Shown: positions 1 to 64,000 of the stretch, one piece after another | Layout: each line of letters begins with the position of its first letter | How positions within the stretch are numbered: the stretch's first letter is position 1 | From: Acidobacteriota bacterium | GTDB lineage: Bacteria > Acidobacteriota > Terriglobia > UBA7540 | Reading direction: 5' to 3' | DNA: 64,000 nucleotides | Assembly (NCBI GenBank): GCA_021838785.1 | Contig: JAKCCV010000007.1 | Location: forward strand, 1 to 64,000 | The notes under the pieces: model-generated | What the model was told of the DNA's origin: nothing | Databases searched by the model: none | Seen by the model: the letters and a program-made list of their open reading frames with translations, nothing else | Made by a program: the position numbers and the translations under genes

Positions 1-2
1 TG

Positions 3-455
3 ATGGTGACGACGAAGGAAGGGATGTTGAAGGTAGAGCGGAGCGGGGCGGAGCAAGAAGTGGCGGCGGGCAAGACGGTTTCGCTGCCGCTGAGCACGGC
101 GCGCGCTCCCATGCCCGTGGCCCCTCCGCCGGCAGGGATTTCCGGGGCCCACATTACCACGGCGACCGCCCTCGGGGTTGGCGCTGTTGGTGCCGGCGGG
201 CTAGCGGCGATTCTGAGCGGGATTGCAATGTCCAGGGCCGGTAACGCGAATAGCTCGGCGAGCATGGCCAATTCGACGGCCAGTATCGCCGCTAGCAATG
301 CGGCCGCTGCAACGAGTGCCGCTAACTCAGCGACCAGTGCGGCGAGCAATGCGGCGAGCAACGCTAATAACGTGGGCTGTGCGTTGAATACGTTTGCAAA
401 TTCGCAAGGCATGGCAAGCCCTTACATGCCGGCTTCCGGGTATAGCTGCCCGTAA
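3..455 (+). CDS. C-terminal part of a FecR-like surface or secreted protein (5' partial)
   Basis: Only the end of the gene is in the window; the frame is open at the left edge, so the ATG at base 3 is probably internal. The first 30 residues (VTTKEGMLKVERSG...GKTVSLP) resemble the end of a FecR domain, where a short beta-strand repeat closes with 'G.tv.l'. A Pro-rich linker and a hydrophobic Gly/Ala stretch (about residues 52-75, possibly one membrane segment) follow. The tail from about residue 80 to 120 is a low-complexity Ser/Ala/Asn tract (SAAN, SAASNAASNAN) ending in a short Cys-containing region. No catalytic motif is visible. FecR is an inference from a short piece. An intrinsic terminator follows directly. 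Confidence 0.6.
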   Translation: MVTTKEGMLKVERSGAEQEVAAGKTVSLPLSTARAPMPVAPPPAGISGAHITTATALGVGAVGAGGLAAILSGIAMSRAGNANSSASMANSTASIAASNAAAATSAANSATSAASNAASNANNVGCALNTFANSQGMASPYMPASGYSCP

Positions 456-485
456 GCGGTTTGAAGTCCGTTAAAAATAAGATCA

Positions 486-520
486 ACGGGCGACGACCTG
501 CGGGTTGTCGCCCGTTTCTT
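486..520 (+). terminator. Rho-independent terminator
   Basis: A 13-bp stem (486-498 paired with 503-515, one G:T pair) with a 4-base loop TGCG is followed by TTTCTTATTT. It lies 31 bases after the stop codon of the left-edge gene and ends that transcript. Confidence 0.85.
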
Positions 521-1005
521 ATTTGGCCGCAAATTCCTCAGAATGCCTAGCTTGAGGGCTTGCGGATCGGCCCCTCCTTCTGAGCGCATAAGTGTGCCAC
601 TGAAACTCCGGAAATAGGGCTCAGCGTCATGGCTGACTTTCCACCGTCGGCTGTATGACCGCTGGCTAGCGCAAGTGTCCTGAGTCGTAAGAAGGATGAA
701 TAATTCCGGGCCGTCCGGCCTCCCGCAAGTCCTTGGCGATCTCTGTGCCTTGGCGTGAAACAGGCTTTTAGTTGTTCATCGAGCTTCGGACTTAGGACGT
801 TAGACTCTCCAGGCATCCGTTAGGAGGCCTCGCTGCCGTTCCTCTTCCAGCATGTTTGACTTGGAATTCAAAGCACGGGCGCGAATCCTCTCCTCTCGGC
901 AGGGCGCGGATCATTGTAAACTGGACATGTGAAAAAAATCTTGCGTTGAGCACGGCAGTTTGCGTTCAGAGTGGATAATCCACGCCAGGTAGTCGACGGC
1001 GCCGC
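521..1005. other. Intergenic region, no gene recognised
   Basis: This 485-base stretch contains an 89-codon minus-strand frame (547-816) without family resemblance, ribosome site or codon bias, which I do not call. Near 933 there is a single TGTGA half-site followed by an A-run, about 75 bases before the antiporter start. No clear promoter hexamers are seen. Confidence 0.5.
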
Positions 1006-2247
1006 ATGCCTCTCATCGAAGCCTTGCTCTTACTTGTTGTCCTCTCCCGCATTCTGGGGGAGATCTCCGAACACTATGGCCAACCGGCTATGTTGGGCGA
1101 AACCGCAGCCGGTGTAGTGCTGGGGCCCTCCGTCTTAGGCCTCATTCGTTACACGCCTGAAATCAGAGCCCTTGCGGACTTGGGTGTGCTGCTGCTGGTT
1201 TTTCTGGCAGGGATGGAAATGGACCTCGCCACCCTCTGGAAAACTTTTCGTGGCAGAGCCAGCCTCGTAGGGATTGCCGGTTTTCTGCTTCCCATGCTAC
1301 TGGGGTTTGCGGCCGGCCTGGTCTTCAATTTAGGGATGACCCGCGCGGTCTTTACCGGTCTTTGCATTGCCATTACGGCGTTGCCGGTGAGCGCTCGTAT
1401 TCTGATGGACCTCGGCAAGCTCCAAACCGATGTGGGACAGAGAATCATCTCTGCTTCCATCTTCAACGACGTGACGTCACTTTTAATCCTGGGCGTGATT
1501 CTCGATGTCAAGGCGAGGAGCAGCACGCCAGCAAGGGTTCTGCTCACGATCGGCACGGGAATCCTCAAGACGTTGGCCTTCATGGCCGCGGTGATCTTGC
1601 TGGCCAGGATAGTCCGCCGCTATTCCCCGCAACTATTCCTTCACTCGCATAACTTGCTGGACCGGTTGCTCGTGCGATTGAAGGGTAGAGAGTCCGCGTT
1701 TGCCATCGTTCTTCTGTTTGTCGTGGCCTTCGCAACTTTTTCGCAGGTCCTCGGCCTGCAATTTGTCGTGGGCGCGTTTTTTGGCTCAATGTTGCTCAGC
1801 TATGAAGTCTTGGGCCCGAGCAAGTTCTTGGAGGTTCAGAAAACAGCTTCGGACATCACGATGGGATTCCTCGGTCCCATTTTCTTCGCGGCGATCGGTT
1901 TGGAGTTCGACGCGGCGACCTTGAAACACTGGGGCTTGGTGGCGGCGATCTTGATCGTGGCCTTTGCAGGGAAGATCCTGGGTGGTTACTTAGGCGGCCG
2001 AATGGCGCATCTAACCAAGGAAGAAAGCTGGGCGATTGGGGTAGGACTGAACGGCCGGGGAATTATGGAGTTGGTCATTGCCAATATAGCCTTAGCGAAT
2101 GGGTTTATCGGCCAGCGACTGTTCACGATTTTGGTGCTCATGTCGGTGGTAACAACTTTTACCACGCCGCCGCTCCTAAAAAGGGCGTACGCACGGCTCG
2201 AATCCCCGGGTTCCAACACGGCTCAGAAATCTTTGGATAAGGCTTGA
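1006..2247 (+). CDS. Kef-type cation:proton antiporter (CPA2 family)
   Basis: A 413-residue, very hydrophobic protein with about 12 membrane segments over its whole length. The family signatures are visible: a first helix pair with QPAMLGE and GVVLGPSVLG, the LLVFLAGMEMD segment, the ALPVSARIL stretch, and the C-terminal GLNGRGIMELVIA segment. It would exchange K+ or Na+ for protons across the inner membrane. The usual C-terminal TrkA-N/RCK nucleotide-binding domain of KefB/KefC is absent, so it is the short NapA/GerN-like form. It stands alone on its strand ahead of the TauE pair, with a 110-base gap. The ion cannot be told from sequence. Confidence 0.9.
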   Translation: MPLIEALLLLVVLSRILGEISEHYGQPAMLGETAAGVVLGPSVLGLIRYTPEIRALADLGVLLLVFLAGMEMDLATLWKTFRGRASLVGIAGFLLPMLLGFAAGLVFNLGMTRAVFTGLCIAITALPVSARILMDLGKLQTDVGQRIISASIFNDVTSLLILGVILDVKARSSTPARVLLTIGTGILKTLAFMAAVILLARIVRRYSPQLFLHSHNLLDRLLVRLKGRESAFAIVLLFVVAFATFSQVLGLQFVVGAFFGSMLLSYEVLGPSKFLEVQKTASDITMGFLGPIFFAAIGLEFDAATLKHWGLVAAILIVAFAGKILGGYLGGRMAHLTKEESWAIGVGLNGRGIMELVIANIALANGFIGQRLFTILVLMSVVTTFTTPPLLKRAYARLESPGSNTAQKSLDKA

Positions 2248-2357
2248 GGCAACACCGGGTCGCGCGGTCCCCACTCATGCTGAGTACCCATTCCCATGGC
2301 GAGAACGTTGGTCCTACAAGGGAATAAGCTCAGGGGGTTGCGGCGTCTGAGGGCGCT

Positions 2358-3185
2358 ATGATTCCTTTCCATTGGTTGTTTCCAGTTTCCATCCTGGCAG
2401 GCTTTGTGGGAGCCATGAGCGGCCTGGGAGGCGGAGTCGTGCTGACCCCGGCGCTCACGTGGCTCGGAGTGGATATCAAACATGCCATAGCCGTCAGCAT
2501 GCTTTGTATCATTGCGACCTCGAGCGGATCGGCCTCGGTGTACGTGCGGCGTCATCTCGTCAATCTGAAGGCCGGCATGTTCCTGGAGATGTTTACGATT
2601 CTTGGCGCGCTCACGGGCGCCACCCTCACCCTGCTCATCTCTTCGCGGTTCCTCTACCTTGCCTTTGGCTCTGTTTTGTTGGGGTCCTGGATGGCCTTAA
2701 TTCGAACAAAACGGCAGAACGGGCAGCCAACACCCCAGGACCGCTTTTCCCACTGGCTGGAACTTGAAGGGAGCTACCCCGACCAAGCGCAGGGTGAGAC
2801 GATTCACTACCAAGGGCGCCGGGCTTATCTGGGGGCTCCAGCGATGTTCGGCGCAGGGATGATTGCCGGGTTGCTGGGCATTGGAGCGGGCGCGGTTAAG
2901 GTTTTGATTCAGGACTTGATCATGGGCTTCCCTCCCAAAGTCTCCACCACCACAAGCAACTTCATGATCGGGGTCACCGCCCTGGCCGGGGCCAGCGTTT
3001 ATTTAGCGGCGGGGTTGATCAACGTTGGGTTGGCTGCACCCGTCATTTTGGGGGTGATTCTGGGCGCCTGGCTTGGCACGCGACTGCTGGTTCGACTGAC
3101 CAATCAAGCTGTTCGCCGATTCTTTCTTTTGATCTTGCTGATCCTGGCGGCTGAAATGGTGATCCGAGGACTACGGGGCGCTTAA
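2358..3185 (+). CDS. TauE/SafE (DUF81) family sulfite/organosulfonate exporter-like permease
   Basis: This 275-residue inner-membrane protein has two repeated halves of about four helices each. Each half starts with the family's Gly-rich signature: GAMSGLGGGVVLTPAL near residue 18 and AGLLGIGAGAVKVLIQDL near residue 172. TauE/SafE members move small anions such as sulfite, sulfoacetate or sulfur compounds; the substrate here is unknown. A soluble-looking insert (about residues 115-155) separates the halves. The gene is followed after two bases by a DUF1634 gene, a common pairing that suggests the two proteins form a complex. Because a sulfolipid gene lies 12 kb away, a link to sulfite or sulfate handling is possible but unsupported. 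Confidence 0.88.
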   Translation: MIPFHWLFPVSILAGFVGAMSGLGGGVVLTPALTWLGVDIKHAIAVSMLCIIATSSGSASVYVRRHLVNLKAGMFLEMFTILGALTGATLTLLISSRFLYLAFGSVLLGSWMALIRTKRQNGQPTPQDRFSHWLELEGSYPDQAQGETIHYQGRRAYLGAPAMFGAGMIAGLLGIGAGAVKVLIQDLIMGFPPKVSTTTSNFMIGVTALAGASVYLAAGLINVGLAAPVILGVILGAWLGTRLLVRLTNQAVRRFFLLILLILAAEMVIRGLRGA

Positions 3186-3187
3186 AG

Positions 3188-3601
3188 ATGAACCCCGAAC
3201 GAACCCAGAACAAGGCGGCATCAAACTCGCGGACCTCCTCGCAGTATAAAATGGACAGGGTGATCGGCTATACCTTGCAGGCGGGGGTCTTGCTGAGCCT
3301 GACCCTGGTCACTGCGGGCATGTTGTGGCAATGGCTGAAGACCGGGCGCTTGAGGCTGGATGATGCTCTGCGCGGCATGAATCTGTTTCATCTTGCGACG
3401 GAACAGGCGCGCCTGGGGGTGCAAGGTCACTGGGGGCCTCGCTTGCTCGTGAACCTTGGCGTTATCATGCTCATGTTGACCCCGTATGCCCGCGTCCTCG
3501 TCTCGGCGATGTACTTTATGGTGATTCTGAAGAACTGGAAGTATTCTCTCGTCACCTCGATTGTCTTCGCGGTTCTGACCTACAGCCTTTTCATTCGTTA
3601 G
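3188..3601 (+). CDS. DUF1634 membrane protein, TauE partner
   Basis: A 137-residue protein with three predicted membrane helices (roughly residues 26-50, 85-102 and 113-135) and a short polar N-terminus. The pattern 'IGYTLQAGVLLSLTLV' near the start and 'LLVNLGVIMLMLTPYARVL' near residue 80 match the DUF1634 family as I know it. The gene begins two bases after the TauE-like permease and is surely cotranscribed. Its biochemical role is unknown; its constant neighbourhood suggests an accessory subunit of the transporter. Confidence 0.85.
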   Translation: MNPERTQNKAASNSRTSSQYKMDRVIGYTLQAGVLLSLTLVTAGMLWQWLKTGRLRLDDALRGMNLFHLATEQARLGVQGHWGPRLLVNLGVIMLMLTPYARVLVSAMYFMVILKNWKYSLVTSIVFAVLTYSLFIR

Positions 3602-3816
3602 CTTTGCGCGAAAACCCTTCCGTGGAGAAATCCGAGGGTGCGGCGAAACGTTGGCCCGTTTGGGGTTGCAAAGAAACGGGCTTGGCGCCGAACGCCGCAG
3701 CCCGTAAACCGTGGGGGTGGGCTAAGTCTTCATCGCATTTTATGCGGGACGCGGCGGCCGCCCCGCCGGCCACGGTTCATCGGGTGCAAAGATCCGCAGG
3801 CTCGGAGGAGCCAGGA

Positions 3817-4962
3817 TTAATCGGTCGTGAATTTGAAAATCGTCGTTTGGTGAAAGGTTTCGCCGGGCTTGAGTTCCGTGGTTGGGAAGTTAGGGTGGTT
3901 GGGCGAATCCGGATAATGTTGGGTCTCCATGGTGAAGGCTCCCCAATGCTCATAAACCTTTCCGTCTTTGCCCCTAATCGTCCCGTCAAGATTGTTCCCC
4001 GTATAAAACTGCAATCCGGGCTCGGTCGTATAGACCTCCAGCACGCGGCCCGAAGCGGGATCCACGGCGCGCGCGGCCAACACCATGCCGGGACCTTTGC
4101 GGTTGAGGACATAATTGAAGTCGTAACCTTTGGCATATTTCAGTTGCGGGAAGTTATCGCGGATGCGCGCGCCGATGGGCGTGAGCTTGCGAAAATCGAG
4201 CGGGGTGCCGGCCACACTCTCAATTTGGCCGGTGGGAATCATGGTGGGGCCGATGGGTGTGTAGTCGTCGGCGTTGATCATCACCTCCTGGTTCAAGATG
4301 TTCCCGTTGCCTTGTCCCGCGAGGTTGAAATAGGAGTGGTTGGTCAGGTTGATGACCGTGTCCTTATCCGTGGTCGCGGTGTAATCAATTTTCAGGGCGT
4401 TGTCATTCTCGAGCGTATAGACAACCTTCACGGAAAGGTTTCCAGGAAATCCTTCCTCGCCGTTTTTGCTGAGGTACGTGAGCTCGAGAGCCGGCGGCGT
4501 TGAGCTGAGCTCCTTGGCCTTCCAGTATTGCTTGTCGAAGCCATCAGGGCCGCCGTGCAAGCAGTTACCGTGGTCGTTGGCGGGCAAATGATAGACCTTG
4601 CCGTCCAGCCGGAACTCGGCGTGGGCAATGCGGTTCGCATAACGTCCAATCAAGGCTCCAAAAAAGGGGTTGTTTCCCAGGTAGCCCTCGAGATTATCGA
4701 AGCCCAACACGACGTCGGCCATCTTTCCTTGTCGGTCGGGCACGATGATGGAAACAATGCGGCCGCCATAGTTCGTAATTTTGACGATCATGCCCTTGGA
4801 ATTGGAGAGGGTGTAAAGATCCACTGTCTGTCCGTTCGGCATTTTACCAAATACGCTCCTTTGAATGTTGAGTGGCACCACTTTCGGTGCCTGCTGGGCC
4901 GGCTTTTGAGCGCAGGCCGCGCAGAATATCGTGAAAAGGAACACCAGAGACTTTTTTATCAC
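3817..4962 (-). CDS. Aldose 1-epimerase (mutarotase), predicted lipoprotein
   Basis: A 381-residue GalM-family protein interconverting alpha and beta anomers of aldoses. Visible family motifs include YGGRIVSIIVPDR near the start, GRYANRIAHAEF, NDHGNCLHGGPDGFD (substrate-binding His), the catalytic-His segment NLTNHSYFNLAGQG, DYTPIG and the C-terminal YTTEPGLQFYTGN with catalytic Glu region. I start it at the GTG at 4962 because GGAGGAG lies seven bases upstream; the frame is open further to 5061 but the extra residues are not family-like. From this GTG the protein begins with a hydrophobic segment and a lipobox-like IFCAAC, so it is likely anchored by lipid outside the cytoplasm, which is unusual for GalM but known for some secreted mutarotases. 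Confidence 0.9.
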   Translation of the reverse strand: MIKKSLVFLFTIFCAACAQKPAQQAPKVVPLNIQRSVFGKMPNGQTVDLYTLSNSKGMIVKITNYGGRIVSIIVPDRQGKMADVVLGFDNLEGYLGNNPFFGALIGRYANRIAHAEFRLDGKVYHLPANDHGNCLHGGPDGFDKQYWKAKELSSTPPALELTYLSKNGEEGFPGNLSVKVVYTLENDNALKIDYTATTDKDTVINLTNHSYFNLAGQGNGNILNQEVMINADDYTPIGPTMIPTGQIESVAGTPLDFRKLTPIGARIRDNFPQLKYAKGYDFNYVLNRKGPGMVLAARAVDPASGRVLEVYTTEPGLQFYTGNNLDGTIRGKDGKVYEHWGAFTMETQHYPDSPNHPNFPTTELKPGETFHQTTIFKFTTD

Positions 4963-5298
4963 CTCACTCCTCCTGCAGGGCGCCCAACCTGGCCTCGCTG
5001 TCGTGCGGTCGCACCGGAACCTGTTCCCGCGTTCCTCATGGATTGGCGCCAAAGCAATCAACTCGCCACTGCATCGTGGCGTTCAATAGCATATCACTGA
5101 TGTCCATTTCTTCAAGGGGGCGGCCGGCAGCGAGATCAAACCCGCGAGTGATTGCGGCTGGCTTTCCGAGGAACAACCTGACCCGGACCTGAGCACTGAC
5201 TCGCTCACATCGGAAGGTCGGACCTGCCCCGTGCTATCCTTCTGCGGCTCGGCGAGGGACAACCCTTTCCAACGCGCCGACATCCTAGACGCCAGACC
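4963..5298. other. Intergenic region between divergent genes
   Basis: It separates the epimerase (minus) and methyltransferase (plus), and so should hold both promoters. I see the epimerase ribosome site next to 4962 but no convincing -35/-10 pair. Open frames here lack family resemblance. Confidence 0.4.
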
Positions 5299-6408
5299 TT
5301 GAGGAATCAAGGGCTGTCACGGGGCATTTTTGCGGCTTCGTGGCGGAGTGATAGATCGCACACAACTTCACGGAGGAGGGGTGTCACGAAAACCCATTCG
5401 AACGCAGAATCTACTGCCGATGTGCAAAAGCTGACGCAGCTTCATTTCTCATTTGCACCTTCGAGGATTTTGACCGTTGGCCTGCAATTTCGGGTCTTTT
5501 CCCATATTGCGGCGGGGCACACGACGGCCGCAGCCGTAGCGAAGGCCGCGGGAGCCTCGGAGCGCGGCATGCGCATGTTACTGGATGCCCTGGCCGGGCT
5601 CGAACTGCTCATCAAGAAAGATGGCCACTATTTGCTCACGCCCGTTGCCGAGCGTTACCTGGTCCGCGAAAGCCCTGATTACGCGGGCTACATCATGGAG
5701 AGCGATTCGCTGTGGGAGGCATGGAGCCGTCTGGCAGATTGCGTCCGCACCGGGAAGCCGTGCCAGGCCGTCAACCAGCAGCAACGCGCCGAGGAGTTCT
5801 TCCCGGTCCTGGTGCGCGGATTGCACGTCACGAACCGCGAGCCGGCTCGGAGGCTAGCCTTGGTGCTTGCAGGCGACCATTCCCATGGCAGTCAACTCCG
5901 CGCCGTGGATGTCGCCTGCGGCTCCGGCGTGTGGGGGATTGCCGTCGCGGAAACCCATCCGCACGCGCAGGTGACGGCGCAAGATTTCCCCAAGGTGCTG
6001 GAACTCACTCGCCAGTATTTGCGACAGCACGGCGTTGAGGATCGGTACGATTTTCTTCCGGGCGATCTGAAGGAAGTGGACTTTGGGGAGAACCGATATG
6101 ATGTGGCCCTGCTCGGCAATATCGTTCACTCGGAGGGCGAACGCGCCTCGCGACAACTGTTCAAGCGCCTGGCGCGAGCCTTGCGGGCGGGCGGCCGCGT
6201 GGCCATCTTGGACATGCTCCCGAGCGATGACCGTTCGGGTCCACCCTTTCCTCTTTTCTTCGCGCTCAACATGCTGGTGAATACGGACGCGGGCGACACC
6301 TACACGCTGGCGGAATACACCGATTGGTTGAACGACGCCGGCTTTGCTCAGGTGGAGACCGCCGATATCGGCTCGCATTCGCCCGCCATCATTGCCACCA
6401 AAAATTGA
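5299..6408 (+). CDS. SAM-dependent O-methyltransferase-like protein
   Basis: The protein has an N-terminal winged-helix/dimerisation domain (about residues 42-130, with a 'LTVGLQFRVFSHI' helix and 'AKAAGASERGMRMLLDALAGL' typical of this group) and a C-terminal Rossmann methyltransferase domain. SAM motif I is VDVACGSGVWGIAVAE (about residue 205); motifs II-III follow with ARALRAGGRVAILDMLP. It resembles the O-methyltransferase/hydroxyneurosporene-methyltransferase family; the acceptor is unknown. The start is uncertain: TTG 5299 has no ribosome site, GTG 5422 would give a clean domain start, and a good GGAGGAGGGG at 5372-5381 leads into an out-of-frame GTG. No operon partners. Confidence 0.82.
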   Translation: MRNQGLSRGIFAASWRSDRSHTTSRRRGVTKTHSNAESTADVQKLTQLHFSFAPSRILTVGLQFRVFSHIAAGHTTAAAVAKAAGASERGMRMLLDALAGLELLIKKDGHYLLTPVAERYLVRESPDYAGYIMESDSLWEAWSRLADCVRTGKPCQAVNQQQRAEEFFPVLVRGLHVTNREPARRLALVLAGDHSHGSQLRAVDVACGSGVWGIAVAETHPHAQVTAQDFPKVLELTRQYLRQHGVEDRYDFLPGDLKEVDFGENRYDVALLGNIVHSEGERASRQLFKRLARALRAGGRVAILDMLPSDDRSGPPFPLFFALNMLVNTDAGDTYTLAEYTDWLNDAGFAQVETADIGSHSPAIIATKN

Positions 6409-6481
6409 ACAAGGCCACTGTTGGAGCATCTGGCAACCGCACCTGCACGGCTCTGGAGGCGGCGAAAGGGATCGCAGGAAA

Positions 6482-7201
6482 TCATTTTTCGACGGTGGCG
6501 GCGCGTTTGGAGCCGGCAATCTGAGCTTCGAGCTCGGCCATATCGAGGACGATGACCTTGCGGCGCTCCATTTTGATGATGCCGCGATCCACAAAGCGGC
6601 GGAGGTTGCGGCTGACCAGATCGCGCACCGTGCCAATGGCGGCGGCGATCTCTTGGTTAGTTTCTTCGAGTGGAAACTCGATGCCGCGTCGCGTGCGAAG
6701 GCCGGACGCCACAGCGTGGTCGCGCAGGAAACGCGCCAGCCGATGGCTGACCTCTTTCAGGGAAAGTTCTTCGACCAAGGAAGCCATGTAGCGGAAGCGC
6801 CAGGCAAGGGCGCGAATCACCGCAAACGACACGGCGGAATTGCGGCGGCACAATTCCAAGAATTCGCGCTTCGGGAGATATAGCAGCGTGGAATCCTCAA
6901 TGGCGGCCGCCGAGGCCGGATAAGCTCCGCCATCGAACACCGCCAGTTCTCCGACGGTCGAGCCGGCGCGCTCAATCACCAGCACCTGCTCGCGACCGGT
7001 TTCCGCCATCTTAAACAACTTGATGCCTCCTGATTGCACCACATAGAGTCCTTCGCAAGGGTCGCCTTCGGTGAAGAGCGTTTCGTCGCGGCTCAGGCGC
7101 CGGACGCCGCAGTGGCTCGCCAACGCTTGCAATTCTTCGCGGGGCAGCACGGAGAAAAAGGGAACGCGCCGCAGGGTTTCAATGGGATCAAGAGTGGCCA
7201 T
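6482..7201 (-). CDS. Crp/Fnr family transcriptional regulator
   Basis: A 239-residue protein with an N-terminal cyclic-nucleotide-binding-type beta-barrel (residues about 10-130: LFTEGDPCEGLYVVQSG, then GSTVGELAVFDGGAYPASAAA) and a C-terminal winged HTH (about 155-225). The recognition helix region GTVRDLVSRNL aligns with CRP's GCSRETVGRIL, keeping both Arg residues and an acidic residue between them; this fits recognition of TGTGA-type half-sites. No N-terminal Cys cluster for an Fe-S centre is seen, so it is not a classical oxygen-sensing FNR. It starts at ATG 7201 facing the ferredoxin gene. CRP-like palindromes occur elsewhere in this window (27847, 29806, 29828), plausible targets by inference. 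Confidence 0.9.
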   Translation of the reverse strand: MATLDPIETLRRVPFFSVLPREELQALASHCGVRRLSRDETLFTEGDPCEGLYVVQSGGIKLFKMAETGREQVLVIERAGSTVGELAVFDGGAYPASAAAIEDSTLLYLPKREFLELCRRNSAVSFAVIRALAWRFRYMASLVEELSLKEVSHRLARFLRDHAVASGLRTRRGIEFPLEETNQEIAAAIGTVRDLVSRNLRRFVDRGIIKMERRKVIVLDMAELEAQIAGSKRAATVEK

Positions 7202-7431
7202 ATGCCCATCCTATGCTTGGGCCGAAGTTGGAATCAAGCTGCGTTGAGTTTGAGCACGTCGGACGGTGTCGGCGGCTCGGCGAGCCACGGACAAAATCCG
7301 TTTGCTCGCTCCGGCTCCTGGCTGCCCGCAACGACGACTTAAGTCATCGCGCCAGTGCCCGTAACCAGATACCTTGGAAGTGTACCAGGTGAAACACAAG
7401 ATGCCTGGAGGTTATAGGGGGAGAAATTCTC

Positions 7432-7692
7432 ATGGCCTATGTGATTGCTGAACCGTGCGTGAATACCAAGGATACCGCCTGCGTGGATGTTTGCCCGGTG
7501 GATTGCATCCACCCGCGCAAGGACGAGGCCAACTTTGCTGATGTTCCGCTGCTCTACATTGACCCTGTCGAGTGCATTGACTGCGGCGCCTGCGTGCCCG
7601 TCTGCCCGGTTTCAGCGATTTTCCCGCTGGACGACCTTCCGGAGAAGTGGGCCAACTACACCGAGATGAACGCCGCTTACTATAAAAAATAA
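7432..7692 (+). CDS. Dicluster (seven-iron type) ferredoxin
   Basis: An 86-residue electron carrier. The first cysteine set is [17 protein letters not shown] (C-x7-C-x3-C-x3-C), the spacing of FdxA-type seven-iron ferredoxins; the second is [12 protein letters not shown] (C-x2-C-x2-C-x3-CP), binding a 4Fe-4S cluster. The C-terminal tail ([14 protein letters not shown]) is the usual FdxA ending. The start is ATG 7432, preceded by GGGGGAG. It is transcribed away from the Crp/Fnr gene across a 230-base gap with no other gene, which suggests possible regulation by that protein. Confidence 0.92.
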
Positions 7693-7995
7693 GAGCCTTC
7701 GGCCTGCCAGGGTAGGCGCGACGCGGCGCCCAACGGCGCGAAAGGCGCAGAGGCGCGGGGTGCGCAAAGGTAGCCGGGGTTTGGCTTCCTTTGCGGCTCT
7801 CGACCTGGGATTCGCGGCATCGAGAGCAGGTCGCGGCAAGACTGTTTTCGGTGTCGCGGGTACTTCCCGTTTTGCGTGTTACCGGCCGTATTTATTTCCC
7901 GTGTCGCGGGTGCTTCTGCGAACCCGCGACGGAAACGTCACCGTCGCGGCTACCCGATTGCCGGCAATTTGCCGCGGTCAAACCTCGAGGTCGGC
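7693..7995. other. Intergenic region with short direct repeats
   Basis: About 300 bases between convergent genes. It carries two copies of GTGTCGCGGGT(A/G)CTTC (near 7853 and 7901) followed by the inverted form GCGAACCCGCGAC, plus a purine-rich GGCGCGAAAGGCGCAGAGGC stretch of the kind also seen near 34950. I see no gene and no terminator with a U-run. Confidence 0.4.
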
Positions 7996-8652
7996 TTAGA
8001 AGGTGCGCCGCTTTAGCCGCGCTACCGTGAATTTGGCCGTATCTGCCACTGCCATCACCGCCATCACCCCAGCCTGCACGGGATCTGTCACCACCAAGTC
8101 GGCCGCTTCAGGCACGCTCCCTGCCATGTTGAGGCTAATGACCAAAAGCCCCTGCGCTCGCACCTCGCGCACCGCTGCCTCAATCTCACCACCCATCAGT
8201 GCCCCCGCCAACACCAACGCGCGCGCCCGTGGCAGACGCGCCACGGCTCGCACGGCCTCCGCCAGCGGCTGCTCGCCCACCAGCGGAATGGTGTCAACGG
8301 AGATATGCTCACCCCGGATGTTATGCCGGTCGGCTTCCGAAATGGCGCCAATCGCAACTTGCCCCACCTGCGCGCCACCGCCCATGATGATGATGCGCTT
8401 GCCATAGATTTTTTGGAGAGTGTTCACCAGGTTGGCTTCGCGCACAACGCTCAGGGAGCGCAAACCTTCAATCACCGTTTCCGGCGATTCCGGCAAATCC
8501 ACCTCGAAATAGATGGAAGCGCCGGTCGGACGGTCTTCAACGATTTCAACGGAAGCGATATTGCCCTGACGCGCGGCAATCACGCCGGTGAGTTGGTGTA
8601 AAACGCCGGGGCCCGATTGAGCACGAATCAGCAAACCGACGGTTTCTGACAT
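7996..8652 (-). CDS. ACT domain plus DUF5612 protein
   Basis: This 218-residue protein starts with an ACT-like ligand-binding domain (residues about 4-78; GLLIRAQSGPGVLHQLTGVI is a typical first strand and helix, 'NIASVEIVEDR' the second). A C-terminal alpha/beta domain (about 84-215) begins KRIIIMGGGAQVGQVAIGAI and carries a nucleotide-binding-like Gly-rich turn. The ACT+DUF5612 arrangement is known mainly from archaeal and some bacterial proteins of unknown function, presumably amino-acid-responsive regulators. ATG 8652 is preceded by GGGGAGG. It is alone on its strand, tail-to-tail with the ferredoxin. Confidence 0.78.
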   Translation of the reverse strand: MSETVGLLIRAQSGPGVLHQLTGVIAARQGNIASVEIVEDRPTGASIYFEVDLPESPETVIEGLRSLSVVREANLVNTLQKIYGKRIIIMGGGAQVGQVAIGAISEADRHNIRGEHISVDTIPLVGEQPLAEAVRAVARLPRARALVLAGALMGGEIEAAVREVRAQGLLVISLNMAGSVPEAADLVVTDPVQAGVMAVMAVADTAKFTVARLKRRTF

Positions 8653-8919
8653 TGGGTTTCCTCCCCATCAAGGATAGCGGCGACAAACTACAACTTTACA
8701 AGGTCTCTCAGCCTACCACACGCTGGAGCGCAAAAACTTATGATACTATTTCGCCCGACTGGAAGGAGCACGCTTGGTCTGAGGCAGATTACGCACGGCT
8801 CTCAGGTGATTCCACCCAGGTTAAACGTCCGTGGCATGACGCTGCGAGCGATGAGAGGCACCAGGGCGGCCCATCATCCGAGGGGCGGATAGTTTCAGTC
8901 CTTTTTAGGGAGCATTCTC

Positions 8920-11748
8920 ATGAACCGAACTTCTCTTGCAGGGGTCGCGTTGGGGGTTGCGGTTGCGATGCTGATAGCCGCGCGACCACGGCCCTCCGCA
9001 GCGGCTGCCGGCGAGCACAGCGCCGAGTACGCCGCACTGGATTTGCGCGCTCCCGCCGGTGATCGCCCCACAAAGATTAATCCTCACGGCGTCACGATTC
9101 TTCCCAACGGCCGCTTGCTGACGCCGCTTGGTGCGCAAGTCAAAGTTCCTCCGCATCCCTACGGCCTGTGCCTCAGTCCCGATGGCCGAACCGTGGTCAC
9201 CTCGAGCAACGGGACTTGGCCATTTGTCGTATCCATCATTACGCAGCTTCACAGCGCGCATCCGAGGGTCGCGCAAATCCCACCCGGCTACCCGCCTAAA
9301 CACAGCTTGACCGATCCGCGCAGCGTTTACATGGGTGTGGCCGTCGCGCCCGACAATCGGACGCTGTTCCTTTCTGAAGGTAACAACGGGAAGATCGGCA
9401 TTTTCGATCTTGCGACTCGCCGGGACCTCGGGTCAATTAGCCTCGACGGCACTTTCCGTGGGAGGGTTTATCAACATAGCCTGGTCGGAGAGCTTCGGCT
9501 TTCGCCGCATGGCCGCACGCTCTACGCGCTGGATTTGGCGCATTTTGAGCTGGTCACGGTGGACACGACATCAAGGCGAATCTTAGCCCGAACGCGGGTG
9601 GGACGGCTGCCGTTCGGGCTGGCGCTCTCGCCCAACGGCCAACTTGCTTACGTGTCAAACATTGGCATGTTCCGGTATTCGGTGATTCCTGGTTACAACC
9701 CGCGGCACCCAGGCCAAACCGGCCTCCCGTTTCCGGCGTTCGGGTTCCCTTCGCCCCAGGCTACCAACGGAACGGTTGTGGACGGTAAAAAGATTCCAGG
9801 GCTCGGCAGCCCGAACGTGCCACAATCGAATTCCGTCTATGTCATTGACGTTGCCGATCCGCGCCGGCCGGCAATCCGGGCGCGGGTTCGGACCGGCCTG
9901 CCCGTTGGCCCGGAATCCGTCGGAGGATCGAGTCCCGGGGCGGTGGTGGCGGGACGCGAGAAAGTGTATGTCAGCAATACCGCGCAGGATAGCATCACCA
10001 TTTTCAATGCGCAAACTGGGAAGGTTGAAAAGACCCTCGTGCTCACACCGTCAGTGAGGGTGCGGGGCCTGCGCGGGGTTCTCCCGTTTGGGCTGGCTCT
10101 AAGCCCGGATGGGTCTCGTCTCTATGTAGCCTGCGCAGGTATCAATGCCGTGGCGGTGCTCGACACCCGAAGCGAGCGCGTCTTGGGTTATTTCCCAACC
10201 GGCTGGTTTCCGGCAGCGCTGGCGATCTCGCCGGACGGTAAAACCCTTTATGTCGCGAATGCCAAGGGTTTCGGCGCGGGGCCTAACGGCGGCCCGAATT
10301 TTCACCCCGGACCGGAAGGCGTTTATATTGGGGACATTACGAAAGGCACCGTCTCCATTGTCCGGATTCCATCGGACAGCCGCTTGAGTTTTTTCACTCA
10401 TGAGGTTGTGGCGAATAACGGTTTTTTGCCTCCCTCGCATCTGACGCCGCGGCCCGCAAATTTTCCGATTCCTCCTCCCGGGATGGTGAGCTCCGAAATT
10501 CGGCACGTCGTGTTTATTGTCAAAGAAAATCGGACGTTTGATGAGGTCTTCGGCGATCTCGGCAGCGTGGGTGGGGAGCGTGTGAACGGTGTCCCTGAGA
10601 TGGCGCGGTATGGTATGGACGCAACGGTGATCAATCCAGGCGAGCCGGTGATTCACCACGCGCGCGTCACGCCTAACGAACATGCCTTGGCCCGCCAGTT
10701 TGGTATCAGCGACAATTTTTATATGGACTCGGATGTTTCCGTGGACGGCCACCACTGGCTCCAAGGAAGCTACCCCACGGAACTGCTGGAAAGCGCCTGG
10801 CCCGCCAATTACGGTGGCCAATTGCGTTTCTTCCCCGACAACACCGCGCCTGGCCGCCTGATGATGGTGGACACTTCCCCTCGCCCGGAGGATTACACGC
10901 AGGCGGGGACCATTTGGAGCCATTTTGCAGAGTACCACATCAGCTTTCGGAACTACGGTGAAGGATATTCCTTTGCGGGCGATCGACAAGAACCGGGGTT
11001 TGAGCCGACGGGCGAGCGTGAATCGGTCAACACTCCCATGCCGGAGGTGCTTTTCAAGCATACCTCGCGCCATTACGCCATGTTCAATCTTTCGATTCCT
11101 GACCAATATCGTTTTGAGCAATTCAAGAAGGATTTCGACCGCCGTTATGTGAACGGCCATCAGCCCTTGCCACGATTCATCTACATTTGGCTTCCCAATG
11201 ACCACACCGAAAAACCGCACCCCCAGGACGGCTATCCTTATACGGCCTCGTATGTCGCGGACAACGATCTGGCCCTCGGCAAGATGGTGGATCTGCTTTC
11301 TCACAGCCGCTTCTGGAAGCACATGGCCATTTTTGTGACGGAAGACGATTCGCAAGGCGGCGTGGACCACGTGGATGCGCATCGAAGCCTTCTCCTGGTC
11401 ATTAGCCCCTACTCGCGACGCGGCGTGTCGCACGTTCACACCGACATGATGAGCATCCTGAAAACGTTCGATCTGATCTTTGACATTCCCCCGCTCAACC
11501 AATATGACGCTGCCGCGACGCCTCTTACCGACCGCTTTACCGCGCATGCGAACTTCACGCCTTACACCTATTTACCTTCCGATAAGCGAGTGTTCGACCC
11601 TGCTAAGGCATTTGACCCGCGATTTGACCTACGCACGGGACGCCCTCTGCCCCCTTCCGCGCCTCTCGATGATCCCAACACTATTCGTCAGCTCTTCAAG
11701 GGGCCGCAGGGATACGGCGGCTCAAAGCCCGAACCTGCAACCCCCTGA
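8920..11748 (+). CDS. Secreted YncE-like beta-propeller fused to an alkaline phosphatase-type phosphoesterase
   Basis: A 942-residue exported protein with an N-terminal signal peptide (residues about 1-30, cleavage near PSAAAA). Residues about 45-510 are a seven-bladed propeller made of repeats such as PYGLCLSPDGRTVV, PFGLALSPNGQLAYVSN and PAALAISPDGKTLYVAN. Residues about 525-900 form a phosphoesterase domain of the phospholipase C/acid phosphatase group: VFIVKENRTFDEVFGDLG is the metal and nucleophile segment, with later FIYIWLPNDHTEKPHP and FVTEDDSQGGVDHVDAHRS supplying metal ligands. It would hydrolyse a phosphoester in the periplasm; the substrate is unknown. GGGAG precedes the start. 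The gene stands alone. Confidence 0.9.
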   Translation: MNRTSLAGVALGVAVAMLIAARPRPSAAAAGEHSAEYAALDLRAPAGDRPTKINPHGVTILPNGRLLTPLGAQVKVPPHPYGLCLSPDGRTVVTSSNGTWPFVVSIITQLHSAHPRVAQIPPGYPPKHSLTDPRSVYMGVAVAPDNRTLFLSEGNNGKIGIFDLATRRDLGSISLDGTFRGRVYQHSLVGELRLSPHGRTLYALDLAHFELVTVDTTSRRILARTRVGRLPFGLALSPNGQLAYVSNIGMFRYSVIPGYNPRHPGQTGLPFPAFGFPSPQATNGTVVDGKKIPGLGSPNVPQSNSVYVIDVADPRRPAIRARVRTGLPVGPESVGGSSPGAVVAGREKVYVSNTAQDSITIFNAQTGKVEKTLVLTPSVRVRGLRGVLPFGLALSPDGSRLYVACAGINAVAVLDTRSERVLGYFPTGWFPAALAISPDGKTLYVANAKGFGAGPNGGPNFHPGPEGVYIGDITKGTVSIVRIPSDSRLSFFTHEVVANNGFLPPSHLTPRPANFPIPPPGMVSSEIRHVVFIVKENRTFDEVFGDLGSVGGERVNGVPEMARYGMDATVINPGEPVIHHARVTPNEHALARQFGISDNFYMDSDVSVDGHHWLQGSYPTELLESAWPANYGGQLRFFPDNTAPGRLMMVDTSPRPEDYTQAGTIWSHFAEYHISFRNYGEGYSFAGDRQEPGFEPTGERESVNTPMPEVLFKHTSRHYAMFNLSIPDQYRFEQFKKDFDRRYVNGHQPLPRFIYIWLPNDHTEKPHPQDGYPYTASYVADNDLALGKMVDLLSHSRFWKHMAIFVTEDDSQGGVDHVDAHRSLLLVISPYSRRGVSHVHTDMMSILKTFDLIFDIPPLNQYDAAATPLTDRFTAHANFTPYTYLPSDKRVFDPAKAFDPRFDLRTGRPLPPSAPLDDPNTIRQLFKGPQGYGGSKPEPATP

Positions 11749-11933
11749 CAAGGCAAGCGTTGAAGGCGGCGCTGGCGAAGTTCACCACGAGCAGGACTTT
11801 CCTCATTTTTTCTGATCTGGTTGGGGCAAGGCGAAGAAGTGCAAGGGGTTAGGCTTTTGGAGATGTGGGAAGGAACGAAATCCGTGGTTGAAGGGTTTTT
11901 GCGAAAATCCTCAACCCCGCGGAGGCGTCCCCC

Positions 11934-12152
11934 TTGCAGACTACTAAAGTTCATTCCCGCCTGAAAGCGCAACTCACGAAAGTCGGTTCGGAACTCACCG
12001 CGGGTCTGAGCAAGCCGCTGGGAGGCTTTGTGGACGAGATGTTGTTCGGCATTCGGGCGAGCCAGGACGTGAAGCTGAGCAACGTCGCGCGCTCAGTGGA
12101 CGAAGCGATTCCTGTGATTCAAACTGGAGGTCGGCTCTCCTCTTCCAGTTGA
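11934..12152 (+). pseudogene. Truncated transposase remnant (N-terminal fragment)
   Basis: About 70 codons (TTG start) read SELTAGLSKPLGGFVDEMLF, then GIRASQDVKLSNVARSVDEA, which resembles the N-terminal region of a DDE transposase family in which a 'FVREMLYGI...SV.LT.IARSL' segment precedes the catalytic core. The frame stops after IQTGGRLSSSS, where the intact family continues, and no DDE core, terminal inverted repeats or target-site duplication are visible before the next gene at 12188. It is probably the decayed edge of an insertion sequence. The surrounding 11749-12187 stretch holds nothing else I recognise. Confidence 0.55.
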
Positions 12153-12187
12153 CGCAGACGTCGTCGTGTCGAAAGGGCGCGTAGAAG

Positions 12188-13285
12188 TCATTCGCAAGTA
12201 AGGGCATCCACCGGATCGAGTCGGGCTGCCCGTAGGGCCGGGTAAAACGCCCCCAACAAACTCCCAGCTAAAGCCAGCAGGGCCGCCCACACGGCCCACG
12301 GGTACGTCAATTGCACGGTAATCGTCGGGAAAATCCGTCGAATCAACAACCATCCCGCGCCGGTGGTCGCGTAGCCGACGATGATGCCTGCGACGCTGAG
12401 AGCAGCCGCCTCTCGAACGATCAGTTGAAGGATATACGCCTTGGTAGCTCCAAGAGATTTCAAGATACCAATCTCCCGCGTGCGCTCGGCGACGGTTGTG
12501 TACATTGATAGGAAAATCACCAAAAATCCGACGATGACCGCGGTGGTAACCATCACCGTAATAAACTCGGTAAGGGATGAAGGACTGTTTGACGTCAGCA
12601 TGGACATGTATTGGCGCACCGCGAGGACACTGTCGCCCGGAAACTGCTTTTTGATCGCGTTGACCACCGCGTCGGTATAACGAGCGTGGGTACACTTAAT
12701 GAAAAAGAGCGAGGCCCGATCCGACTGGCGAGCAAGACGCTGCGCCGTCTTCAGGGGAATAAAAAGGCGCGACCCTTTGCCGTGCTCGACAATGCCGCAA
12801 ACACGGAACCTGTGATTCAACAAATCCAACCTCTCACCCAGGTGGACGTGGTCCTGCCGCGCGTAGTCGTTATCCACAAGAATGTCGAAAGGTCCTTTGA
12901 ACGGCCCCCCCGCAAGATAAACGAAACCTCCTGTGACGCGGTTCCAGCTTTGCATATCAATTCCCCAGATCAGCCTCGTGCCCAAATTGGTGAATCGGAA
13001 AAAGACAGGGGTTACTGCTTCCACATGGTTAAGCTTGGAAAATTCGGCGTCAAGGCTGATCGGCAGGGTCGAGCTCGTCAAACCCATGAACAAGGAGGCA
13101 TCCGGCGGCTCGACCATCACGTCGCCGCCTACGCCGCCAATCCGGTTCGCGGAGGCCCACAACATGCCGTGGGTGAGTCCCACCACCAGCATGATCATCG
13201 TAACTTCCAGGCCCACCGCAAGAACGCTAATGCCGGTTCGGATAGGGCGGCGCAATAAGTTCTGAAATATCATGCGGCCGACCAT
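12188..13285 (-). CDS. FtsX/MacB-type ABC transporter permease (orphan)
   Basis: An inner-membrane permease with one N-terminal helix, a periplasmic domain of about 200 residues and three C-terminal helices; the motif '[20 protein letters not shown]' and the ending 'ALRAARLDPVDAL' are the FtsX/MacB hallmark. It is a clear paralog of the permease at 60125-61222: both begin with a 'QN(I/L)LRRPIRT.ISVLAV' segment and share long identical stretches. I start it at 13285 (MVGRMIFQNLLRR) because it lines up with that paralog; ATG 13345 or the open frame to 13429 are alternatives with no better ribosome site. No ATPase gene adjoins it, so it may share one, perhaps that at 61284, or have lost its partner. 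Confidence 0.88.
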   Translation of the reverse strand: MVGRMIFQNLLRRPIRTGISVLAVGLEVTMIMLVVGLTHGMLWASANRIGGVGGDVMVEPPDASLFMGLTSSTLPISLDAEFSKLNHVEAVTPVFFRFTNLGTRLIWGIDMQSWNRVTGGFVYLAGGPFKGPFDILVDNDYARQDHVHLGERLDLLNHRFRVCGIVEHGKGSRLFIPLKTAQRLARQSDRASLFFIKCTHARYTDAVVNAIKKQFPGDSVLAVRQYMSMLTSNSPSSLTEFITVMVTTAVIVGFLVIFLSMYTTVAERTREIGILKSLGATKAYILQLIVREAAALSVAGIIVGYATTGAGWLLIRRIFPTITVQLTYPWAVWAALLALAGSLLGAFYPALRAARLDPVDALTCE

Positions 13286-13544
13286 TCGAGGCCGCGCGGA
13301 ATACTCCCTCGGAATGCCTTGGCTTGTGCCCTGCTCCTGTTTCATGAGACCATAACCCCGTTGGGGAGGAAACCTCACCCGGGCCTCGATCCGAGGAGGG
13401 AGGCCCGTGAGATCGCATGAGAGGTTCATCGCCGAGCAGGGAGAAACCCATCACCTTGTCCCCTGAGATGCTTCATTTCGGCCCGAGGAAGATGCCACGT
13501 TAAGACCTGCGCGTCGAACATGGTTCGCGCTCCTGAGGCTGGCC

Positions 13545-14588
13545 GTGGGTGTCGGGCTCATTGCCTATCTCGCGAAGTCCGGCCTGATCAACCTGGGACG
13601 CCTCGAACGGCTCATCATCTCGTGGCCTTTCACGGTGGCCGCGCTCGCCCTCATCCTGCTCCATATCATCCTCATTTCCGTGCGTCTCAGCCTACTGTTC
13701 CAACCCCAGGGTTTAACCCTCCCTTTGAAAACCTCTTTAAGATTAACTCTGGTGGGGTTGTTCTTCGATATTTTTCTGCCCGGCGCCTCCGGCGGGCCAG
13801 CCGTCGTATTATATTATGCCACACGGCAGAACGGGGGCCGGCGGGCGGAGGTGGCCACGGTGGTAGTCTTCGATCGAATCATCGGTCTGTTTTCTTTGTT
13901 TGTCTTGCCGCTGATCTTCGCCCCGGTTTTTCCTCACCTTCTCGCTAGCGTGCAGGTGCTGCGGGTCATTCTCCTCAGCTATAGCGCAGTCGCCTTTCTC
14001 ATGCTGGGATTATTTTTGCTGTGTCTGTGGTCCCCGTCCGGCGCCAACCGCCTTGTCAGCGCCATTCACTTTCGGCTGCTGCGGAATTGGGCATCGCGAG
14101 CGCTCGAAACCGTACGGGCCTATCGCCGAAGTCCGGCGACGCTGGCAGCCTCGTTGGCCCTTTCGCTGCTCGCCAATCTTTCGATGGTGGGTGTGATCGC
14201 CTTGGCCCTGCTCGTGGTGAACCCCGCCAGCGTCGCATGGAGACTCTGTTTGATTGCCCCCATCGGCCAGATTGTAAATAGTCTTCCGATCACCCCCGGC
14301 GGACTGGGGGTTGGAGAAATGGCTTTCAACACGCTGTTCAAACTCAGTGGGCTGAGTGGCGGGGCTGAAGCGATCCTTTGCTGGAGGGTCTGGGCCGCCC
14401 TTCTCAGCGGCTTGGGTTTGTTCTTTTATCTTCGAGGCATGGAACCCTGCGTCGTCACCAGGCCAGCTCCGATGGGCGGAGCCTCCTCGGACAATCCCGT
14501 GGCTCCGGAGGCTGATTCCGCAAGATCCGCCAGATCCTCGGATTACGCGAGGCCCTGGAGGGCAAGCAAGAGGCTTACTTTTCGATGA
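13545..14588 (+). CDS. Flippase-like/lysylphosphatidylglycerol synthase transmembrane family protein
   Basis: A 347-residue integral membrane protein with about eight helices. It matches the family of AglD, YbhN and the MprF membrane region: 'LRLTLVGLFFDIFLPGASGG', 'VVFDRIIGLFSLFVLPL' and 'NSLPITPGGLGVGEMAF' are the three conserved signature segments. Members move or transfer lipid-linked groups across the membrane; the substrate is not predictable. Only a GTG at 13545 is available as start, although upstream codons in frame read like the beginning of the first helix (RTWFALLRLAV). It lies next to a sulfoquinovose synthase gene, so a role in glycolipid transfer or flipping is a reasonable inference. 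Confidence 0.85.
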   Translation: MGVGLIAYLAKSGLINLGRLERLIISWPFTVAALALILLHIILISVRLSLLFQPQGLTLPLKTSLRLTLVGLFFDIFLPGASGGPAVVLYYATRQNGGRRAEVATVVVFDRIIGLFSLFVLPLIFAPVFPHLLASVQVLRVILLSYSAVAFLMLGLFLLCLWSPSGANRLVSAIHFRLLRNWASRALETVRAYRRSPATLAASLALSLLANLSMVGVIALALLVVNPASVAWRLCLIAPIGQIVNSLPITPGGLGVGEMAFNTLFKLSGLSGGAEAILCWRVWAALLSGLGLFFYLRGMEPCVVTRPAPMGGASSDNPVAPEADSARSARSSDYARPWRASKRLTFR

Positions 14589-14616
14589 GCGGCGTGCAAC
14601 CGCAAATCCGACATGA

Positions 14617-15948
<1,332 letters not shown>

Positions 15949-16021
15949 GCTGGACCGCCGCGGCCGGCCCGCCCCAAGGCGGCAGCCACAGTGGACCTTA
16001 TCCTCTTGGAGGGCAGCACCG

Positions 16022-17155
16022 ATGTCGAAAGTCTCCCTGCGCCGTGCCGTCAAGCGGTGGTACCGCACGTACCGCGAGGCGCGGATGGTTGCGTTGGCGC
16101 TCAGATCGCCCAGCCATCCAGTGCTCGCCCACGTCGTGGTGACTCGCCGGTGCAACCTGGCCTGTACGTACTGTAATGAATTCGACGACTTCTCCCAACC
16201 TGTCGCGACCGACGAATTGCTTCACCGCATTGATTTGCTGGCCAAACTGGGGACCACCATCATTACCCTCACCGGAGGCGAGCCTCTGCTCCACCCTGAG
16301 CTTGAGGCTGTTATCCGGAGAGTGCGCGATCGGGGGATTCTCGCTGTTCTCGTCACGAACGGCTATTTGCTGACCGTGGATCGCATCCAGCGGCTAAACC
16401 GGGCGGGCCTGGACCGAATGCAGATCAGCGTGGACAACGTCCAGCCGGACGCCACTTCGAAGAAAAGCCTGAAAGTTCTCGATCAAAAGCTGCGCTGGCT
16501 CGCGCAATTTGCAGAATTTCAAGTGAGCATTCACTCCGTGGTCGGCGCCTCCAACGACCACCCCGAAGACGCGCTCACCATTGCGCGACGGGCCCACGAA
16601 CTGGGATTGACCAGCACGGCCGGGATCGTTCACGACGATTCGGGAAGTCTTCGTCCCCTGAGTCCCGAGCATCAGAGAGCGCTGGAAGAGATTGAGCGCC
16701 TTTCCCACTCGCGGTTTTCATTCGTCCAGCACAACCCCTGGAGCAGAAACCTGGTTCGGGGTTTGCCCAACCAATGGCATTGCACGGCAGGGGGACGCCA
16801 CCTTTACATTTGCGAAGATGGCCTGGTGCATTATTGCCTTGCGCAACGTGGGCATCCCGCGATCCCCCTACATCAATACACACGGGAGGATATCGAGCGG
16901 GAATCAAAAACGGTCAAGAGCTGCACTCCCTACTGCACCATCTTTTGCGTCCAGCGAGTAGCCTTGTTCGATCAAATTAGGGCCAACCCAAGACAGGCGC
17001 TGGCCCAGTTGTTCCCTGCCGCAGGACCGGAAGGCCAGAAAGTGTCTCCACCAGGCGCCGTGCGCATATTGCAGGCGCTTTTCGCGCCTTCGCGCGCCGT
17101 TCCGGGCGGCCGGTTCTTTAGGAAGGCGGCCTTGCGAATTCTGAAAGTTGACTAA
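16022..17155 (+). CDS. Radical SAM enzyme of unknown substrate
   Basis: A 377-residue enzyme. The 4Fe-4S/SAM motif is C44-x3-C48-x2-C51 (RRCNLACTYCNEFDDF), followed by [11 protein letters not shown] and other elements of the radical SAM barrel. The C-terminal part has extra cysteines (WHCTAGG, HYCLAQ, SCTPYCTIFC), suggesting a second, SPASM-like iron-sulfur cluster. I start at ATG 16022, preceded by GGAGGG; the frame is open upstream but without family resemblance. It lies 73 bases after the sulfoquinovose synthase gene and probably belongs to its transcript. It is a close paralog of the gene at 63475. The substrate is unknown; a lipid or peptide modification is only a guess from its neighbours. 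Confidence 0.88.
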   Translation: MSKVSLRRAVKRWYRTYREARMVALALRSPSHPVLAHVVVTRRCNLACTYCNEFDDFSQPVATDELLHRIDLLAKLGTTIITLTGGEPLLHPELEAVIRRVRDRGILAVLVTNGYLLTVDRIQRLNRAGLDRMQISVDNVQPDATSKKSLKVLDQKLRWLAQFAEFQVSIHSVVGASNDHPEDALTIARRAHELGLTSTAGIVHDDSGSLRPLSPEHQRALEEIERLSHSRFSFVQHNPWSRNLVRGLPNQWHCTAGGRHLYICEDGLVHYCLAQRGHPAIPLHQYTREDIERESKTVKSCTPYCTIFCVQRVALFDQIRANPRQALAQLFPAAGPEGQKVSPPGAVRILQALFAPSRAVPGGRFFRKAALRILKVD

Positions 17156-17170
17156 GGCGGGGTAAGAAAA

Positions 17171-18439
17171 TTAGTCGTGAGGTTGCTCCCCCCGCGCCGG
17201 GAGCTGAAGATGTCGGCGCAAGGTGGCGCGGGAAATTTGGAGTGTTTCGCAGATACGCTCTGCCGAATCGCCCCGAGCACGCGAGGCCCGGATGATGGGC
17301 GATAGTTTTTTTTCTCGCCGAAGCAGTTCGTCATAATAACCCACCAGTTGCCGCGTTGCAGCGGCCCAGCTCCACTGTTCAGCCTCACGGCGAGCCTGCT
17401 GACGTATCTTGTCGCGATGGGTAGCCTCGCCTAAGAGTTGTTGGATCACCCGAACAGCCGCATCGGGGTCACGAGGGTCGTAGAGATGTCCCGTGACTCC
17501 GTCTTGCACAATATCCAAAATGCCTCCCGCCGCGGCGGCGACAACAGGACAGCCGGCAGCCATGGCTTCCAGCAACACGAGCCCCAGGGTTTCTGTTCTG
17601 GACGGTAAAAACAAGACGTCGGAGGACGCGAAAGCTGCGGCCAATTCCGGTCCCTTTAAGATACCCGCAAAATAGGTGGGAGTTCCGGCAAAATGTTCTT
17701 CCAGCTTGGGCCGATGGGGGCCGTCGCCCACCAGCGCCAGTCGCAGTCCCGGCAGCGCGGACAAAACGGTTCGACACTGCTCGATTTCCTTTTCTGCCGA
17801 AAGCCGCCCGACGTACAAGAGCAATTTATCCTGGGGATAGCCTTGCGTGAGGCGACAACGCATCTGCTCCGACGCGCGCTGCGGGTGGAAGAGCTCGGTG
17901 TCCACGCCGCGCTGCCAGAGATGGACTCGCTGAACCCCGCGCCGCTGAAGGTCAGTCTGCATGGCGCGGGAGGTAACCAGCGTCATGTCTGCCCGGTTAT
18001 ATCCTGCCCGGATTCCCCACCACATGAGCCGCTCCAGGCGGCCCATGCCGTAGTAACGGAGATATTTGGGCAAATGAGTGTGGTAAGAAACGACGAGCGG
18101 CACCTTATAAGCGGCGCTGTAGTAGAAGGCGGAAATACCCAGTAAGACCGGGTTGACGGCATGAATCAAGTTAGGCTGGAACGCAGCCAACGCCCTGCCC
18201 ACGGAGGGTCTCGGAATCGCCACCATCTGATCCGGATAAAGTGGAAACTTGAAACCCGACACCTCGTGGACCGGCGTGCCCTCGAAATCCGGAACACCTT
18301 CAGGAGCAATGACGAGTACGGATTGGCTGGAATGGCGCAGATGGCGGATAGTGTGCGACAGACGGGTGACGATGCCGTCTGTTTTCGGCAGAAACCTTTC
18401 GGTGAACAGCGCGATGCGCAGAGGTCGTTCTCCTACCAA
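17171..18439 (-). CDS. Family 4 glycosyltransferase, SQD2/SqdX-like, with a C-terminal HTH-like tail
   Basis: A GT-B fold enzyme. The N-terminal Rossmann half opens LRIALFTERFLPKTDGIVTR and has VVSYHTHLPKYLRYYGMG and the LWQRGVDTELFHP hinge, all reminiscent of SQD2/SqdX, which transfers sulfoquinovose from the UDP donor to diacylglycerol. The C-terminal half has SDVLFLPSRTETLGLVLLEAMA and PVVAAAAGG, the donor-binding E-x7-E region. The last 40 residues (SAERICETLQISRATLRRHLQ) look like a resolvase-type helix-turn-helix, which is odd for a glycosyltransferase. TTG 18439 is my preferred start; GTG 18544 would overlap the upstream gene and add unlike residues. Partner of sqdB by inference. Confidence 0.82.
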   Translation of the reverse strand: MVGERPLRIALFTERFLPKTDGIVTRLSHTIRHLRHSSQSVLVIAPEGVPDFEGTPVHEVSGFKFPLYPDQMVAIPRPSVGRALAAFQPNLIHAVNPVLLGISAFYYSAAYKVPLVVSYHTHLPKYLRYYGMGRLERLMWWGIRAGYNRADMTLVTSRAMQTDLQRRGVQRVHLWQRGVDTELFHPQRASEQMRCRLTQGYPQDKLLLYVGRLSAEKEIEQCRTVLSALPGLRLALVGDGPHRPKLEEHFAGTPTYFAGILKGPELAAAFASSDVLFLPSRTETLGLVLLEAMAAGCPVVAAAAGGILDIVQDGVTGHLYDPRDPDAAVRVIQQLLGEATHRDKIRQQARREAEQWSWAAATRQLVGYYDELLRREKKLSPIIRASRARGDSAERICETLQISRATLRRHLQLPARGEQPHD

Positions 18440-18470
18440 AGCGGTGGACAGTTGGAGTGAGGGAAGTCTA

Positions 18471-19676
18471 TCAATCGAGCACGGACCGCTGGTCGGCCTC
18501 ACTCTCCTTCTGCGACCAAGGAGCTCGGTCGAACTGCACAGCACACGGCAGGAAACGCCGGAGCAAGGGTCGAACGCGGTCGCTTCCCAGGGCGATGACG
18601 ACCGCCACGACGGGAGCTAGCCACAAAGGTCTGCCGTTGCCGCCATCCCAATAGAAGGACAGCGGGTGCCAGCCGTAGCCCTCCATGTCAACGAAAACGC
18701 GGTCCGTGTATCGTTGGCGGCCTTGCGGATAGTGGCGATAATCGCGCAAGGCATCGCAAGCGGTCGCCAGCCCGCGCAACGGGGCGGGCTCTTCATAAGA
18801 GGGAAGGATAAGAACCGTGCTGCGCCGGTCAGCGCGTATTCCCGCAACAAAATCGCTCCAGCTTTTCGCCCGGCTTAAGTTCAGCAGCGTATTGGGGTGA
18901 CAACCGTGGCGGTCGCCTCCGGCAACGACGGGCAGATCGTACTCCTCCGCCAGGGCGAGGACGTCTTGGTTCTCACTCCAGGAGCGCATCCCATTGAACT
19001 CCAAGGCGTGAAGCCAGGGACGGCACTCATCCAGGAACAGGCGCACCGAAGCCAGATGCCTCTCGGCCGGCACTCGGTAAATATTGTGAAAAGGGTGATT
19101 GAGGACCAATAGAGTCTCGGGGAAACTGTCCAGGAGAGCGAGCAAATCGCCCACGTTTTCCTCCACGGGCTTTTGTGTGTAGCGAGCCAGCTCTTGCATG
19201 ATTGCCGCCGAACCGTCGGGAGGAAGATGATGGACGCCCAGGTGCAGGAAGTTGCCCGCGCAGGGGATTGTCCATTCCACGGAGACCGGAACCGAAGCGG
19301 TCGCCGGCTGCTTTCGCAAGGACAGAGGACCCGCGATCGAATCGTGATCTGTAATGGATACCAGCGCCGCCAAGCCGACGGTCTGCTCAATTTGTTCCAT
19401 TTCCGACGCCAGCACGATACTGGGGGTAACAGGAGGCGTCCAATAGGCTCGCCCGAAATCCAATGCTTTCCCATTCCGGCCTTCATAGCGTTTCATTTCG
19501 TTCTCGAATAACCGGCTCACAATGGGAGTTCGATGGAACTCAAGATAGTGCGGAAGAAATCCAAGATTTTCCTTCGAATGATAGGTATGGCTATGCAAAG
19601 ATACGGCCGTGCAGTATCCGGCTAATTGCTTTGACGCTTTTCCCAATTTGAGGATATCTGTTTGGGCTCGATTCAA
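18471..19676 (-). CDS. PHP-domain metal-dependent phosphoesterase
   Basis: This 401-residue protein carries PHP-domain metal-binding motifs: SLHSHTYHSKE (residues about 27-37), SITDHDS (about 107-113), VEWT, NHPFHNIY and GGDRHGCHP. PHP proteins hydrolyse phosphomonoesters or phosphodiesters with a cluster of divalent metals. The C-terminal 80 residues, with a short hydrophobic segment (LWLAPVVAVVIAL), are not typical, so it might be membrane-associated. The start is TTG 19676, supported by a strong GAGGAGG about seven bases upstream. It is upstream of the glycosyltransferase on the same strand with little or no gap, so both are probably in one operon. The substrate is unknown. Confidence 0.85.
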   Translation of the reverse strand: MNRAQTDILKLGKASKQLAGYCTAVSLHSHTYHSKENLGFLPHYLEFHRTPIVSRLFENEMKRYEGRNGKALDFGRAYWTPPVTPSIVLASEMEQIEQTVGLAALVSITDHDSIAGPLSLRKQPATASVPVSVEWTIPCAGNFLHLGVHHLPPDGSAAIMQELARYTQKPVEENVGDLLALLDSFPETLLVLNHPFHNIYRVPAERHLASVRLFLDECRPWLHALEFNGMRSWSENQDVLALAEEYDLPVVAGGDRHGCHPNTLLNLSRAKSWSDFVAGIRADRRSTVLILPSYEEPAPLRGLATACDALRDYRHYPQGRQRYTDRVFVDMEGYGWHPLSFYWDGGNGRPLWLAPVVAVVIALGSDRVRPLLRRFLPCAVQFDRAPWSQKESEADQRSVLD

Positions 19677-20174
19677 TACGGTACCTCCTCAACGACGCCG
19701 AGATGACCATTGGCGATCCGGTCGAAAACAACCCTTGAACCATTGCCACCATGCAAGTGACTCCATCGCGTTCCACGTCAAAGACGCAGACGAGCAAACC
19801 CTGCTTGCACAACTATCTATGTCGGACGTGGCGCGCATCTCAAAGGTTGCCCCTTCGTTTTGATTAACCAATGGGGCAACGAGCCGCAGGCTGTCCCAGA
19901 TGGATCTATGCAGAGCCCGTGATTCCGCCTCGACGCTCCGATCAACGCGAGCCTCCATACCCCGCCGTTTCATTCGCCTCAATCTGAACTCCGTCTTCCT
20001 GTTCGTCGGGTTCGCCGCCAGGCGCGTCCAATCGGCGCAGCAACAGCTTCTGGGGTTGGATTTAATCTTCCGTGGTGGGTGACTTTGCCCGCAGGATAGT
20101 TTGGTGGGAGCACAGTTCTCCCGAGGCCAGGTTACAGGCGTCGTGGGATTTGCTTTGCGGGTGGGTAGCGTTTG
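19677..20174. other. Intergenic region, no gene recognised
   Basis: About 500 bases upstream of the PHP gene up to the tRNA-Leu. Minus-strand open frames through it have no recognisable family and no ribosome site; one long frame continues through the tRNA gene and cannot be a protein. Apart from the strong ribosome site of the PHP gene I see nothing. Confidence 0.4.
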
Positions 20175-20261
20175 TGGTGCCGAAGAGAGGACTCGAACCT
20201 CCACGCCCTGACGGGCACTACACCCTGAATGTAGCGCGTCTGCCAATTCCGCCACTTCGGC
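20175..20261 (-). tRNA. tRNA-Leu (anticodon CAG)
   Basis: The minus strand reads a full class II tRNA: the acceptor stem GCCGAAG pairs with the 3' segment at 20179-20185, followed by discriminator A and an encoded CCA (20175-20177). The D-arm contains TTGGCAGACGC, the anticodon stem CTACA/TGTAG holds loop TTCAGGG with anticodon CAG at 20225-20227, a long variable arm follows, and the T-arm reads GGTTCGAGTCC. The length of 87 and long variable arm fit leucine. Confidence 0.97.
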
Positions 20262-20429
20262 CCATGAAGATGGTGTTGCCTTCAGTGTGTCCGGCTCGGG
20301 GCAATTCTCATGTTGCCATCTGCCCGAAGGAGTGTCAAGAACCCACGCGGCAGGAAGAACGCGATTCCGCTCGACGGGACCCCATGCGGAGCCTACCATG
20401 AAGACATTCTCCACTCGCAAGGAGGCGCT

Positions 20430-20702
20430 ATGGCCGTTTATATGGTGGACCGGAACCTTCCAGGCGTCACGATGGATCAACTTGCAGCCGCGCAGAAAGC
20501 GGCGATTGAAATCAGCCAGAAATTCTCCGCCCAGGGGAAGAACGTTCGCTACCTTCGCAGCACCTTCGTGCCGGGCGACGCGCGGTGCATGTGCTTGTTT
20601 GAGGCGCAGAACCCCCATCTGGTCAGAGAGGTCAACGAGGCAGCGAAGATCCCTTTCACGCGCATTGTGGAGGCTAAGGATCTGACGCCGCCCGGCTTAT
20701 AA
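20430..20702 (+). CDS. DUF4242 small protein
   Basis: A 90-residue ferredoxin-fold protein of the DUF4242/SCO4226 family: it starts AVYMVDRNLPGVTMDQLAA and has VRYLRSTFVPGDARCMCLFEA, where the Cys/His-rich strand is characteristic. Some members bind nickel; the physiological role is unknown. ATG 20430 is chosen because GGAGG lies five bases upstream; longer in-frame starts lack support. Its last bases overlap the end of the convergent B12/radical SAM gene by six. Confidence 0.83.
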   Translation: MAVYMVDRNLPGVTMDQLAAAQKAAIEISQKFSAQGKNVRYLRSTFVPGDARCMCLFEAQNPHLVREVNEAAKIPFTRIVEAKDLTPPGL

Positions 20703-22256
20703 AGAAGGTTCTGGGGCGGCACAGCCATTCATGGCGGCGGCTTTGCGGCGGTCGAAGTAATGGCTGTAAATGCCGATCATCACCCGAATGGACCAGCGGG
20801 CGAAAAAGCCACCCTTTTTGGCCTTCACGCTGTCGGCGGAGACGCCCTGCCCGCCGTAGATTTTTCGGAAGGCCTTGCACCCGAACAGATAAGCAACCTT
20901 CCCGGCCAAGGGCCACCTGCGGACCTCGCCACGCCGGATTCGCCCGAGCGTCGAACGAAATGAATAATAGGTGTTCCAACATTTTTCATTTTCCGCCAGC
21001 AACTGCTCGCGGGTGATTTGAGCGTGGTCAATGATCTCCACCGGCTTGAGCGGCTGGAGCCAGAAGCGGTCCACCTTCAGGCGCGTCTTGTGCTTGGGGA
21101 CGTACCCCTGCTTGTCCTGATGCTTCAGGTCGCTGACCATCTCATAGAAGTCCTTGGTGCCCGGGTAAGGCGCGTAAAAGCAGAACTGGGCTACCACCGC
21201 GCCGGAATCCACGGCGAACTTGCGCATGGTTCGAATCGTCTGAACGGTGTCCGATTCGAGACCGCAAATGATGGAGCCCAGCACCCAGATGCCGTGTTCC
21301 TGAATATTGTGGATGGTGTCCACCATTCTTTGTCCCACGGGGTTCCATTGCTTTCCGGCGCTCTTGAGCCCGGCCTCGGAAAAGGACTCGATGCCGATCA
21401 ACGCGCCGCGGACGCGCATTTTTTTGTACATGGCGGTGAGATATTCTTCGTCGGTGACGACCTCGGAAGTCATCTGCGTGAGCCCGAACATATCGCGCGG
21501 AACGGAGCGGTCGTATTCGTCAAAAAATTTCAACCGCTCCTCGCGGACCTGCTCCAGTTCCTTGCGTTTGGCGGGGCTGGTCTCGCGGGCGATGCGGCCG
21601 AGGGTCGCCGGATTGAAATTGTCATCGGCGAAGAGCAGGCAGCGGTAGCCGAGGCCGTAAAGCTCATTGACTTCCTCGATGATTTTGTCATTGAGCCTTC
21701 GGCGAGGGCTCCGGCCGTCGGTAACCCAGACGGAGCAGAAGCTGCAATTCTCCGGGCACCCCGCCACGGTCTGGACGGAGGGGAAAAGGTATCGGGAAGT
21801 GTTCAGAAGGTCCCAGCGGGCTTTGAGCATAGCCTCGCCGGGCACGCGGCCGCCGTTGTATCGCCGCTGGAGTTTGCCGTCCAAAGCATCTTGGATAACC
21901 TTCGGCCAAATTACATCGCCGTTGCCAGTAATGACGGCGTCAGCACCCATTTCGATGGGTTCTTCTGGAAAAATCGTAGGGTGAACCCCTCCCATGATCA
22001 CCGTTGCTCCTCGCCGTTTGGCGGTAGCGAGCGTTCGGTAACCAGAGAGACAGTTGCCGGTGTTGATGCCGATGCCGACGATGTCGCCCGGCTGGATCAA
22101 GTCCGGGTCGAGGCGCGCAATAGTCTCATCCACCAGCACGGGCTCGCCAAGCTCGCCGCGTGGGGTGGCCTGGGCAATCACAAACAGCCAACGGGGGGTA
22201 ATAAAACTGTACCCCATGGTCGAGTTGGCAGGATTGACGAGGATAACCTTGGGCAT
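20697..22256 (-). CDS. B12-binding domain radical SAM protein
   Basis: A 519-residue enzyme. Residues about 1-130 form a cobalamin-binding-like Rossmann domain (VILVNPANSTMGYSF...GIGINTGN...VIMGGVHPTIFPEEP). The radical SAM core follows with the cluster motif C-x3-C-x2-C in AGCPENCSFCSVWVTDGR. Such class B enzymes methylate unreactive carbons or make C-S bonds, and some act on hopanoids or lipids (the HpnJ/HpnR type); I cannot pick a substrate. The C-terminal 100 residues carry aromatic and basic residues and may be membrane-associated. The start at 22256 has GGGAGGA six bases upstream, and an extension to 22442 is not family-like. Confidence 0.88.
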   Translation of the reverse strand: MPKVILVNPANSTMGYSFITPRWLFVIAQATPRGELGEPVLVDETIARLDPDLIQPGDIVGIGINTGNCLSGYRTLATAKRRGATVIMGGVHPTIFPEEPIEMGADAVITGNGDVIWPKVIQDALDGKLQRRYNGGRVPGEAMLKARWDLLNTSRYLFPSVQTVAGCPENCSFCSVWVTDGRSPRRRLNDKIIEEVNELYGLGYRCLLFADDNFNPATLGRIARETSPAKRKELEQVREERLKFFDEYDRSVPRDMFGLTQMTSEVVTDEEYLTAMYKKMRVRGALIGIESFSEAGLKSAGKQWNPVGQRMVDTIHNIQEHGIWVLGSIICGLESDTVQTIRTMRKFAVDSGAVVAQFCFYAPYPGTKDFYEMVSDLKHQDKQGYVPKHKTRLKVDRFWLQPLKPVEIIDHAQITREQLLAENEKCWNTYYSFRSTLGRIRRGEVRRWPLAGKVAYLFGCKAFRKIYGGQGVSADSVKAKKGGFFARWSIRVMIGIYSHYFDRRKAAAMNGCAAPEPSL

Positions 22257-22796
22257 TGTTCCTCCCTTTCGATCGGTCGGACTACGATCCAAGAATCCAG
22301 CCTCGGCGGTCGCGCAGCAGGTCCAGAGAGCGGCCGAGAAGCTGAGGCCGCTACGGCTTTGGCCAAGCTCTGCCGTACGCTCCGAGGTCGAACAGCGATG
22401 CAGCTTGGCAATCCGCACCGCCCGCAGCCAGGGAAATGACAATGGGGGTTACCGAACCGCGCCCCGACGGGTTTGCACTGTGCGGGAAGAGAAAGACTGC
22501 GCACAAAGCCCCAGGGCTCCGCGACTGCCTCCACTGTGCCGTGAAATGGAAATCCCCTGCAAGACGTTTCTCAGTATACTCCCGTCTCAATGAGTTACAA
22601 GATAAAGTTTTAGGCTGAACTCGAGATAGCGGTGCCCATCAAAAGAGGGCTCCGTCGAAGGCGATGATGCCCTCCTCACAATTGTTTACACGGATTTAAC
22701 GTGCCCGGCGCAACGGCGAAGGCTCGGCGAGCGTCGAAAGGGACAAGAATGGAAAGCCTAGATGCAGCGATTATGGCTGCACGGAAGGAGAAGCCA
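22257..22796. other. Intergenic region between divergent genes
   Basis: Some 540 bases hold the start regions of the radical SAM gene and the Spy-like gene. GTG and ATG codons in frame with the latter exist from 22701 onwards but encode non-conserved residues. No hairpin or clear promoter is seen. Confidence 0.4.
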
Positions 22797-23273
22797 ATGA
22801 TGACCGAGGGAACCCGAAGGGCCTTTGGACTGGACGATAGCTCCCTGATGAGATGGCGAGCCGGAGGCCGCGCCGACAAAGTGAAAACGCTGCTCTTTGT
22901 GGCCGGAGTCTCCCTCATGATGCTGCTGGGGTTTAAGATGCTGTCCGGCGCGCCGCTTCCTCAGTATGCCGGCCGGCCCCTGCGCCGACCGTTCGGCCCT
23001 AACCAGCAATTAAAACGACTGGCTAAGCAACTGCACCTCACCGCGGCGCAAAAAAGGGAGATCAAACCCATTTTGGAGACCCAGCATCGAAGGCTTATGG
23101 CCTTACGGCGAGATAGCTCGCTCTCACGCAGCGATCGCTTCGCAAGGTTTCGCCAAATCCACCAGCAAACGCTCGACCACATCCGTCCACTACTAACGCC
23201 TTCTCAACAAAGAAAATTGGAACGGATGGAGCAGACGCGAGGACGATGGCGCGGGCGCGGAGGCCCGATGTAA
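22797..23273 (+). CDS. Membrane-anchored Spy/CpxP-like protein
   Basis: About 158 residues: a short basic N-terminus, one membrane helix (TLLFVAGVSLMMLLGFKML) and an extracytoplasmic helical part. The LTAAQKREIKPIL...LTPSQQRKLERM pair reproduces the LTxxQ repeats of Spy, CpxP and ZraP, periplasmic stress chaperones and metal sensors. I start at ATG 22797 because GGAAGGAG sits seven bases upstream; an earlier ATG at 22749 is possible. Its function here is unknown. It lies ahead of the DUF2844/DUF3443 pair, with a 126-base gap. Confidence 0.75.
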   Translation: MMTEGTRRAFGLDDSSLMRWRAGGRADKVKTLLFVAGVSLMMLLGFKMLSGAPLPQYAGRPLRRPFGPNQQLKRLAKQLHLTAAQKREIKPILETQHRRLMALRRDSSLSRSDRFARFRQIHQQTLDHIRPLLTPSQQRKLERMEQTRGRWRGRGGPM

Positions 23274-23399
23274 GCTAGGAGCAAGAGCCAGGCTACGTCG
23301 CGTGACGGACGCAGCCACCTGTTATCAAGGGTCGGTAGCGGATAACCTCGCGGCTCCCAGAGGAGCCGCACTTTGAACAGATGACCACGGGGGTGAAGG

Positions 23400-23843
23400 A
23401 TGAAAATCATGGCAGCAGTTCTGGCCGCAGCCCTTTGCGGGAGCATTCCGGCTGGAGCGGTGCTCGGAGAGTACGCCAACTCCATCCCGCTTGACCAGCA
23501 GCATCTGCGAGCTCAACTCCATGAGACCGTTCGGCAGGGCTACACGGTGCAGCGACTCAAATCGCCGGATGGCCGAATAGTTCGGGAATATGTTTCGCCG
23601 GCCGGCGTGGTATTCGGAATCTCGTGGACCGGGCCGACAATGCCCGATTTACGTCAATTGCTGGGCTCTTATTTTGGCCAGCTTCAACAGGTGGCGCAAT
23701 CGCGCCAACCGCATCGCGGCCCCTTAATTGTGAAGTCAAAGGACTTTGTGCTGGAGAGTGGAGGGCACATGCGCTCCTTCCATGGGAGCGCCTATGTTCC
23801 CAGCCTCCTGCCAAAAGGCATTTCCCCGGAGGTGATCCGATGA
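23400..23843 (+). CDS. DUF2844 secreted protein
   Basis: A 147-residue protein with a cleavable signal peptide (about residues 1-20). The conserved core 'VQRLKSPDGRIVREYVSPAG' and 'VFGISWTGPTMPDLRQLLG' identify the DUF2844 family. It is translationally coupled to the following DUF3443 gene by an ATGA overlap. The two domains commonly occur together, and their joint function is unknown. ATG 23400 follows GGGGGTGAAGG. Confidence 0.83.
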   Translation: MKIMAAVLAAALCGSIPAGAVLGEYANSIPLDQQHLRAQLHETVRQGYTVQRLKSPDGRIVREYVSPAGVVFGISWTGPTMPDLRQLLGSYFGQLQQVAQSRQPHRGPLIVKSKDFVLESGGHMRSFHGSAYVPSLLPKGISPEVIR

Positions 23844-25087
23844 AGCGTTGGGTTGGATGGCGCAAAAAGTTGATTTTTTTCGCACTGCTTCCGGCCGTGT
23901 GCATCGGCTTAACAACCTGCGGGGGAGGGGGCAGTTCCAGCTCAAGCAGTTCGCCGCCGCCGCCGGTGAGCAATTCGCAGCCGATTGAGGTGGATTTGGG
24001 CCCAGCCAACAATTACGTCAACGGGCTTTTCACGAGCGTCACCGTCTGCGCGCCGGGAACGTCGAATTGCCAGACCATCCCCGACGTGCTGGTGGATACC
24101 GGCTCGGAGGGACTGCGCCTGCTCTCCTCGGCTGTCACCCTCTCGCTTCCGGCTGAAACAGACGGCAACAGCAACGACCTGCAAGAGTGCATGAGCTTTG
24201 CCGATGGCTCTTATCTCTGGGGTCCGGTGGCGACGGCCGATGTTCAACTGGCGGGCGAAAAGGCTTCCTCGGTGCCGATTCAGATTGTCAGCGCGAACCC
24301 GAGCTATGCCGTGCCCTCCCAGTGCACGAGCGGCGGGGGAAGCAACGAGAATACCGTGGCCTCGCTTGGGGCGAACGGCATCTTGGGAATTGGAAACTTT
24401 CGGCACGACTGCGGCACGGCATGCACCTCTTCGTCCACGGCGCCGGCTCTCTATTATCTTTGCCCGAATTCCGTCTGCGGAGCGGTCACGGTGGGCCTTA
24501 CCGCCCAAGTTCAAAACCCTGTGTGGCTGTTCTCGCGTGACAACAACGGTGTGCTAATCTCGCTTCCCTCCGTCTCGGCCACAGGAGCCCCCACTGTCGC
24601 TGGGACCTTAATTTTCGGGATTGGGACGCAATCTGATAACGCCCTTGGCAGTGCGGTGATTTATACGACCGATTCAAGCGGCAATTTCCAAGCCACGTAT
24701 AACGGCATTGCCTACAGCAACAGCTACATTGACTCGGGTTCAAATGCTCTTTATTTCCTGGATCACAACACGCTCGGCATCCCGGATTGCTCGGATAATC
24801 CAGGTTGGTACTGCCCTTCCTCCACGGTCAGCTATACGGTCACCAACACCGGGCTGAACGGAGCCACCGGCCCTGTTTCTTTCAATATTGCCAACGCCGA
24901 CTCCTTGTTCAGCTCCAACGGCGGAAACAATGCCGCATTCAATGACCTGGGAGGTGATAGCGGAACCAGTACGTCCTCCGACTACTTCGATTTTGGCATT
25001 CCCTTCTTTTACGGCCGGAACGTGTTTGTGGGAATCAATGGCCAACCCGGCCCAAACGGATCGGTGGGTCCGTACTGGGCGTACTGA
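23840..25087 (+). CDS. DUF3443 secreted protein
   Basis: A 415-residue exported protein beginning MKRWVGWRKKLIFFALLPAV with a lipobox-like LTTCGGGG, so probably a lipoprotein. A Ser/Pro-rich linker is followed by the DUF3443 domain: VDTGSEGLRLLSSAV and YIDSGSNALYFLD give two DTG/DSG-type segments reminiscent of aspartic proteases, and many cysteines (for example FRHDCGTACTS and CPNSVCGAV) suggest disulfides. The start overlaps the DUF2844 stop by four bases (ATGA). I judge the pepsin-like catalytic interpretation possible but unproven. Confidence 0.83.
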   Translation: MKRWVGWRKKLIFFALLPAVCIGLTTCGGGGSSSSSSSPPPPVSNSQPIEVDLGPANNYVNGLFTSVTVCAPGTSNCQTIPDVLVDTGSEGLRLLSSAVTLSLPAETDGNSNDLQECMSFADGSYLWGPVATADVQLAGEKASSVPIQIVSANPSYAVPSQCTSGGGSNENTVASLGANGILGIGNFRHDCGTACTSSSTAPALYYLCPNSVCGAVTVGLTAQVQNPVWLFSRDNNGVLISLPSVSATGAPTVAGTLIFGIGTQSDNALGSAVIYTTDSSGNFQATYNGIAYSNSYIDSGSNALYFLDHNTLGIPDCSDNPGWYCPSSTVSYTVTNTGLNGATGPVSFNIANADSLFSSNGGNNAAFNDLGGDSGTSTSSDYFDFGIPFFYGRNVFVGINGQPGPNGSVGPYWAY

Positions 25088-25200
25088 CGCTCGGTGCTGC
25101 CACACCCTCTGTTGGCTTGCCCTGTGCCCTGCCTCCGCGCTCAGCGGCGGCGGGGTGAGGGCCAGTGGCGCGGAAACCGACCCCCCAAGCTCCCCTCGCG

Positions 25201-25215
25201 TGTGATAACATCACA
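25201..25215. promoter_or_regulatory. 15-bp palindrome, CRP-like operator candidate
   Basis: TGTGATAACATCACA has perfect 6-base arms around a 3-base centre. It is close to the CRP consensus TGTGA-N6-TCACA but one base shorter in the spacer. It lies 71 bases upstream of the sugar dehydrogenase start. Confidence 0.45.
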
Positions 25216-25227
25216 ACCTTGATACGG

Positions 25228-25250
25228 CCCGGCAACTTAAAATTGCCGGG
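25228..25250 (+). other. Leader hairpin upstream of sugar dehydrogenase
   Basis: Perfect 8-bp stem CCCGGCAA/TTGCCGGG with an A-rich 7-base loop and no U-tract. It lies between the CRP-like palindrome and the start codon, so it would be transcribed as part of the leader. Its function is unknown. Confidence 0.45.
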
Positions 25251-25285
25251 TGGCGGCGGATGATATTCGGGAAAGGTGACCGAAG

Positions 25286-26482
25286 ATGAAGACGCGAAAG
25301 GTCCTTGCGGCAGGGTTGATGACTTTTGTAGCGCCAATGCTTGCCTTGGCTCAAATCACCCATGGCAAACCTCCTACGCTGCCGCCGCCCTTTACCAAAC
25401 CGATTGAGGCCAACCCGCCTCACGTCAAGCCGGCTCCCGGCTTCACACCGACGGCGCCTGTGGGGGTTCGAGTCACGCTTTTTGCCTCCGGGCTAAGCGA
25501 GCCGCGCAATCTCGCGGTTGCGCCGAACGGGGACGTCTTCGTCGCCGAAACCGATGCCGGCAAAATCATCGTGCTCAGCGACCCCGGTCATGCCGCGCCG
25601 TCCAACGGGCGTTTTGTTTTTGCCAGCGGCCTCGACAGGCCCTTTGGACTCGCCTTCCACGGCGGTTACGTTTATGTAGGCGATACGAACCAAGTGATTC
25701 GCATCCCCTATGACGCGCGAACCTCGCGGCCGATCGGCGGTCGTCAACCAATCCTCGCGCTTCCGGGCGGCGGCATGCATTTCACGCGGACGGTTGTCTT
25801 CAGCCCGGATGGCAAAACCATGTTCGTTTCCGTCGGCTCCGATTGCAACGTTTGCGTCGAACACGATGCGCGGCGAGCCGCGATTCTTCGATCGGATCCG
25901 GGAGGAAAGCACGAGTCTATTTACGCGAGCGGCCTGCGCAATGCCGTGGGCCTCTGCATCAATCCAACCTCGGGCCGACTTTGGGCGGATGTCAACGAGC
26001 GCGATATGCTTGGCGATAATCTTCCGCCGGATTATTTCACGGCAGTCCAACCCGGCGGTTTTTATGGATGGCCGTATAGTTACATTGGAAAGAATCTGGA
26101 CCCGCGCATTAAAGCCCAGCGTCCCGACCTTGTGGCCAGGGCCATTATTCCCGACGTTCTTCTTGGCCCGCACGTGGCTCCGCTCGAATGCACGTTTTAT
26201 TCAGGAAGCCAATTTCCCGCAAGTTACCGTGACGGCGCCTTCATCGCCCTGCATGGCTCCTGGAACCGGAGCGTCTTGAACGGTTACGAGGTCGCGTTTA
26301 TTCCCTTCCGGCAGGGACAGCCCTCGGGCAATCCGCAACCCTTTCTGACCGGTTTTGACCCGAATCCAAAATCGAACGTCGTCAACGGCCGGCCCGTGGG
26401 CGTGGCCGTTGCGCGGGACGGTTCGCTGCTGGTTTCCGACGATGGCGGCGATGTGATCTGGCATGTCTCGAAAGCGCCATAG
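25286..26482 (+). CDS. PQQ-dependent sugar dehydrogenase (sorbosone dehydrogenase-like), secreted
   Basis: A 398-residue exported protein with a signal peptide (residues about 1-22). A six-bladed propeller of the GDH-B/sorbosone dehydrogenase family follows, with typical segments LSEPRNLAVAPNGDVFVAET, FGLAFHGGYVYVGDT, ASGLRNAVGLCINPTSGRLW, GGFYGWPYSYIG and FIALHGSWNRS. It would oxidise an aldose or sugar aldehyde in the periplasm using PQQ, passing electrons to the respiratory chain. There is no heme-binding CxxCH, so an external electron acceptor is needed. A CRP-like palindrome and a hairpin lie upstream. It is convergent with the VOC gene. Confidence 0.85.
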   Translation: MKTRKVLAAGLMTFVAPMLALAQITHGKPPTLPPPFTKPIEANPPHVKPAPGFTPTAPVGVRVTLFASGLSEPRNLAVAPNGDVFVAETDAGKIIVLSDPGHAAPSNGRFVFASGLDRPFGLAFHGGYVYVGDTNQVIRIPYDARTSRPIGGRQPILALPGGGMHFTRTVVFSPDGKTMFVSVGSDCNVCVEHDARRAAILRSDPGGKHESIYASGLRNAVGLCINPTSGRLWADVNERDMLGDNLPPDYFTAVQPGGFYGWPYSYIGKNLDPRIKAQRPDLVARAIIPDVLLGPHVAPLECTFYSGSQFPASYRDGAFIALHGSWNRSVLNGYEVAFIPFRQGQPSGNPQPFLTGFDPNPKSNVVNGRPVGVAVARDGSLLVSDDGGDVIWHVSKAP

Positions 26483-26548
26483 GCTTGCCAGGAACAGCGG
26501 GTTTGGTTACTGAAGGCGGAATCTCCCGTTGGAGGCTGTTTTTTGGAA

Positions 26549-27532
26549 TTACCAGCCACCCGGCTTCATGGGCGAGCAACAGGGTTTTTGCACGGGGTGC
26601 GGTCCCATCAGCTCAATGCGAGTGCCGGCTGCCGTGTAGAGATTAAGCTGCCATTTGCCGTCCCTGCCGATTTGAGGTTTTTGGGTGGGTTTCCAACCGC
26701 GCGCCACCAGCGTGTGGTAGGCGGCCTGCATGTGCAAAACGCCAATGGAAAAATGGTTTAGCACGCCTCGCTGACGCAAGGAGGCATGGACCGGCGCGCG
26801 CAGCATGTATTCCAGCCAATCCGGCCCGTTCGGCGTGCGCCGATCAAACCAGTCCACCACCCCAGCGTGCATTCCGCCGTACCACATTTCGGGAAAATGT
26901 AGCGCATCCTTGTAAAATCGGTCTTCCTCAGCTTTGCTCTGGACTTGATAGCCGGTGTGAATCAGGACGTCGCCGATTCTCCGAGCTGAGAGCAGTTTGC
27001 CGCGCAACTTCCCGGTGCGTGAGCCGGCCAAGTATTGAACGAACTGAATGTGATGGCCCTCGGGATCCCGCACCATGAAGCCGAGGTTCCCGTCGAGCAG
27101 CCGGTGGACGGGGCCTGGATGGAAGCCTGCACCGGCCAGGTGCGCTTGCAAGGCTCGGGCATTGGTGGTACGAAAGCCGAGGCTCAGATAACGCGGTTCG
27201 GACTCACTGGACCATCCCGGCGAGACCTCAAGGAACTGATAGTCGTTGACCTTGTAATAGGCGACCGGCTGGCCGTTGCGGCCGCGAAGCGTGAAAGCCC
27301 GATCGAGGCCCAGCAGATGGCCAAAAATAAACTGCGTGTCATGCTCTGAGCGGTCACGAAGGTGAAGATTGGCGATTCCCGTAATCTGATACCCAGCGGA
27401 CGGGGGAGTCTGAGTCGCCCCCGCACCCCGGGCCAAAAGCAACCCCGGCCCTGCCAAAACGATGCTGATCGCCAAAGCCACAGGGAATCGAAGGGCGCGA
27501 CACACCTTCAGCGTGAAGATATTTAGCTTCAT
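26549..27532 (-). CDS. Secreted VOC (glyoxalase/dioxygenase fold) protein
   Basis: A 327-residue protein with a signal peptide (about residues 1-40) and two VOC halves. The first opens ITGIANLHLRDRSEHDTQFI and has DPEGHHIQFVQYL with the usual metal His/Glu pattern; the second runs from GDVLIHTGYQVQSKAEEDRF to a C-terminal GTRIELMGPHPV. VOC proteins include glyoxalases, extradiol dioxygenases and resistance proteins; the substrate is unknown. ATG 27532 has a strong AGGAGG nine bases upstream, and a TATAAT-like box lies about 110 bases further up. Confidence 0.82.
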   Translation of the reverse strand: MKLNIFTLKVCRALRFPVALAISIVLAGPGLLLARGAGATQTPPSAGYQITGIANLHLRDRSEHDTQFIFGHLLGLDRAFTLRGRNGQPVAYYKVNDYQFLEVSPGWSSESEPRYLSLGFRTTNARALQAHLAGAGFHPGPVHRLLDGNLGFMVRDPEGHHIQFVQYLAGSRTGKLRGKLLSARRIGDVLIHTGYQVQSKAEEDRFYKDALHFPEMWYGGMHAGVVDWFDRRTPNGPDWLEYMLRAPVHASLRQRGVLNHFSIGVLHMQAAYHTLVARGWKPTQKPQIGRDGKWQLNLYTAAGTRIELMGPHPVQKPCCSPMKPGGW

Positions 27533-27643
27533 AGCGTTCTGCCTCCTGCTTCGCCCCGGGCCATAAGAGGTTTTGACTCACTCGACCGATTGGCCGATTC
27601 TGCCGGGCCGATGGCCGTTCGCACTTCGAATCGACGGCACCTC

Positions 27644-27649
27644 ATTATA
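27644..27649 (-). promoter_or_regulatory. Candidate -10 box of the VOC gene
   Basis: The minus strand reads GGGGATATAATGAGG, with a perfect TATAAT, 112 bases upstream of the VOC start. No convincing -35 hexamer at 17 bases is seen, so this is only a candidate. Confidence 0.3.
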
Positions 27650-27846
27650 TCCCCGTTTCAAACCAAAGAGAGCATCTGACATCGCCCTCTGTGCCAACTA
27701 AATTATAACCGCGCTACACACCCTGCACAGCTTCTATGAGGCCAGAAGAACAAGGCGAGACCATGGCAATCCACCAGGCGCGTATTGCATCCGTCCTGCG
27801 GTCGCGCGGAGTACCTCGGCCTCGCCCACGGCCTGGCATGAAGATA

Positions 27847-27862
27847 TGTGACCGGCATCACA
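27847..27862. promoter_or_regulatory. CRP-consensus operator
   Basis: TGTGACCGGCATCACA matches the CRP consensus TGTGA-N6-TCACA exactly. It is centred about 107 bases upstream of the small protein gene at 27962 (plus) and about 320 bases upstream of the VOC gene (minus). Use by the Crp/Fnr protein at 6482-7201 is an inference. Confidence 0.55.
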
Positions 27863-27961
27863 GCGCACGGTGGCGGAGCGTCCTAGGCTCACAAGCAGAA
27901 AAGATCGGGACGGCCGGGAGCATCCAGTCTGTCGGATGAGATGCTCCAAAGGAGGGATTCC

Positions 27962-28327
27962 ATGCCGACGGAGACCCCGAATGTTCTCCAAATCCTCAAG
28001 TCAGAATTGGAGTTTATTGAATATGGCGGTTACAGTTTTCCGAACCGCTGGGAAGGGACACCGTTTGCCGATTCCCCCACCTGCCTTAATTATGGTTACC
28101 CGTATCGTGTTGCGTCGTGCAGCGAGTGCCCGTTGATGGAATTCGTTCCCGAATCGAAGCGGAGTTCGGCTATGCCGTGCCATCACATTCCCCTCGATTC
28201 TTCCGGACGCACCATTGAGGATATGGAAAAGATGGGACGGCCAGAAGACATCCAAGAGGCAGTCAAGGGTTGGCTGCGGCAAGCGATCCATCGGTTGGAG
28301 GCAAAGCTGCCTGCCACGCCTGCTTAG
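27962..28327 (+). CDS. Conserved-looking small hypothetical protein
   Basis: About 121 residues with a charged C-terminal helix (DIQEAVKGWLRQAIHRLEAKL). In the middle 'SPTCLNYG...VASCSECPLMEFVP...MPCHHIPLD' provides four cysteines and two histidines that could bind a metal or cluster. No signal or membrane segment. ATG 27962 is supported by AAGGAGGGA six bases upstream. I do not recognise the family. A CRP-consensus palindrome lies 100 bases upstream. Confidence 0.68.
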   Translation: MPTETPNVLQILKSELEFIEYGGYSFPNRWEGTPFADSPTCLNYGYPYRVASCSECPLMEFVPESKRSSAMPCHHIPLDSSGRTIEDMEKMGRPEDIQEAVKGWLRQAIHRLEAKLPATPA

Positions 28328-28402
28328 GATTCCGCTCCCACGTGGGTTTATTCTTGCCCAGAGGCGACGATAGGCACGCAGGAAGGATCGGTCGCCTCGG
28401 CT

Positions 28403-29695
28403 TCAGGCCACGCGACGTTTAGACCCGCTCAGGGCTTTAAGCTGGTCGGTGGTCATCGAGCGTGGCCGCATGATGGGTGTGCCCAAGGCACGGTTCAGAA
28501 TCAGTTGCGCGCACATGCCCAGGGCACGAGAGACGCCAAACAGGACCGTGTAGTAATCAAACTGCTCAAGGCCAAAATGGTAGAGCAGGGACCCGGAAAT
28601 GGCGTCCACGTTTGGCCAAGGGTCCTTGGCATGTCCGTGCGATTGAAGAATAGCCGGCGTGACCGCGTAGAGCCGATCCACTATCCTGAACACTTCGTCC
28701 TGCGCGCACACACGGTCTCCAAAATCATGAAATCCTGTAAACCTCGGGTCGGTGACGCGAAGGACAGCGTGTCCGTAACCGGGAATCACACTGCCATCTT
28801 TGAGGCGAGCCCAGACAAAGTCCGTTAGCTGCTCAGTGGAAGGCACACCGCCAAACCGATTTTTGATTTCGAGCACAAAACGGAGGCACTCCTGATTCGC
28901 CAATCCGTGCAGTGGCCCCGCCAGGCCGTTCATTCCCGCGGAGACCGCCAACATCGGGCTGGAGAGTACTGATCCCACGGTGTGGCAAGTAAATGCGCTC
29001 ACATTGCCCCCTTCGTGGTCGCAGTGGAGGGTCAGATAGAGCCGCATGAGGTTTTGGAACTCGCCCATCGGGTCAGGCAGCCCCAACATCTGGGCGTAAT
29101 CGGCGGCCCAGTCAAGCTCCGGATTGGGAGGAATGAGTGTCCGCTTCCCGGTGTGGATCCGATAGATGCCCGCTGCCATGGCGGGAAGCTTGGCAAGCAA
29201 AGCGAGAGAATCCTCCAGCGCTGCTTCCCAGTACTCGTCCTTGTGCATGCCTTGCTCATAGCGCTTCCGAAAGACCGACTCACGCTCCAGCGCGAGAATG
29301 GCCGCACTCAGCATCGTCATGGGATGTGAATCCGAGGGCATGGCGAAAAGCAAATCCCAAATGTAAGCTGGAACCGCGCTGCGTTGGCGCAGCTCATCGT
29401 GGAGCGTCTCCAGCTCCCGCGCAACCGGGAGCCTGCCGGTGCAAAGCAGGTAGAACACCTCTTCCGGTTTGCGGGCGGCCAGCTTTGAGATCGGAGTGCC
29501 CCGAATGATCAATCCCTTCTCGGGCTCGACCAGCGAAGTGTCGCAAACCAGGCCCGGCACGCCCCGCATTCCGTGAACGACTTGGCTCATGGTCACCTGC
29601 GAGATGACGGTCGAGCCGCCACCCTCCAGCAGCTCGCGCAATTCCTTTCTCAAGTCGGGAATGCGGTTGCCCAATTCTTCCTTCAGTGATGCCAT
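28403..29695 (-). CDS. gltA: Citrate synthase, mitochondrial-like type
   Basis: This 430-residue enzyme condenses acetyl-CoA and oxaloacetate to citrate in the cytoplasm. The catalytic triad is visible: His in GLAGPLHGLANQE, His in VIPGYGHAVLRVTDPR, and the Asp region in NVDAISGSLLYHFG/YYTVLFGVSRALG. The HEGGNVSAFTCHTVGSVLSS and MRPRSMTT stretches are much closer to the animal mitochondrial form, as I recall it, than to the E. coli hexameric type. No NADH-site signatures were looked for. The start at 29695 (MASLKEELG) follows GGGAGGA; a longer frame to 29725 is not conserved. It is transcribed divergently from methylmalonyl-CoA mutase across a region with two CRP-like sites. Confidence 0.94.
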   Translation of the reverse strand: MASLKEELGNRIPDLRKELRELLEGGGSTVISQVTMSQVVHGMRGVPGLVCDTSLVEPEKGLIIRGTPISKLAARKPEEVFYLLCTGRLPVARELETLHDELRQRSAVPAYIWDLLFAMPSDSHPMTMLSAAILALERESVFRKRYEQGMHKDEYWEAALEDSLALLAKLPAMAAGIYRIHTGKRTLIPPNPELDWAADYAQMLGLPDPMGEFQNLMRLYLTLHCDHEGGNVSAFTCHTVGSVLSSPMLAVSAGMNGLAGPLHGLANQECLRFVLEIKNRFGGVPSTEQLTDFVWARLKDGSVIPGYGHAVLRVTDPRFTGFHDFGDRVCAQDEVFRIVDRLYAVTPAILQSHGHAKDPWPNVDAISGSLLYHFGLEQFDYYTVLFGVSRALGMCAQLILNRALGTPIMRPRSMTTDQLKALSGSKRRVA

Positions 29696-29805
29696 GTCAT
29701 TTCCTCCCATGCAGGGTCGTGCCACGTTCTTGCCCTGCCCACGCGGTTTCCCATGACCGGGCCAGCAAAACCCCTTCTCAATATAGCGTTAATCCAGGGA
29801 GGAAC

Positions 29806-29821
29806 TGTGACCCAAATTACA
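29806..29821. promoter_or_regulatory. CRP-like operator 1 (citrate synthase / mutase intergenic)
   Basis: TGTGACCCAAATTACA fits TGTGA-N6-TCACA with one mismatch. It lies 111 bases upstream of the citrate synthase start on the minus strand and about 178 bases before the mutase start. Confidence 0.45.
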
Positions 29822-29827
29822 GTTGGC

Positions 29828-29843
29828 CGTGACGCGGGTCACA
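29828..29843. promoter_or_regulatory. CRP-like operator 2 (citrate synthase / mutase intergenic)
   Basis: CGTGACGCGGGTCACA fits TGTGA-N6-TCACA with one mismatch and has GTGA/TCAC arms. Its centre is 22 bases, about two helical turns, from site 1, so two dimers could bind on the same face. The 29696-29998 gap holds no other gene that I recognise. Confidence 0.45.
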
Positions 29844-29998
29844 TCCTGCGTCCACGATAGCCCTCGGAAGCTTTGACAACAAGTGAGGATCGGGCGAATT
29901 GGCCAAGCCGCCCACCCTGCGGTCTTGTACGACGCTCTACCGCCGATTCTCGCTGCCGATTTGACTTTAAGGCTGCCGGTAACCTAAGATGCGGGCAG

Positions 29999-31702
29999 AT
30001 GGCCAGACTGCCTCACAGGGAAGCTTCCGCGGACCCAGGAGAGACCCGATTATCCGAAGCCGAGCGTCGTTGGGAGGAAAATGTTCTCAAACCGTGGCTC
30101 GCCAAGGTGCCGGAACGCAAAGAATCCTTCAGCACCGTCTCGGGGCTCCCAATTAAGGGTTTGTACACCCCAGCGGACCTTGGCGAGTTCGATTACGCGC
30201 GCGAACTTGGCGATCCGGGCGACTACCCCTTTACACGGGGCATCCACCGAACAATGTACCGGGGCAAACTCTGGACCATGCGGCAGTTTTCCGGTTACGG
30301 AACGCCCGAAGATGCCAATCGCCGCCTCCATTATCTTCTGGCTCAAGGGCAAACCGGGCTTTCCATTGCCTTTGATCTGCCGACCCTGATGGGCTACGAC
30401 GCTGACCATCCCTTGGCCGAAGGCGAAGTCGGCAAATGCGGCGTGGCGGTCAGTTCGCTCGAAGATATGGAAACGCTGCTTGCCGGCATCCCGCTCGAGT
30501 CCGTGACGACTTCCATGACCATTAATTCCCCCGCCGCCATGCTCTGGGCGATGTATTTGGTCGCGGCGGAAAAAAGTGGCGCGGACTGGAAAAAAATCTC
30601 CGGAACGCTGCAGAACGACATCCTTAAGGAGTATATCGCCCAGAAAGAATATATCTTTCCGCCCCAGCCTTCCATGCGGCTGGTGGTGGATAGCATCGTG
30701 TTCAGTGTGCGGGAGACGCCGCGTTTTAATCCCATCTCCATTTCCGGTTATCACATTCGTGAGGCCGGCTCGACCGCAGTCCAAGAGCTTGCGTTTACGC
30801 TGCGCGACGGCATCGAATATGTCGAATGGGTTGAGCGGGCCGGCCTCCCGGTGGATGAATTTGCCCCTCGGCTGAGTTTCTTCTTCAACGCTCACAATGA
30901 CTTGTTTGAGGAGGTGGCGAAATATCGTGCCGCCCGCAAGGTTTGGGCCTATGTCATGCGCCAACGTTTCCACGCCCAAAACCCCCGCTCCTGGCTGTGC
31001 CGATTTCACGCCCAGACAGCGGGATGCTCCCTCACCGCGCAGCAGCCCATGAATAACGTGATTCGCACCGCCATTCAGGCGCTGGCCGCCGTGCTCGGTG
31101 GAACACAATCGCTGCACACCAATTCACTTGATGAAGCTTGGGCTCTTCCGACCGAATCAGCGGCTCGTCTCGCTCTCCGAACCCAGCAAGTGATCGCTTA
31201 CGAAAGCGGCGTGACCAACTTCGCAGACCCCCTGGGAGGCTCGTATTTCGTTGAGCGCCTCACGCGCGACATGGAGCGTGCTTGTTGGAACTATTTCGAG
31301 AGGATTGACGCTCTCGGCGGCATGGTGGCCGCCATCGAGAAGGGCTATCCGCAACGCGAAATCCATGAAGCTGCTTACGCTTATCAACAAGCCGTCGAGC
31401 GCAAGGAGAAAACCATCGTGGGCGTCAATGCGTTCACCCAGCCGGAAAACCAGCCCATCGAAATTCTGACGATTGATGAAAATGTGGCGCGTCGGCAAAA
31501 AGAAAAGCTTGCGGCATTGCGGCTCCGACGCGATGCCGCGCGCGTGCAGCGGGCCCTGGAGGCGGTGGGAAGCGCGGCCGCGACGGATCGGAACCTGATG
31601 CCCTATCTCATCGAGTGTGTTCGTGCCTACGCGACCTTGGGGGAAATGTGCGATGTGTTGCGGCGCGTCTTCGGCACGTATCAGGAACCGGCGTTCCGAT
31701 GA
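29999..31702 (+). CDS. mcmA1: Methylmalonyl-CoA mutase, large (substrate-binding) subunit
   Basis: A 567-residue TIM-barrel subunit that, with a separate B12-binding subunit, interconverts methylmalonyl-CoA and succinyl-CoA. Family segments include [23 protein letters not shown]-like (here [20 protein letters not shown]), [52 protein letters not shown] and [20 protein letters not shown]. The cobalamin-binding C-terminal domain found in single-chain mutases is absent, matching the split archaeal-type form. ATG 29999 is preferred; the longer frame from 29873 is not family-like. The partner subunit is at 32183. Neighbouring acyl-CoA genes point to propionyl-CoA use in amino acid or odd-chain acid breakdown. 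Confidence 0.94.
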
Positions 31703-31738
31703 TTGCGGGCCATACTTCGGTCCGGCAAAGGGGACGGG

Positions 31739-32017
31739 ATGAGGATCATCAAGCATGGCAGGGGTAGGAGGTACCTCCTGCCGGATGAGGGGGAGACTAC
31801 CGAGGAGATATTGAGAGCGGTCGCGCGCGCTTCGTTGGAGGTAGCCGAAGCGGAGGACACTGAACGAATTCGAAAGCTCCTTCGCGCGTTGGAGCTCGAT
31901 CCCAAAGGGGTGGCGACAGAATGGGACGACAAACGGATGCTGCGCCTGGTGCGCAAGTCTGACGCCAGCGCGGCCGTCGGCGAGCCCTCTTGGTCATGGA
32001 TCACGTCGACTGCGTGA
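31739..32017 (+). CDS. Small hypothetical protein between the mutase subunit genes
   Basis: About 92 residues, Arg/Glu-rich and probably helical (EILRAVARASLEVAEAEDTERIRKLLRALEL). No signal, membrane segment or known motif. ATG 31739 follows GGGGACGGG. It lies 36 bases after the large-subunit gene and its end overlaps the next small frame by 22 bases. I do not recognise it; coding status rests on position, ribosome site and codon use only. Confidence 0.45.
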   Translation: MRIIKHGRGRRYLLPDEGETTEEILRAVARASLEVAEAEDTERIRKLLRALELDPKGVATEWDDKRMLRLVRKSDASAAVGEPSWSWITSTA

Positions 32018-32154
32018 GCTGCAAAACGATAGTCAAGAGAGGAAGGAGGTATCTTCATCTCTCCCTGTACGGCGGAAGAGAAAAAGAAGCAGACATGGTC
32101 GCGGAACTCGCTAACCATTACATCCGCCAGCGCCGCCACGCGGACCGCCGATGA
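31996..32154 (+). CDS. Very small basic protein, 52 codons
   Basis: A 52-residue frame: [20 protein letters not shown], then [20 protein letters not shown] and a basic tail [13 protein letters not shown] CxxC pair sits near the N-terminus. It overlaps the end of the previous small frame and ends 28 bases before the B12-subunit gene. Both small products contain a GRRYL stretch, which may be chance or distant duplication. No family recognised. Confidence 0.4.
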
Positions 32155-32182
32155 CCTGTGGAGGAGCCTTCGAGTAACGGCT

Positions 32183-32593
32183 ATGGACCGAAGAATCCGC
32201 GTATTAGTTGCCAAGCCGGGGCTTGACGGCCACGACCGGGGAGCCAAGATCGTGGCCCGCGCCCTGCGCGACGCCGGCATGGAAGTTATTTACACCGGAT
32301 TGCGGCAGACGCCGGAGCAGATTGCCGCCGCAGCGTTGCAAGAAGACGTGGATGCCGTCGGCCTTTCGATTCTCTCTGGAGCGCACAACACCATCGTGCC
32401 GCGCATTTGCGAACTGCTGCGCGCCCAGGACCAGGCGGAGGTGACGGTGATTGTGGGCGGAATCATTCCTGACGAAGATATCCCGGCCTTGAAGCGCGCC
32501 GGGGTCGCCGAGGTGTTCCAGCCGGGAGTTTCCACGCAGGAGATCGTTGATTTTCTCCGTCGGCGCATCAGTGAACAGACCTTCAAAAGCTAG
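32183..32593 (+). CDS. mcmA2: Methylmalonyl-CoA mutase, small cobalamin-binding subunit
   Basis: A 136-residue Rossmann-like B12-binding domain. The base-off/His-on motif D-x-H-x2-G is present in [20 protein letters not shown] (His ligand), followed by [18 protein letters not shown] (the conserved Ser/Thr loop) and [20 protein letters not shown]. It completes the split mutase with the subunit at 29999. The gene starts 28 bases after a small basic ORF; a strong hairpin follows its stop. Confidence 0.94.
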
Positions 32594-32616
32594 CCGCCCT
32601 CGCCTCAGAGGGCGGC
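32593..32616 (+). other. GC-rich hairpin after the B12 subunit gene
   Basis: Perfect 9-bp stem GCCGCCCTC/GAGGGCGGC with loop GCCTCA, starting on the last base of the stop codon. No U-tract follows, so it is more likely an mRNA-stabilising or attenuating structure than a full terminator. Confidence 0.5.
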
Positions 32617-32649
32617 GGGGACAACCTCTTCGTCGGAGGAAATTTTGAA

Positions 32650-33198
32650 ATGGCCCTTACCTTCACGACGTCGTGCTTAAAGGACTCGCTCGAACTGCTC
32701 CAGTACTACAAGCGCCTCGGCGAGCGGGCCATGGAACAAGCCCCGGAAGAAAGTCTGAGCCTCGCGCTTGACCGCGAATCGAATTCCATCGCCACCATCG
32801 TCAAGCATATGGCGGGCAATATGCGCTCTCGCTGGACCGACTTCCTGACCACGGATGGAGAGAAGCCTGCCCGCCATCGTGACGAAGAGTTCGAGGCCCC
32901 ACCCCGAACCCGCGCCGAGGTGATGGCGCTTTGGGAGGATGGCTGGGGGCGTGTGTTTGCCGCTTTAGAACCCTTGACCGAAAGCGATTTGAGCCGGACC
33001 GTCACAATCCGTTCAGAGCCGCATTCCGTGATGCAGGCCATCCATCGGCAAATTGCCCATTATGCCTACCACGTCGGGCAGATCGTTTATTTGGCAAAGC
33101 ATTTCGCCGGAGAGCACTGGGTGGCGCTAACCATTCCGCGCGGCAAATCGGGCGAGTTTAACGCCCAAGTAACAGCAGGAGAGGCATCGCAGCGCTAA
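32650..33198 (+). CDS. DUF1572 (DinB-like four-helix) protein
   Basis: This 182-residue protein has the DinB/YfiT four-helix bundle layout: His near residue 56 (IVKHMAGNMRSRW), and the HRQIAHYAYHVGQIVYLAKHF segment near residue 137 with the paired histidines that bind metal in this superfamily. Some members are bacillithiol or mycothiol transferases; the role of DUF1572 is unknown. GGAGGAAATTTTGAA precedes ATG 32650. It lies between the mutase and carboxylase genes, perhaps in the same transcript. Confidence 0.83.
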   Translation: MALTFTTSCLKDSLELLQYYKRLGERAMEQAPEESLSLALDRESNSIATIVKHMAGNMRSRWTDFLTTDGEKPARHRDEEFEAPPRTRAEVMALWEDGWGRVFAALEPLTESDLSRTVTIRSEPHSVMQAIHRQIAHYAYHVGQIVYLAKHFAGEHWVALTIPRGKSGEFNAQVTAGEASQR

Positions 33199-33237
33199 GC
33201 GCCAATCAAAGACGACCACTTACCTTTTCGGTCACGT

Positions 33238-34932
33238 TTGGAAGGCCCAGCGAACTTGCCAACTCAACCCATCTCGACTCGCGTCACCCCAACTGCTCGC
33301 TCGTTCGTGGAAAATCAAGAGCGCATGAAGAAACGTGTCGCTGCCATTCTGAGCGAACAGGAAATCATCCGCCTCGGCGGGGGCGACAAGGCGATTGAGG
33401 CGCAGCACAGGAAAGGACGCCTGACGGCTCGGGAACGGATCGTGCGCCTTACGGACCCGGGCAGCGAATTTTTTGAGTTGGGACTTTTCGCCGCCCATGA
33501 GATGTACCAGGAATGGGGCGGAGCTCCGGCAGCCGGAGTGATTACGGGGCTTGGGCAGGTGTGCGGGCGTCTGGTGATGATTATCGCCAACGACGCCACC
33601 GTCAAAGCCGGCGCCTTTTTCCCGATGACCGCCAAAAAGGTCATCCGGGCACAGAACATCGCCATAGAGAATCATCTGCCAACCATTTATCTTGTGGATT
33701 CGGCCGGCGTCTTCCTTCCCCTGCAAGAGGATGTTTTCCCTGACACGGACGATTTTGGGCGCGTCTTTCGCAACAACGCGGTCATGAGCGCCATGGGCCT
33801 TCCACAGATCACCGCGATAATGGGCATGTGCGTGGCCGGCGGTGCGTATTTGCCCGTGATGTGCGACCACATCCTGATGACCGAAGGCAGCGGGCTTTTC
33901 CTGGCCGGGCCGGCGCTCGTTCAAGCCGCCATCGGGCAGAAAGTTTCGACGGAAGAGTTGGGCGGAGCCAAAACCCACGCTGCCATCAGCGGCACGGTGG
34001 ATTTCCGCGAGCCCAACGACGAGGCGTGCCTGGAGCGTCTCCGGGCGTTGGTGGATAAGATGGGTTCAGAACCCAGCGCGTCGTTCAACCGCGCGACAGA
34101 GGCTCCTCCAGCATACCCAGAAGAGGAAATTTACGGCATCTTCACCGACGATCCTGCCGGCCAGTACGACATGCGCGAAATCATCGCCCGAATCGTTGAC
34201 CGCAGCGAATTCGATGAGTACCGAGCGGAATACGGGAGCACGGTATTGTGCGGCTATGCTCGGATTGGCGGCTTTGCGGTCGGCATAGTCGCCAACCAGA
34301 AGATGCACATCCCTACCCTATCGCGAGAAACCGGAGAAAAACGCATTCATTTTGGCGGGGTGATCTACACAGAATCGGCGGAGAAAGCCGCTCGGTTCAT
34401 TATGGCCTCGAACCAGCATCGCGTGCCCCTTGTGTTTCTCCATGATGTCAATGGTTTTATGGTGGGCAAAGAGGCGGAGTGGAGCGGCATCATCCGCGCC
34501 GGGGCGCAGATGGTCAACGCGGTCTCCAACAGCGTGGTGCCCAAAATCACGGTCATCTGCGGCGGCAGCTTCGGCGCCGGACATTACGCCATGTGCGGTA
34601 AAGCCTACGATCCGCGTTTTGTTTTTGCCTGGCCAACCGCCAAATACGCGGTGATGAGCGGCGATTCGGCGGCGGAAACGCTGGTGGAGATTAAGGCTCG
34701 CCAACTTGAGCGCGAAGGACGAACCTTGAGCGATGGTGAGAAACAAGAGCTTCGCACCTCCATTCGCGCCGCCTATGAGGCCCAGATGGACCCTCGGTTC
34801 GCCGCCGCCCGCCTCTGGGTGGACGCCATCATTGATCCGGCGCAAACCCGCGAGGCGCTGATTTGGGCGCTCGAAGCGGCCGCATTGGATCCCGAAGTGA
34901 AGGAATTCAAGACCGGAGTGTTACAAACCTAA
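33238..34932 (+). CDS. Acyl-CoA carboxylase beta (carboxyltransferase) subunit, probably methylcrotonyl-CoA type
   Basis: A 564-residue carboxyltransferase of two crotonase-like halves. Characteristic stretches are QHRKGRLTARERIVRLTDPG, PTIYLVDSAGVFLPLQ, GMCVAGGAYLPVMCDH, and in the second half VPLVFLHDVNGFMVGKEAEW and ICGGSFGAGHYAMCGKAYDP. The last resembles methylcrotonyl-CoA carboxylase more than propionyl-CoA carboxylase. With HMG-CoA lyase and an enoyl-CoA hydratase immediately downstream, the leucine pathway is the best assignment, though propionyl-CoA use next to the mutase remains possible. The biotin carboxylase/BCCP alpha subunit is not in this window. The TTG start 33238 lacks a ribosome site, so the true start is uncertain. 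Confidence 0.88.
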   Translation: MEGPANLPTQPISTRVTPTARSFVENQERMKKRVAAILSEQEIIRLGGGDKAIEAQHRKGRLTARERIVRLTDPGSEFFELGLFAAHEMYQEWGGAPAAGVITGLGQVCGRLVMIIANDATVKAGAFFPMTAKKVIRAQNIAIENHLPTIYLVDSAGVFLPLQEDVFPDTDDFGRVFRNNAVMSAMGLPQITAIMGMCVAGGAYLPVMCDHILMTEGSGLFLAGPALVQAAIGQKVSTEELGGAKTHAAISGTVDFREPNDEACLERLRALVDKMGSEPSASFNRATEAPPAYPEEEIYGIFTDDPAGQYDMREIIARIVDRSEFDEYRAEYGSTVLCGYARIGGFAVGIVANQKMHIPTLSRETGEKRIHFGGVIYTESAEKAARFIMASNQHRVPLVFLHDVNGFMVGKEAEWSGIIRAGAQMVNAVSNSVVPKITVICGGSFGAGHYAMCGKAYDPRFVFAWPTAKYAVMSGDSAAETLVEIKARQLEREGRTLSDGEKQELRTSIRAAYEAQMDPRFAAARLWVDAIIDPAQTREALIWALEAAALDPEVKEFKTGVLQT

Positions 34933-34985
34933 GAACCGTTTCACGCCAAGGCGCTAAGGCGCAAAGCCCAGAGGCAGAAAGATAA

Positions 34986-35930
34986 ATGGAACAAGTCAAA
35001 CTCATCGAGTGCCCTCGCGACGCTTGGCAAGGTCTTAAGAAAATTATTCCGCCTCGCGTGAAGGCGGAATACCTTGAAAAGCTGGTTGGATGGGGCTTTC
35101 GGCATCTCGACGCGGTGAGCTTTGTCGCGCCGAAGTACGTCCCTCAGATGGCTGACAGCGAAGAAGTGCTACGCCGGCTGGCGGAAGCCGGCGTGGTTCC
35201 GTCTCGCGTGAATGGCACCGCGCCGGCGGAAGCTCCGGCCGGTCCCGCGGCGGCGCCAGCGCGCGACCTCCCGCGGCCGGAGATCATTGGCATCGTGGTC
35301 AACGAGCAAGGGCTCGAGAGGGCGCTCAAGGCACCCGGCGTGACGACGCTCGGCTATCCGTATTCCATCTCGGCGCATTTCCGGCGGCAGAACGCCAACA
35401 TGTCGCTGGCCGAATCGCGCCGGCTTGCGGAGCGCATTCGCGACGCGACACGAGCCCGGCAACAAAATTTGGTCGTTTACATCTCCATGGCGTTCGGCAA
35501 TCCGTTTGACGAGCCTTGGGGGCCGGAAATTGTGGCGGAGGCTGTCGAGTGGCTGCGCAGCATCGGGGTGAAAGAAATCTCTCTTGCGGACACGGTCGGC
35601 GTGGCGTCACCTCAAGAAGTGGGAAAGCTGTTCAAGACAATATCCCGGCAGGCCCGCGACATCGAGCTGGGGGTTCACTTGCACAGCCGTCCGGAGACGG
35701 CATCAGAAAAGGTTATGGCGGCTTACGAGGCCGGTTGCCGGCGGTTTGATTCGGCACTTACGGGGCTTGGCGGCTGTCCCTTTGCCGGTGACGAGTTGGT
35801 CGGCAACATACCGACGGAGATTGTGGTGGACGCGCTCAATACCCACGGGGCGAAGACCGATATTGAGCCGCCGTCGCTGCTCGCGGCCATTGAGGCAACC
35901 CGTGAGATTCGACGGCAGTACCAAGATTAA
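34986..35930 (+). CDS. Hydroxymethylglutaryl-CoA lyase
   Basis: This 314-residue TIM-barrel enzyme cleaves HMG-CoA to acetyl-CoA and acetoacetate, the last step of leucine breakdown. R11-D12 in ECPRDAWQGLKK replace the usual ERDGLQ context, a variant I associate with the Bacteroidetes-type lyase. Metal-binding HLH is in LGVHLHSRPET and the catalytic Cys in GLGGCPFAGDELVGNIPTE. An Ala/Pro-rich insert (about residues 79-96, TAPAEAPAGPAAAPARD) interrupts the barrel and is not a normal family feature. It begins 54 bases after the carboxylase gene. A long hairpin follows. Confidence 0.9.
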   Translation: MEQVKLIECPRDAWQGLKKIIPPRVKAEYLEKLVGWGFRHLDAVSFVAPKYVPQMADSEEVLRRLAEAGVVPSRVNGTAPAEAPAGPAAAPARDLPRPEIIGIVVNEQGLERALKAPGVTTLGYPYSISAHFRRQNANMSLAESRRLAERIRDATRARQQNLVVYISMAFGNPFDEPWGPEIVAEAVEWLRSIGVKEISLADTVGVASPQEVGKLFKTISRQARDIELGVHLHSRPETASEKVMAAYEAGCRRFDSALTGLGGCPFAGDELVGNIPTEIVVDALNTHGAKTDIEPPSLLAAIEATREIRRQYQD

Positions 35931-35945
35931 TACCGGCTCGATTTT

Positions 35946-35982
35946 ACTCGGGATGGCTCCGGAAACCGGAACCATCCCGAGT
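35946..35982 (+). other. Long intergenic hairpin
   Basis: ACTCGGGATGG (35946-35956) pairs perfectly with CCATCCCGAGT (35972-35982); the loop carries a second short helix TCCGG-AAA-CCGGA. No U-tract follows. It lies between the lyase and hydratase genes, 21 bases before the hydratase start, and could stabilise mRNA or lower read-through. Confidence 0.6.
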
Positions 35983-36003
35983 GGGCAGTCGCGGAGGCAG
36001 AAA

Positions 36004-36786
36004 ATGAGTTATACCTTGATTCAACTCGCCCTCGATGGTTATGTGGCGACATTGACGCTCCATCGCCCCGAAAAACGTAACGCCATCTCCGATCACATGA
36101 TGGACGAGCTGCACGGTGCTTTGGATGAAATTGAGCGAAGCACGACACGAGCCGTCATCCTGGCAGGCACAGGGCCGGTCTTTTGCGCCGGCATGGATCT
36201 CGCCTACCTCCGGGATGCCTCTGAGCAATCTATCGAAGAGGTTCGGCACGATGCCCGCAAGATTGCGCGGCTGTTCAATCGCATCAACTCGTTCCCTAAG
36301 CCGATGGTGGCCGCCGTCCAAGGGGCGGCCTTGGCAGGCGGCTGTGGCCTGGCCACGCTGTGCGATTTCACGCTGGCCGAACCGAACACCCAATTCGGCT
36401 ATCCCGAGGTGCGGGTGGGATTCATTCCGGCGACCATTTCGTCATTCGTCATGCGTCAAATTGGCGAAAAGCGGGCCAGGGATCTGCTACTTTCCGGCCG
36501 GCCCGTCGCCGCAGAGGAAGCTCGGGCGCTTGGCTTGGTCACGGAGGTGGTTCCCGCCGGAAAGCTCATGGCCAGGGCGAGGGAGATTGCCGACTCGCTT
36601 GCCGCGATGAGCCCAACCGCGCTGTCTCACACCAAGCGCCTGCTGCTGAGAATGCAGGAGGCCTCCCTGGAGCGCGATATCGCCCTGGGAGTTGAGGCGA
36701 GCGCCGAAATGCGCGGGACCGCAGATTTCCGCGAAGGAGTGGCCGCTTTCTTGGAGAAACGGCGGCCGGTGTGGACTGGCCATTGA
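36004..36786 (+). CDS. Enoyl-CoA hydratase/isomerase family protein, possible methylglutaconyl-CoA hydratase
   Basis: A 260-residue crotonase. It opens with VATLTLHRPEKRNAIS, has the CoA-binding FCAGMDLAYL and the oxyanion-hole VQGAALAGGCGLATLCDF; the catalytic Glu region FGYPEVRVGFIPA follows. Placement next to the carboxylase and HMG-CoA lyase suggests hydration of 3-methylglutaconyl-CoA in leucine degradation. Start ATG 36004 has GGAGG seven bases upstream; a long upstream frame overlapping the lyase gene is discarded. Confidence 0.88.
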   Translation: MSYTLIQLALDGYVATLTLHRPEKRNAISDHMMDELHGALDEIERSTTRAVILAGTGPVFCAGMDLAYLRDASEQSIEEVRHDARKIARLFNRINSFPKPMVAAVQGAALAGGCGLATLCDFTLAEPNTQFGYPEVRVGFIPATISSFVMRQIGEKRARDLLLSGRPVAAEEARALGLVTEVVPAGKLMARAREIADSLAAMSPTALSHTKRLLLRMQEASLERDIALGVEASAEMRGTADFREGVAAFLEKRRPVWTGH

Positions 36787-36863
36787 GGGCTGGTCCGCGC
36801 TCCTGGTGGCGAATCCGCTCGAATCTTGTGGTGCGTCGGAAACAGGTTTATAGATGCGGAGCT

Positions 36864-36917
36864 TGTGGCACGGCCGGCTTGGCCGTGTTCCTGCACGGGC
36901 GGGACGCCCGTGCCACA
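36864..36917. repeat. REP-like nested palindrome
   Basis: An outer perfect 10-bp inverted repeat TGTGGCACGG/CCGTGCCACA encloses two independent 7-bp hairpins, CACGGCC-ggctt-family and CACGGGC-ggac-family, each closed perfectly (CACGGCC/GGCCGTG and CACGGGC/GCCCGTG). This layout resembles REP/BIME elements dispersed in bacterial genomes. Only one full copy is seen in this window. Confidence 0.65.
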
Positions 36918-36928
36918 CCGGACGTCTT

Positions 36929-37342
36929 ATGAAAGCAGAAGATACTTCCCTGCCTCCCTCAAAGCGGGCCGCGCTGCGGATGATTCAACGGGCCTGTGTG
37001 CTGACGGGACGGGAGCGCTCGCTTCGACAGCAGATCCGCAAGGTGAATCTCGTCACGCGCTGGCGGATTGACGATTGGGATTTGGAGTGGACGGCTGTCC
37101 TTGACCGTGGAAGCTTTCATTTTGAGCGGCGACCCGCGCGCCGGCCCGACGCCATCCTCTCTTGGTCCTCGGCGGCGAACTTTTTTGGTCATCGAGAAGG
37201 GAGTTCGGAAGATATGGAAACCACGCTAGAAGGCGCGCCCGATGCCCGCCGCGTGGCCGAGCGAGTTCTCAGGGTGTTTCTCGAAATGCTTCGACGAGTC
37301 CTGGAGTACCCGTATGACGAAGACGGACAACGGCTGGCTTAA
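36929..37342 (+). CDS. Small hypothetical protein
   Basis: About 137 residues. The central part (LVTRWRIDDWDLEWTAVLDR, then GSFHFERRPARRPDAILSW) alternates strand-like segments, and a C-terminal helix follows (ARRVAERVLRVFLEMLRRVL). This is faintly like an SCP2 sterol-carrier fold, which I offer as a weak guess only. ATG 36929 is the first plausible start after the REP-like element; the frame opens earlier across that element, which should not be coding. It lies just upstream of the thioesterase gene on the same strand. Confidence 0.5.
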   Translation: MKAEDTSLPPSKRAALRMIQRACVLTGRERSLRQQIRKVNLVTRWRIDDWDLEWTAVLDRGSFHFERRPARRPDAILSWSSAANFFGHREGSSEDMETTLEGAPDARRVAERVLRVFLEMLRRVLEYPYDEDGQRLA

Positions 37343-37382
37343 GTCTGCTGATGTGGGAAACGCAAGCCTCTCGGGAGGTATC

Positions 37383-37820
37383 ATGGAGACCTCACCATGG
37401 CACGCAACGCGGTTTCGAGTCCGCTACGCTGAAACGGACCAAATGGGCGTGGTGTACCATTCACACTACTTCGTCTGGTTTGAGGTGGGACGAGCCGAGT
37501 TGTGCCGACAGCGTGGGCTGGCCTACCGCGATATGGAGCGGGAAGGCGGTATCTACATCGTCGTCGCGGAGGCCCATTGCCGCTACAAAGCGCCGGCCCG
37601 CTACGACGATGAAATCGAGGTGCGAACTTGCCTTCGGGCGGTGCGCAAGCGCGTGCTCGTCTTTGGTTATGAGGTTTACCGAACCTCGGATGGCACGCTG
37701 CTCGCCGAGGGCGAAACCACCCACGTGATTGCCGGCCCGGACGGCCGACCGCGCGCCCTGCCCGAAAAATATCAGAGACTGTTCGAGCGCGGCTTAGCCC
37801 AAACCGCGATTTCCAAGTAA
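37383..37820 (+). CDS. Acyl-CoA thioesterase, YbgC/FadM (4HBT) family
   Basis: A 145-residue hot-dog fold protein. The 4-hydroxybenzoyl-CoA thioesterase signature RVRYAETDQMGVVYHSHYFV contains the catalytic Asp (about residue 20), followed by the helix FEVGRAELCRQRGL. It hydrolyses acyl-CoA, and its position suggests cleaving intermediates of the branched-chain pathway upstream. ATG 37383 follows GGGAGG. The frame extends upstream to 37242 inside the previous gene but without family likeness. Confidence 0.87.
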   Translation: METSPWHATRFRVRYAETDQMGVVYHSHYFVWFEVGRAELCRQRGLAYRDMEREGGIYIVVAEAHCRYKAPARYDDEIEVRTCLRAVRKRVLVFGYEVYRTSDGTLLAEGETTHVIAGPDGRPRALPEKYQRLFERGLAQTAISK

Positions 37821-37838
37821 GTCGCTTATCGGCCACCC

Positions 37839-38597
37839 ATGCCAGCGCTTTCTGCAACCATCATCACCAAAAACGAAGCTCAGCACTTGGAACGCGCCCT
37901 TCGCTCTCTCGGCTCCGCTGATGAAACGATCGTCGTGGATTGCGGCTCGACCGACGGAACGCAGGAAATCGCGCGGCGCCTCGGGGCGCGTGTGCTGGAG
38001 CATCCGTGGGAAGGTTTTGCGGCGCAAAAGAACTTTGCCGCCAGCCAAGCAACCCACGATTGGATTCTCAGCCTCGATGCCGACGAAGAGCTGAATCCCG
38101 ATGCTCAAGAGTTTTTGCACGCCTGGAAGATGACCCTCCCCGAGGCCTCCGCGTATCGGCTGGCCCGCCGCGCCTATTATTGCGGCCGCTGGATTCGCTA
38201 TTCGGGGTGGTATCCGGACTGGAAAATTCGACTTTACGACCGCCGTCGCGCCCGATTTGAGGGGGCTTACGTTCACGAATCGGTAGTGACGGATGGTCTG
38301 GTTCGGACGCTGCCCGGCGAGATTCTGCATTACACTTGCGATTCACTGGCCGAGCATCGGGAGCGCATTGAATTCTACACCGAGCTGGCAGCCCGGGAGA
38401 TGTTCGACCGAAACGACAGCGTGAATATCTTGAAACGGTTGATAATGCCCCCCTGGGCGTTTGTGAATGCTTATTTTCTTCATTTGGGCGTTCTCGACGG
38501 GAAGGCAGGCTTCCACATTGCGCGCATGGCGGCACGCTACGTCCAGCGCAGGTATGAGAAACTGGACGCTCTCCGCGCCCAGGCGCGCCACTCATGA
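37839..38597 (+). CDS. Family 2 glycosyltransferase (WaaE/KdtX-like)
   Basis: A 252-residue GT-A enzyme. It opens LSATIITKNEAQHLERALRS, with the nucleotide-sugar site DETIVVDCGSTDGTQEIA and the metal DxD as ILSLDADEEL. The middle (YYCGRWIRYSGWYPDWKIRL) matches the LPS core glucosyltransferase WaaE group. It probably adds a sugar to lipopolysaccharide or another surface glycan at the inner membrane. It overlaps the next glycosyltransferase by four bases (ATGA), so they are translated together. Confidence 0.88.
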   Translation: MPALSATIITKNEAQHLERALRSLGSADETIVVDCGSTDGTQEIARRLGARVLEHPWEGFAAQKNFAASQATHDWILSLDADEELNPDAQEFLHAWKMTLPEASAYRLARRAYYCGRWIRYSGWYPDWKIRLYDRRRARFEGAYVHESVVTDGLVRTLPGEILHYTCDSLAEHRERIEFYTELAAREMFDRNDSVNILKRLIMPPWAFVNAYFLHLGVLDGKAGFHIARMAARYVQRRYEKLDALRAQARHS

Positions 38598-39709
38598 CGC
38601 CTCCTTACCAACTCGCCATCGCGCATGTAGATACGGGCCTGAGCTTGCGCGGGGGACAACAACAGTTGCTGATGCTAGCCCGCGGACTCGCCGCGCGCGG
38701 CCACCGGCAGCTCATTGTCTGTCCCGAAGCGTCAGAGCTTTTTCATAAAGCTCATGTGGAGGGGTTTCGGGTTTTTCCATTGCCCCGGCGCGACCCGGGC
38801 CATCTCCACGGCGCCGTTTTGTTGCGAGCAGAACTCCGGTCGTTCCATGCGGACATCTTGCATGCACACGATGGCGTCGGGCAAACCATTGCGTGGCTGG
38901 CCACCCTGGGCAGTGACGCTCGTCGCGTGGTCAGCCGTCGCGTCACCTTCTTGCCGCCTCGCCGGTTGGACTATCGGCTCAAGTACACGCACACTGCGGA
39001 TGCCGTCATTGTGGTTTCAGAATTTGTCCGCAGGCTGGTTGTGGGCTGCGGCGTACCGTCTTCCAAAGTCATTTTGATTCCTGATGGCGTTGAACTCCCT
39101 CCGGCTTTGCCAGATGAACGAACCTGCGAGCAAGTCCGCGCCCAGTGGGGCTTCGGAGCCGAAGATTTCGTAATTGGTCATCTGGGCGCATTCACGCGCG
39201 AAAAGGGCCAGGACATCGCGGTCCGAGCTTTCGCAGAGGTGGCGGGAAAACTACCGCGGGCACGGCTTCTCTTGGCGGGAGAAGGCTCCCAGCACGCGGA
39301 GCGGCTCCTCGGCCTCAGCCCGCCGGACGCACGCATCCGCATACTTGACCCCCCCAAGGTTGCCTCCGACTTCTTCGCCGCCTTGGATGTCTATCTGATG
39401 CCGTCACGGTCAGAAGGATTGGGTTCATCGGCTTTGCTGGCCATGGCGCACGGCCTTCCCGTTGTGGCCACGCGCGCCGGAGGCTTGCCTGAATTAGTCG
39501 AAGAAGGGGGCACAGGATGGCTTGCGGAGGCGAAATCGCCGTCCAGCCTGGCGGCTTGCCTGATCGAGGCGGCGAGCGACCGGGCTCGCCTTCGCGCCTT
39601 CGGCCAGAAGGCCCGACGCCGCGCAGAAGAATTTTCGGCAGACAAGGTCACCATGCTGACGGAAGGTTTATACTATCGCCTGCTGCGCCGGCAAACGACA
39701 CGCTCATGA
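38594..39709 (+). CDS. Family 4 glycosyltransferase
   Basis: A 371-residue GT-B enzyme: N-terminal half with VDTGLSLRGGQQQLLMLARG and DILHAHDGVGQTIAWLA; C-terminal half with VIGHLGAFTREKGQDIAVRA, then LMPSRSEGLGSSALLAMAHG and VVATRAGGLPELVEEG. These are the donor-binding features of GT4. The acceptor is unknown. It is coupled by ATGA overlaps to the GT2 gene before it and the prepilin peptidase gene after it. Confidence 0.88.
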   Translation: MTPPYQLAIAHVDTGLSLRGGQQQLLMLARGLAARGHRQLIVCPEASELFHKAHVEGFRVFPLPRRDPGHLHGAVLLRAELRSFHADILHAHDGVGQTIAWLATLGSDARRVVSRRVTFLPPRRLDYRLKYTHTADAVIVVSEFVRRLVVGCGVPSSKVILIPDGVELPPALPDERTCEQVRAQWGFGAEDFVIGHLGAFTREKGQDIAVRAFAEVAGKLPRARLLLAGEGSQHAERLLGLSPPDARIRILDPPKVASDFFAALDVYLMPSRSEGLGSSALLAMAHGLPVVATRAGGLPELVEEGGTGWLAEAKSPSSLAACLIEAASDRARLRAFGQKARRRAEEFSADKVTMLTEGLYYRLLRRQTTRS

Positions 39710-40554
39710 GCCATTCTATGCGCCTGATCACTGAAATTTATGTGGCGCTTTTCGGCTTGGTCTTTGGGAGCTTTCTCAACGTCTGTATTCATCGTCTGCC
39801 GGCGGGCGAATCCGTTTTCTGGCCGGGCTCCCACTGCCCCGCCTGCGGGCACGCGATTCGCTGGTACGATAACGTGCCGCTGCTCAGTTACGTCATTTTG
39901 CGCGGGCGATGCCGCGATTGCCACGCGCGCATTTCCCCGCTCTACCCGCTCGTCGAATTCCTCACCGCAGCCGTGCTGGTTGCAGACTTCCGTGAATACG
40001 GTTGGACACCTGCATTAATTAAGTGGGCGCTTTTCTCCTTGCTCATTCTTATCCTCATTTTCACGGACCTGCTCGAGCGGCGCATTCCCCATCGAGTCAC
40101 CCTGCCCGGCATGGCGCTGGGAGTCTTGATGAGTGTCTGGGTTCGGGTGGACGCTCGCCCGCTTGGCTGGCTGCTCACGAGATCGGGATTGCTTTTGCAC
40201 GGCCCTCCACTTTCCTTAACCGGCGCGATCGGCGGGGCGGTTTTGGGCGGCGGATTGTTCTACGCGGTGGGTGAAGTTTTCTATCTCTTGCGGCGCAAAG
40301 AGGGGCTCGGCTTCGGCGACGTCATGCTCATGCTAATGGCCGGGACCTTTCTCGGCCCAGCGTTGACGCTCACCACTATTTTCCTCGGCTCTCTGCTCGG
40401 AACTATCATCGCCGTGCCCTTAGCCTTGCTCAGTCGCCGCTTCCGCGAATATGCCTGGCCGTATGGAACATTTTTGGGCATCGCGGCCCTCTTCGTCAGT
40501 TTGGGTGGAGAAGCGTTGCTCAACGGTTATTTAAGCTGGGCAGGATTGCGGTGA
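39706..40554 (+). CDS. pilD: Prepilin peptidase (A24 family, with methyltransferase domain)
   Basis: A 282-residue membrane protease that cleaves and N-methylates type IV prepilins and type II secretion pseudopilins. Residues about 15-100 carry the cytoplasmic loop with two CxxC pairs (C44/C47 and C69/C72). The two catalytic aspartates lie in ILIFTDLLERRIPHR and in the GxGD segment GLGFGDVMLMLMAG. About seven membrane helices. ATG 39706 overlaps the glycosyltransferase stop by four bases. No pilin genes are nearby. Confidence 0.93.
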   Translation: MSHSMRLITEIYVALFGLVFGSFLNVCIHRLPAGESVFWPGSHCPACGHAIRWYDNVPLLSYVILRGRCRDCHARISPLYPLVEFLTAAVLVADFREYGWTPALIKWALFSLLILILIFTDLLERRIPHRVTLPGMALGVLMSVWVRVDARPLGWLLTRSGLLLHGPPLSLTGAIGGAVLGGGLFYAVGEVFYLLRRKEGLGFGDVMLMLMAGTFLGPALTLTTIFLGSLLGTIIAVPLALLSRRFREYAWPYGTFLGIAALFVSLGGEALLNGYLSWAGLR

Positions 40555-40557
40555 GCG

Positions 40558-41157
40558 ATGGCCCGACATTTGACGCTGTCACAAATGACGTTCCTGGTTG
40601 GCGTCGCGCTGGGCGTGGCGGCGATTTCCGTTCTCATCATTTACCTTATTCATCGCTCGCTCCGAGAGTACCGAAAAGGTCTCGAATTTAAGCCCTCGAC
40701 GCCCCACGCCGAAAACGAATCGGCTTTTATCGCCGCGACGGTGCAGAGCCTCATCGCCGAGCTGAAATCGCGCTCGGACGATCTTGAAAAACGCTGGCGC
40801 CACGCCGAGCGCCGCGCCCGAGCAAGCGCCAAATCGCTGGAAGCTGTCGCTCGGACCATCCCCCAGGGATTGCTTGTGGTCAGCGCCGAGGGCTATCTGA
40901 CTCTCATCAATGCCCCGGCACGGCGGTTGCTCCAACTGGACGTCTGGTCACACCGGCGCCTTTCTGAACTGCTGGGCGATTCACCGCTCAGCGAAGCCAT
41001 TGCCGAATGCCTCGCCTCGGGCAACCCGCAATCACTCGAAAAGATCGAGTACGCAACTCCATCGGGCCGCCTGATAACCCTCGGCCTCCGCATCGAGCCC
41101 ATCCAAGGCCAAGACGGAACCACGGAGGGCGCTGTGGGCCTGCTTTGGCAGCCGTAG
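40558..41157 (+). CDS. Membrane-anchored PAS-domain protein
   Basis: A 199-residue protein with one N-terminal helix (FLVGVALGVAAISVLIIYLI), a coiled-coil-like stretch (about 60-95) and a PAS domain (about 98-199: IPQGLLVVSAEGYLTLINAP, then ARRLLQLD). No kinase or other output domain follows; the stop comes directly after the PAS. It may be a stand-alone sensor or the N-terminal part of a shortened histidine kinase. It starts three bases after the prepilin peptidase stop, so it is probably cotranscribed. Confidence 0.78.
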   Translation: MARHLTLSQMTFLVGVALGVAAISVLIIYLIHRSLREYRKGLEFKPSTPHAENESAFIAATVQSLIAELKSRSDDLEKRWRHAERRARASAKSLEAVARTIPQGLLVVSAEGYLTLINAPARRLLQLDVWSHRRLSELLGDSPLSEAIAECLASGNPQSLEKIEYATPSGRLITLGLRIEPIQGQDGTTEGAVGLLWQP

Positions 41158-41210
41158 CGGAGGCGCTTACCTCGCCGCCGCGCCGCGGCCCGGGCCAAAC
41201 GTCACCCCTG

Positions 41211-41366
41211 CTAACCCTTGGCGTCGCCAATCAACCCCTCGCTCCATTCCGCAGCCTCAGCCTCCCGCTCGCGGTCGGCGGCCATTTCGCCGTAAGCATC
41301 TCTGAGCTCGTCCTGCTTCAAGTCAAGTTGTTCCGCCATTTTCCGCCCCACGTCCGCAGGGCCCAT
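41211..41366 (-). CDS. Small acidic protein at the end of the purLQ operon
   Basis: A 51-residue frame not overlapping other genes: MGPADVGRKMAEQLDLKQDE, then LRDAYGEMAADREREAEAAE and WSEGLIGDAKG. Strongly charged, helix-forming. ATG 41366 lies two bases after the purQ stop, and a GTG directly overlaps that stop, so it is probably translationally coupled. I do not recognise a family. Confidence 0.6.
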   Translation of the reverse strand: MGPADVGRKMAEQLDLKQDELRDAYGEMAADREREAEAAEWSEGLIGDAKG

Positions 41367-41368
41367 CA

Positions 41369-42100
41369 CTAATCTGCCAGCCATCGGACCAGATTTCTGA
41401 AAATCTTCAACCCGTCCTGCGAATAGTGCGCGGGCAAGGAAGCGCGCTCGGGATGGGGCATGAGGCCGAGGACGAGGCCCGTCGCGTCCACAACACCGGC
41501 AATCGCTTCGGGCGAGCCGTTGGGATTGTCCGGATAGGCGCTGGCGGGTTTTCTATTGGCATCGGCAAAACGGAATGCCACGCGCGGCGGAGATTGGTCT
41601 TGAGGAAAAAAAACGCGGCCTTCGCCGTGCGCGGACGGCATGTGTAAAACTTCGCCCGCCAAACCCTCCGTCCAGATGGACGATTCACCCGTTACCAGCA
41701 GCCGCACCTTGCGGTCCTCAAAGCGCGCCGACTGATTGGCCAGCAGTGCCATTGCCTGGCGTCCCAGGCGCACCTGCGGCAAGATCCCGGCTTCCGCCAG
41801 CGCCTGGAAGCCATTGCAGATACCCAAGACGGGGCGGTGGGCGTCAAGAAATTGGGACAGTTGTTCGCCGAGCCGCGCCACCAGCATCCGGCCAAATATT
41901 CTGCCTGCTCCCAGGTGGTCACCGTAAGAAAAACCGCCAGGAATAATGGCCGCTCCATAATCCATGAGCCTCGTTTCGGCTGCCATCAGCTCCTTCAGCA
42001 ACACCAATTCGGCGCGGCCGCCGGCGCGCTCAATCGCAGCGATGGTTTCCTCATGGCAATTGGTTCCCGGCGCGTAGAGCACGGCCACGCGGCTCGTCAT
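41369..42100 (-). CDS. purQ: Phosphoribosylformylglycinamidine synthase, glutaminase subunit
   Basis: A 243-residue class I glutamine amidotransferase supplying ammonia to PurL in step four of purine synthesis. The nucleophile Cys is in VLGICNGFQALAEAG; the start is RVAVLYAPGTNCHEETIAA, and the His/Glu pair is in VLGLMPHPERAS. ATG 42100 overlaps the purL stop (ATGA), and the frame extension to 42130 inside purL is discarded. Confidence 0.95.
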   Translation of the reverse strand: MTSRVAVLYAPGTNCHEETIAAIERAGGRAELVLLKELMAAETRLMDYGAAIIPGGFSYGDHLGAGRIFGRMLVARLGEQLSQFLDAHRPVLGICNGFQALAEAGILPQVRLGRQAMALLANQSARFEDRKVRLLVTGESSIWTEGLAGEVLHMPSAHGEGRVFFPQDQSPPRVAFRFADANRKPASAYPDNPNGSPEAIAGVVDATGLVLGLMPHPERASLPAHYSQDGLKIFRNLVRWLAD

Positions 42101-44901
42101 TCGAGGGCCTCCCGGAAAGTGCTGTGCCACTTCTCAGCCAGCGCTGAAACTGATTCGCTCCAGAGAATCTTTTCACCCTCGTTCAGCAGCAGTCGAGGTT
42201 CTGCAGTGACTTCACCGATAACGTGATAAGGAATGCCCGCCAAAACTTTGTCCAGTTCTGTTTCAGGGTCCACTTCTAAAAGAATTCCACCAGTAAACTC
42301 GCCAAAGAAAAACCCGTCGTGGTGGCCGTCGCCGTCCCGTAGGCACTCGACGCGGGCTCCCAGGCCCGAGCCAAATGCCGCCTCAAAAAGTCGCAAGGCG
42401 AGGCCACCTTCAGCTATCCCCGAAGCCGAAACGTACCCACCGCGAGAATGCAGGGCCAGCACGGCGTCCCAACGCGCGCGCACGTCGGCGGCGAGGCCGG
42501 AGTCATAGATAGAATCTCCGCGTTGGCCGTGAACATCGGCATAAACGCTGCCGCCCAGCGCGCCCCGCGAGAGGTCAGCCACCAGCACCAGGGAATTGCC
42601 GGGACGTTTGAATTCCGGAGTTACGATCTTGCTCACGTCCGGTACGCGCGCCATCGCGGCCACGACCAACGTCATAGGAACATCTATGCGGAGGCCAGCG
42701 GCTTCGAATGTTCCTGAACTTGAATCCTTGCCGGAGATAAAGGGGACGCCCAGTTCCACCGAAAGCTCGGCAATCGCTTCCACCATCTGAACCAGGTCCC
42801 AGGCGACGCCCGGCGTCAAGCGCGGCGTATAGAAATTGTCGCAGAGCACCATTTCACGATAGCTTGCGCCGGCCGCTACGGCTTTCGTGATGGCTTCAAT
42901 GACCATGAGGCGGGCGGCAGCGCTTGGCCTGATGTCGCCGTAGAAGGGGTTAAACGCAACCGTGGTCACCACGCCGTAGGGTTTGCCATAGAGCGGGGCG
43001 GAGACACTCAGATGAGTGGGCATGGAGTGATTGCGGCCTTCGAGGAGGCCCACGACGGTTCTTCCCTGCACGGTCGTGTCAAACCGAGTGCCAGCGGCGC
43101 TCTGGTCGCAGCAATGATAGTGGGAAAGAACTGCATCAACCGCCCGCGACCACTGCACGGCCGTCTCCGGCTCAGCAATCGCGAGCGGCGCCAGGTGGCG
43201 CTTGGGTTCTTCGGTGGCAATGGGCTCGAGCGGGCACGCGCCCCATAGGAAACCCATTTCCAAATCCACTACTTTTTCTCCACGCCAAATGGCCTCCATT
43301 CGCCCGGAGTCTGTAAACCGGCCCACCTCGGCGTGCGGAATCTCAAAACGATCCAGAATCGTATTTGCCTGACCCATCTTTTCGGGGGGCACAACCAGCA
43401 ACATGCGCTCCTGCGACTCCGAAAGAAGAATCTCCCACGCTGTGAGACTTTTGTCTTTCAAGGGGACACGGTCCAGCTCCACCGACACGCCGCTATCGGC
43501 CGCCATCTCCCCCGCTGCCGACGACAACCCCCCCGCGCCCAGGTCCGTAATTGCCCGCAGGCAATCGGCATCTCGCAGCACGGGAATCGCGGTGGCAAAA
43601 CGGCGTTCGGTGATGGGATGCCCAATCTGGACAGCCGCAAATTCCCGCTCCTGGGTTGCCGCTGTCATGCCGGTCGAACTGGCCGTCGCGCCATGGATAC
43701 CGTCGCGCCCCGTCTCGCCCCCAATCAACACGGCGCAATCACCCGGTCGGGGCCGCTCCTTGCGTGCGTACTTTGCCGGAATCAAGCCGACCGAATGTCC
43801 GAGCGCCAGGCACTTGGCATAACCGGGGTGGCAGCGGTACACTGCGTGCCTCATCGGAATGCCCATGGGGTTGAGGTAAGCGCTGGTGGCGCGGATGGAT
43901 TCTGTGAGAATCAGTTGAGGATGAAGCGCCCCCGGTGGCACCTGGTCTTCGGCAACGCGGGGGTCCATGGTGCCCATCAGGGTTGTGCCACCGATGGGAT
44001 AAGCGCCCTGGCCGAATCCCAGCGTGTCGCGGATCACGCCGCCGTGCTTGGTGGCCACGCCTCCAAAGGGTGCAATCGAACTCGGAAAATTGTGCGTTTC
44101 GCCTTTGAGGGTGATGACGTAATCCTCGTAGAATTCCATCCCGCCAGCGTTATCCTCAAAAGCACTCACCACTAAGGGATGCTGCATGCGCTCAGTCGCC
44201 GCGGATAGCCGCTTGAGCAAGCCCAGGCTCTTCCATGTCGTGTGGTAGCAGTGATCGCTCCAGCTTTGGACCAGGATTTCCAATTCCGCGTCCGTGTGGG
44301 GCCGACCCCGGCTGATTTCGTGGGCCTGAATGACTTTCAACTGAGAAAGAGGCGCATACCAAGAACGCTCACGGGAAAGCTGAAGTAACGCCGCATCGTC
44401 GAGGCCGGCCAGCGGTATGGTTCTAACTGGCTCGGGAGTGCCGGTTGGCCGCAGCGTCTGAAATATTTCCCCGGGCCGGCGCATTCGTTCTACAACTTTG
44501 TTGTAGAGGAAACGCGCCGCGAGCCTTTGCGCCAAGCCCTCGTCAAGACCGCAGAATTGATACCGCCTTCCGAGTCGCGCAAATTCAAGGCCGCGCTCCC
44601 CGAGCGCTTGTGCCGCCTCCAAAATGGAAGGCGTCTCCGGGTCGGTTACCGCAGGAAGATAAGCCACCTCGAGGATGGGACCTCGCGTCGGGTCAAGCTG
44701 AGATTGTTCGGCGGCGGTTTGATAGAGCGGATTCACCAGAAGCGGCCGCAGCCTGTCGAGGTTCACATCTCCTTCCAGCCAATAGACGCGCTCCATAATG
44801 AAGTCTTTTAGCGCCTCGTGCCCGTGCCGCCGAAACATTTCGAGCCAGCCGCGCGCCTCCGGGTCATCCTTGGAGAGTACGTATAGGGAGTAAATAGCCA
44901 T
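42097..44901 (-). CDS. purL: Phosphoribosylformylglycinamidine synthase, synthetase subunit with PurS-like N-terminus
   Basis: About 934 residues, longer than small PurL (about 740) and shorter than the E. coli PurL (about 1295). The first 200 residues (AIYSLYVLSKDDPEARGWLE; DFIMERVYWLEG) resemble the PurS-like and linker regions of large PurL. The synthetase core has ILVQSWSDHCYHTTW, HNFPSSIAPFGGVATKHGGV, DLGAGGLSSAAGEMA, and the C-terminal PurL-type second half. The glutaminase is separate (purQ, ATGA-coupled). ATG 44901 has no ribosome site; a TATAAT lies only 28 bases upstream, implying a very short leader. Confidence 0.95.
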   Translation of the reverse strand: MAIYSLYVLSKDDPEARGWLEMFRRHGHEALKDFIMERVYWLEGDVNLDRLRPLLVNPLYQTAAEQSQLDPTRGPILEVAYLPAVTDPETPSILEAAQALGERGLEFARLGRRYQFCGLDEGLAQRLAARFLYNKVVERMRRPGEIFQTLRPTGTPEPVRTIPLAGLDDAALLQLSRERSWYAPLSQLKVIQAHEISRGRPHTDAELEILVQSWSDHCYHTTWKSLGLLKRLSAATERMQHPLVVSAFEDNAGGMEFYEDYVITLKGETHNFPSSIAPFGGVATKHGGVIRDTLGFGQGAYPIGGTTLMGTMDPRVAEDQVPPGALHPQLILTESIRATSAYLNPMGIPMRHAVYRCHPGYAKCLALGHSVGLIPAKYARKERPRPGDCAVLIGGETGRDGIHGATASSTGMTAATQEREFAAVQIGHPITERRFATAIPVLRDADCLRAITDLGAGGLSSAAGEMAADSGVSVELDRVPLKDKSLTAWEILLSESQERMLLVVPPEKMGQANTILDRFEIPHAEVGRFTDSGRMEAIWRGEKVVDLEMGFLWGACPLEPIATEEPKRHLAPLAIAEPETAVQWSRAVDAVLSHYHCCDQSAAGTRFDTTVQGRTVVGLLEGRNHSMPTHLSVSAPLYGKPYGVVTTVAFNPFYGDIRPSAAARLMVIEAITKAVAAGASYREMVLCDNFYTPRLTPGVAWDLVQMVEAIAELSVELGVPFISGKDSSSGTFEAAGLRIDVPMTLVVAAMARVPDVSKIVTPEFKRPGNSLVLVADLSRGALGGSVYADVHGQRGDSIYDSGLAADVRARWDAVLALHSRGGYVSASGIAEGGLALRLFEAAFGSGLGARVECLRDGDGHHDGFFFGEFTGGILLEVDPETELDKVLAGIPYHVIGEVTAEPRLLLNEGEKILWSESVSALAEKWHSTFREALE

Positions 44902-44928
44902 GCAGTGGTTGGGTGGATTTAAAGTATG

Positions 44929-44934
44929 ATTATA
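44929..44934 (-). promoter_or_regulatory. Candidate -10 box of purL
   Basis: The minus strand reads GAGTATAATCATAC. It sits 28 bases upstream of ATG 44901 and would place the transcript start about 20 bases before it. The -35 match is poor. A GTGAG-N6-CTCAC inverted repeat (44976-44991) lies further upstream. Confidence 0.4.
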
Positions 44935-45157
44935 CTCGTTCTGAGAATCCGAGTCATCGCGCTTCCCGTTGACGTGTGAGAGCGCCCTCACCTCCGGGAG
45001 AGAAATGCTTAAGGGGCAGCGTGCGCGGAAGGCATCCCAAGGGCTCTGGCCTTAAAGAAAACTTTTCGCCTTGCCCACCTTATGCTCGGTAAGTTGTGAC
45101 CTGTGCCGCAAGGCACCCTTCGTCGTAGGCAAGTTTCAACGCCAGAGGAAGGAGTCC

Positions 45158-45778
45158 ATGGAACCTTTCGTATTGATTGGCCGGCACGTCCGGCTTGAAC
45201 CGCTGGAGCAACGTCATGGCGACGCGCTGGCAGCCGCGACTGCCGAGGACCCTCAGCTTTATCGGTGGACCTTTGTCCCCTTTACTCAGGAAGAGGCGGC
45301 GAAGTACATCCAGTCGGCTTTGGATTGGAGGAATGCCGGGACCTGCATGCCGTTTGCAACCGTCCGGGCGAATGACGGAGCCGTCATCGGCTCAACACGT
45401 TTTTTTAACCTGGAACGATGGGCCTGGCCCTCCCATCATCCTCGTTCTGGCCGTAGATTTCCTGACGCGTGCGAGATCGGCTACACATGGCTCGCCCCTT
45501 CGGCCATCCGCACCGGCGCGAACACAGAAGCGAAGCTGCTGATGCTGACTCACGCGTTTGAGGTTTGGCAGGTGTTCCGTGTCTGTTTCCACACCGACGC
45601 CCGCAACACGCGGTCGCGAGCCGCTCTAGAGCACATCGGTGCCCGATTCGAGGGGATCTTGCGCGCGCACCGCATCGCCTCCGACCACATTCCGCGCGAC
45701 TCCGCTCGCTGCTCCATCCTCGCCGACGAATGGCCCGCGGTCAAAGCACATCTTACGAACTTGCTCCGTCGGCCCTGA
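45158..45778 (+). CDS. GNAT acetyltransferase, RimJ/RimL type
   Basis: A 206-residue GNAT protein: opens FVLIGRHVRLEPLEQRHGDA, then the acceptor part with VIGSTRFFN and the acetyl-CoA region EIGYTWLAPSAIRTGANTEA, ending with VCFHTDARNTRSRAALEHIG. This is the layout of protein N-terminal or small-molecule acetyltransferases of the RimL group; the substrate is unknown. ATG 45158 follows GGAAGGAG. Divergent from purL. Confidence 0.88.
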   Translation: MEPFVLIGRHVRLEPLEQRHGDALAAATAEDPQLYRWTFVPFTQEEAAKYIQSALDWRNAGTCMPFATVRANDGAVIGSTRFFNLERWAWPSHHPRSGRRFPDACEIGYTWLAPSAIRTGANTEAKLLMLTHAFEVWQVFRVCFHTDARNTRSRAALEHIGARFEGILRAHRIASDHIPRDSARCSILADEWPAVKAHLTNLLRRP

Positions 45779-46142
45779 CGCTCCGACTGCTTTACAGGAC
45801 GCTGCTCCAACCGGATGAGGCACAGATTCCTGAGCCAGATATTCCGAGGAGCGTTGCATGGGGTGCCGTTGTCGTAGAGCTTACGCTTTCCGCTCCAACC
45901 GTTGCGGGCGAAAGAGCCTTCCTGGGCATCCGAACGCTCGCGGTCCGGCAGTGTATTTTGTATTTGAACCCGAACCCTCGGTGGAATTATCATGCGATTT
46001 CGTGTCCGGCTGGAACTGCCAGGGAGGGTTCGTAATGCCAATTCGGGGCGAGTGCAGGTGAGAGAAGAATACTTCCATCGGACAGCAAGAGATCACCCGC
46101 CGCTCGCGGGCGAGAACATCATAGTTAAAAAGGAGCCGCACA
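45779..46142. other. Intergenic region, no gene recognised
   Basis: About 360 bases between the acetyltransferase and the M61 peptidase. Open frames exist but none has a family match or ribosome site. An AAAAGGAG ribosome site sits just before ATG 46143. No terminator with a U-tract is seen after the acetyltransferase. Confidence 0.4.
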
Positions 46143-48050
46143 ATGCCATCGTGTAAATTTCGGTTCATTTATCTGTTGGTTCTCGGGGTCATGCTGCCGG
46201 CGATACCAGGATGGGCCCAAACCGGTCCGACGATTCAATTGACCGTAGATGCCCGGCAAGCGCCCATGAAGATTATCCACACGCGCATGGTGCTTCCACT
46301 GACGCCGGCCGAGGCAGGCAAGCCGTTGACGCTCTACTATCCCAAGTGGATTCCCGGCGAGCACGCGCCAGACGGCCCCATCGTCAACTTGGTGGGCCTC
46401 AAAATCACTTCGGACGGAAAACCCGTGCGCTGGCGGCGCGATTTGCTCGACATGTTCACCTTCCACGTGTTTGTGCCGGCGGGAGCCAAAGTGCTGCACA
46501 TCCACTTCGACTACATTGAGCCGGCGTCAACCTCGGGCTTTAGTGCCGGGGCCTCGGCGACCGACAAGCTGGTGATTATCAGTTGGAATCAGAACCTGCT
46601 CTATCCGGCGGGGTATTTGGCTCAAAAGATTACTTATGACCCCAAACTCCTACTGCCAGCGGGGTGGAAATTCGGCACGGCGCTGCCGGTGGAAAGCCAG
46701 TCTGGCAACGAAATCACCTTCAAGCCGGTGGCACTGAACCGCTTGGTGGATTCGCCGGTGCTGGCCGGACAGTATATGCGGGTGGTGAATGTGACCCCGC
46801 CCGGCGAGCCCATCCACCACGAAATTGACATTGCTGCCGACAGCCGAGCCGCGCTCGATATGAGTCCGCAGCTCAAGCAGGACTACACCAACTTGGTTGC
46901 GCAAACCGGATTACTCTTCGGGACACGCCACTACCGCGATTACCACTTTCTTCTTACGCTGAGCAATCACGTGGCCCACTTTGGCCTTGAGCACCACGAG
47001 TCCGATGATAGCCGCGTGGATGAGCGATCCTTGATCAGCGCCAATCGCCGCCTGCTGATGGCCGATCTACTGCCCCACGAATTTACCCATTCTTGGAATG
47101 GTAAATTCCGCCGCCCCAAAGACCTGAGCCCGCCTTATTACGAAGCGCCCATGAAAACCGATCTCCTTTGGGTGTACGAGGGCCTGACGAACTATTATGG
47201 CGATCTGCTGGCGGAGCGCACTGGCCTGTGGACACCGCGACAGTATCGTGAATACCTAGCCCTGGACGCGGCGCAGCTCGGCCCGGGACGGCCAGGACGC
47301 CTTTGGCGGCCGCTTCAGGACACGGCAGACGCCGCGCAAATCCTCTATTTCGCGCCTGCCGAGTGGACCAACTGGCGGCGTTCCGTGGACTTCTACGGCG
47401 AAGGCGACCTGTTGTGGCTGGACGTAGATAATCGCATTCGAGAGCTGACCCATGACAAAAAGTCACTGACGGACTTCTGCCGGCTGTTTTACGGCGGCCC
47501 GAACTTGGGGCCGCAACTGAAAACTTACACTTTTAGCGACGTGGTGAACGCGCTCAACCAAGTGGCTCCTTACGACTGGCGGGCATTTTTCCTCAAGCAT
47601 CTGCGCTCGCTTACGCCCGAGCCGCCGATGGGCGGTATCACCCGCGGAGGGTGGAAGCTGGTTTATAACGACAAAATGCCCCAGCTTCTCCGCGCCGCAG
47701 AGCTCGTGCGCCATTTCATCAACGCTGAATATTCCATCGGCTTGCTGTTAAGCGACACCGGGGTCGTGATGGATTCCGTGGTCACGATGCCAGCCTACAA
47801 GGCCGGCATCGCACCCGGCATGACGGTGGTGGCTGTGAATGGCCGCAAATTTAACCCTCATGTCTTTAATGAGGCCTTGCGCGCCACCACGACGAGCGCC
47901 AAGCCCTTGCAACTCATCGTTGTGAACGATGATTACTTTCACACCGTCTCGATTGATTATCACGGCGGACCGCGCTACCCGCACTTGGTCCGTGTGCCCG
48001 GCACGCCCGATCTGCTCGGCGAGAACATGAAGCCGCTTGTGGCGCATTAG
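46143..48050 (+). CDS. Secreted M61 family metallopeptidase with PDZ domain
   Basis: A 635-residue exported peptidase. Signal peptide at about 1-25, an N-terminal beta domain, and a thermolysin-like catalytic domain with HEFTH at residues 312-316 (LLPHEFTHSWNGKFRRP) and the third ligand Glu in WVYEGLTNYYGDLL. A PDZ-like domain closes the protein (about 530-610: LLLSDTGVVMDSVVTMPAYK, then AGIAPGMTVVAVNG). M61 enzymes are glycyl or leucyl aminopeptidases. It is a single gene, in a strand pocket between an acetyltransferase and an SDR. Confidence 0.93.
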   Translation: MPSCKFRFIYLLVLGVMLPAIPGWAQTGPTIQLTVDARQAPMKIIHTRMVLPLTPAEAGKPLTLYYPKWIPGEHAPDGPIVNLVGLKITSDGKPVRWRRDLLDMFTFHVFVPAGAKVLHIHFDYIEPASTSGFSAGASATDKLVIISWNQNLLYPAGYLAQKITYDPKLLLPAGWKFGTALPVESQSGNEITFKPVALNRLVDSPVLAGQYMRVVNVTPPGEPIHHEIDIAADSRAALDMSPQLKQDYTNLVAQTGLLFGTRHYRDYHFLLTLSNHVAHFGLEHHESDDSRVDERSLISANRRLLMADLLPHEFTHSWNGKFRRPKDLSPPYYEAPMKTDLLWVYEGLTNYYGDLLAERTGLWTPRQYREYLALDAAQLGPGRPGRLWRPLQDTADAAQILYFAPAEWTNWRRSVDFYGEGDLLWLDVDNRIRELTHDKKSLTDFCRLFYGGPNLGPQLKTYTFSDVVNALNQVAPYDWRAFFLKHLRSLTPEPPMGGITRGGWKLVYNDKMPQLLRAAELVRHFINAEYSIGLLLSDTGVVMDSVVTMPAYKAGIAPGMTVVAVNGRKFNPHVFNEALRATTTSAKPLQLIVVNDDYFHTVSIDYHGGPRYPHLVRVPGTPDLLGENMKPLVAH

Positions 48051-48183
48051 CGAGCCATCGCCTTCCCGCAACGGGGGGACTGTCGGTCTTCCTGCCAGGT
48101 TAACGGTCCTCTCCCGTCTTATGGAGGAAAGCGATGGTTGATGAGGTGAACCATCGCGCCAGCGGAAAAGCCTTGCTCAGCGA

Positions 48184-48915
48184 TCACTTCTTGCGGGGTG
48201 GTTGCGAAGGCCGAAGTTCGATACGGCTGGCAAGAGCCCGGGGCGGCAAACGGTAGAGGTCCACCACCGCTTGGGCGATGTCGTCACCGGTCAGCTTCCA
48301 CGCTTCGGCAGGCTTGGCGCCGGGCGCTGCTGCAAAATCCGTTGCCACGCTGCCCGGCATCAAATAGCTGACCCGAATTCCGTCATAGCGGACATCTTGC
48401 ATCATAGCCTCGCTGAAGCCATTGAGCCCGAATTTGGAGGCGTTATAGGCCGCTCCGCCCGGAAAGGCGTTGATGCCCGCCAAGCTTGAGATGTTGAAGA
48501 TATATCCGCCACCGCGCCGCCGCATATGCGGAATAGCCTCGCGGCAGCAATAAAAGACTCCAGAGAGATTGGTGGCTACCAGTTCGTCCCACTCGGCCGG
48601 CGAGATTCGGTCCACGGGCTTGAAAAAACCGATGCCCGCGTTATTCACCAAAATATCGAGACCGCCAAAGCGCTCGACCGCGCGCTCAATAAGCTTGCGA
48701 CAGTCTTCATAACGGCCCACGTCGGCGGTTATCCCGTCCACCGAGTCGCCCGCTGACGTGCGAAGCTCCTCAAGAGCCGCCTCGAGTCGCCCCATGTCGC
48801 GCCCGCAAATGAATACCCGCGCCCCCTCACGGGCAACGGTTCGGGCAATAGAGAAACCGATCCCGCGCGTTCCGCCCGTCACAATCGCAATTGTGTTTTT
48901 GAGATCCATTTCCAT
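48184..48915 (-). CDS. Short-chain dehydrogenase/reductase
   Basis: A 243-residue classical SDR. The NAD(P) motif TGGTRGIGFSIA is near residue 12; NNAGIGFF and the catalytic Ser-Tyr-Lys (NISSL; AAYNASKFGLNGFSEAMM) follow. The motif and the Arg in FICGRDMGR suggest NADPH preference. The C-terminus is Arg/Pro rich. Two possible ATGs, 48915 and 48909, are six bases apart; I use the first. The longer frame to 49038 is not family-like. The substrate is unknown. Confidence 0.9.
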   Translation of the reverse strand: MEMDLKNTIAIVTGGTRGIGFSIARTVAREGARVFICGRDMGRLEAALEELRTSAGDSVDGITADVGRYEDCRKLIERAVERFGGLDILVNNAGIGFFKPVDRISPAEWDELVATNLSGVFYCCREAIPHMRRRGGGYIFNISSLAGINAFPGGAAYNASKFGLNGFSEAMMQDVRYDGIRVSYLMPGSVATDFAAAPGAKPAEAWKLTGDDIAQAVVDLYRLPPRALASRIELRPSQPPRKK

Positions 48916-49197
48916 TCCATCGTCTATCATACCATGGTCGCCGGCCCGCCCCGGCACGGTTGCGGGCCTGGAATTAAGCCACCCAGCCCCGGGAAGACAA
49001 CCCATTATCACCCTGTTAACTAAACAGTGTCTATACACGATGTTATGGCGGGATGGATCTAATGCACGTCGAGCCGCACGGCGGAAGCAACCGCTTGGGC
49101 CAGCCCGGGCATCTATAGAAGTGTATGAAGAGGATTGATAGAAACTCGGTCAACAAGGCTTATTGAGCCACCGTTGACCGTAAGGAGGGTTGTGAAG

Positions 49198-49776
49198 ATG
49201 AAACACACTTGGAATCTTCCACTGGCGTTGTTTCTTGGTTTCATAATGCCTGCGGGAATGTTATTTGGGTATAAAAGAACCTTGCCACGAGTGAGCTCGC
49301 CCACCGCCAACTGGGCTGACACCCAAGAGGCGGGCCATCTGTTTCGCCAGATACGGGATCAGGCGCTCAAAGCCCAGAAGACCCTCGGCACGTTGAACGT
49401 CGAGGGTATCTATCTCAATTGGCAGGACCAAGCCCAGAGCCTGAATATTGCGCGGAGCTATATCAATAAAATCGGCGCGGACTTGCTCCGACTAAAGCGG
49501 ATGAACAAAGGGCTCGCCCCCTGGCAGCAACGGGTAGTCGCCCAAATGACGCCTGCGGCTCACGAGATGGTCTATCAAATGGACCAGGCGGTGAAGGAGA
49601 TCAACAGGCACCAGAATAGCGTAGTTCTTGCCATGACTCCCTATCCCCAGAACATCAACATCATTGGTCAGCAGGCAGGACGAATGGTCCGCACGATTCA
49701 GACCTACAGTCAGTACGCGCACGCAGAGGAGAGGCTGGCAGCGCTCCAACGGAAAACTGCAACCTCCCGCTCCTAA
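49198..49776 (+). CDS. Small secreted or membrane-anchored hypothetical protein
   Basis: A 192-residue protein with a hydrophobic N-terminal segment (LPLALFLGFIMPAGMLFGY), so exported or anchored, and a helical remainder rich in Gln/Ala (for example QDQAQSLNIARSYINKIGAD and AHEMVYQMDQAVKEINRHQN), which probably forms a helical bundle. ATG 49198 follows AAGGAGGG. An intrinsic terminator directly follows. I do not recognise the family. Confidence 0.7.
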   Translation: MKHTWNLPLALFLGFIMPAGMLFGYKRTLPRVSSPTANWADTQEAGHLFRQIRDQALKAQKTLGTLNVEGIYLNWQDQAQSLNIARSYINKIGADLLRLKRMNKGLAPWQQRVVAQMTPAAHEMVYQMDQAVKEINRHQNSVVLAMTPYPQNINIIGQQAGRMVRTIQTYSQYAHAEERLAALQRKTATSRS

Positions 49777-49799
49777 CTTCTACGTCGTTCCGGCTGAGG

Positions 49800-49834
49800 A
49801 AGGGACTCGTACGGCGCGAGTCCCTTTTTTTCTT
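49800..49834 (+). terminator. Rho-independent terminator
   Basis: AGGGACTCG (49801-49809) pairs with CGAGTCCCT (49817-49825), extended by one A-T pair, with a 7-base loop and followed by TTTTTTTCTTT. It ends the small secreted protein gene 24 bases after its stop codon. Confidence 0.9.
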
Positions 49835-49953
49835 TGTAACTCGCTCAGAACTTCGGTCGGTTTCCACTGGCTATGATGACAACTTATCTTTCAGCCAAAC
49901 CCAACGAAGCTCACCAGGATCCCGGTTAACAAGCCATGCCTTCAGAAACCCCG

Positions 49954-52020
49954 TCATCGCCAGAGCAACCTCCAGTAAAGAACAAACCAGACCCACAGGA
50001 TACCGGCCAGGGCCACGACGGAGTAGTGGAGGCGATCGAAGACGCTCCACCAACGTCCAGCCCAGGCACGGATTGCAAAAAAGATCATCGCCATCACGAG
50101 AATCACCGTGAGGGGCGGGATTACGAGAAGCCTTCCCACCTGTTTCGGAATGCCGTAGGCGAAATGCCACAAATCTAACCGATGGATGACTGCCAGAAAA
50201 GCGACCACGAAGAATATAACTGACGCTGACGCCACCCAAGCGATGACGCGCGCCAAGGTCGGGACAGCGCCATGCGGCGACTCAGACCCGCTCGCTTCTC
50301 GGCGTCGGGCGTGCCTGCGCCGGTTTATCCAGTGAGCGATGGCCTCCGCCGGCCACACCAGCAACGCAGAGAAAAAAATGAGCAATAAGGTCTTCACCAA
50401 GCGCACCTGAAACCGAGCCGTGGCGTAGCGGGGAAGGCGATCATAGGCCTCCTCATCAGTAAACATTTCCGTGATGTGTCCCGATGAGTCGGTGCCGAAG
50501 ACAGCTTTGTTTCCGGTGGTCGGGCATATATAGAAAAGCGGCTGAACTTCCACCCAACGGCTTGGGGGGTGATAATGATGAGGGTAATGAAGCTCGATGC
50601 TTCCGTCCCGATTGGCCGTAACCCGGTACTGCCAATAGAGCGTGAACAGCTTGGCGAAGGTCGTCGCCGAATAAGGATTCAGGCGATAGCTTCCGGCAAC
50701 TCGCGCCGCATCACTTGGCAAGTTAAGAACCGGCTCAACCTTCGGAGAAGACGCTGGAAAGTATCGCTGAAAGAAACGCCGTTCGATGGCCGCATCAAAA
50801 CGGGGCTCATCAACGTTTTCTGTGATAAAAAATCCGAGGCGCTTCTCTGGAACCAGCGCGAGCAAGCTACCAAAGCCGCGAACGTCTCCACCGTGGCCGA
50901 TCACTCGCAGACCATCAATGTGCTTCTCATAGAAGCCGTAAGCGCGGCCGGACAAACGCGGGTCCTCGGTAAAATGCTGGCGCTCCATGCGTGCCACGCT
51001 GGACGGGGTCAAAAGCCGCGCGCGGCCATAGCGCCCTCCATTCATCATGGCGATCATAAAATGCGCGATGTCCACGGGCGTTGCGCATAAGCCCGACGCG
51101 GGTTGGATGTTGAAGTAATCGAGGGGAACCGGGTGCAGACCCCGCCAGCGGCTATAGCCGGTCGCAAATTCACGCTGAAGCCGAGCCGAAGGGATAAATC
51201 CAGAATGGGTCATGGCCAGGGGCTTGAGGATGTTTTCTTGGACATATTTTTCGTACAGCTGCCCGGATACGGTCTGGACAATATAGCCGGCCAAGGCTAG
51301 CCCGTGATTGGAGTAGCTGATAATTTGTCCCGGGGGACGAATTTGCGCTGGCATGTGATGAGCCAGGTAAAAACCGAGCGGCTCGATTAGATCGGGCTGG
51401 CGGGCCGCCACACCGATCGAGAGATCCTCCAACCCCGCCGTGTGGGTCAATAGAGCAGCCAGGGTGACAGGTTGAGGATATTTCTCCTTCAGATGAAAAC
51501 GCTTCAGATAATGGTTCACGTCCACGTGTAGGTGCAGCTTGCCCTCCTCAGCCAACTGCATGACGGCTACGGTGGTGAAGAGTTTTGTCACCGACGCAAC
51601 ACGAAAAACCGTGTGATAGGGATCAACCGGAATCCTTCTGGTTATGTTAGCCCATCCGTAGCCCCGAGAAAAAATAATCTTATTGCCCTGCACCAGGACG
51701 AAGGCAGCCCCCGGAATCTGGTACTTTCGCATGAGTCTTGTGATCAAGGGATTAAGAAAGGATCGCAAATGAGGCAAGCGGACGGGCCCGGCGGAACTAG
51801 ATTTCCGAGCTATGCGGTTGGACGGCTCTGGCGACGTTCCAACCGCTTCGCGCTCGGCGCTCGAACGGATTGAATCACGCGAAGAATCGGCGCGAGGTAG
51901 GCTACGGCCCTCCAGCACCACCAGACACGCCAATGCGGCCGCGACGCGGATGAACCCATATAGGCCTCCACGTTGGCGGGCGCGTTTCTCTTGAGGACTC
52001 GTTGTGGCAGATTGACTCAA
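49954..52020 (-). CDS. Beta-lactamase-fold serine hydrolase with C-terminal membrane helices
   Basis: This 688-residue protein has a hydrophobic N-terminus (about 23-37) and a class C beta-lactamase/DD-peptidase fold. The SxxK nucleophile is S143-V-T-K146 (FRVASVTKLFTT), the YxN is in IISYSNHGLALAG, and the HGG triad-loop is in VIGHGGDVRGFGSL. About four C-terminal helices (roughly residues 535-685: LVKTLLLIFFSALLVWPAEA; VIPPLTVILVMAMIFFAI) are an uncommon addition. The start TTG 52020 is weak, with GGGAG immediately beside it. It is 70 bases downstream of the kinase gene on the same strand, so it may be the last gene of that operon. The substrate is unknown. Confidence 0.85.
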   Translation of the reverse strand: MSQSATTSPQEKRARQRGGLYGFIRVAAALACLVVLEGRSLPRADSSRDSIRSSAEREAVGTSPEPSNRIARKSSSAGPVRLPHLRSFLNPLITRLMRKYQIPGAAFVLVQGNKIIFSRGYGWANITRRIPVDPYHTVFRVASVTKLFTTVAVMQLAEEGKLHLHVDVNHYLKRFHLKEKYPQPVTLAALLTHTAGLEDLSIGVAARQPDLIEPLGFYLAHHMPAQIRPPGQIISYSNHGLALAGYIVQTVSGQLYEKYVQENILKPLAMTHSGFIPSARLQREFATGYSRWRGLHPVPLDYFNIQPASGLCATPVDIAHFMIAMMNGGRYGRARLLTPSSVARMERQHFTEDPRLSGRAYGFYEKHIDGLRVIGHGGDVRGFGSLLALVPEKRLGFFITENVDEPRFDAAIERRFFQRYFPASSPKVEPVLNLPSDAARVAGSYRLNPYSATTFAKLFTLYWQYRVTANRDGSIELHYPHHYHPPSRWVEVQPLFYICPTTGNKAVFGTDSSGHITEMFTDEEAYDRLPRYATARFQVRLVKTLLLIFFSALLVWPAEAIAHWINRRRHARRREASGSESPHGAVPTLARVIAWVASASVIFFVVAFLAVIHRLDLWHFAYGIPKQVGRLLVIPPLTVILVMAMIFFAIRAWAGRWWSVFDRLHYSVVALAGILWVWFVLYWRLLWR

Positions 52021-52090
52021 CTCCCTATTGTTGTTTTCTGCGCTGAAAATATCAACACGGCTGCGGGCGCCGCGAAAGTCGGCACGGCAA

Positions 52091-53398
52091 CTACAGGATT
52101 TCGCCCATCACTTTGCCGAAATTGATTTGCGTGCCGGACTGAAGGGTTAAGCTGAGTCCCGGTGGAACCATCTTCGGTTGATGATCGCGGGGAGGCGTGA
52201 CAGACCAAGGAATTTCCGAGAGATTCTTGAGACCCCAAACGTCGCCGCGTTCGGGATGACGGGACACGGCGGCCAGGGGCCGCGAGAAATCGTACAAACT
52301 ATCCGCGGTGAGGTGATGGGGGAAGAGTTCCGTATTGTGATTGAGCATCACCAGTTGACGAGGGAGCTGGAGACGTAACGGAAGCCGCAGCCGCTTATTG
52401 CACTGCCAGCAAATCCCACCCGCCGCCCGCGCCGGATCTGCAAAATTTTCGGCGCCACAATGGTGGCAGTAATAAATGGAATCCCGGAGCTGAATCATGA
52501 TGGCGCGCCACTCTCCCTCGCGCACGCGGCCATGGAGCGGATCGCGGATTCCCTCCGTGAAGGCGCGAGTGAATAGATCGCGCAACGGCTGGGGATAAAT
52601 GGGCCAAAGGAAGAACAGATTGTCGTGAGCTCCTTGCACCGGACGATTGGAGGCATCGTCAGGGTCAAAAACGAAGACAGGCTCGAATCCGTAAAGGCGA
52701 TTCATGGCGGGAAGGTCAAAGCTATGGATGGCCAGTTCCCTTTTGCCCTCGAGAGGATGGTGCATCATCAAGATATAAAAAAGAAGGACTGCCAGTGAAT
52801 AAAGGTCGGTTTGAATGCTCGGCGAGGCCGCGCCGCGCACAACTTCGGGAGCCATGAAGCGAGGTGTGCCGAGAATCCCAATCTCTCCCTCCCCGTCAAC
52901 CGTGACATTATCGTTGTCGGCGATTAACACTTCGCCGGTAGCAGGGTCAAAGAAAATGTTGCCGAAGGAGATGTCGCGGTAGCAAAGACCCTTGGAATGC
53001 AACTGGAGAAAACTATGAGCCAACTCGAAACCCAGGGTGGTCAGAACACGGAACGTCGGATCGAGGCGACGTTTCATGAGGTCGGCGACGCCCTTGTAGC
53101 GGTTCTCGCGCAGAGGCATCAGGTAACCGAGGCCGGGACGTGAAGGCGCGGAAACCAGCTCCAAGGGCCAAAGAAACCTGCTCGTCGGCGCGCCGCGTTT
53201 CACCAAGGTTTCCAGCACCCTGCGCTGGGCAGGGGTTGAAAACTGAGGGTAATACCATTTGAGGGCCGCCTGACGATCCGCCACGCGGACGCGATAGACG
53301 CCGCCTTGCCCACCTTCGCCCAACAGATCTTCGACTTGACAAGCTTGGCGCGAGCTTTCCGTCCATACCACTTGTCCGCGCGTCAGAAGAAGGCTCAT
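52091..53398 (-). CDS. Serine/threonine protein kinase with C-terminal zinc ribbon (TerY-P triad-like)
   Basis: A 435-residue kinase. Gly-rich loop GEGGQGGVYRV (27-37), Lys K47 (AALKWYY), catalytic loop Y140-R-D142-I-S-F-G-N147, the DFG position reads D161-N-D163 (IADNDNVTV), and APE is at 183-185. So the active-site residues are present but HRD is YRD and DFG is DND. A zinc ribbon (C311/C314 and C330/C333) follows, then about 100 residues ending in SLTLQSGTQINFGKVMGEIL, perhaps a degenerate FHA-like strand set. The vWA, PP2C and kinase combination marks the TerY-P group. The start overlaps the TPR gene by four bases. Confidence 0.88.
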   Translation of the reverse strand: MSLLLTRGQVVWTESSRQACQVEDLLGEGGQGGVYRVRVADRQAALKWYYPQFSTPAQRRVLETLVKRGAPTSRFLWPLELVSAPSRPGLGYLMPLRENRYKGVADLMKRRLDPTFRVLTTLGFELAHSFLQLHSKGLCYRDISFGNIFFDPATGEVLIADNDNVTVDGEGEIGILGTPRFMAPEVVRGAASPSIQTDLYSLAVLLFYILMMHHPLEGKRELAIHSFDLPAMNRLYGFEPVFVFDPDDASNRPVQGAHDNLFFLWPIYPQPLRDLFTRAFTEGIRDPLHGRVREGEWRAIMIQLRDSIYYCHHCGAENFADPARAAGGICWQCNKRLRLPLRLQLPRQLVMLNHNTELFPHHLTADSLYDFSRPLAAVSRHPERGDVWGLKNLSEIPWSVTPPRDHQPKMVPPGLSLTLQSGTQINFGKVMGEIL

Positions 53399-54531
53399 GG
53401 AGACAAGGCCGGCGAGGTTGATTCAAAAGAAGACGCTTCCCGGCGAAGAGCCTTCGCAAGCCCTGCATAAAGGCTTAGCAGAAGCGACAAGCCATATCCC
53501 ACTATGAGCACCCAAGCATACTTGCGAAGCTCAGCCTTTCGCTCTTCGACAAGCAAAAACCGTCGGAATGCGGCCGCACGGGCTTCATCTTGTGGGTTTC
53601 GAGCGGTTTGGGCGAGGCCAAAGGCCGCGCTCCAATCGCCCCAGGCGTAATTGAGATAGGCGGGCATTAACGGCCTGGAATGAAACAAGGCAGGCGAGCG
53701 CAGGCCCGCTTGCTGAGCGAGCTCGAGCGCACGCGCAAGCCCATGAAGTGCAACTCGTGCGCGATTCCATCGGCCGGCATTCAGTGAGGCGTTAGCTTTT
53801 TTCAAGTTGCGGTTGAATTCCTTCGTGACCGTTTCCATTTGAGTAAGGCGCGTCAGTTGGAACCGAACCTCCGGATCGCCGGGGCGGTATTCCAGACCCT
53901 CGCGAAAGTATTTTGCGGCAACCTCAAGGAAACCTCGATCGAGCGCGGCGCGACCCGCGGCCAAGGCCGCCGAATAACGGGCGGTAATCAGCGCTGCCTG
54001 TGCTTGCGGGTTACGGGGTGAAACTGCCAGAGCGCGCGCAAAACTCTCCGCCGCAGCGGAGTAGGCTCCAGCTTGCATCCAACGCTCCCCTTGCACCAGC
54101 AGAAGTTGCGTATTGGCTAAGTTACTCTCCCTCACAAGACCAGCCCGAGAGGCTATGGAAAGAGCTTGAGCGAAATCGGCCTGAGCACGAGCCCAGTGAT
54201 GATGGCCTGAGTTTGTAAGGCCGCTCTGATATGCCAGCTCGAACTTTGCAAACTGCAATGAACGCTGAGCCGTTGGGCTGGTAGGATCAGCGCGGGCAGC
54301 ACGTTCAAAGGAAATTATCGCACCGCGATAGTCGCGGTCGCTTAACCTTTGATGTCCTTCAAGCATTTCGCGCCGGAATTGTGCTCGGGCGCTCGCCGGT
54401 GTCCCCCTGGGCGACAAGGGAAATGAATAGCCGGGCGATGTTAAAAACCAGACTACCACGCCAAGCGCGATCGCCAGACGGCCATGCCACGCCACCCGTG
54501 AGCGACAGAAACGCTTCATGCGCGGGTTCAT
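53395..54531 (-). CDS. Membrane-anchored TPR-like protein of the kinase operon
   Basis: A 378-residue protein: an N-terminal hydrophobic segment (LAIALGVVVWFLTSPGYSF, signal or anchor), about six TPR-like helical repeats (for example YRGAIISFERAARADPTSP; AYSAAAESFARALAVSPRNP; FLEVAAKYFREGLEYRPGDP) and a C-terminal helix (AWVLIVGYGLSLLLSLYAGL). TPRs are protein-interaction scaffolds, so it could hold the kinase or its substrates at the membrane. Start ATG 54531 overlaps the upstream gene (ATGA) and the stop overlaps the kinase start. Not part of the described minimal TerY-P triad. Confidence 0.82.
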   Translation of the reverse strand: MNPRMKRFCRSRVAWHGRLAIALGVVVWFLTSPGYSFPLSPRGTPASARAQFRREMLEGHQRLSDRDYRGAIISFERAARADPTSPTAQRSLQFAKFELAYQSGLTNSGHHHWARAQADFAQALSIASRAGLVRESNLANTQLLLVQGERWMQAGAYSAAAESFARALAVSPRNPQAQAALITARYSAALAAGRAALDRGFLEVAAKYFREGLEYRPGDPEVRFQLTRLTQMETVTKEFNRNLKKANASLNAGRWNRARVALHGLARALELAQQAGLRSPALFHSRPLMPAYLNYAWGDWSAAFGLAQTARNPQDEARAAAFRRFLLVEERKAELRKYAWVLIVGYGLSLLLSLYAGLAKALRREASSFESTSPALSP

Positions 54532-55472
54532 CGTTGGCGGACCATTGAAGACGCGATTTTCCCTTGGACGGCCGTCATCAGGCCCACCCATTGATAAACA
54601 AAGATACCCACGATAACAGATTGCAGCAGGCGCCCAAGATTAAAGGCCAACTCGTGGTGGTATCCAATCAGGCGCAGCCTGCCATACCATTCACCGATCC
54701 ATAAGGCGGCCACGCCAACCGGCACCAGGGGTTGAATCAACAGAACCAACACTTCCACCAACAAGGCAGCCGGGGTTCTGAGGGGATCAAGCGCGGGGGA
54801 ATGCGGCGGGCCGCGACGCAGCAAATACCGGGCCGCAAGGAATTCTCCTGCCCAGGCAATTCCCAAGCCACCCGCCAACAGGCCCGTCTCCTTCAGCCAG
54901 TCAAGAAAAGAGGTCCAGCCTTGGTCGGAAGCTACGCGAGCCACTAGGCCCAGCGCCAGGGCTGAAGAAGCAATGCAGAGAGCACACAGGCCCAGCCACC
55001 CCCAGTCAACGGCCTTCAACAGAGCCAGAGTGGAAGCGTTGGGTTTCCTATCACCAGCCGGCAACGTCTCTTGACCGGCGAGGGTTACTGACCGAACGGA
55101 GGACGATTTGAGCTTGCCATGCGCGGGCGCGGCTCGAATAAGTTCCACCCAAGACTCTGCGGCCCAACGGCTGGCATGCTCGGCCAACCCTAAGTTGTCG
55201 CAAAGTTTTCGAGTGAGATTGGAGATAATCACTTCCTCTGGAAGAACGTCGAGTGACGCCAGAATATCCGGCACGACGCGCTCTTTGAGGGCAGCCATCA
55301 GCAGAAAAATTTCGCGCCGATGACCCACGCAGAGGTCACGGAGGAGCGCTTCGCAGCGTTGTGGCTGATCGCAGAGGTCGCGGCCGTAGAGTTCCAGAAT
55401 GTGACGTAATTGCTCTCGCGGGGCATTCTCGGCCTCAGTGCGAATCGGGTTTTCCACGCTGGGCGTAGCCAT
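54528..55472 (-). CDS. Multi-pass membrane protein with N-terminal helical domain
   Basis: A 314-residue protein. Residues about 18-110 form a helical domain (LRHILELYGRDLCDQPQRCE; ALLRDLCVGHRREIFLLMAA; LKERVVPDILASLDVLPEEV; LTRKLCDNLGLAEHASRWAA). I recall similar stretches at the N-terminus of cyanobacterial and Chloroflexi signalling proteins with WD40 or other domains, but do not know a name. Residues about 160-310 contain about four membrane helices. ATG 55472 follows the PP2C stop by a few bases; TTG 55481 is an alternative. Between PP2C and TPR genes, so probably a membrane anchor of the system. Confidence 0.75.
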   Translation of the reverse strand: MATPSVENPIRTEAENAPREQLRHILELYGRDLCDQPQRCEALLRDLCVGHRREIFLLMAALKERVVPDILASLDVLPEEVIISNLTRKLCDNLGLAEHASRWAAESWVELIRAAPAHGKLKSSSVRSVTLAGQETLPAGDRKPNASTLALLKAVDWGWLGLCALCIASSALALGLVARVASDQGWTSFLDWLKETGLLAGGLGIAWAGEFLAARYLLRRGPPHSPALDPLRTPAALLVEVLVLLIQPLVPVGVAALWIGEWYGRLRLIGYHHELAFNLGRLLQSVIVGIFVYQWVGLMTAVQGKIASSMVRQR

Positions 55473-55481
55473 AGGCGTCAA

Positions 55482-56381
55482 TTAGACGTTTTTCCCCACG
55501 GGCAGTTCCGAAGAAGTGTCCTGCCGCCAAAGGATGCCGACAGAAACATCATCGCCACTGCCCCTCTCGGTGGTTTCCGCCAGCCAAGCGTCAAGACGGT
55601 CGTTGACCCATGCGATGCCTTCCGAGCGAATCAGCTCCAGAAAATCGCGGCCCACATTCATAAACCCCTCTTCCTCGCGAAAAGAATTTGAATAGCCGTC
55701 GGTACAAAGCAGCAGCAATGCCGGGGAGCCATCGGCAACGGGTTCGACGGCCAGGCGCACTTCCTTCCAAGCCTCCGGCATACACAAAGACGTGGTTTCC
55801 ACTCCCATCAGACGGGCATCACGGGGCCAAGGTCGAGTAGTTTTGCCGCTCGGAGAGACCAACAAACAGTCACCATCGCCCAATTGAACCAAAAGCAAAT
55901 AGGCCGGCGTGGCGAGGGCTGCGAGGACAGTGGAACCATACGCCAAAACATTATCAGCTTCGAGGGCGCGTCGTGCCGCGAGGCCCACCTTTTCCGCCAC
56001 GTTTTGCAATTCTGAAGCTTCCAAGGGGGTTTCGTGCAGGTGGCTGACGACGCTCCCACGCCAACGCTCCACCAGCAGGCGGGGGATTAATCCTTGAGCC
56101 AGGGGTTGCAGATCTGGCCCCTCTTCGCGCGGGTGTTGAAGGTAAAAATCATGCAACACTCCGGTGGCGACCTTCACTGCCATCTCCGCTCCACGCTTAC
56201 TACGGAAGCAAATGGGGTTGCCGTGACCATCGGCCAACGCAAGCGTAATGGACGCCCCCGTGCCCTCGGTTGGAAACCAGCGAATGGCGTCTTGCAGAGG
56301 GATGGCGTTCCGCCGGTGTGACGCCCCACGCACCGCACGGCCAACGGTTTGCCAGGTCCCGTCCCGTCGGAGGCATCCCAT
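55482..56381 (-). CDS. PP2C-type protein phosphatase
   Basis: A 299-residue metal-dependent phosphatase. Motifs in order: D31 in AIPLQDAIRW, LALADGHGNP (D51-G-H-G), YGSTVLAALATPAYLLLVQL, LGDGDCLLVSPSGK, LLLLCTDGYSNSF (D228) and GSGDDVSVGILW (D277-D278), the full metal-binding Asp set. It should remove phosphate from Ser/Thr residues placed by the downstream kinase. The gene starts at ATG 56381, three bases after the vWA stop. Confidence 0.9.
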   Translation of the reverse strand: MGCLRRDGTWQTVGRAVRGASHRRNAIPLQDAIRWFPTEGTGASITLALADGHGNPICFRSKRGAEMAVKVATGVLHDFYLQHPREEGPDLQPLAQGLIPRLLVERWRGSVVSHLHETPLEASELQNVAEKVGLAARRALEADNVLAYGSTVLAALATPAYLLLVQLGDGDCLLVSPSGKTTRPWPRDARLMGVETTSLCMPEAWKEVRLAVEPVADGSPALLLLCTDGYSNSFREEEGFMNVGRDFLELIRSEGIAWVNDRLDAWLAETTERGSGDDVSVGILWRQDTSSELPVGKNV

Positions 56382-56384
56382 GGC

Positions 56385-57086
56385 CTACCAGACATCCTCG
56401 GGGGGCGCTGAAGCCATCGGCGGAGGGGCGGGAACTTGGACGTTGCTTCCGCCTCCCGCCATTACCTGGCTTTGACTCGCCGGAGAGGAAGCAGCCTTGA
56501 GCACCGCCGTGGAGGCCCACTTGATGTAATTCACCAGCGCTTCCGAATTATTGGCTTGCAAAACAGGAATTTCCGGATTGTTAATGAACGCTTTCAAGGG
56601 TTCATGGTCGGCATCCTCACCGATGGCGATCGCGATGCGGACCGCTCGGCGTCCCCAAGGGATGTTCAGCAGCTCGGCCAGCGAGCCCGAAAAGTCGTCG
56701 GTGGGCTGGCCATCGGATATCAAGACCAAGACGGGCGGCAGAGCCCGCTCGCTCATGGGAGGAATTTTTAGCTGCTCGGCCACCACTTGCATGGCCCGGC
56801 CCATATCCGTGACACCACCGGCTTGAAGGTCCATCCACTTGAAATCCGCGATGGGAGTGGGTTGGGCAACATGCCACTGAGCACCATCCGAAAATTTCAC
56901 GGCGCGAACGAAGACTTGAGCGTGGGGATTCTCATCCGCGACGCGGAGCATGTGGGGGATGGCTTCTCGAATGGCGTTGTTCAGAGATTGGATCTTGCCG
57001 TCGCTCTGCATCGAGCCCGAACAATCGCAGATCCAGATAAAATGGAGCGGGCGCGAAGCTAGTTCGCCCCCCGGCCGCCTGATCAT
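56385..57086 (-). CDS. TerY-like von Willebrand factor A domain protein
   Basis: A 233-residue soluble vWA protein. The metal-ion-dependent adhesion site is complete: D21-C-S23-G-S25 (WICDCSGSMQS), T93 (AGGVTDMGRAMQV) and D125 (VLISDGQPTDD). The C-terminal part IPVLQANNSEALVNYIKWAS resembles the end of TerY. Pro-rich tail (VPAPPPMASAPPEDVW). Start ATG 57086 has GGAGGGAG nine bases upstream. First gene of the operon; vWA domains mediate metal-dependent protein contacts, here probably with the kinase or phosphatase. Confidence 0.88.
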   Translation of the reverse strand: MIRRPGGELASRPLHFIWICDCSGSMQSDGKIQSLNNAIREAIPHMLRVADENPHAQVFVRAVKFSDGAQWHVAQPTPIADFKWMDLQAGGVTDMGRAMQVVAEQLKIPPMSERALPPVLVLISDGQPTDDFSGSLAELLNIPWGRRAVRIAIAIGEDADHEPLKAFINNPEIPVLQANNSEALVNYIKWASTAVLKAASSPASQSQVMAGGGSNVQVPAPPPMASAPPEDVW

Positions 57087-57413
57087 GGTCGTCTCTCCCT
57101 CCGGCGCGGTTGCTCGCTCAATCCCCTTGGCGCTGTTATAACACCGCCGCAACTAATTCTCAAGATAATCTATAAGTGAAGTTTGCGGTCGAGACGAACT
57201 CACATCCTCGCTAAATGCCAGGAGTTTACGCTCTCGGTGTCTGTGCCACGGTGGAATTGGCGAAACGGACCCATCACGAACAGGCAAAATCTCCCGTCAG
57301 TAAGCCCCCCGCACCAAACCTCGAAAGGCCATCCCTTCTGCCAGTAGCCCCGGGAAGGCCTCCGTCATCGTGAGGGGGCGCCGATTATCCCATGCGCCCG
57401 GGCACAGCCAGGC
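57087..57413. other. Intergenic region upstream of the vWA operon
   Basis: About 330 bases between the vWA gene and the TPR protein gene, both on the minus strand. It must hold the operon promoter. I see an AT-rich stretch near 57150-57180 but no confident hexamers, and no terminator with a U-tract after the TPR gene. Confidence 0.35.
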
Positions 57414-58763
57414 TTAACGGCCGCGACCCGTCGGTCGGCGGCGAATGGGTGGCCGCGCTTTTTCTTTCTCCTGATTGGCCTTGGCCCGTTCTTCCGCCAT
57501 TTTCAGGACGGCGTCATTGATTTTGGCGCCGGCAACAACCAAGTAGAAGTGGGGAGAAGTTTCATAGGCCGATAGCGTGCCTTGAAATTGCACCGGATCG
57601 CCCGGCTGGAGAAGCTTCGCAGCTGGCTGGGCGGAGTCTTGAAGCTGAATGTTATAGGCACCCGTGCTGGCCTTCGCGCCTGGGGTGATATTCACATTCA
57701 CCAGCGTCGTTCCCGGATCGGGGCCGGGAGCAACGCTATCCACCGTACCCACCAGGCCAATGGGCTGGCCTTGGAGTTGCTTCCAATTCTGTCGCGCCGT
57801 ATCACCGCCAACAATCAGCGCGTCCTCAAGCTGATAGAAAGCATCCAGATTCTTGTTGCCCGTCGGCTTGTGCTTGGGGGGCGTGGGGATGGTGAAGCCG
57901 GAAGGTGGAGTGGCGGAAGACGCGGCTTCGGCCAACACCGCTTTCTCGCCCTGGTTCGAGCCTCGCCGATATTCGTAATCCTGACTGTAAATTTTCTCCA
58001 AATCGGCCGCGTTGGGACTGTTGGCTTTCTTGGCCAGGGCCGCCGCGCGTGCCAGGTACCAGATGCCGTCATTATAATCGGGCGGATTCGAGTTCAGGTA
58101 TGCTTGCCCGAGCATAGAGAGCGTCAGCGGGTCGTTGGGTCGGTCCTGCATCGCGGCTTGGAGCGCTGGTAGCGCGTCGGCATAGTCCTTTTTTTGCAAG
58201 TTGGCAAAGCCAATCGCGGTGTTAAAGATCGCCCGCTTGGGCTTGACATAAGCTTCAAACTGCGCTTCCGTCACACCCTTCGGCTTCTGGAAGTTCTGCA
58301 GAACCTGGAGTCCGTGCTGAGCTTCCGCCAAGCCCCGACTTAACTGTGTCGCAGCATCGGGGTCACTCGGCTTATAGGTGTATGGAAAGGCAAAGCTCAA
58401 ATACGCCAGCGCGTCCAGCTCGTTGGGATTAAGGGCCAGAACACGCTTGGCCGCTGCAATCGCCTTGGCGCTGTTGTTGAGTTGCTCATAGGTTTGCATC
58501 TCGGCGACGTAGGCGTTCACCTTGAAATCCGAGTTGGGGAACTTCTGAAGGAAGGCTTGGATTAGCGGAAGCCTCTTTTGAGGGTCGGTCGCTTTCACAA
58601 ACGCTTCAAAGGCGTCGTACTCAGCTCGACTCTTCCATTGCGGCTGCTTGGTGGTTGCAGCCGCCTGGGGCGCGCCAGCCGCCATGACGTACGCCGGTGT
58701 CCACGGCATCGTCACGACGGCGGCGAGAATTGCAAGCATCAAAGGCACACAGATTTTCTTCAT
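57414..58763 (-). CDS. Secreted TPR protein with beta-rich C-terminal domain
   Basis: A 449-residue protein. Signal peptide about 1-28 (LMLAILAAVVTMPWTPAYVM), TPR-like repeats between about 45 and 260 (AKAIAAAKRVLALNPNELDA; ADALPALQAAMQDRPNDPLT), a Pro-rich linker, then about 120 residues (about 312-420) with strands such as PIGLVGTVDSVAPGPDPGTT and GDPVQFQGTLSAYETSPHFY, resembling an OB-fold-like or tRNA-binding-type barrel. The tail is Lys/Arg rich. It is probably periplasmic; the function is unknown. ATG 58763. Confidence 0.75.
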   Translation of the reverse strand: MKKICVPLMLAILAAVVTMPWTPAYVMAAGAPQAAATTKQPQWKSRAEYDAFEAFVKATDPQKRLPLIQAFLQKFPNSDFKVNAYVAEMQTYEQLNNSAKAIAAAKRVLALNPNELDALAYLSFAFPYTYKPSDPDAATQLSRGLAEAQHGLQVLQNFQKPKGVTEAQFEAYVKPKRAIFNTAIGFANLQKKDYADALPALQAAMQDRPNDPLTLSMLGQAYLNSNPPDYNDGIWYLARAAALAKKANSPNAADLEKIYSQDYEYRRGSNQGEKAVLAEAASSATPPSGFTIPTPPKHKPTGNKNLDAFYQLEDALIVGGDTARQNWKQLQGQPIGLVGTVDSVAPGPDPGTTLVNVNITPGAKASTGAYNIQLQDSAQPAAKLLQPGDPVQFQGTLSAYETSPHFYLVVAGAKINDAVLKMAEERAKANQEKEKARPPIRRRPTGRGR

Positions 58764-59219
58764 AGTCGAAAAGCCTCTTCTCGTGTGAGATCTTCAGGCC
58801 GTCGCACGGGCCACGCAGCGCCTCCTCGCGCTTCCTGGGACAGCACGCGCCTCGCGCCGAATCCTCCCGGCGACACTGGACCATCAGGAGCCAATCTCCA
58901 AATATCAAGAGTTGGGCAACTTTGCAAGCAAAATCTCACCTGGCCCAGCCTCCGGTCTTGGATAGGCCACCTGTTTATTTTAGATGCTTTCGGGCGACTT
59001 CGCGACAAGATCGTCCAAGCTGTTTCTTCCGGCCGGCCGGTTGGGGGGGTACTTGCTTGGCGTGGTGGCGTTAACAACCCCCGAAGTGCTCAGCCGGCAC
59101 CCGGCCAGTCAAACTGGTGACTATTCGACGCCGAGGAATCCTCTCACGGCCCTGAGCACGCTTCGGCAAGACTGTTCGCTCAATTGACAGGCTGCGGGAG
59201 GCTCTGCTAAATTCAATAC
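58764..59219. other. Intergenic region between divergent genes
   Basis: About 450 bases separate the secreted TPR gene (minus) and the LolB-like gene (plus). No family match in any open frame and no strong hairpin or promoter seen. Confidence 0.35.
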
Positions 59220-59288
59220 CTGTGGGAAGATCTCCGGTCAGGTAGGCGGCGGACGCACCGAGCGAAGCAACGTTGGCTGGCATGGACG

Positions 59289-60128
59289 TTGGCGCTGCTC
59301 ACAAGCGGTTGCGCCGTGCGGCAGGTGAGCCGCCTCCCATCTCCCCCCGTGCCTGGGACCCTCCTGAAGGCATCCGTCAGCGATCTGGTCAAAGATGTTA
59401 ACCAGTGGAGCGCCAAGATTGAAACGCTTCAGGCTGTCGTTCAGTTTCAAGCCACCGCGCTGTTGACGCAGGAGGGACTCGAGAAACAGTATCACCAAAT
59501 TCGCGCGTATATTTTGCTAAAGAAACCGTCACTCATCCGTATTCAAGGCGAAGCGCCGGTGGTAGGGACAGAAATTTTCGACATGACTTCCAACGGGAGC
59601 GAGTTTCGACTTTCCATTCCTCCCAAAAACCAGTTCATCACCGGGGCGGACAATTATCACGCGACCAAGTCCGGGGGACTCGAGAATTTACGACCGCGCC
59701 ATATTCTTGAAGCGCTGCTGGTTGCTCCGCTCGGTCCAACTGACAATTATTTTGTCGAGGAGACGAATCGCAACGGCCAAGATTATTATGTTTTAACGGT
59801 TGTCAAACCGGCCGAGAACCACACGCTGAAGCTAGTACGCAAGATTTGGTTTGATCGGACGGACCTGCGGGTGAAAAGAAGCGAGATTTTCGGCGCTGAC
59901 GGAAAGCTGGAGGAAGCCGTGAACTATTCGGGCTACGGCGACTTCCAAGGAATCTCTTATCCTTCGCACATCAAGCTCTCAAGGCCGGTGGAAGGCTACG
60001 CCTTGGGCATCCAGTTTGAAAGGGCGACGTTCAATGAAGAGATTGGGCCGGAGAAATTCGTGTTACCTCGGCCTCCACACGCCAAGCTCATCCGCCTTGG
60101 CCAGAGCAGCGGAGGGAACAGCCAGTGA
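59289..60128 (+). CDS. LolB/DUF4292-like outer-membrane lipoprotein (start uncertain)
   Basis: About 279 residues from TTG 59289 (LALLTSGCAVRQ). The lipobox LLTSGC lies only eight residues from that TTG, so the true signal peptide begins earlier: the codons 59247-59288 in frame spell a basic stretch and a hydrophobic core (RRTHRAKQRWLAWT), but contain no ATG, GTG or TTG. The mature protein has the half-barrel pattern of LolA/LolB/DUF4292 (YHQIRAYILLKKPSLIRIQG; SNGSEFRLSIPPKNQFITGA; KIWFDRTDLRVKRSEIFGAD; GDFQGISYPSHIKLSRPVEG). Such proteins bind lipid or lipoproteins. It overlaps the permease gene by four bases (GTGA). Confidence 0.78.
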   Translation: MALLTSGCAVRQVSRLPSPPVPGTLLKASVSDLVKDVNQWSAKIETLQAVVQFQATALLTQEGLEKQYHQIRAYILLKKPSLIRIQGEAPVVGTEIFDMTSNGSEFRLSIPPKNQFITGADNYHATKSGGLENLRPRHILEALLVAPLGPTDNYFVEETNRNGQDYYVLTVVKPAENHTLKLVRKIWFDRTDLRVKRSEIFGADGKLEEAVNYSGYGDFQGISYPSHIKLSRPVEGYALGIQFERATFNEEIGPEKFVLPRPPHAKLIRLGQSSGGNSQ

Positions 60129-61222
60129 TTAGCCGGCTGATCACTCAAAACATCCTGCGCCGTCCGATTCGAACGGTGATTAGCGTCTTGGCGGTGGCGA
60201 TTGAAGTGGGAATGGTGATGCTGGTGGTGGGGCTGACGCATGGCATGCTGCACGATTCTGCGCAGCGGATTGGCGGCCTGGGGGCGGATGTGATGGTCCA
60301 GGCTCCTCACGCCTCGATGTTTCTGGGCATGACGAGCGCGCCCATGCCCATCAAACTCGGAGATTATCTGGCAAAACTCGACCATGTTCAGGCGGTCACA
60401 CCCGTGCTCTTCCAGTTCGATTCCTCTGGAGTTTCCCTCATATGGGGCATTGATATGAAAAGCTGGGACCGAGTGACGGGAGGGTTCGCGTACCTTCAAG
60501 GAGGACCTTTCAGCGGGCCGTACGATCTGTTGGTGGATAACTGGTATGCCCGCCAAAATCACGTCCGCGTAGGCCAAACCGTTAAGCTACTCAACCACCG
60601 CTTCACCGTCTCGGGCATCGTCGAGCATGGCAAAGGCTCACGGCTGTTTATCCCTCTCGAAACCGCGGAGAGCTTGGCAGAGCAGCAGAATCGAGCCTCC
60701 ATTTTTTTCATCAAGTGCACGAATCCCGGCTATACCGACCACGTCATTGCTTCCATCAAAAAGTTGCTGCCGAATTACACTGTGCTCTCGGTCCAGGAAT
60801 ACATGTCGCTATTAACCTCCAACGATCTGCCGGCGTTGACCGACTTTATTACGGTGCTGGTGGCGATCGCGGTGACTATCGGCTTTTTGGTAATTTTTCT
60901 CTCGATGTACACTACCATCGCCGAGCGGACGCGGGAGATTGGTATTTTGAAATCGCTGGGAGCCACCAAGGGGTATATCATTGACCTGATTCTCCGGGAG
61001 GCAGGCGTTTTATGCTTGGCCGGTATCCTTGTGGGCTATGTGGGAACATGGGCAGGGCGGGAGCTGATTTACAGAACGTTCCCGACGGTGACCGTCGAGT
61101 TGACGGTGCGATGGGCACTATGGGCAGCCTTGCTGGCCCTGGGTGGCACGCTGATCGGCGCGTTTTACCCTGCGTTGCGGGCCGCTCAGCTCGATCCCGT
61201 GGATGCCCTCGCCTACGAATAG
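60125..61222 (+). CDS. FtsX/MacB-type ABC transporter permease
   Basis: A 365-residue permease with one N-terminal helix ([20 protein letters not shown]), a periplasmic domain and three C-terminal helices; [20 protein letters not shown] and [16 protein letters not shown] are the family hallmark. GTG 60125 overlaps the LolB-like stop. It lies directly upstream of the ATPase gene (61284). Its paralog is at 12188-13285. Neighbouring lipoprotein carriers suggest it moves lipids or lipoproteins out of the inner membrane, as LolCDE or MacB-like exporters do. Confidence 0.9.
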
Positions 61223-61283
61223 CGCTCCGCGAAGAACTGCATCCCTCCCAGCGGCCAGGAAATGCCCGGAACGGTTAACTGTA

Positions 61284-61952
61284 ATGGAACCCATTATTGC
61301 CACAGAGGACTTAAAGAAGGTTTATCGGGTGGGCAAGGTGGAGGTTCCGGCGCTGCGCGGCGTCACCCTGAGTATCGAAGAGGGAGAATTCGTCGCGGTC
61401 GTCGGCCCGTCCGGTTGCGGCAAGTCCACGCTGCTGCACGTTTTGGGAGGTTTGACGCGACCCACCAGCGGCAAAGTCCTCGTGGACGGAAACGATCTTT
61501 TCGCCCTCAGCGACGGAGAGCGAACGCGGTTTCGACGGCACAAGATCGGCTTCGTCTTCCAGCGATTCAACTTACTTCCCACCCTGACGGCAGCCGACAA
61601 TATTCGCTTGGCGCAACACATCGGTAACGGGTGCAATCCGCATCGGTTCGAAGCTGTCACGACCTTGCTGGGCATTACCGATAGGCTCGGCCAACGTCCG
61701 AATGAGATGTCAGGCGGCGAATTGCAGCGCGTAGCCATTGCGCGGGCAGTCGTGTGCGAGCCAAAGATTCTGCTGGCCGACGAGCCCACCGGCAACCTGG
61801 ACAGCGAAAATTCACGAATTGTCTTGGACATGATGCGCGCCGTCAACCGCGAATTCCGCCAGACCATCATGATGATTACTCATAATCCGGAGGCCGCGGC
61901 GGTGGCAGATCGTATTATTGAAATGCGGGACGGGCGTGTCATTTCCAAATGA
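61284..61952 (+). CDS. ABC transporter ATP-binding protein (LolD/MacB type)
   Basis: A 222-residue ATPase. Walker [19 protein letters not shown]-loop [14 protein letters not shown], signature [14 protein letters not shown], Walker [16 protein letters not shown] and switch His [10 protein letters not shown]. The [10 protein letters not shown] spacing and short length match the LolD/FtsE/MacB-N group. ATG 61284 is chosen because [17 protein letters not shown] is a standard family start; the frame is open from 61203. It energises the permease before it and perhaps also the orphan permease at 12188. Confidence 0.95.
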
Positions 61953-61992
61953 AAACCAGCCGAGCCGGTTGGCGGCTGGAGGATCCAAGGGC

Positions 61993-62457
61993 ATGAACTC
62001 AGGCGATGAACCCAGGGAATCCTCGCCCCCGCGCGCAGCGCAGCTCAGCAGCACGCAGTCCCCCGCCCCCGGCTCGGCCAAGCTACGACAAATTTTAACG
62101 CGGTCGGTGTTTTGGGCGTATGAACGAGGCAGTTGGCAATACGATGTGATTGTGCTGGTTATCTTGGCCTTCATTTTCCTCACGCCGAGGTCCTGGTTCC
62201 ATGACCGACCGCGATTGCAACTTTCCGACCTGCGTCACGTCCAAGGCATTGTGCAAATTAGTCACAAAAAAAACCTCTGGACATTCCAGGTGGACGCGCG
62301 CCTCGTCCAAACGGAAGGGAAACCGGACCTTCAAAGCCTACTTCAGGATGTTCTGAAGTCTCGCCTGCGGAGGAACTTTACCATACGCTCGGTCACTCCG
62401 GTCAAAGACCGAAACGGCATCATCCTGGGCTACAACGTGGTGCTTCAGACCCACTGA
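61993..62457 (+). CDS. Single-pass membrane protein of the lipid-trafficking operon
   Basis: About 154 residues: a Ser/Pro-rich cytoplasmic part, one membrane helix (YDVIVLVILAFIFLTPRSWF) and an extracytoplasmic domain of about 80 residues with strand-like stretches (LWTFQVDARLVQTEGKPDLQ; RNFTIRSVTPVKDRNGIILG). I do not recognise the family. ATG 61993 is chosen as the conserved-looking start. Its position between the ABC ATPase and the LolA-like gene suggests a linker or adaptor of that export system. Confidence 0.7.
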   Translation: MNSGDEPRESSPPRAAQLSSTQSPAPGSAKLRQILTRSVFWAYERGSWQYDVIVLVILAFIFLTPRSWFHDRPRLQLSDLRHVQGIVQISHKKNLWTFQVDARLVQTEGKPDLQSLLQDVLKSRLRRNFTIRSVTPVKDRNGIILGYNVVLQTH

Positions 62458-62501
62458 TGCATCTTTCGCACCAGATTGAGAATCCAATCCGGTAGGAGCT
62501 C

Positions 62502-63233
62502 ATGAACCCCAAGGCAAGGCTTTTGAGATTGGGAATGGTCGTAGCGTGGCTTGTGGTGGGGATCGCCACAGCACACCCGGCCTCCGCCGCGGCGGTGCTG
62601 GGTCGTCACAAATACTCGAGCAAGCTGACGCTGGCTCAGATTCTTCAGCGGATGAGCGAAACTGGCAGGCACCTTCAAACCTTTTCAGCCTCGCTGGCCT
62701 ATACCAAGGTCACCGTGCTGGTGAACGACCGCCTGACAGAAACCGGAACCCTCTATTTCCGGAACGGCCGGCATCCTGAAGTCCGCATTGATTTCAATCA
62801 GCCTGATAAGAAGACGGTTCTCTTCCGCAAGGACAAGGGGGAGATGTACCTCCCAAAAATCAATCAGATTCAGGTTTATACCCTCCGCCATCACCAGGGG
62901 CTGGTCCAGCAGTTCTTGCTGCTGGGCTTCGGGAGCAATGCCCAGGAATTGACGAGGGCGTATGACATTCGCTTTGTGAAGGAAGAAAAAATGGGGGGTA
63001 ATCAAACGGCTCTGCTCGAACTCTTTCCGCGCAATCGGGAAGTCGCCGCTCAGCTCTCCAAGATTGATTTGTGGATTAACGAAGAGTCCTGGCTTCCGGT
63101 GCAACAGCAATTTTTTGAGCCGAGCGGAGACTACATGATCGCCAGTTATACCGATGTTCGGGTCAACCGAGGCATTCCTCCTTCCGAGTTCCGGCTACGG
63201 GTGAAGGGCGCCAAGCGCGTCAACATGGGCTAA
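62502..63233 (+). CDS. LolA-like outer-membrane lipoprotein carrier
   Basis: A 243-residue exported protein. Signal peptide about 1-29 (VVAWLVVGIATAHPASA), then the LolA/LolB half-barrel: LAQILQRMSETGRHLQTFSA, VNDRLTETGTLYFRNGRHPE, VRIDFNQPDKKTVLFRKDKG, and 'IDLWINEESWLPVQQQFFEP'. LolA ferries lipoproteins or lipids through the periplasm. ATG 62502 follows GGTAGGAGCT. With the LolB-like gene, permease and ATPase it forms a coherent lipid or lipoprotein transport locus. Confidence 0.82.
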   Translation: MNPKARLLRLGMVVAWLVVGIATAHPASAAAVLGRHKYSSKLTLAQILQRMSETGRHLQTFSASLAYTKVTVLVNDRLTETGTLYFRNGRHPEVRIDFNQPDKKTVLFRKDKGEMYLPKINQIQVYTLRHHQGLVQQFLLLGFGSNAQELTRAYDIRFVKEEKMGGNQTALLELFPRNREVAAQLSKIDLWINEESWLPVQQQFFEPSGDYMIASYTDVRVNRGIPPSEFRLRVKGAKRVNMG

Positions 63234-63474
63234 TCCTGCCCGTGGGCGCCGCGGAAGCTCGCCCTCTGGAGCTTCCCAGGGCCATTTCGCCCTCGCTTTT
63301 TCTCCATTCGAGTTTCTCGCCTTGCAGGTTGGTCCTGCGCGCCTTATGCTAAAGAGGCTGAGCGTTGGGCCGGGCCGGTCATTCTGAGCCGAGGCAGCGG
63401 CTGGAAAGCCCCCGAACTCGCCCGAACGGCCCGAGGGCCGGTAGCCGCCTGAGCTCCGGTGCCGCCTCACAACC

Positions 63475-64000
63475 ATGAATAGGCTTTTAATGCGCCGTCG
63501 AATCCGCTTCCTTCATACGCGATGGCGAGAGATTAGGATGATCGCCGGGGGGCTCCTCTCGTCCCGCCATCCGGTTCTCGCCCACATCATTCCCATTCGC
63601 CGCTGCAATCTTTCCTGCTCTTACTGTAACGAATACGACGATTTCTCAAAGCCTGTCCCGCTGGAGGTGATGCTCCGCCGGGTTGATCGGTTGGCGGAGC
63701 TGGGCACCCGCATCATCACCATCAGCGGCGGCGAACCTCTGCTCCACCCGCAGCTCGAAGCTATCATTCGACAGATTCGCAGGCGCGGCATGATTGCGGG
63801 CCTGATTACCAATGGCTATCTGCTGACGGCCCGCCGCATTGAAGCGCTCAATGAGGCCGGCCTTGAGCACATGCAGATCAGCATTGACAACGTGTTGCCG
63901 GACGACGTGTCCAAAAAGAGCCTCAAAGTGCTGGATCAAAAGCTTCAATTGTTGGCTCGCTACGCCATCTTCCAGGTCAACATCAACTCGGTGCTGGGAA
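63475..64000 (+). CDS. Radical SAM enzyme, paralog of the 16022 gene (3' partial)
   Basis: The window ends inside this gene; about 175 codons are visible from ATG 63475. The cluster motif is [19 protein letters not shown], followed by [19 protein letters not shown] and [18 protein letters not shown], near-identical in layout to the enzyme at 16022-17155. Both begin with a short basic region and share SHPVLAH/RHPVLAH before the cysteines. It lies 241 bases after the LolA-like gene on the same strand. The shared neighbourhood with ABC permeases in both places suggests a common pathway. Substrate unknown. Confidence 0.85.

What the first reader, a model, noticed from the sequence alone, without database searches (positions are those of the whole stretch)
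52091..57086. Expanded TerY-P-type phosphosignalling operon
Seen: five minus-strand genes, ordered vWA, PP2C, membrane protein, TPR protein and kinase, overlap or touch (3-base gap, short gap, ATGA, ATGA). The MIDAS residues of the vWA, all PP2C Asp residues and the kinase catalytic residues are present. Known: a vWA-PP2C-kinase triad (TerY-P) has been proposed as a stress or phage-defence phosphorylation module. Inference: two membrane proteins tether the triad here, giving an envelope-located version without Ter genes nearby. The order and the two extra membrane components are what make it worth a look.
Basis: partly seen in the sequence, partly recalled or inferred. Interest (0 to 1): 0.8.

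Follow-up and report, generated by a model that had tools for sequence, protein, structure and literature searches.

The report
Membrane-anchored TerY-P switch, T6SS-linked relative
Five co-transcribed genes in an Acidobacteriota genome encode a kinase, a phosphatase and a metal-binding partner plus two membrane proteins, and because a relative carries four of them inside a type VI secretion (toxin-injection) gene cluster, the set is best read as an envelope-mounted on/off switch, possibly for that weapon.

Summary
The five minus-strand genes are real, tightly packed and under purifying selection. vWA, PP2C and kinase form a TerY-P-type triad: MIDAS, PP2C Asp residues, a kinase with DND in place of DFG, and a four-Cys zinc ribbon plus beta-rich tail, as in Klebsiella ter kinases. 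The "membrane protein" is more than a tether: it joins a new ~100-residue helical domain (no Pfam match) to transmembrane helices. That domain recurs in five tandem genes behind the same triad on a Methylomonas plasmid (fused to Sel1, Tim44, Clp_N, ClpX zinc finger and an unidentified tail) and next to the kinase in two other Acidobacteriota families. The TPR gene was found only in this genus. The key locus is G654 (same class, another family): vWA, PP2C, adaptor-TM and kinase run into tssG and vgrG inside a T6SS cluster. The window's genome has a collinear T6SS on another contig; a congener without the kinase and a family member with only a kinase relic lack its sheath gene. Best reading: a membrane-docked TerY-P switch, probably T6SS-controlling, working like the P. 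aeruginosa threonine-phosphorylation pathway but not a member of it. Main rival: stand-alone phage defence.

The parts
56385..57086 (-). TerY-like stand-alone vWA protein (233 aa), intact MIDAS, Pro-rich tail ending EDVW
   Evidence: Pfam VWA E 7e-8; PADLOC TerY E 2.7e-5; 68% id to Methylomonas, 75% to G654, 30% to Klebsiella TerY
56388..56396 (-). C-terminal acidic-Trp tail (DVW) of the vWA; DDW/DEVW/QDWEF in relatives
   Evidence: alignment of 11 TerY-P vWA proteins; DEVW in G654
55482..56381 (-). PP2C-family Ser/Thr phosphatase (299 aa), metal-site Asp residues present
   Evidence: Pfam PP2C_2 E 1.6e-34; alignment; 46% id to G654, 32% to Methylomonas
54528..55481 (-). Adaptor-TM protein (317 aa, TTG start; alternative ATG at 55472): N-terminal helical domain plus transmembrane helices
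   Evidence: 39% id over nearly the full length in G654
55125..55421 (-). New adaptor domain (residues 21-119), shared with five Methylomonas proteins and with G302 and G654
   Evidence: BLASTP 41% over 91 aa, E 1e-19; profile E 4e-6 to G302 and 1e-26 to G654; no Pfam or PHROG match
53395..54531 (-). TPR protein (378 aa from ATG 54531): N-terminal hydrophobic segment, TPRs, C-terminal TM (about 53455-53511) and short Ser/Thr-rich tail
   Evidence: Pfam TPR_2 E 3e-8; TM scan; 44.5% id to G022, no homologue in G654, G302 or Methylomonas loci
52091..53398 (-). TerY-P-type Ser/Thr kinase (435 aa), DND in place of DFG, no TM
   Evidence: Pfam Pkinase E 4e-15; alignment of nine TerY-P kinases; model pLDDT 80.8, kinase fold Z 21.9, rmsd 2.7 over 254 residues to PknA
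52400..52468 (-). Zinc ribbon C311-C314...C330-C333 of the kinase
   Evidence: all four Cys invariant in nine TerY-P kinases including Klebsiella ter
52097..52375 (-). C-terminal beta-rich domain of the kinase (residues 342-434)
   Evidence: model strands; conserved in relatives; no Pfam or convincing PDB profile match

Best explanation
A TerY-P-type phosphorylation switch docked at the inner membrane that most likely gates a type VI secretion system. Shown: the vWA/PP2C/kinase triad, the adaptor-TM protein, their conservation, and the T6SS linkage in one relative. Inferred: the adaptor domain holds one of the triad proteins at the membrane through its TM part; the vWA binds a peptide or metal-bridged partner and scaffolds kinase and phosphatase; in this genus the TPR protein, mostly periplasmic with a short cytosolic Ser/Thr tail, adds envelope sensing or is a substrate; the kinase then phosphorylates a T6SS component and PP2C resets it, working like PpkA/PppA in P. 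aeruginosa.
For: G654 (same class, other family): vWA, PP2C, adaptor-TM and kinase run co-directionally into TssG (Pfam E 1.5e-90) and VgrG, with tssK, tssM, tssA, tssB, tssC and tssF next door. The window's genome has a T6SS with the same order tssK-tssM-tssA-tssB-tssC (tssL between tssK and tssM) and a tssF 52% identical; the own-genome kinase search found no related kinase on that contig. VipB is present in all three near-complete class genomes with the kinase (G000, G022, G654) against 94 of 317 overall, chance about 0.026 ignoring kinship (my arithmetic). G023 lacks both kinase and VipB; G033 has only a decayed kinase relic and no VipB. Kinase plus PP2C control of T6SS firing after envelope injury is established for P. 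aeruginosa (PMC12133291).
Against: In the window's genome the module and the T6SS lie on different contigs; in G022 the module sits between amt and gap-pgk. G302 (95% complete) has kinase and adaptor-TM but no VipB. Relatives in Bacteroidota-type contigs lie beside BREX and restriction genes. Unlike PpkA the kinase has no TM segment, and no FHA substrate was identified. The VipB co-occurrence is weak: two of the three genomes share a genus and VipB is common in the family (17 of 39 genomes). The physical linkage rests on one locus.
Confidence: 0.42

Rival explanations
1. Stand-alone anti-phage system: the triad senses infection and, through the adaptor-TM protein, damages or depolarises the membrane (abortive infection), the TM domain being the effector.
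For: A TerY-P system protects against T7-like phages (PMC7699616). The same kinase subfamily lies directly downstream of BREX pglX-pglZ-brxL (L026), downstream of a 1648-aa restriction-methylase (L025) and at the end of a phage-like contig with portal and terminase genes (L024). The module is patchy and sits at different loci in the genus. The adaptor domain is fused to diverse partners in Methylomonas, the pattern of effector coupling.
Against: No defence genes recognised around the window's locus (ORFs read by eye, not profiled); the Acidobacteriota locus with informative neighbours is in a T6SS cluster; the TM part is not a known effector.
Confidence: 0.32
2. General envelope-stress phosphosignalling: the periplasmic TPR protein senses envelope damage and the triad sets the phosphorylation of ordinary host proteins, independent of T6SS or phage.
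For: TPR protein with N-terminal hydrophobic segment and C-terminal TM; all five genes kept and relocated together in the genus.
Against: TPR gene absent from the G654, G302 and Methylomonas loci; patchy distribution, 4 of 399 class genomes, is unusual for housekeeping signalling.
Confidence: 0.18
3. Chance neighbours: a TerY-P triad with unrelated membrane-protein passengers.
For: The TPR gene is lineage-specific and evolves fast.
Against: Adaptor-TM found beside the kinase in three families of two classes, and five adaptor genes behind the triad in Methylomonas.
Confidence: 0.05

Closest known systems
TerY-P triad (TerY vWA, PP2C, kinase with C-terminal zinc ribbon; Anantharaman 2012 as described in PMC11090510)
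   Same: all three components adjacent, MIDAS intact, kinase with zinc ribbon, DxD in place of DFG
   Different: no TerD in the genome, no DNA-processing partners at the locus; adds an adaptor-TM protein and a TPR protein; T6SS linkage in a relative; matches curated TerY-P profiles only weakly
T6SS threonine phosphorylation pathway (PpkA, PppA, Fha1, TagQRST; PMC12133291)
   Same: Ser/Thr kinase plus PP2C plus envelope components, next to T6SS genes in G654
   Different: kinase has no TM and carries a zinc ribbon; vWA is a separate protein; no Fha or Tag homologue identified
Effector-associated domains (EADs) of MoxR-vWA conflict systems (PMC7159879, PMC8195603)
   Same: small helical domain with variable fusion partners encoded beside a vWA-containing core
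   Different: no Pfam match; no copy fused to a core component and only one copy in the window's genome, so homotypic pairing is not shown
Kinase-zinc ribbon-beta domain / PP2C / vWA theme in actinobacterial GAP1-N2 systems (PMC7159879)
   Same: same three components with a beta-rich kinase tail
   Different: no GTPase or GAP1 gene noticed here; different phylum

Membership tests
TerY-P triad | TerY-like vWA with MIDAS | tested here: met
   PADLOC TerY E 2.7e-5; 30% id, 68 bits to Klebsiella TerY; MIDAS aligned
TerY-P triad | adjacent PP2C phosphatase | tested here: met
   PP2C_2 E 1.6e-34; similar to Prevotella and viral-contig TerY-P PP2C, but not significantly to Klebsiella PP2C
TerY-P triad | Ser/Thr kinase fused C-terminally to a zinc ribbon | tested here: met
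   four Cys invariant in nine kinases; 96 bits to the Klebsiella ter kinase versus 52 to the best other kinase of the own genome
TerY-P triad | recognition of kinase and PP2C by curated defence profiles | tested here: not met
   no TerY-P kinase or PP2C model hit in PADLOC; this bears on the database name, not on the domain definition
TerY-P triad | association with ter genes (common, not obligatory) | tested here: not met
   no TerD in the genome
T6SS threonine phosphorylation pathway | kinase and PP2C encoded with T6SS genes | tested here: inconclusive
   met in G654, not in the window, where the T6SS is on another contig
T6SS threonine phosphorylation pathway | membrane-bound kinase (PpkA) | tested here: not met
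   no TM segment in the kinase
T6SS threonine phosphorylation pathway | FHA-domain substrate and TagQRST sensors | not tested
   own genome not searched for these
Effector-associated domain (EAD) | same domain on a core component and on effectors | tested here: not met
   single copy in own genome; five copies in Methylomonas, none on the triad proteins

The most novel reading that the evidence does not exclude
A recurrent family of TerY-P switches that recruits interchangeable partners through a new adaptor domain, with T6SS firing, membrane proteins or Clp-type protease parts as alternative outputs: one phosphorylation core reused for phage defence and for weapon control.
Probability: 0.25. 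Interest if true: 0.75.

Novelty: new variant of a known kind. Interest (0 to 1): 0.55.

Why it matters
TerY-P triads are widespread but their outputs are unknown. A conserved adaptor domain fused to different partners, and a TerY-P triad co-directional with tssG and vgrG, give two concrete, testable outputs and would connect TerY-P defence modules to phosphorylation control of T6SS.

Tried and rejected
FHA identity of the kinase tail: suggested by eye, but no Pfam or convincing PDB profile match, so not claimed. Homology of the Acidobacteriota/Methylomonas adaptor with the helical N-terminal domain of Bacteroidota TerY-P neighbours (FGE, FtsK and unknown fusions): hhalign E 0.016 with 3% probability; a profile of the latter ranks the Methylomonas proteins, apart from one antisense ORF, first among non-members at E 0.05-0.28; suggestive only. 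Structure of the adaptor-TM protein: two-sequence alignment, pLDDT 41, only secondary structure usable. Searches for the adaptor domain in viral contigs, phages and other plasmids found nothing beyond Methylomonas. The PDB alignment list covers the kinase domain only; other parts were barely tested. The promoter and terminator scan gave no more than chance.

Full report
OBSERVATION. The five genes lie on the minus strand at 57086-52091 with the spacing described. The same five, in the same order, occur in two congeners: L005/G024 at the same site (94% DNA identity over 8.3 kb) and G022 (L016) between amt and gap-pgk. Outside the operon the G022 contig shares nothing detectable with the window, and the gap locus of the window's genome holds no module. 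So the five genes travelled as a unit. Ka/Ks is 0.02-0.33 against L005 and 0.03-0.24 against G022; synonymous sites are saturated in the second comparison. vWA (88% identity) and kinase (77%) change least, the TPR protein (44.5%) most.

THE TRIAD. The vWA has an intact MIDAS and matches VWA and PADLOC TerY. The PP2C matches PP2C_2 at 1.6e-34 with the metal-site Asp residues kept. The kinase has the invariant Lys of its subfamily, catalytic Asp and Asn, DND in place of DFG, a four-Cys zinc ribbon and a beta-rich tail; D142, N147, D161, D163 and the four Cys are invariant in nine TerY-P kinases including that of the Klebsiella ter region. Its predicted structure is a kinase (pLDDT 80.8; Z 21.9 to PknA). 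This meets the TerY-P definition given in PMC11090510. Relatives with the same triad: Methylomonas plasmid (kinase 49%, vWA 68%), Prevotella plasmid, and viral-collection contigs. A short acidic-Trp C-terminus of the vWA (DVW, DDW, DEVW) is shared by several of them and may be a docking tail (inference).

THE ADAPTOR-TM PROTEIN. Residues 21-119 form a helical domain without a Pfam or PHROG match. It is 41% identical over 91 residues to the first of five tandem Methylomonas genes behind the same kinase-vWA-PP2C; those five are fused to Sel1 repeats, a Tim44-like domain, Clp_N, the ClpX zinc finger and, in one, an unidentified tail. A profile finds it next to the kinase in G302 (other class; E 4e-6) and in G654 (other family; E 1e-26), in both together with TM segments (TM scan for G302; for G654 by alignment to the window protein over nearly its full length). 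It occurs once in the window's genome and in no other of 247 sampled phylum genomes. The domain therefore tracks this kinase subfamily.

THE TPR PROTEIN. It has an N-terminal hydrophobic segment, TPRs, a C-terminal TM and a Ser/Thr-rich tail. No counterpart exists in the G654, G302 or Methylomonas loci. It looks like a genus-level addition.

SURROUNDINGS AND DISTRIBUTION. The kinase subfamily is rare: 3 of 4 genomes of the genus, G654 and G302. G033 of the same family keeps only a frameshifted relic of the kinase C-terminus. In G654 the order vWA, PP2C, adaptor-TM, kinase, tssG, vgrG runs on one strand, beside tssK, tssM, tssA, tssB, tssC and tssF. The kinase is separated from the adaptor-TM gene by about 0.5 kb there. 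The window's genome has a collinear T6SS on contig C1: tssK, tssL (DotU), tssM, tssA, tssB, tssC, hcp, tssF, with 35-52% identity to G654 in the four proteins compared. VipB is present in G000, G022 and G654, absent in G023 (no kinase) and G033 (relic), absent in G302 despite the kinase, and undecidable in G024 (57% complete). The background is 94 of 317 near-complete class genomes. On the other side, Bacteroidota-type relatives lie beside BREX or restriction genes, and one kinase lies at the end of a phage contig.

HOW IT PROBABLY WORKS. Shown: the components, their conservation and the linkages. Inferred: the adaptor domain docks the triad at the inner membrane through its TM part; the kinase, held off by PP2C, is activated by an envelope cue and phosphorylates a target. 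The G654 linkage and the presence/absence pattern make a T6SS component the most likely target, as in the threonine phosphorylation pathway that fires the P. aeruginosa H1-T6SS after envelope injury (PMC12133291). It is not a member of that pathway by the features tested: the kinase has no TM and the vWA is separate. Stand-alone phage defence is the main rival (TerY-P acts against T7-like phages, PMC7699616).

CONCLUSION. A real and conserved operon; a new variant of TerY-P with a new adaptor domain and a T6SS-linked example in this survey. I found no description of this combination in the papers searched, but only open-licence papers were searchable.

Noticed in passing
L011:12894-17430: Methylomonas sp. 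AM2-LC plasmid CP157007.1 carries five tandem genes sharing the adaptor domain, fused to Sel1, Tim44-like, Clp_N, ClpX zinc finger and an unidentified tail, behind kinase-vWA-PP2C.
   Followed up: partly
L033:6433-13930: G654: vWA, PP2C, adaptor-TM, kinase, tssG, vgrG on one strand inside a T6SS cluster.
   Followed up: yes
L026:1-9206: Kinase subfamily directly downstream of BREX pglX-pglZ-brxL in a viral-collection contig, followed by several proteins sharing a second helical N-terminal domain (one fused to FGE-sulfatase).
   Followed up: partly
L024:1-6300: TerY-P-type kinase (45% id) at the end of a phage-like contig next to an HTH repressor, with sigma-70 region 4, terminase and portal genes downstream.
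   Followed up: partly
L018:10640-11150: Decayed, frameshifted relic of the kinase zinc ribbon and tail in G033, a family member without VipB.
   Followed up: yes
L028:7992-9251: A kinase of this subfamily that lacks the zinc-ribbon cysteines but keeps the C-terminal region, in a locus with AAA-type ATPases.
   Followed up: no
window 57414-58763: TPR-containing exported protein just upstream of the operon; a similar gene lies about 5 kb from the kinase relic in G033, so the operon may once have been there too.
   Followed up: partly
window 12188-13429 and 60125-61222: Two similar ABC-type permease genes (MacB-like by eye) in the same window.
   Followed up: no
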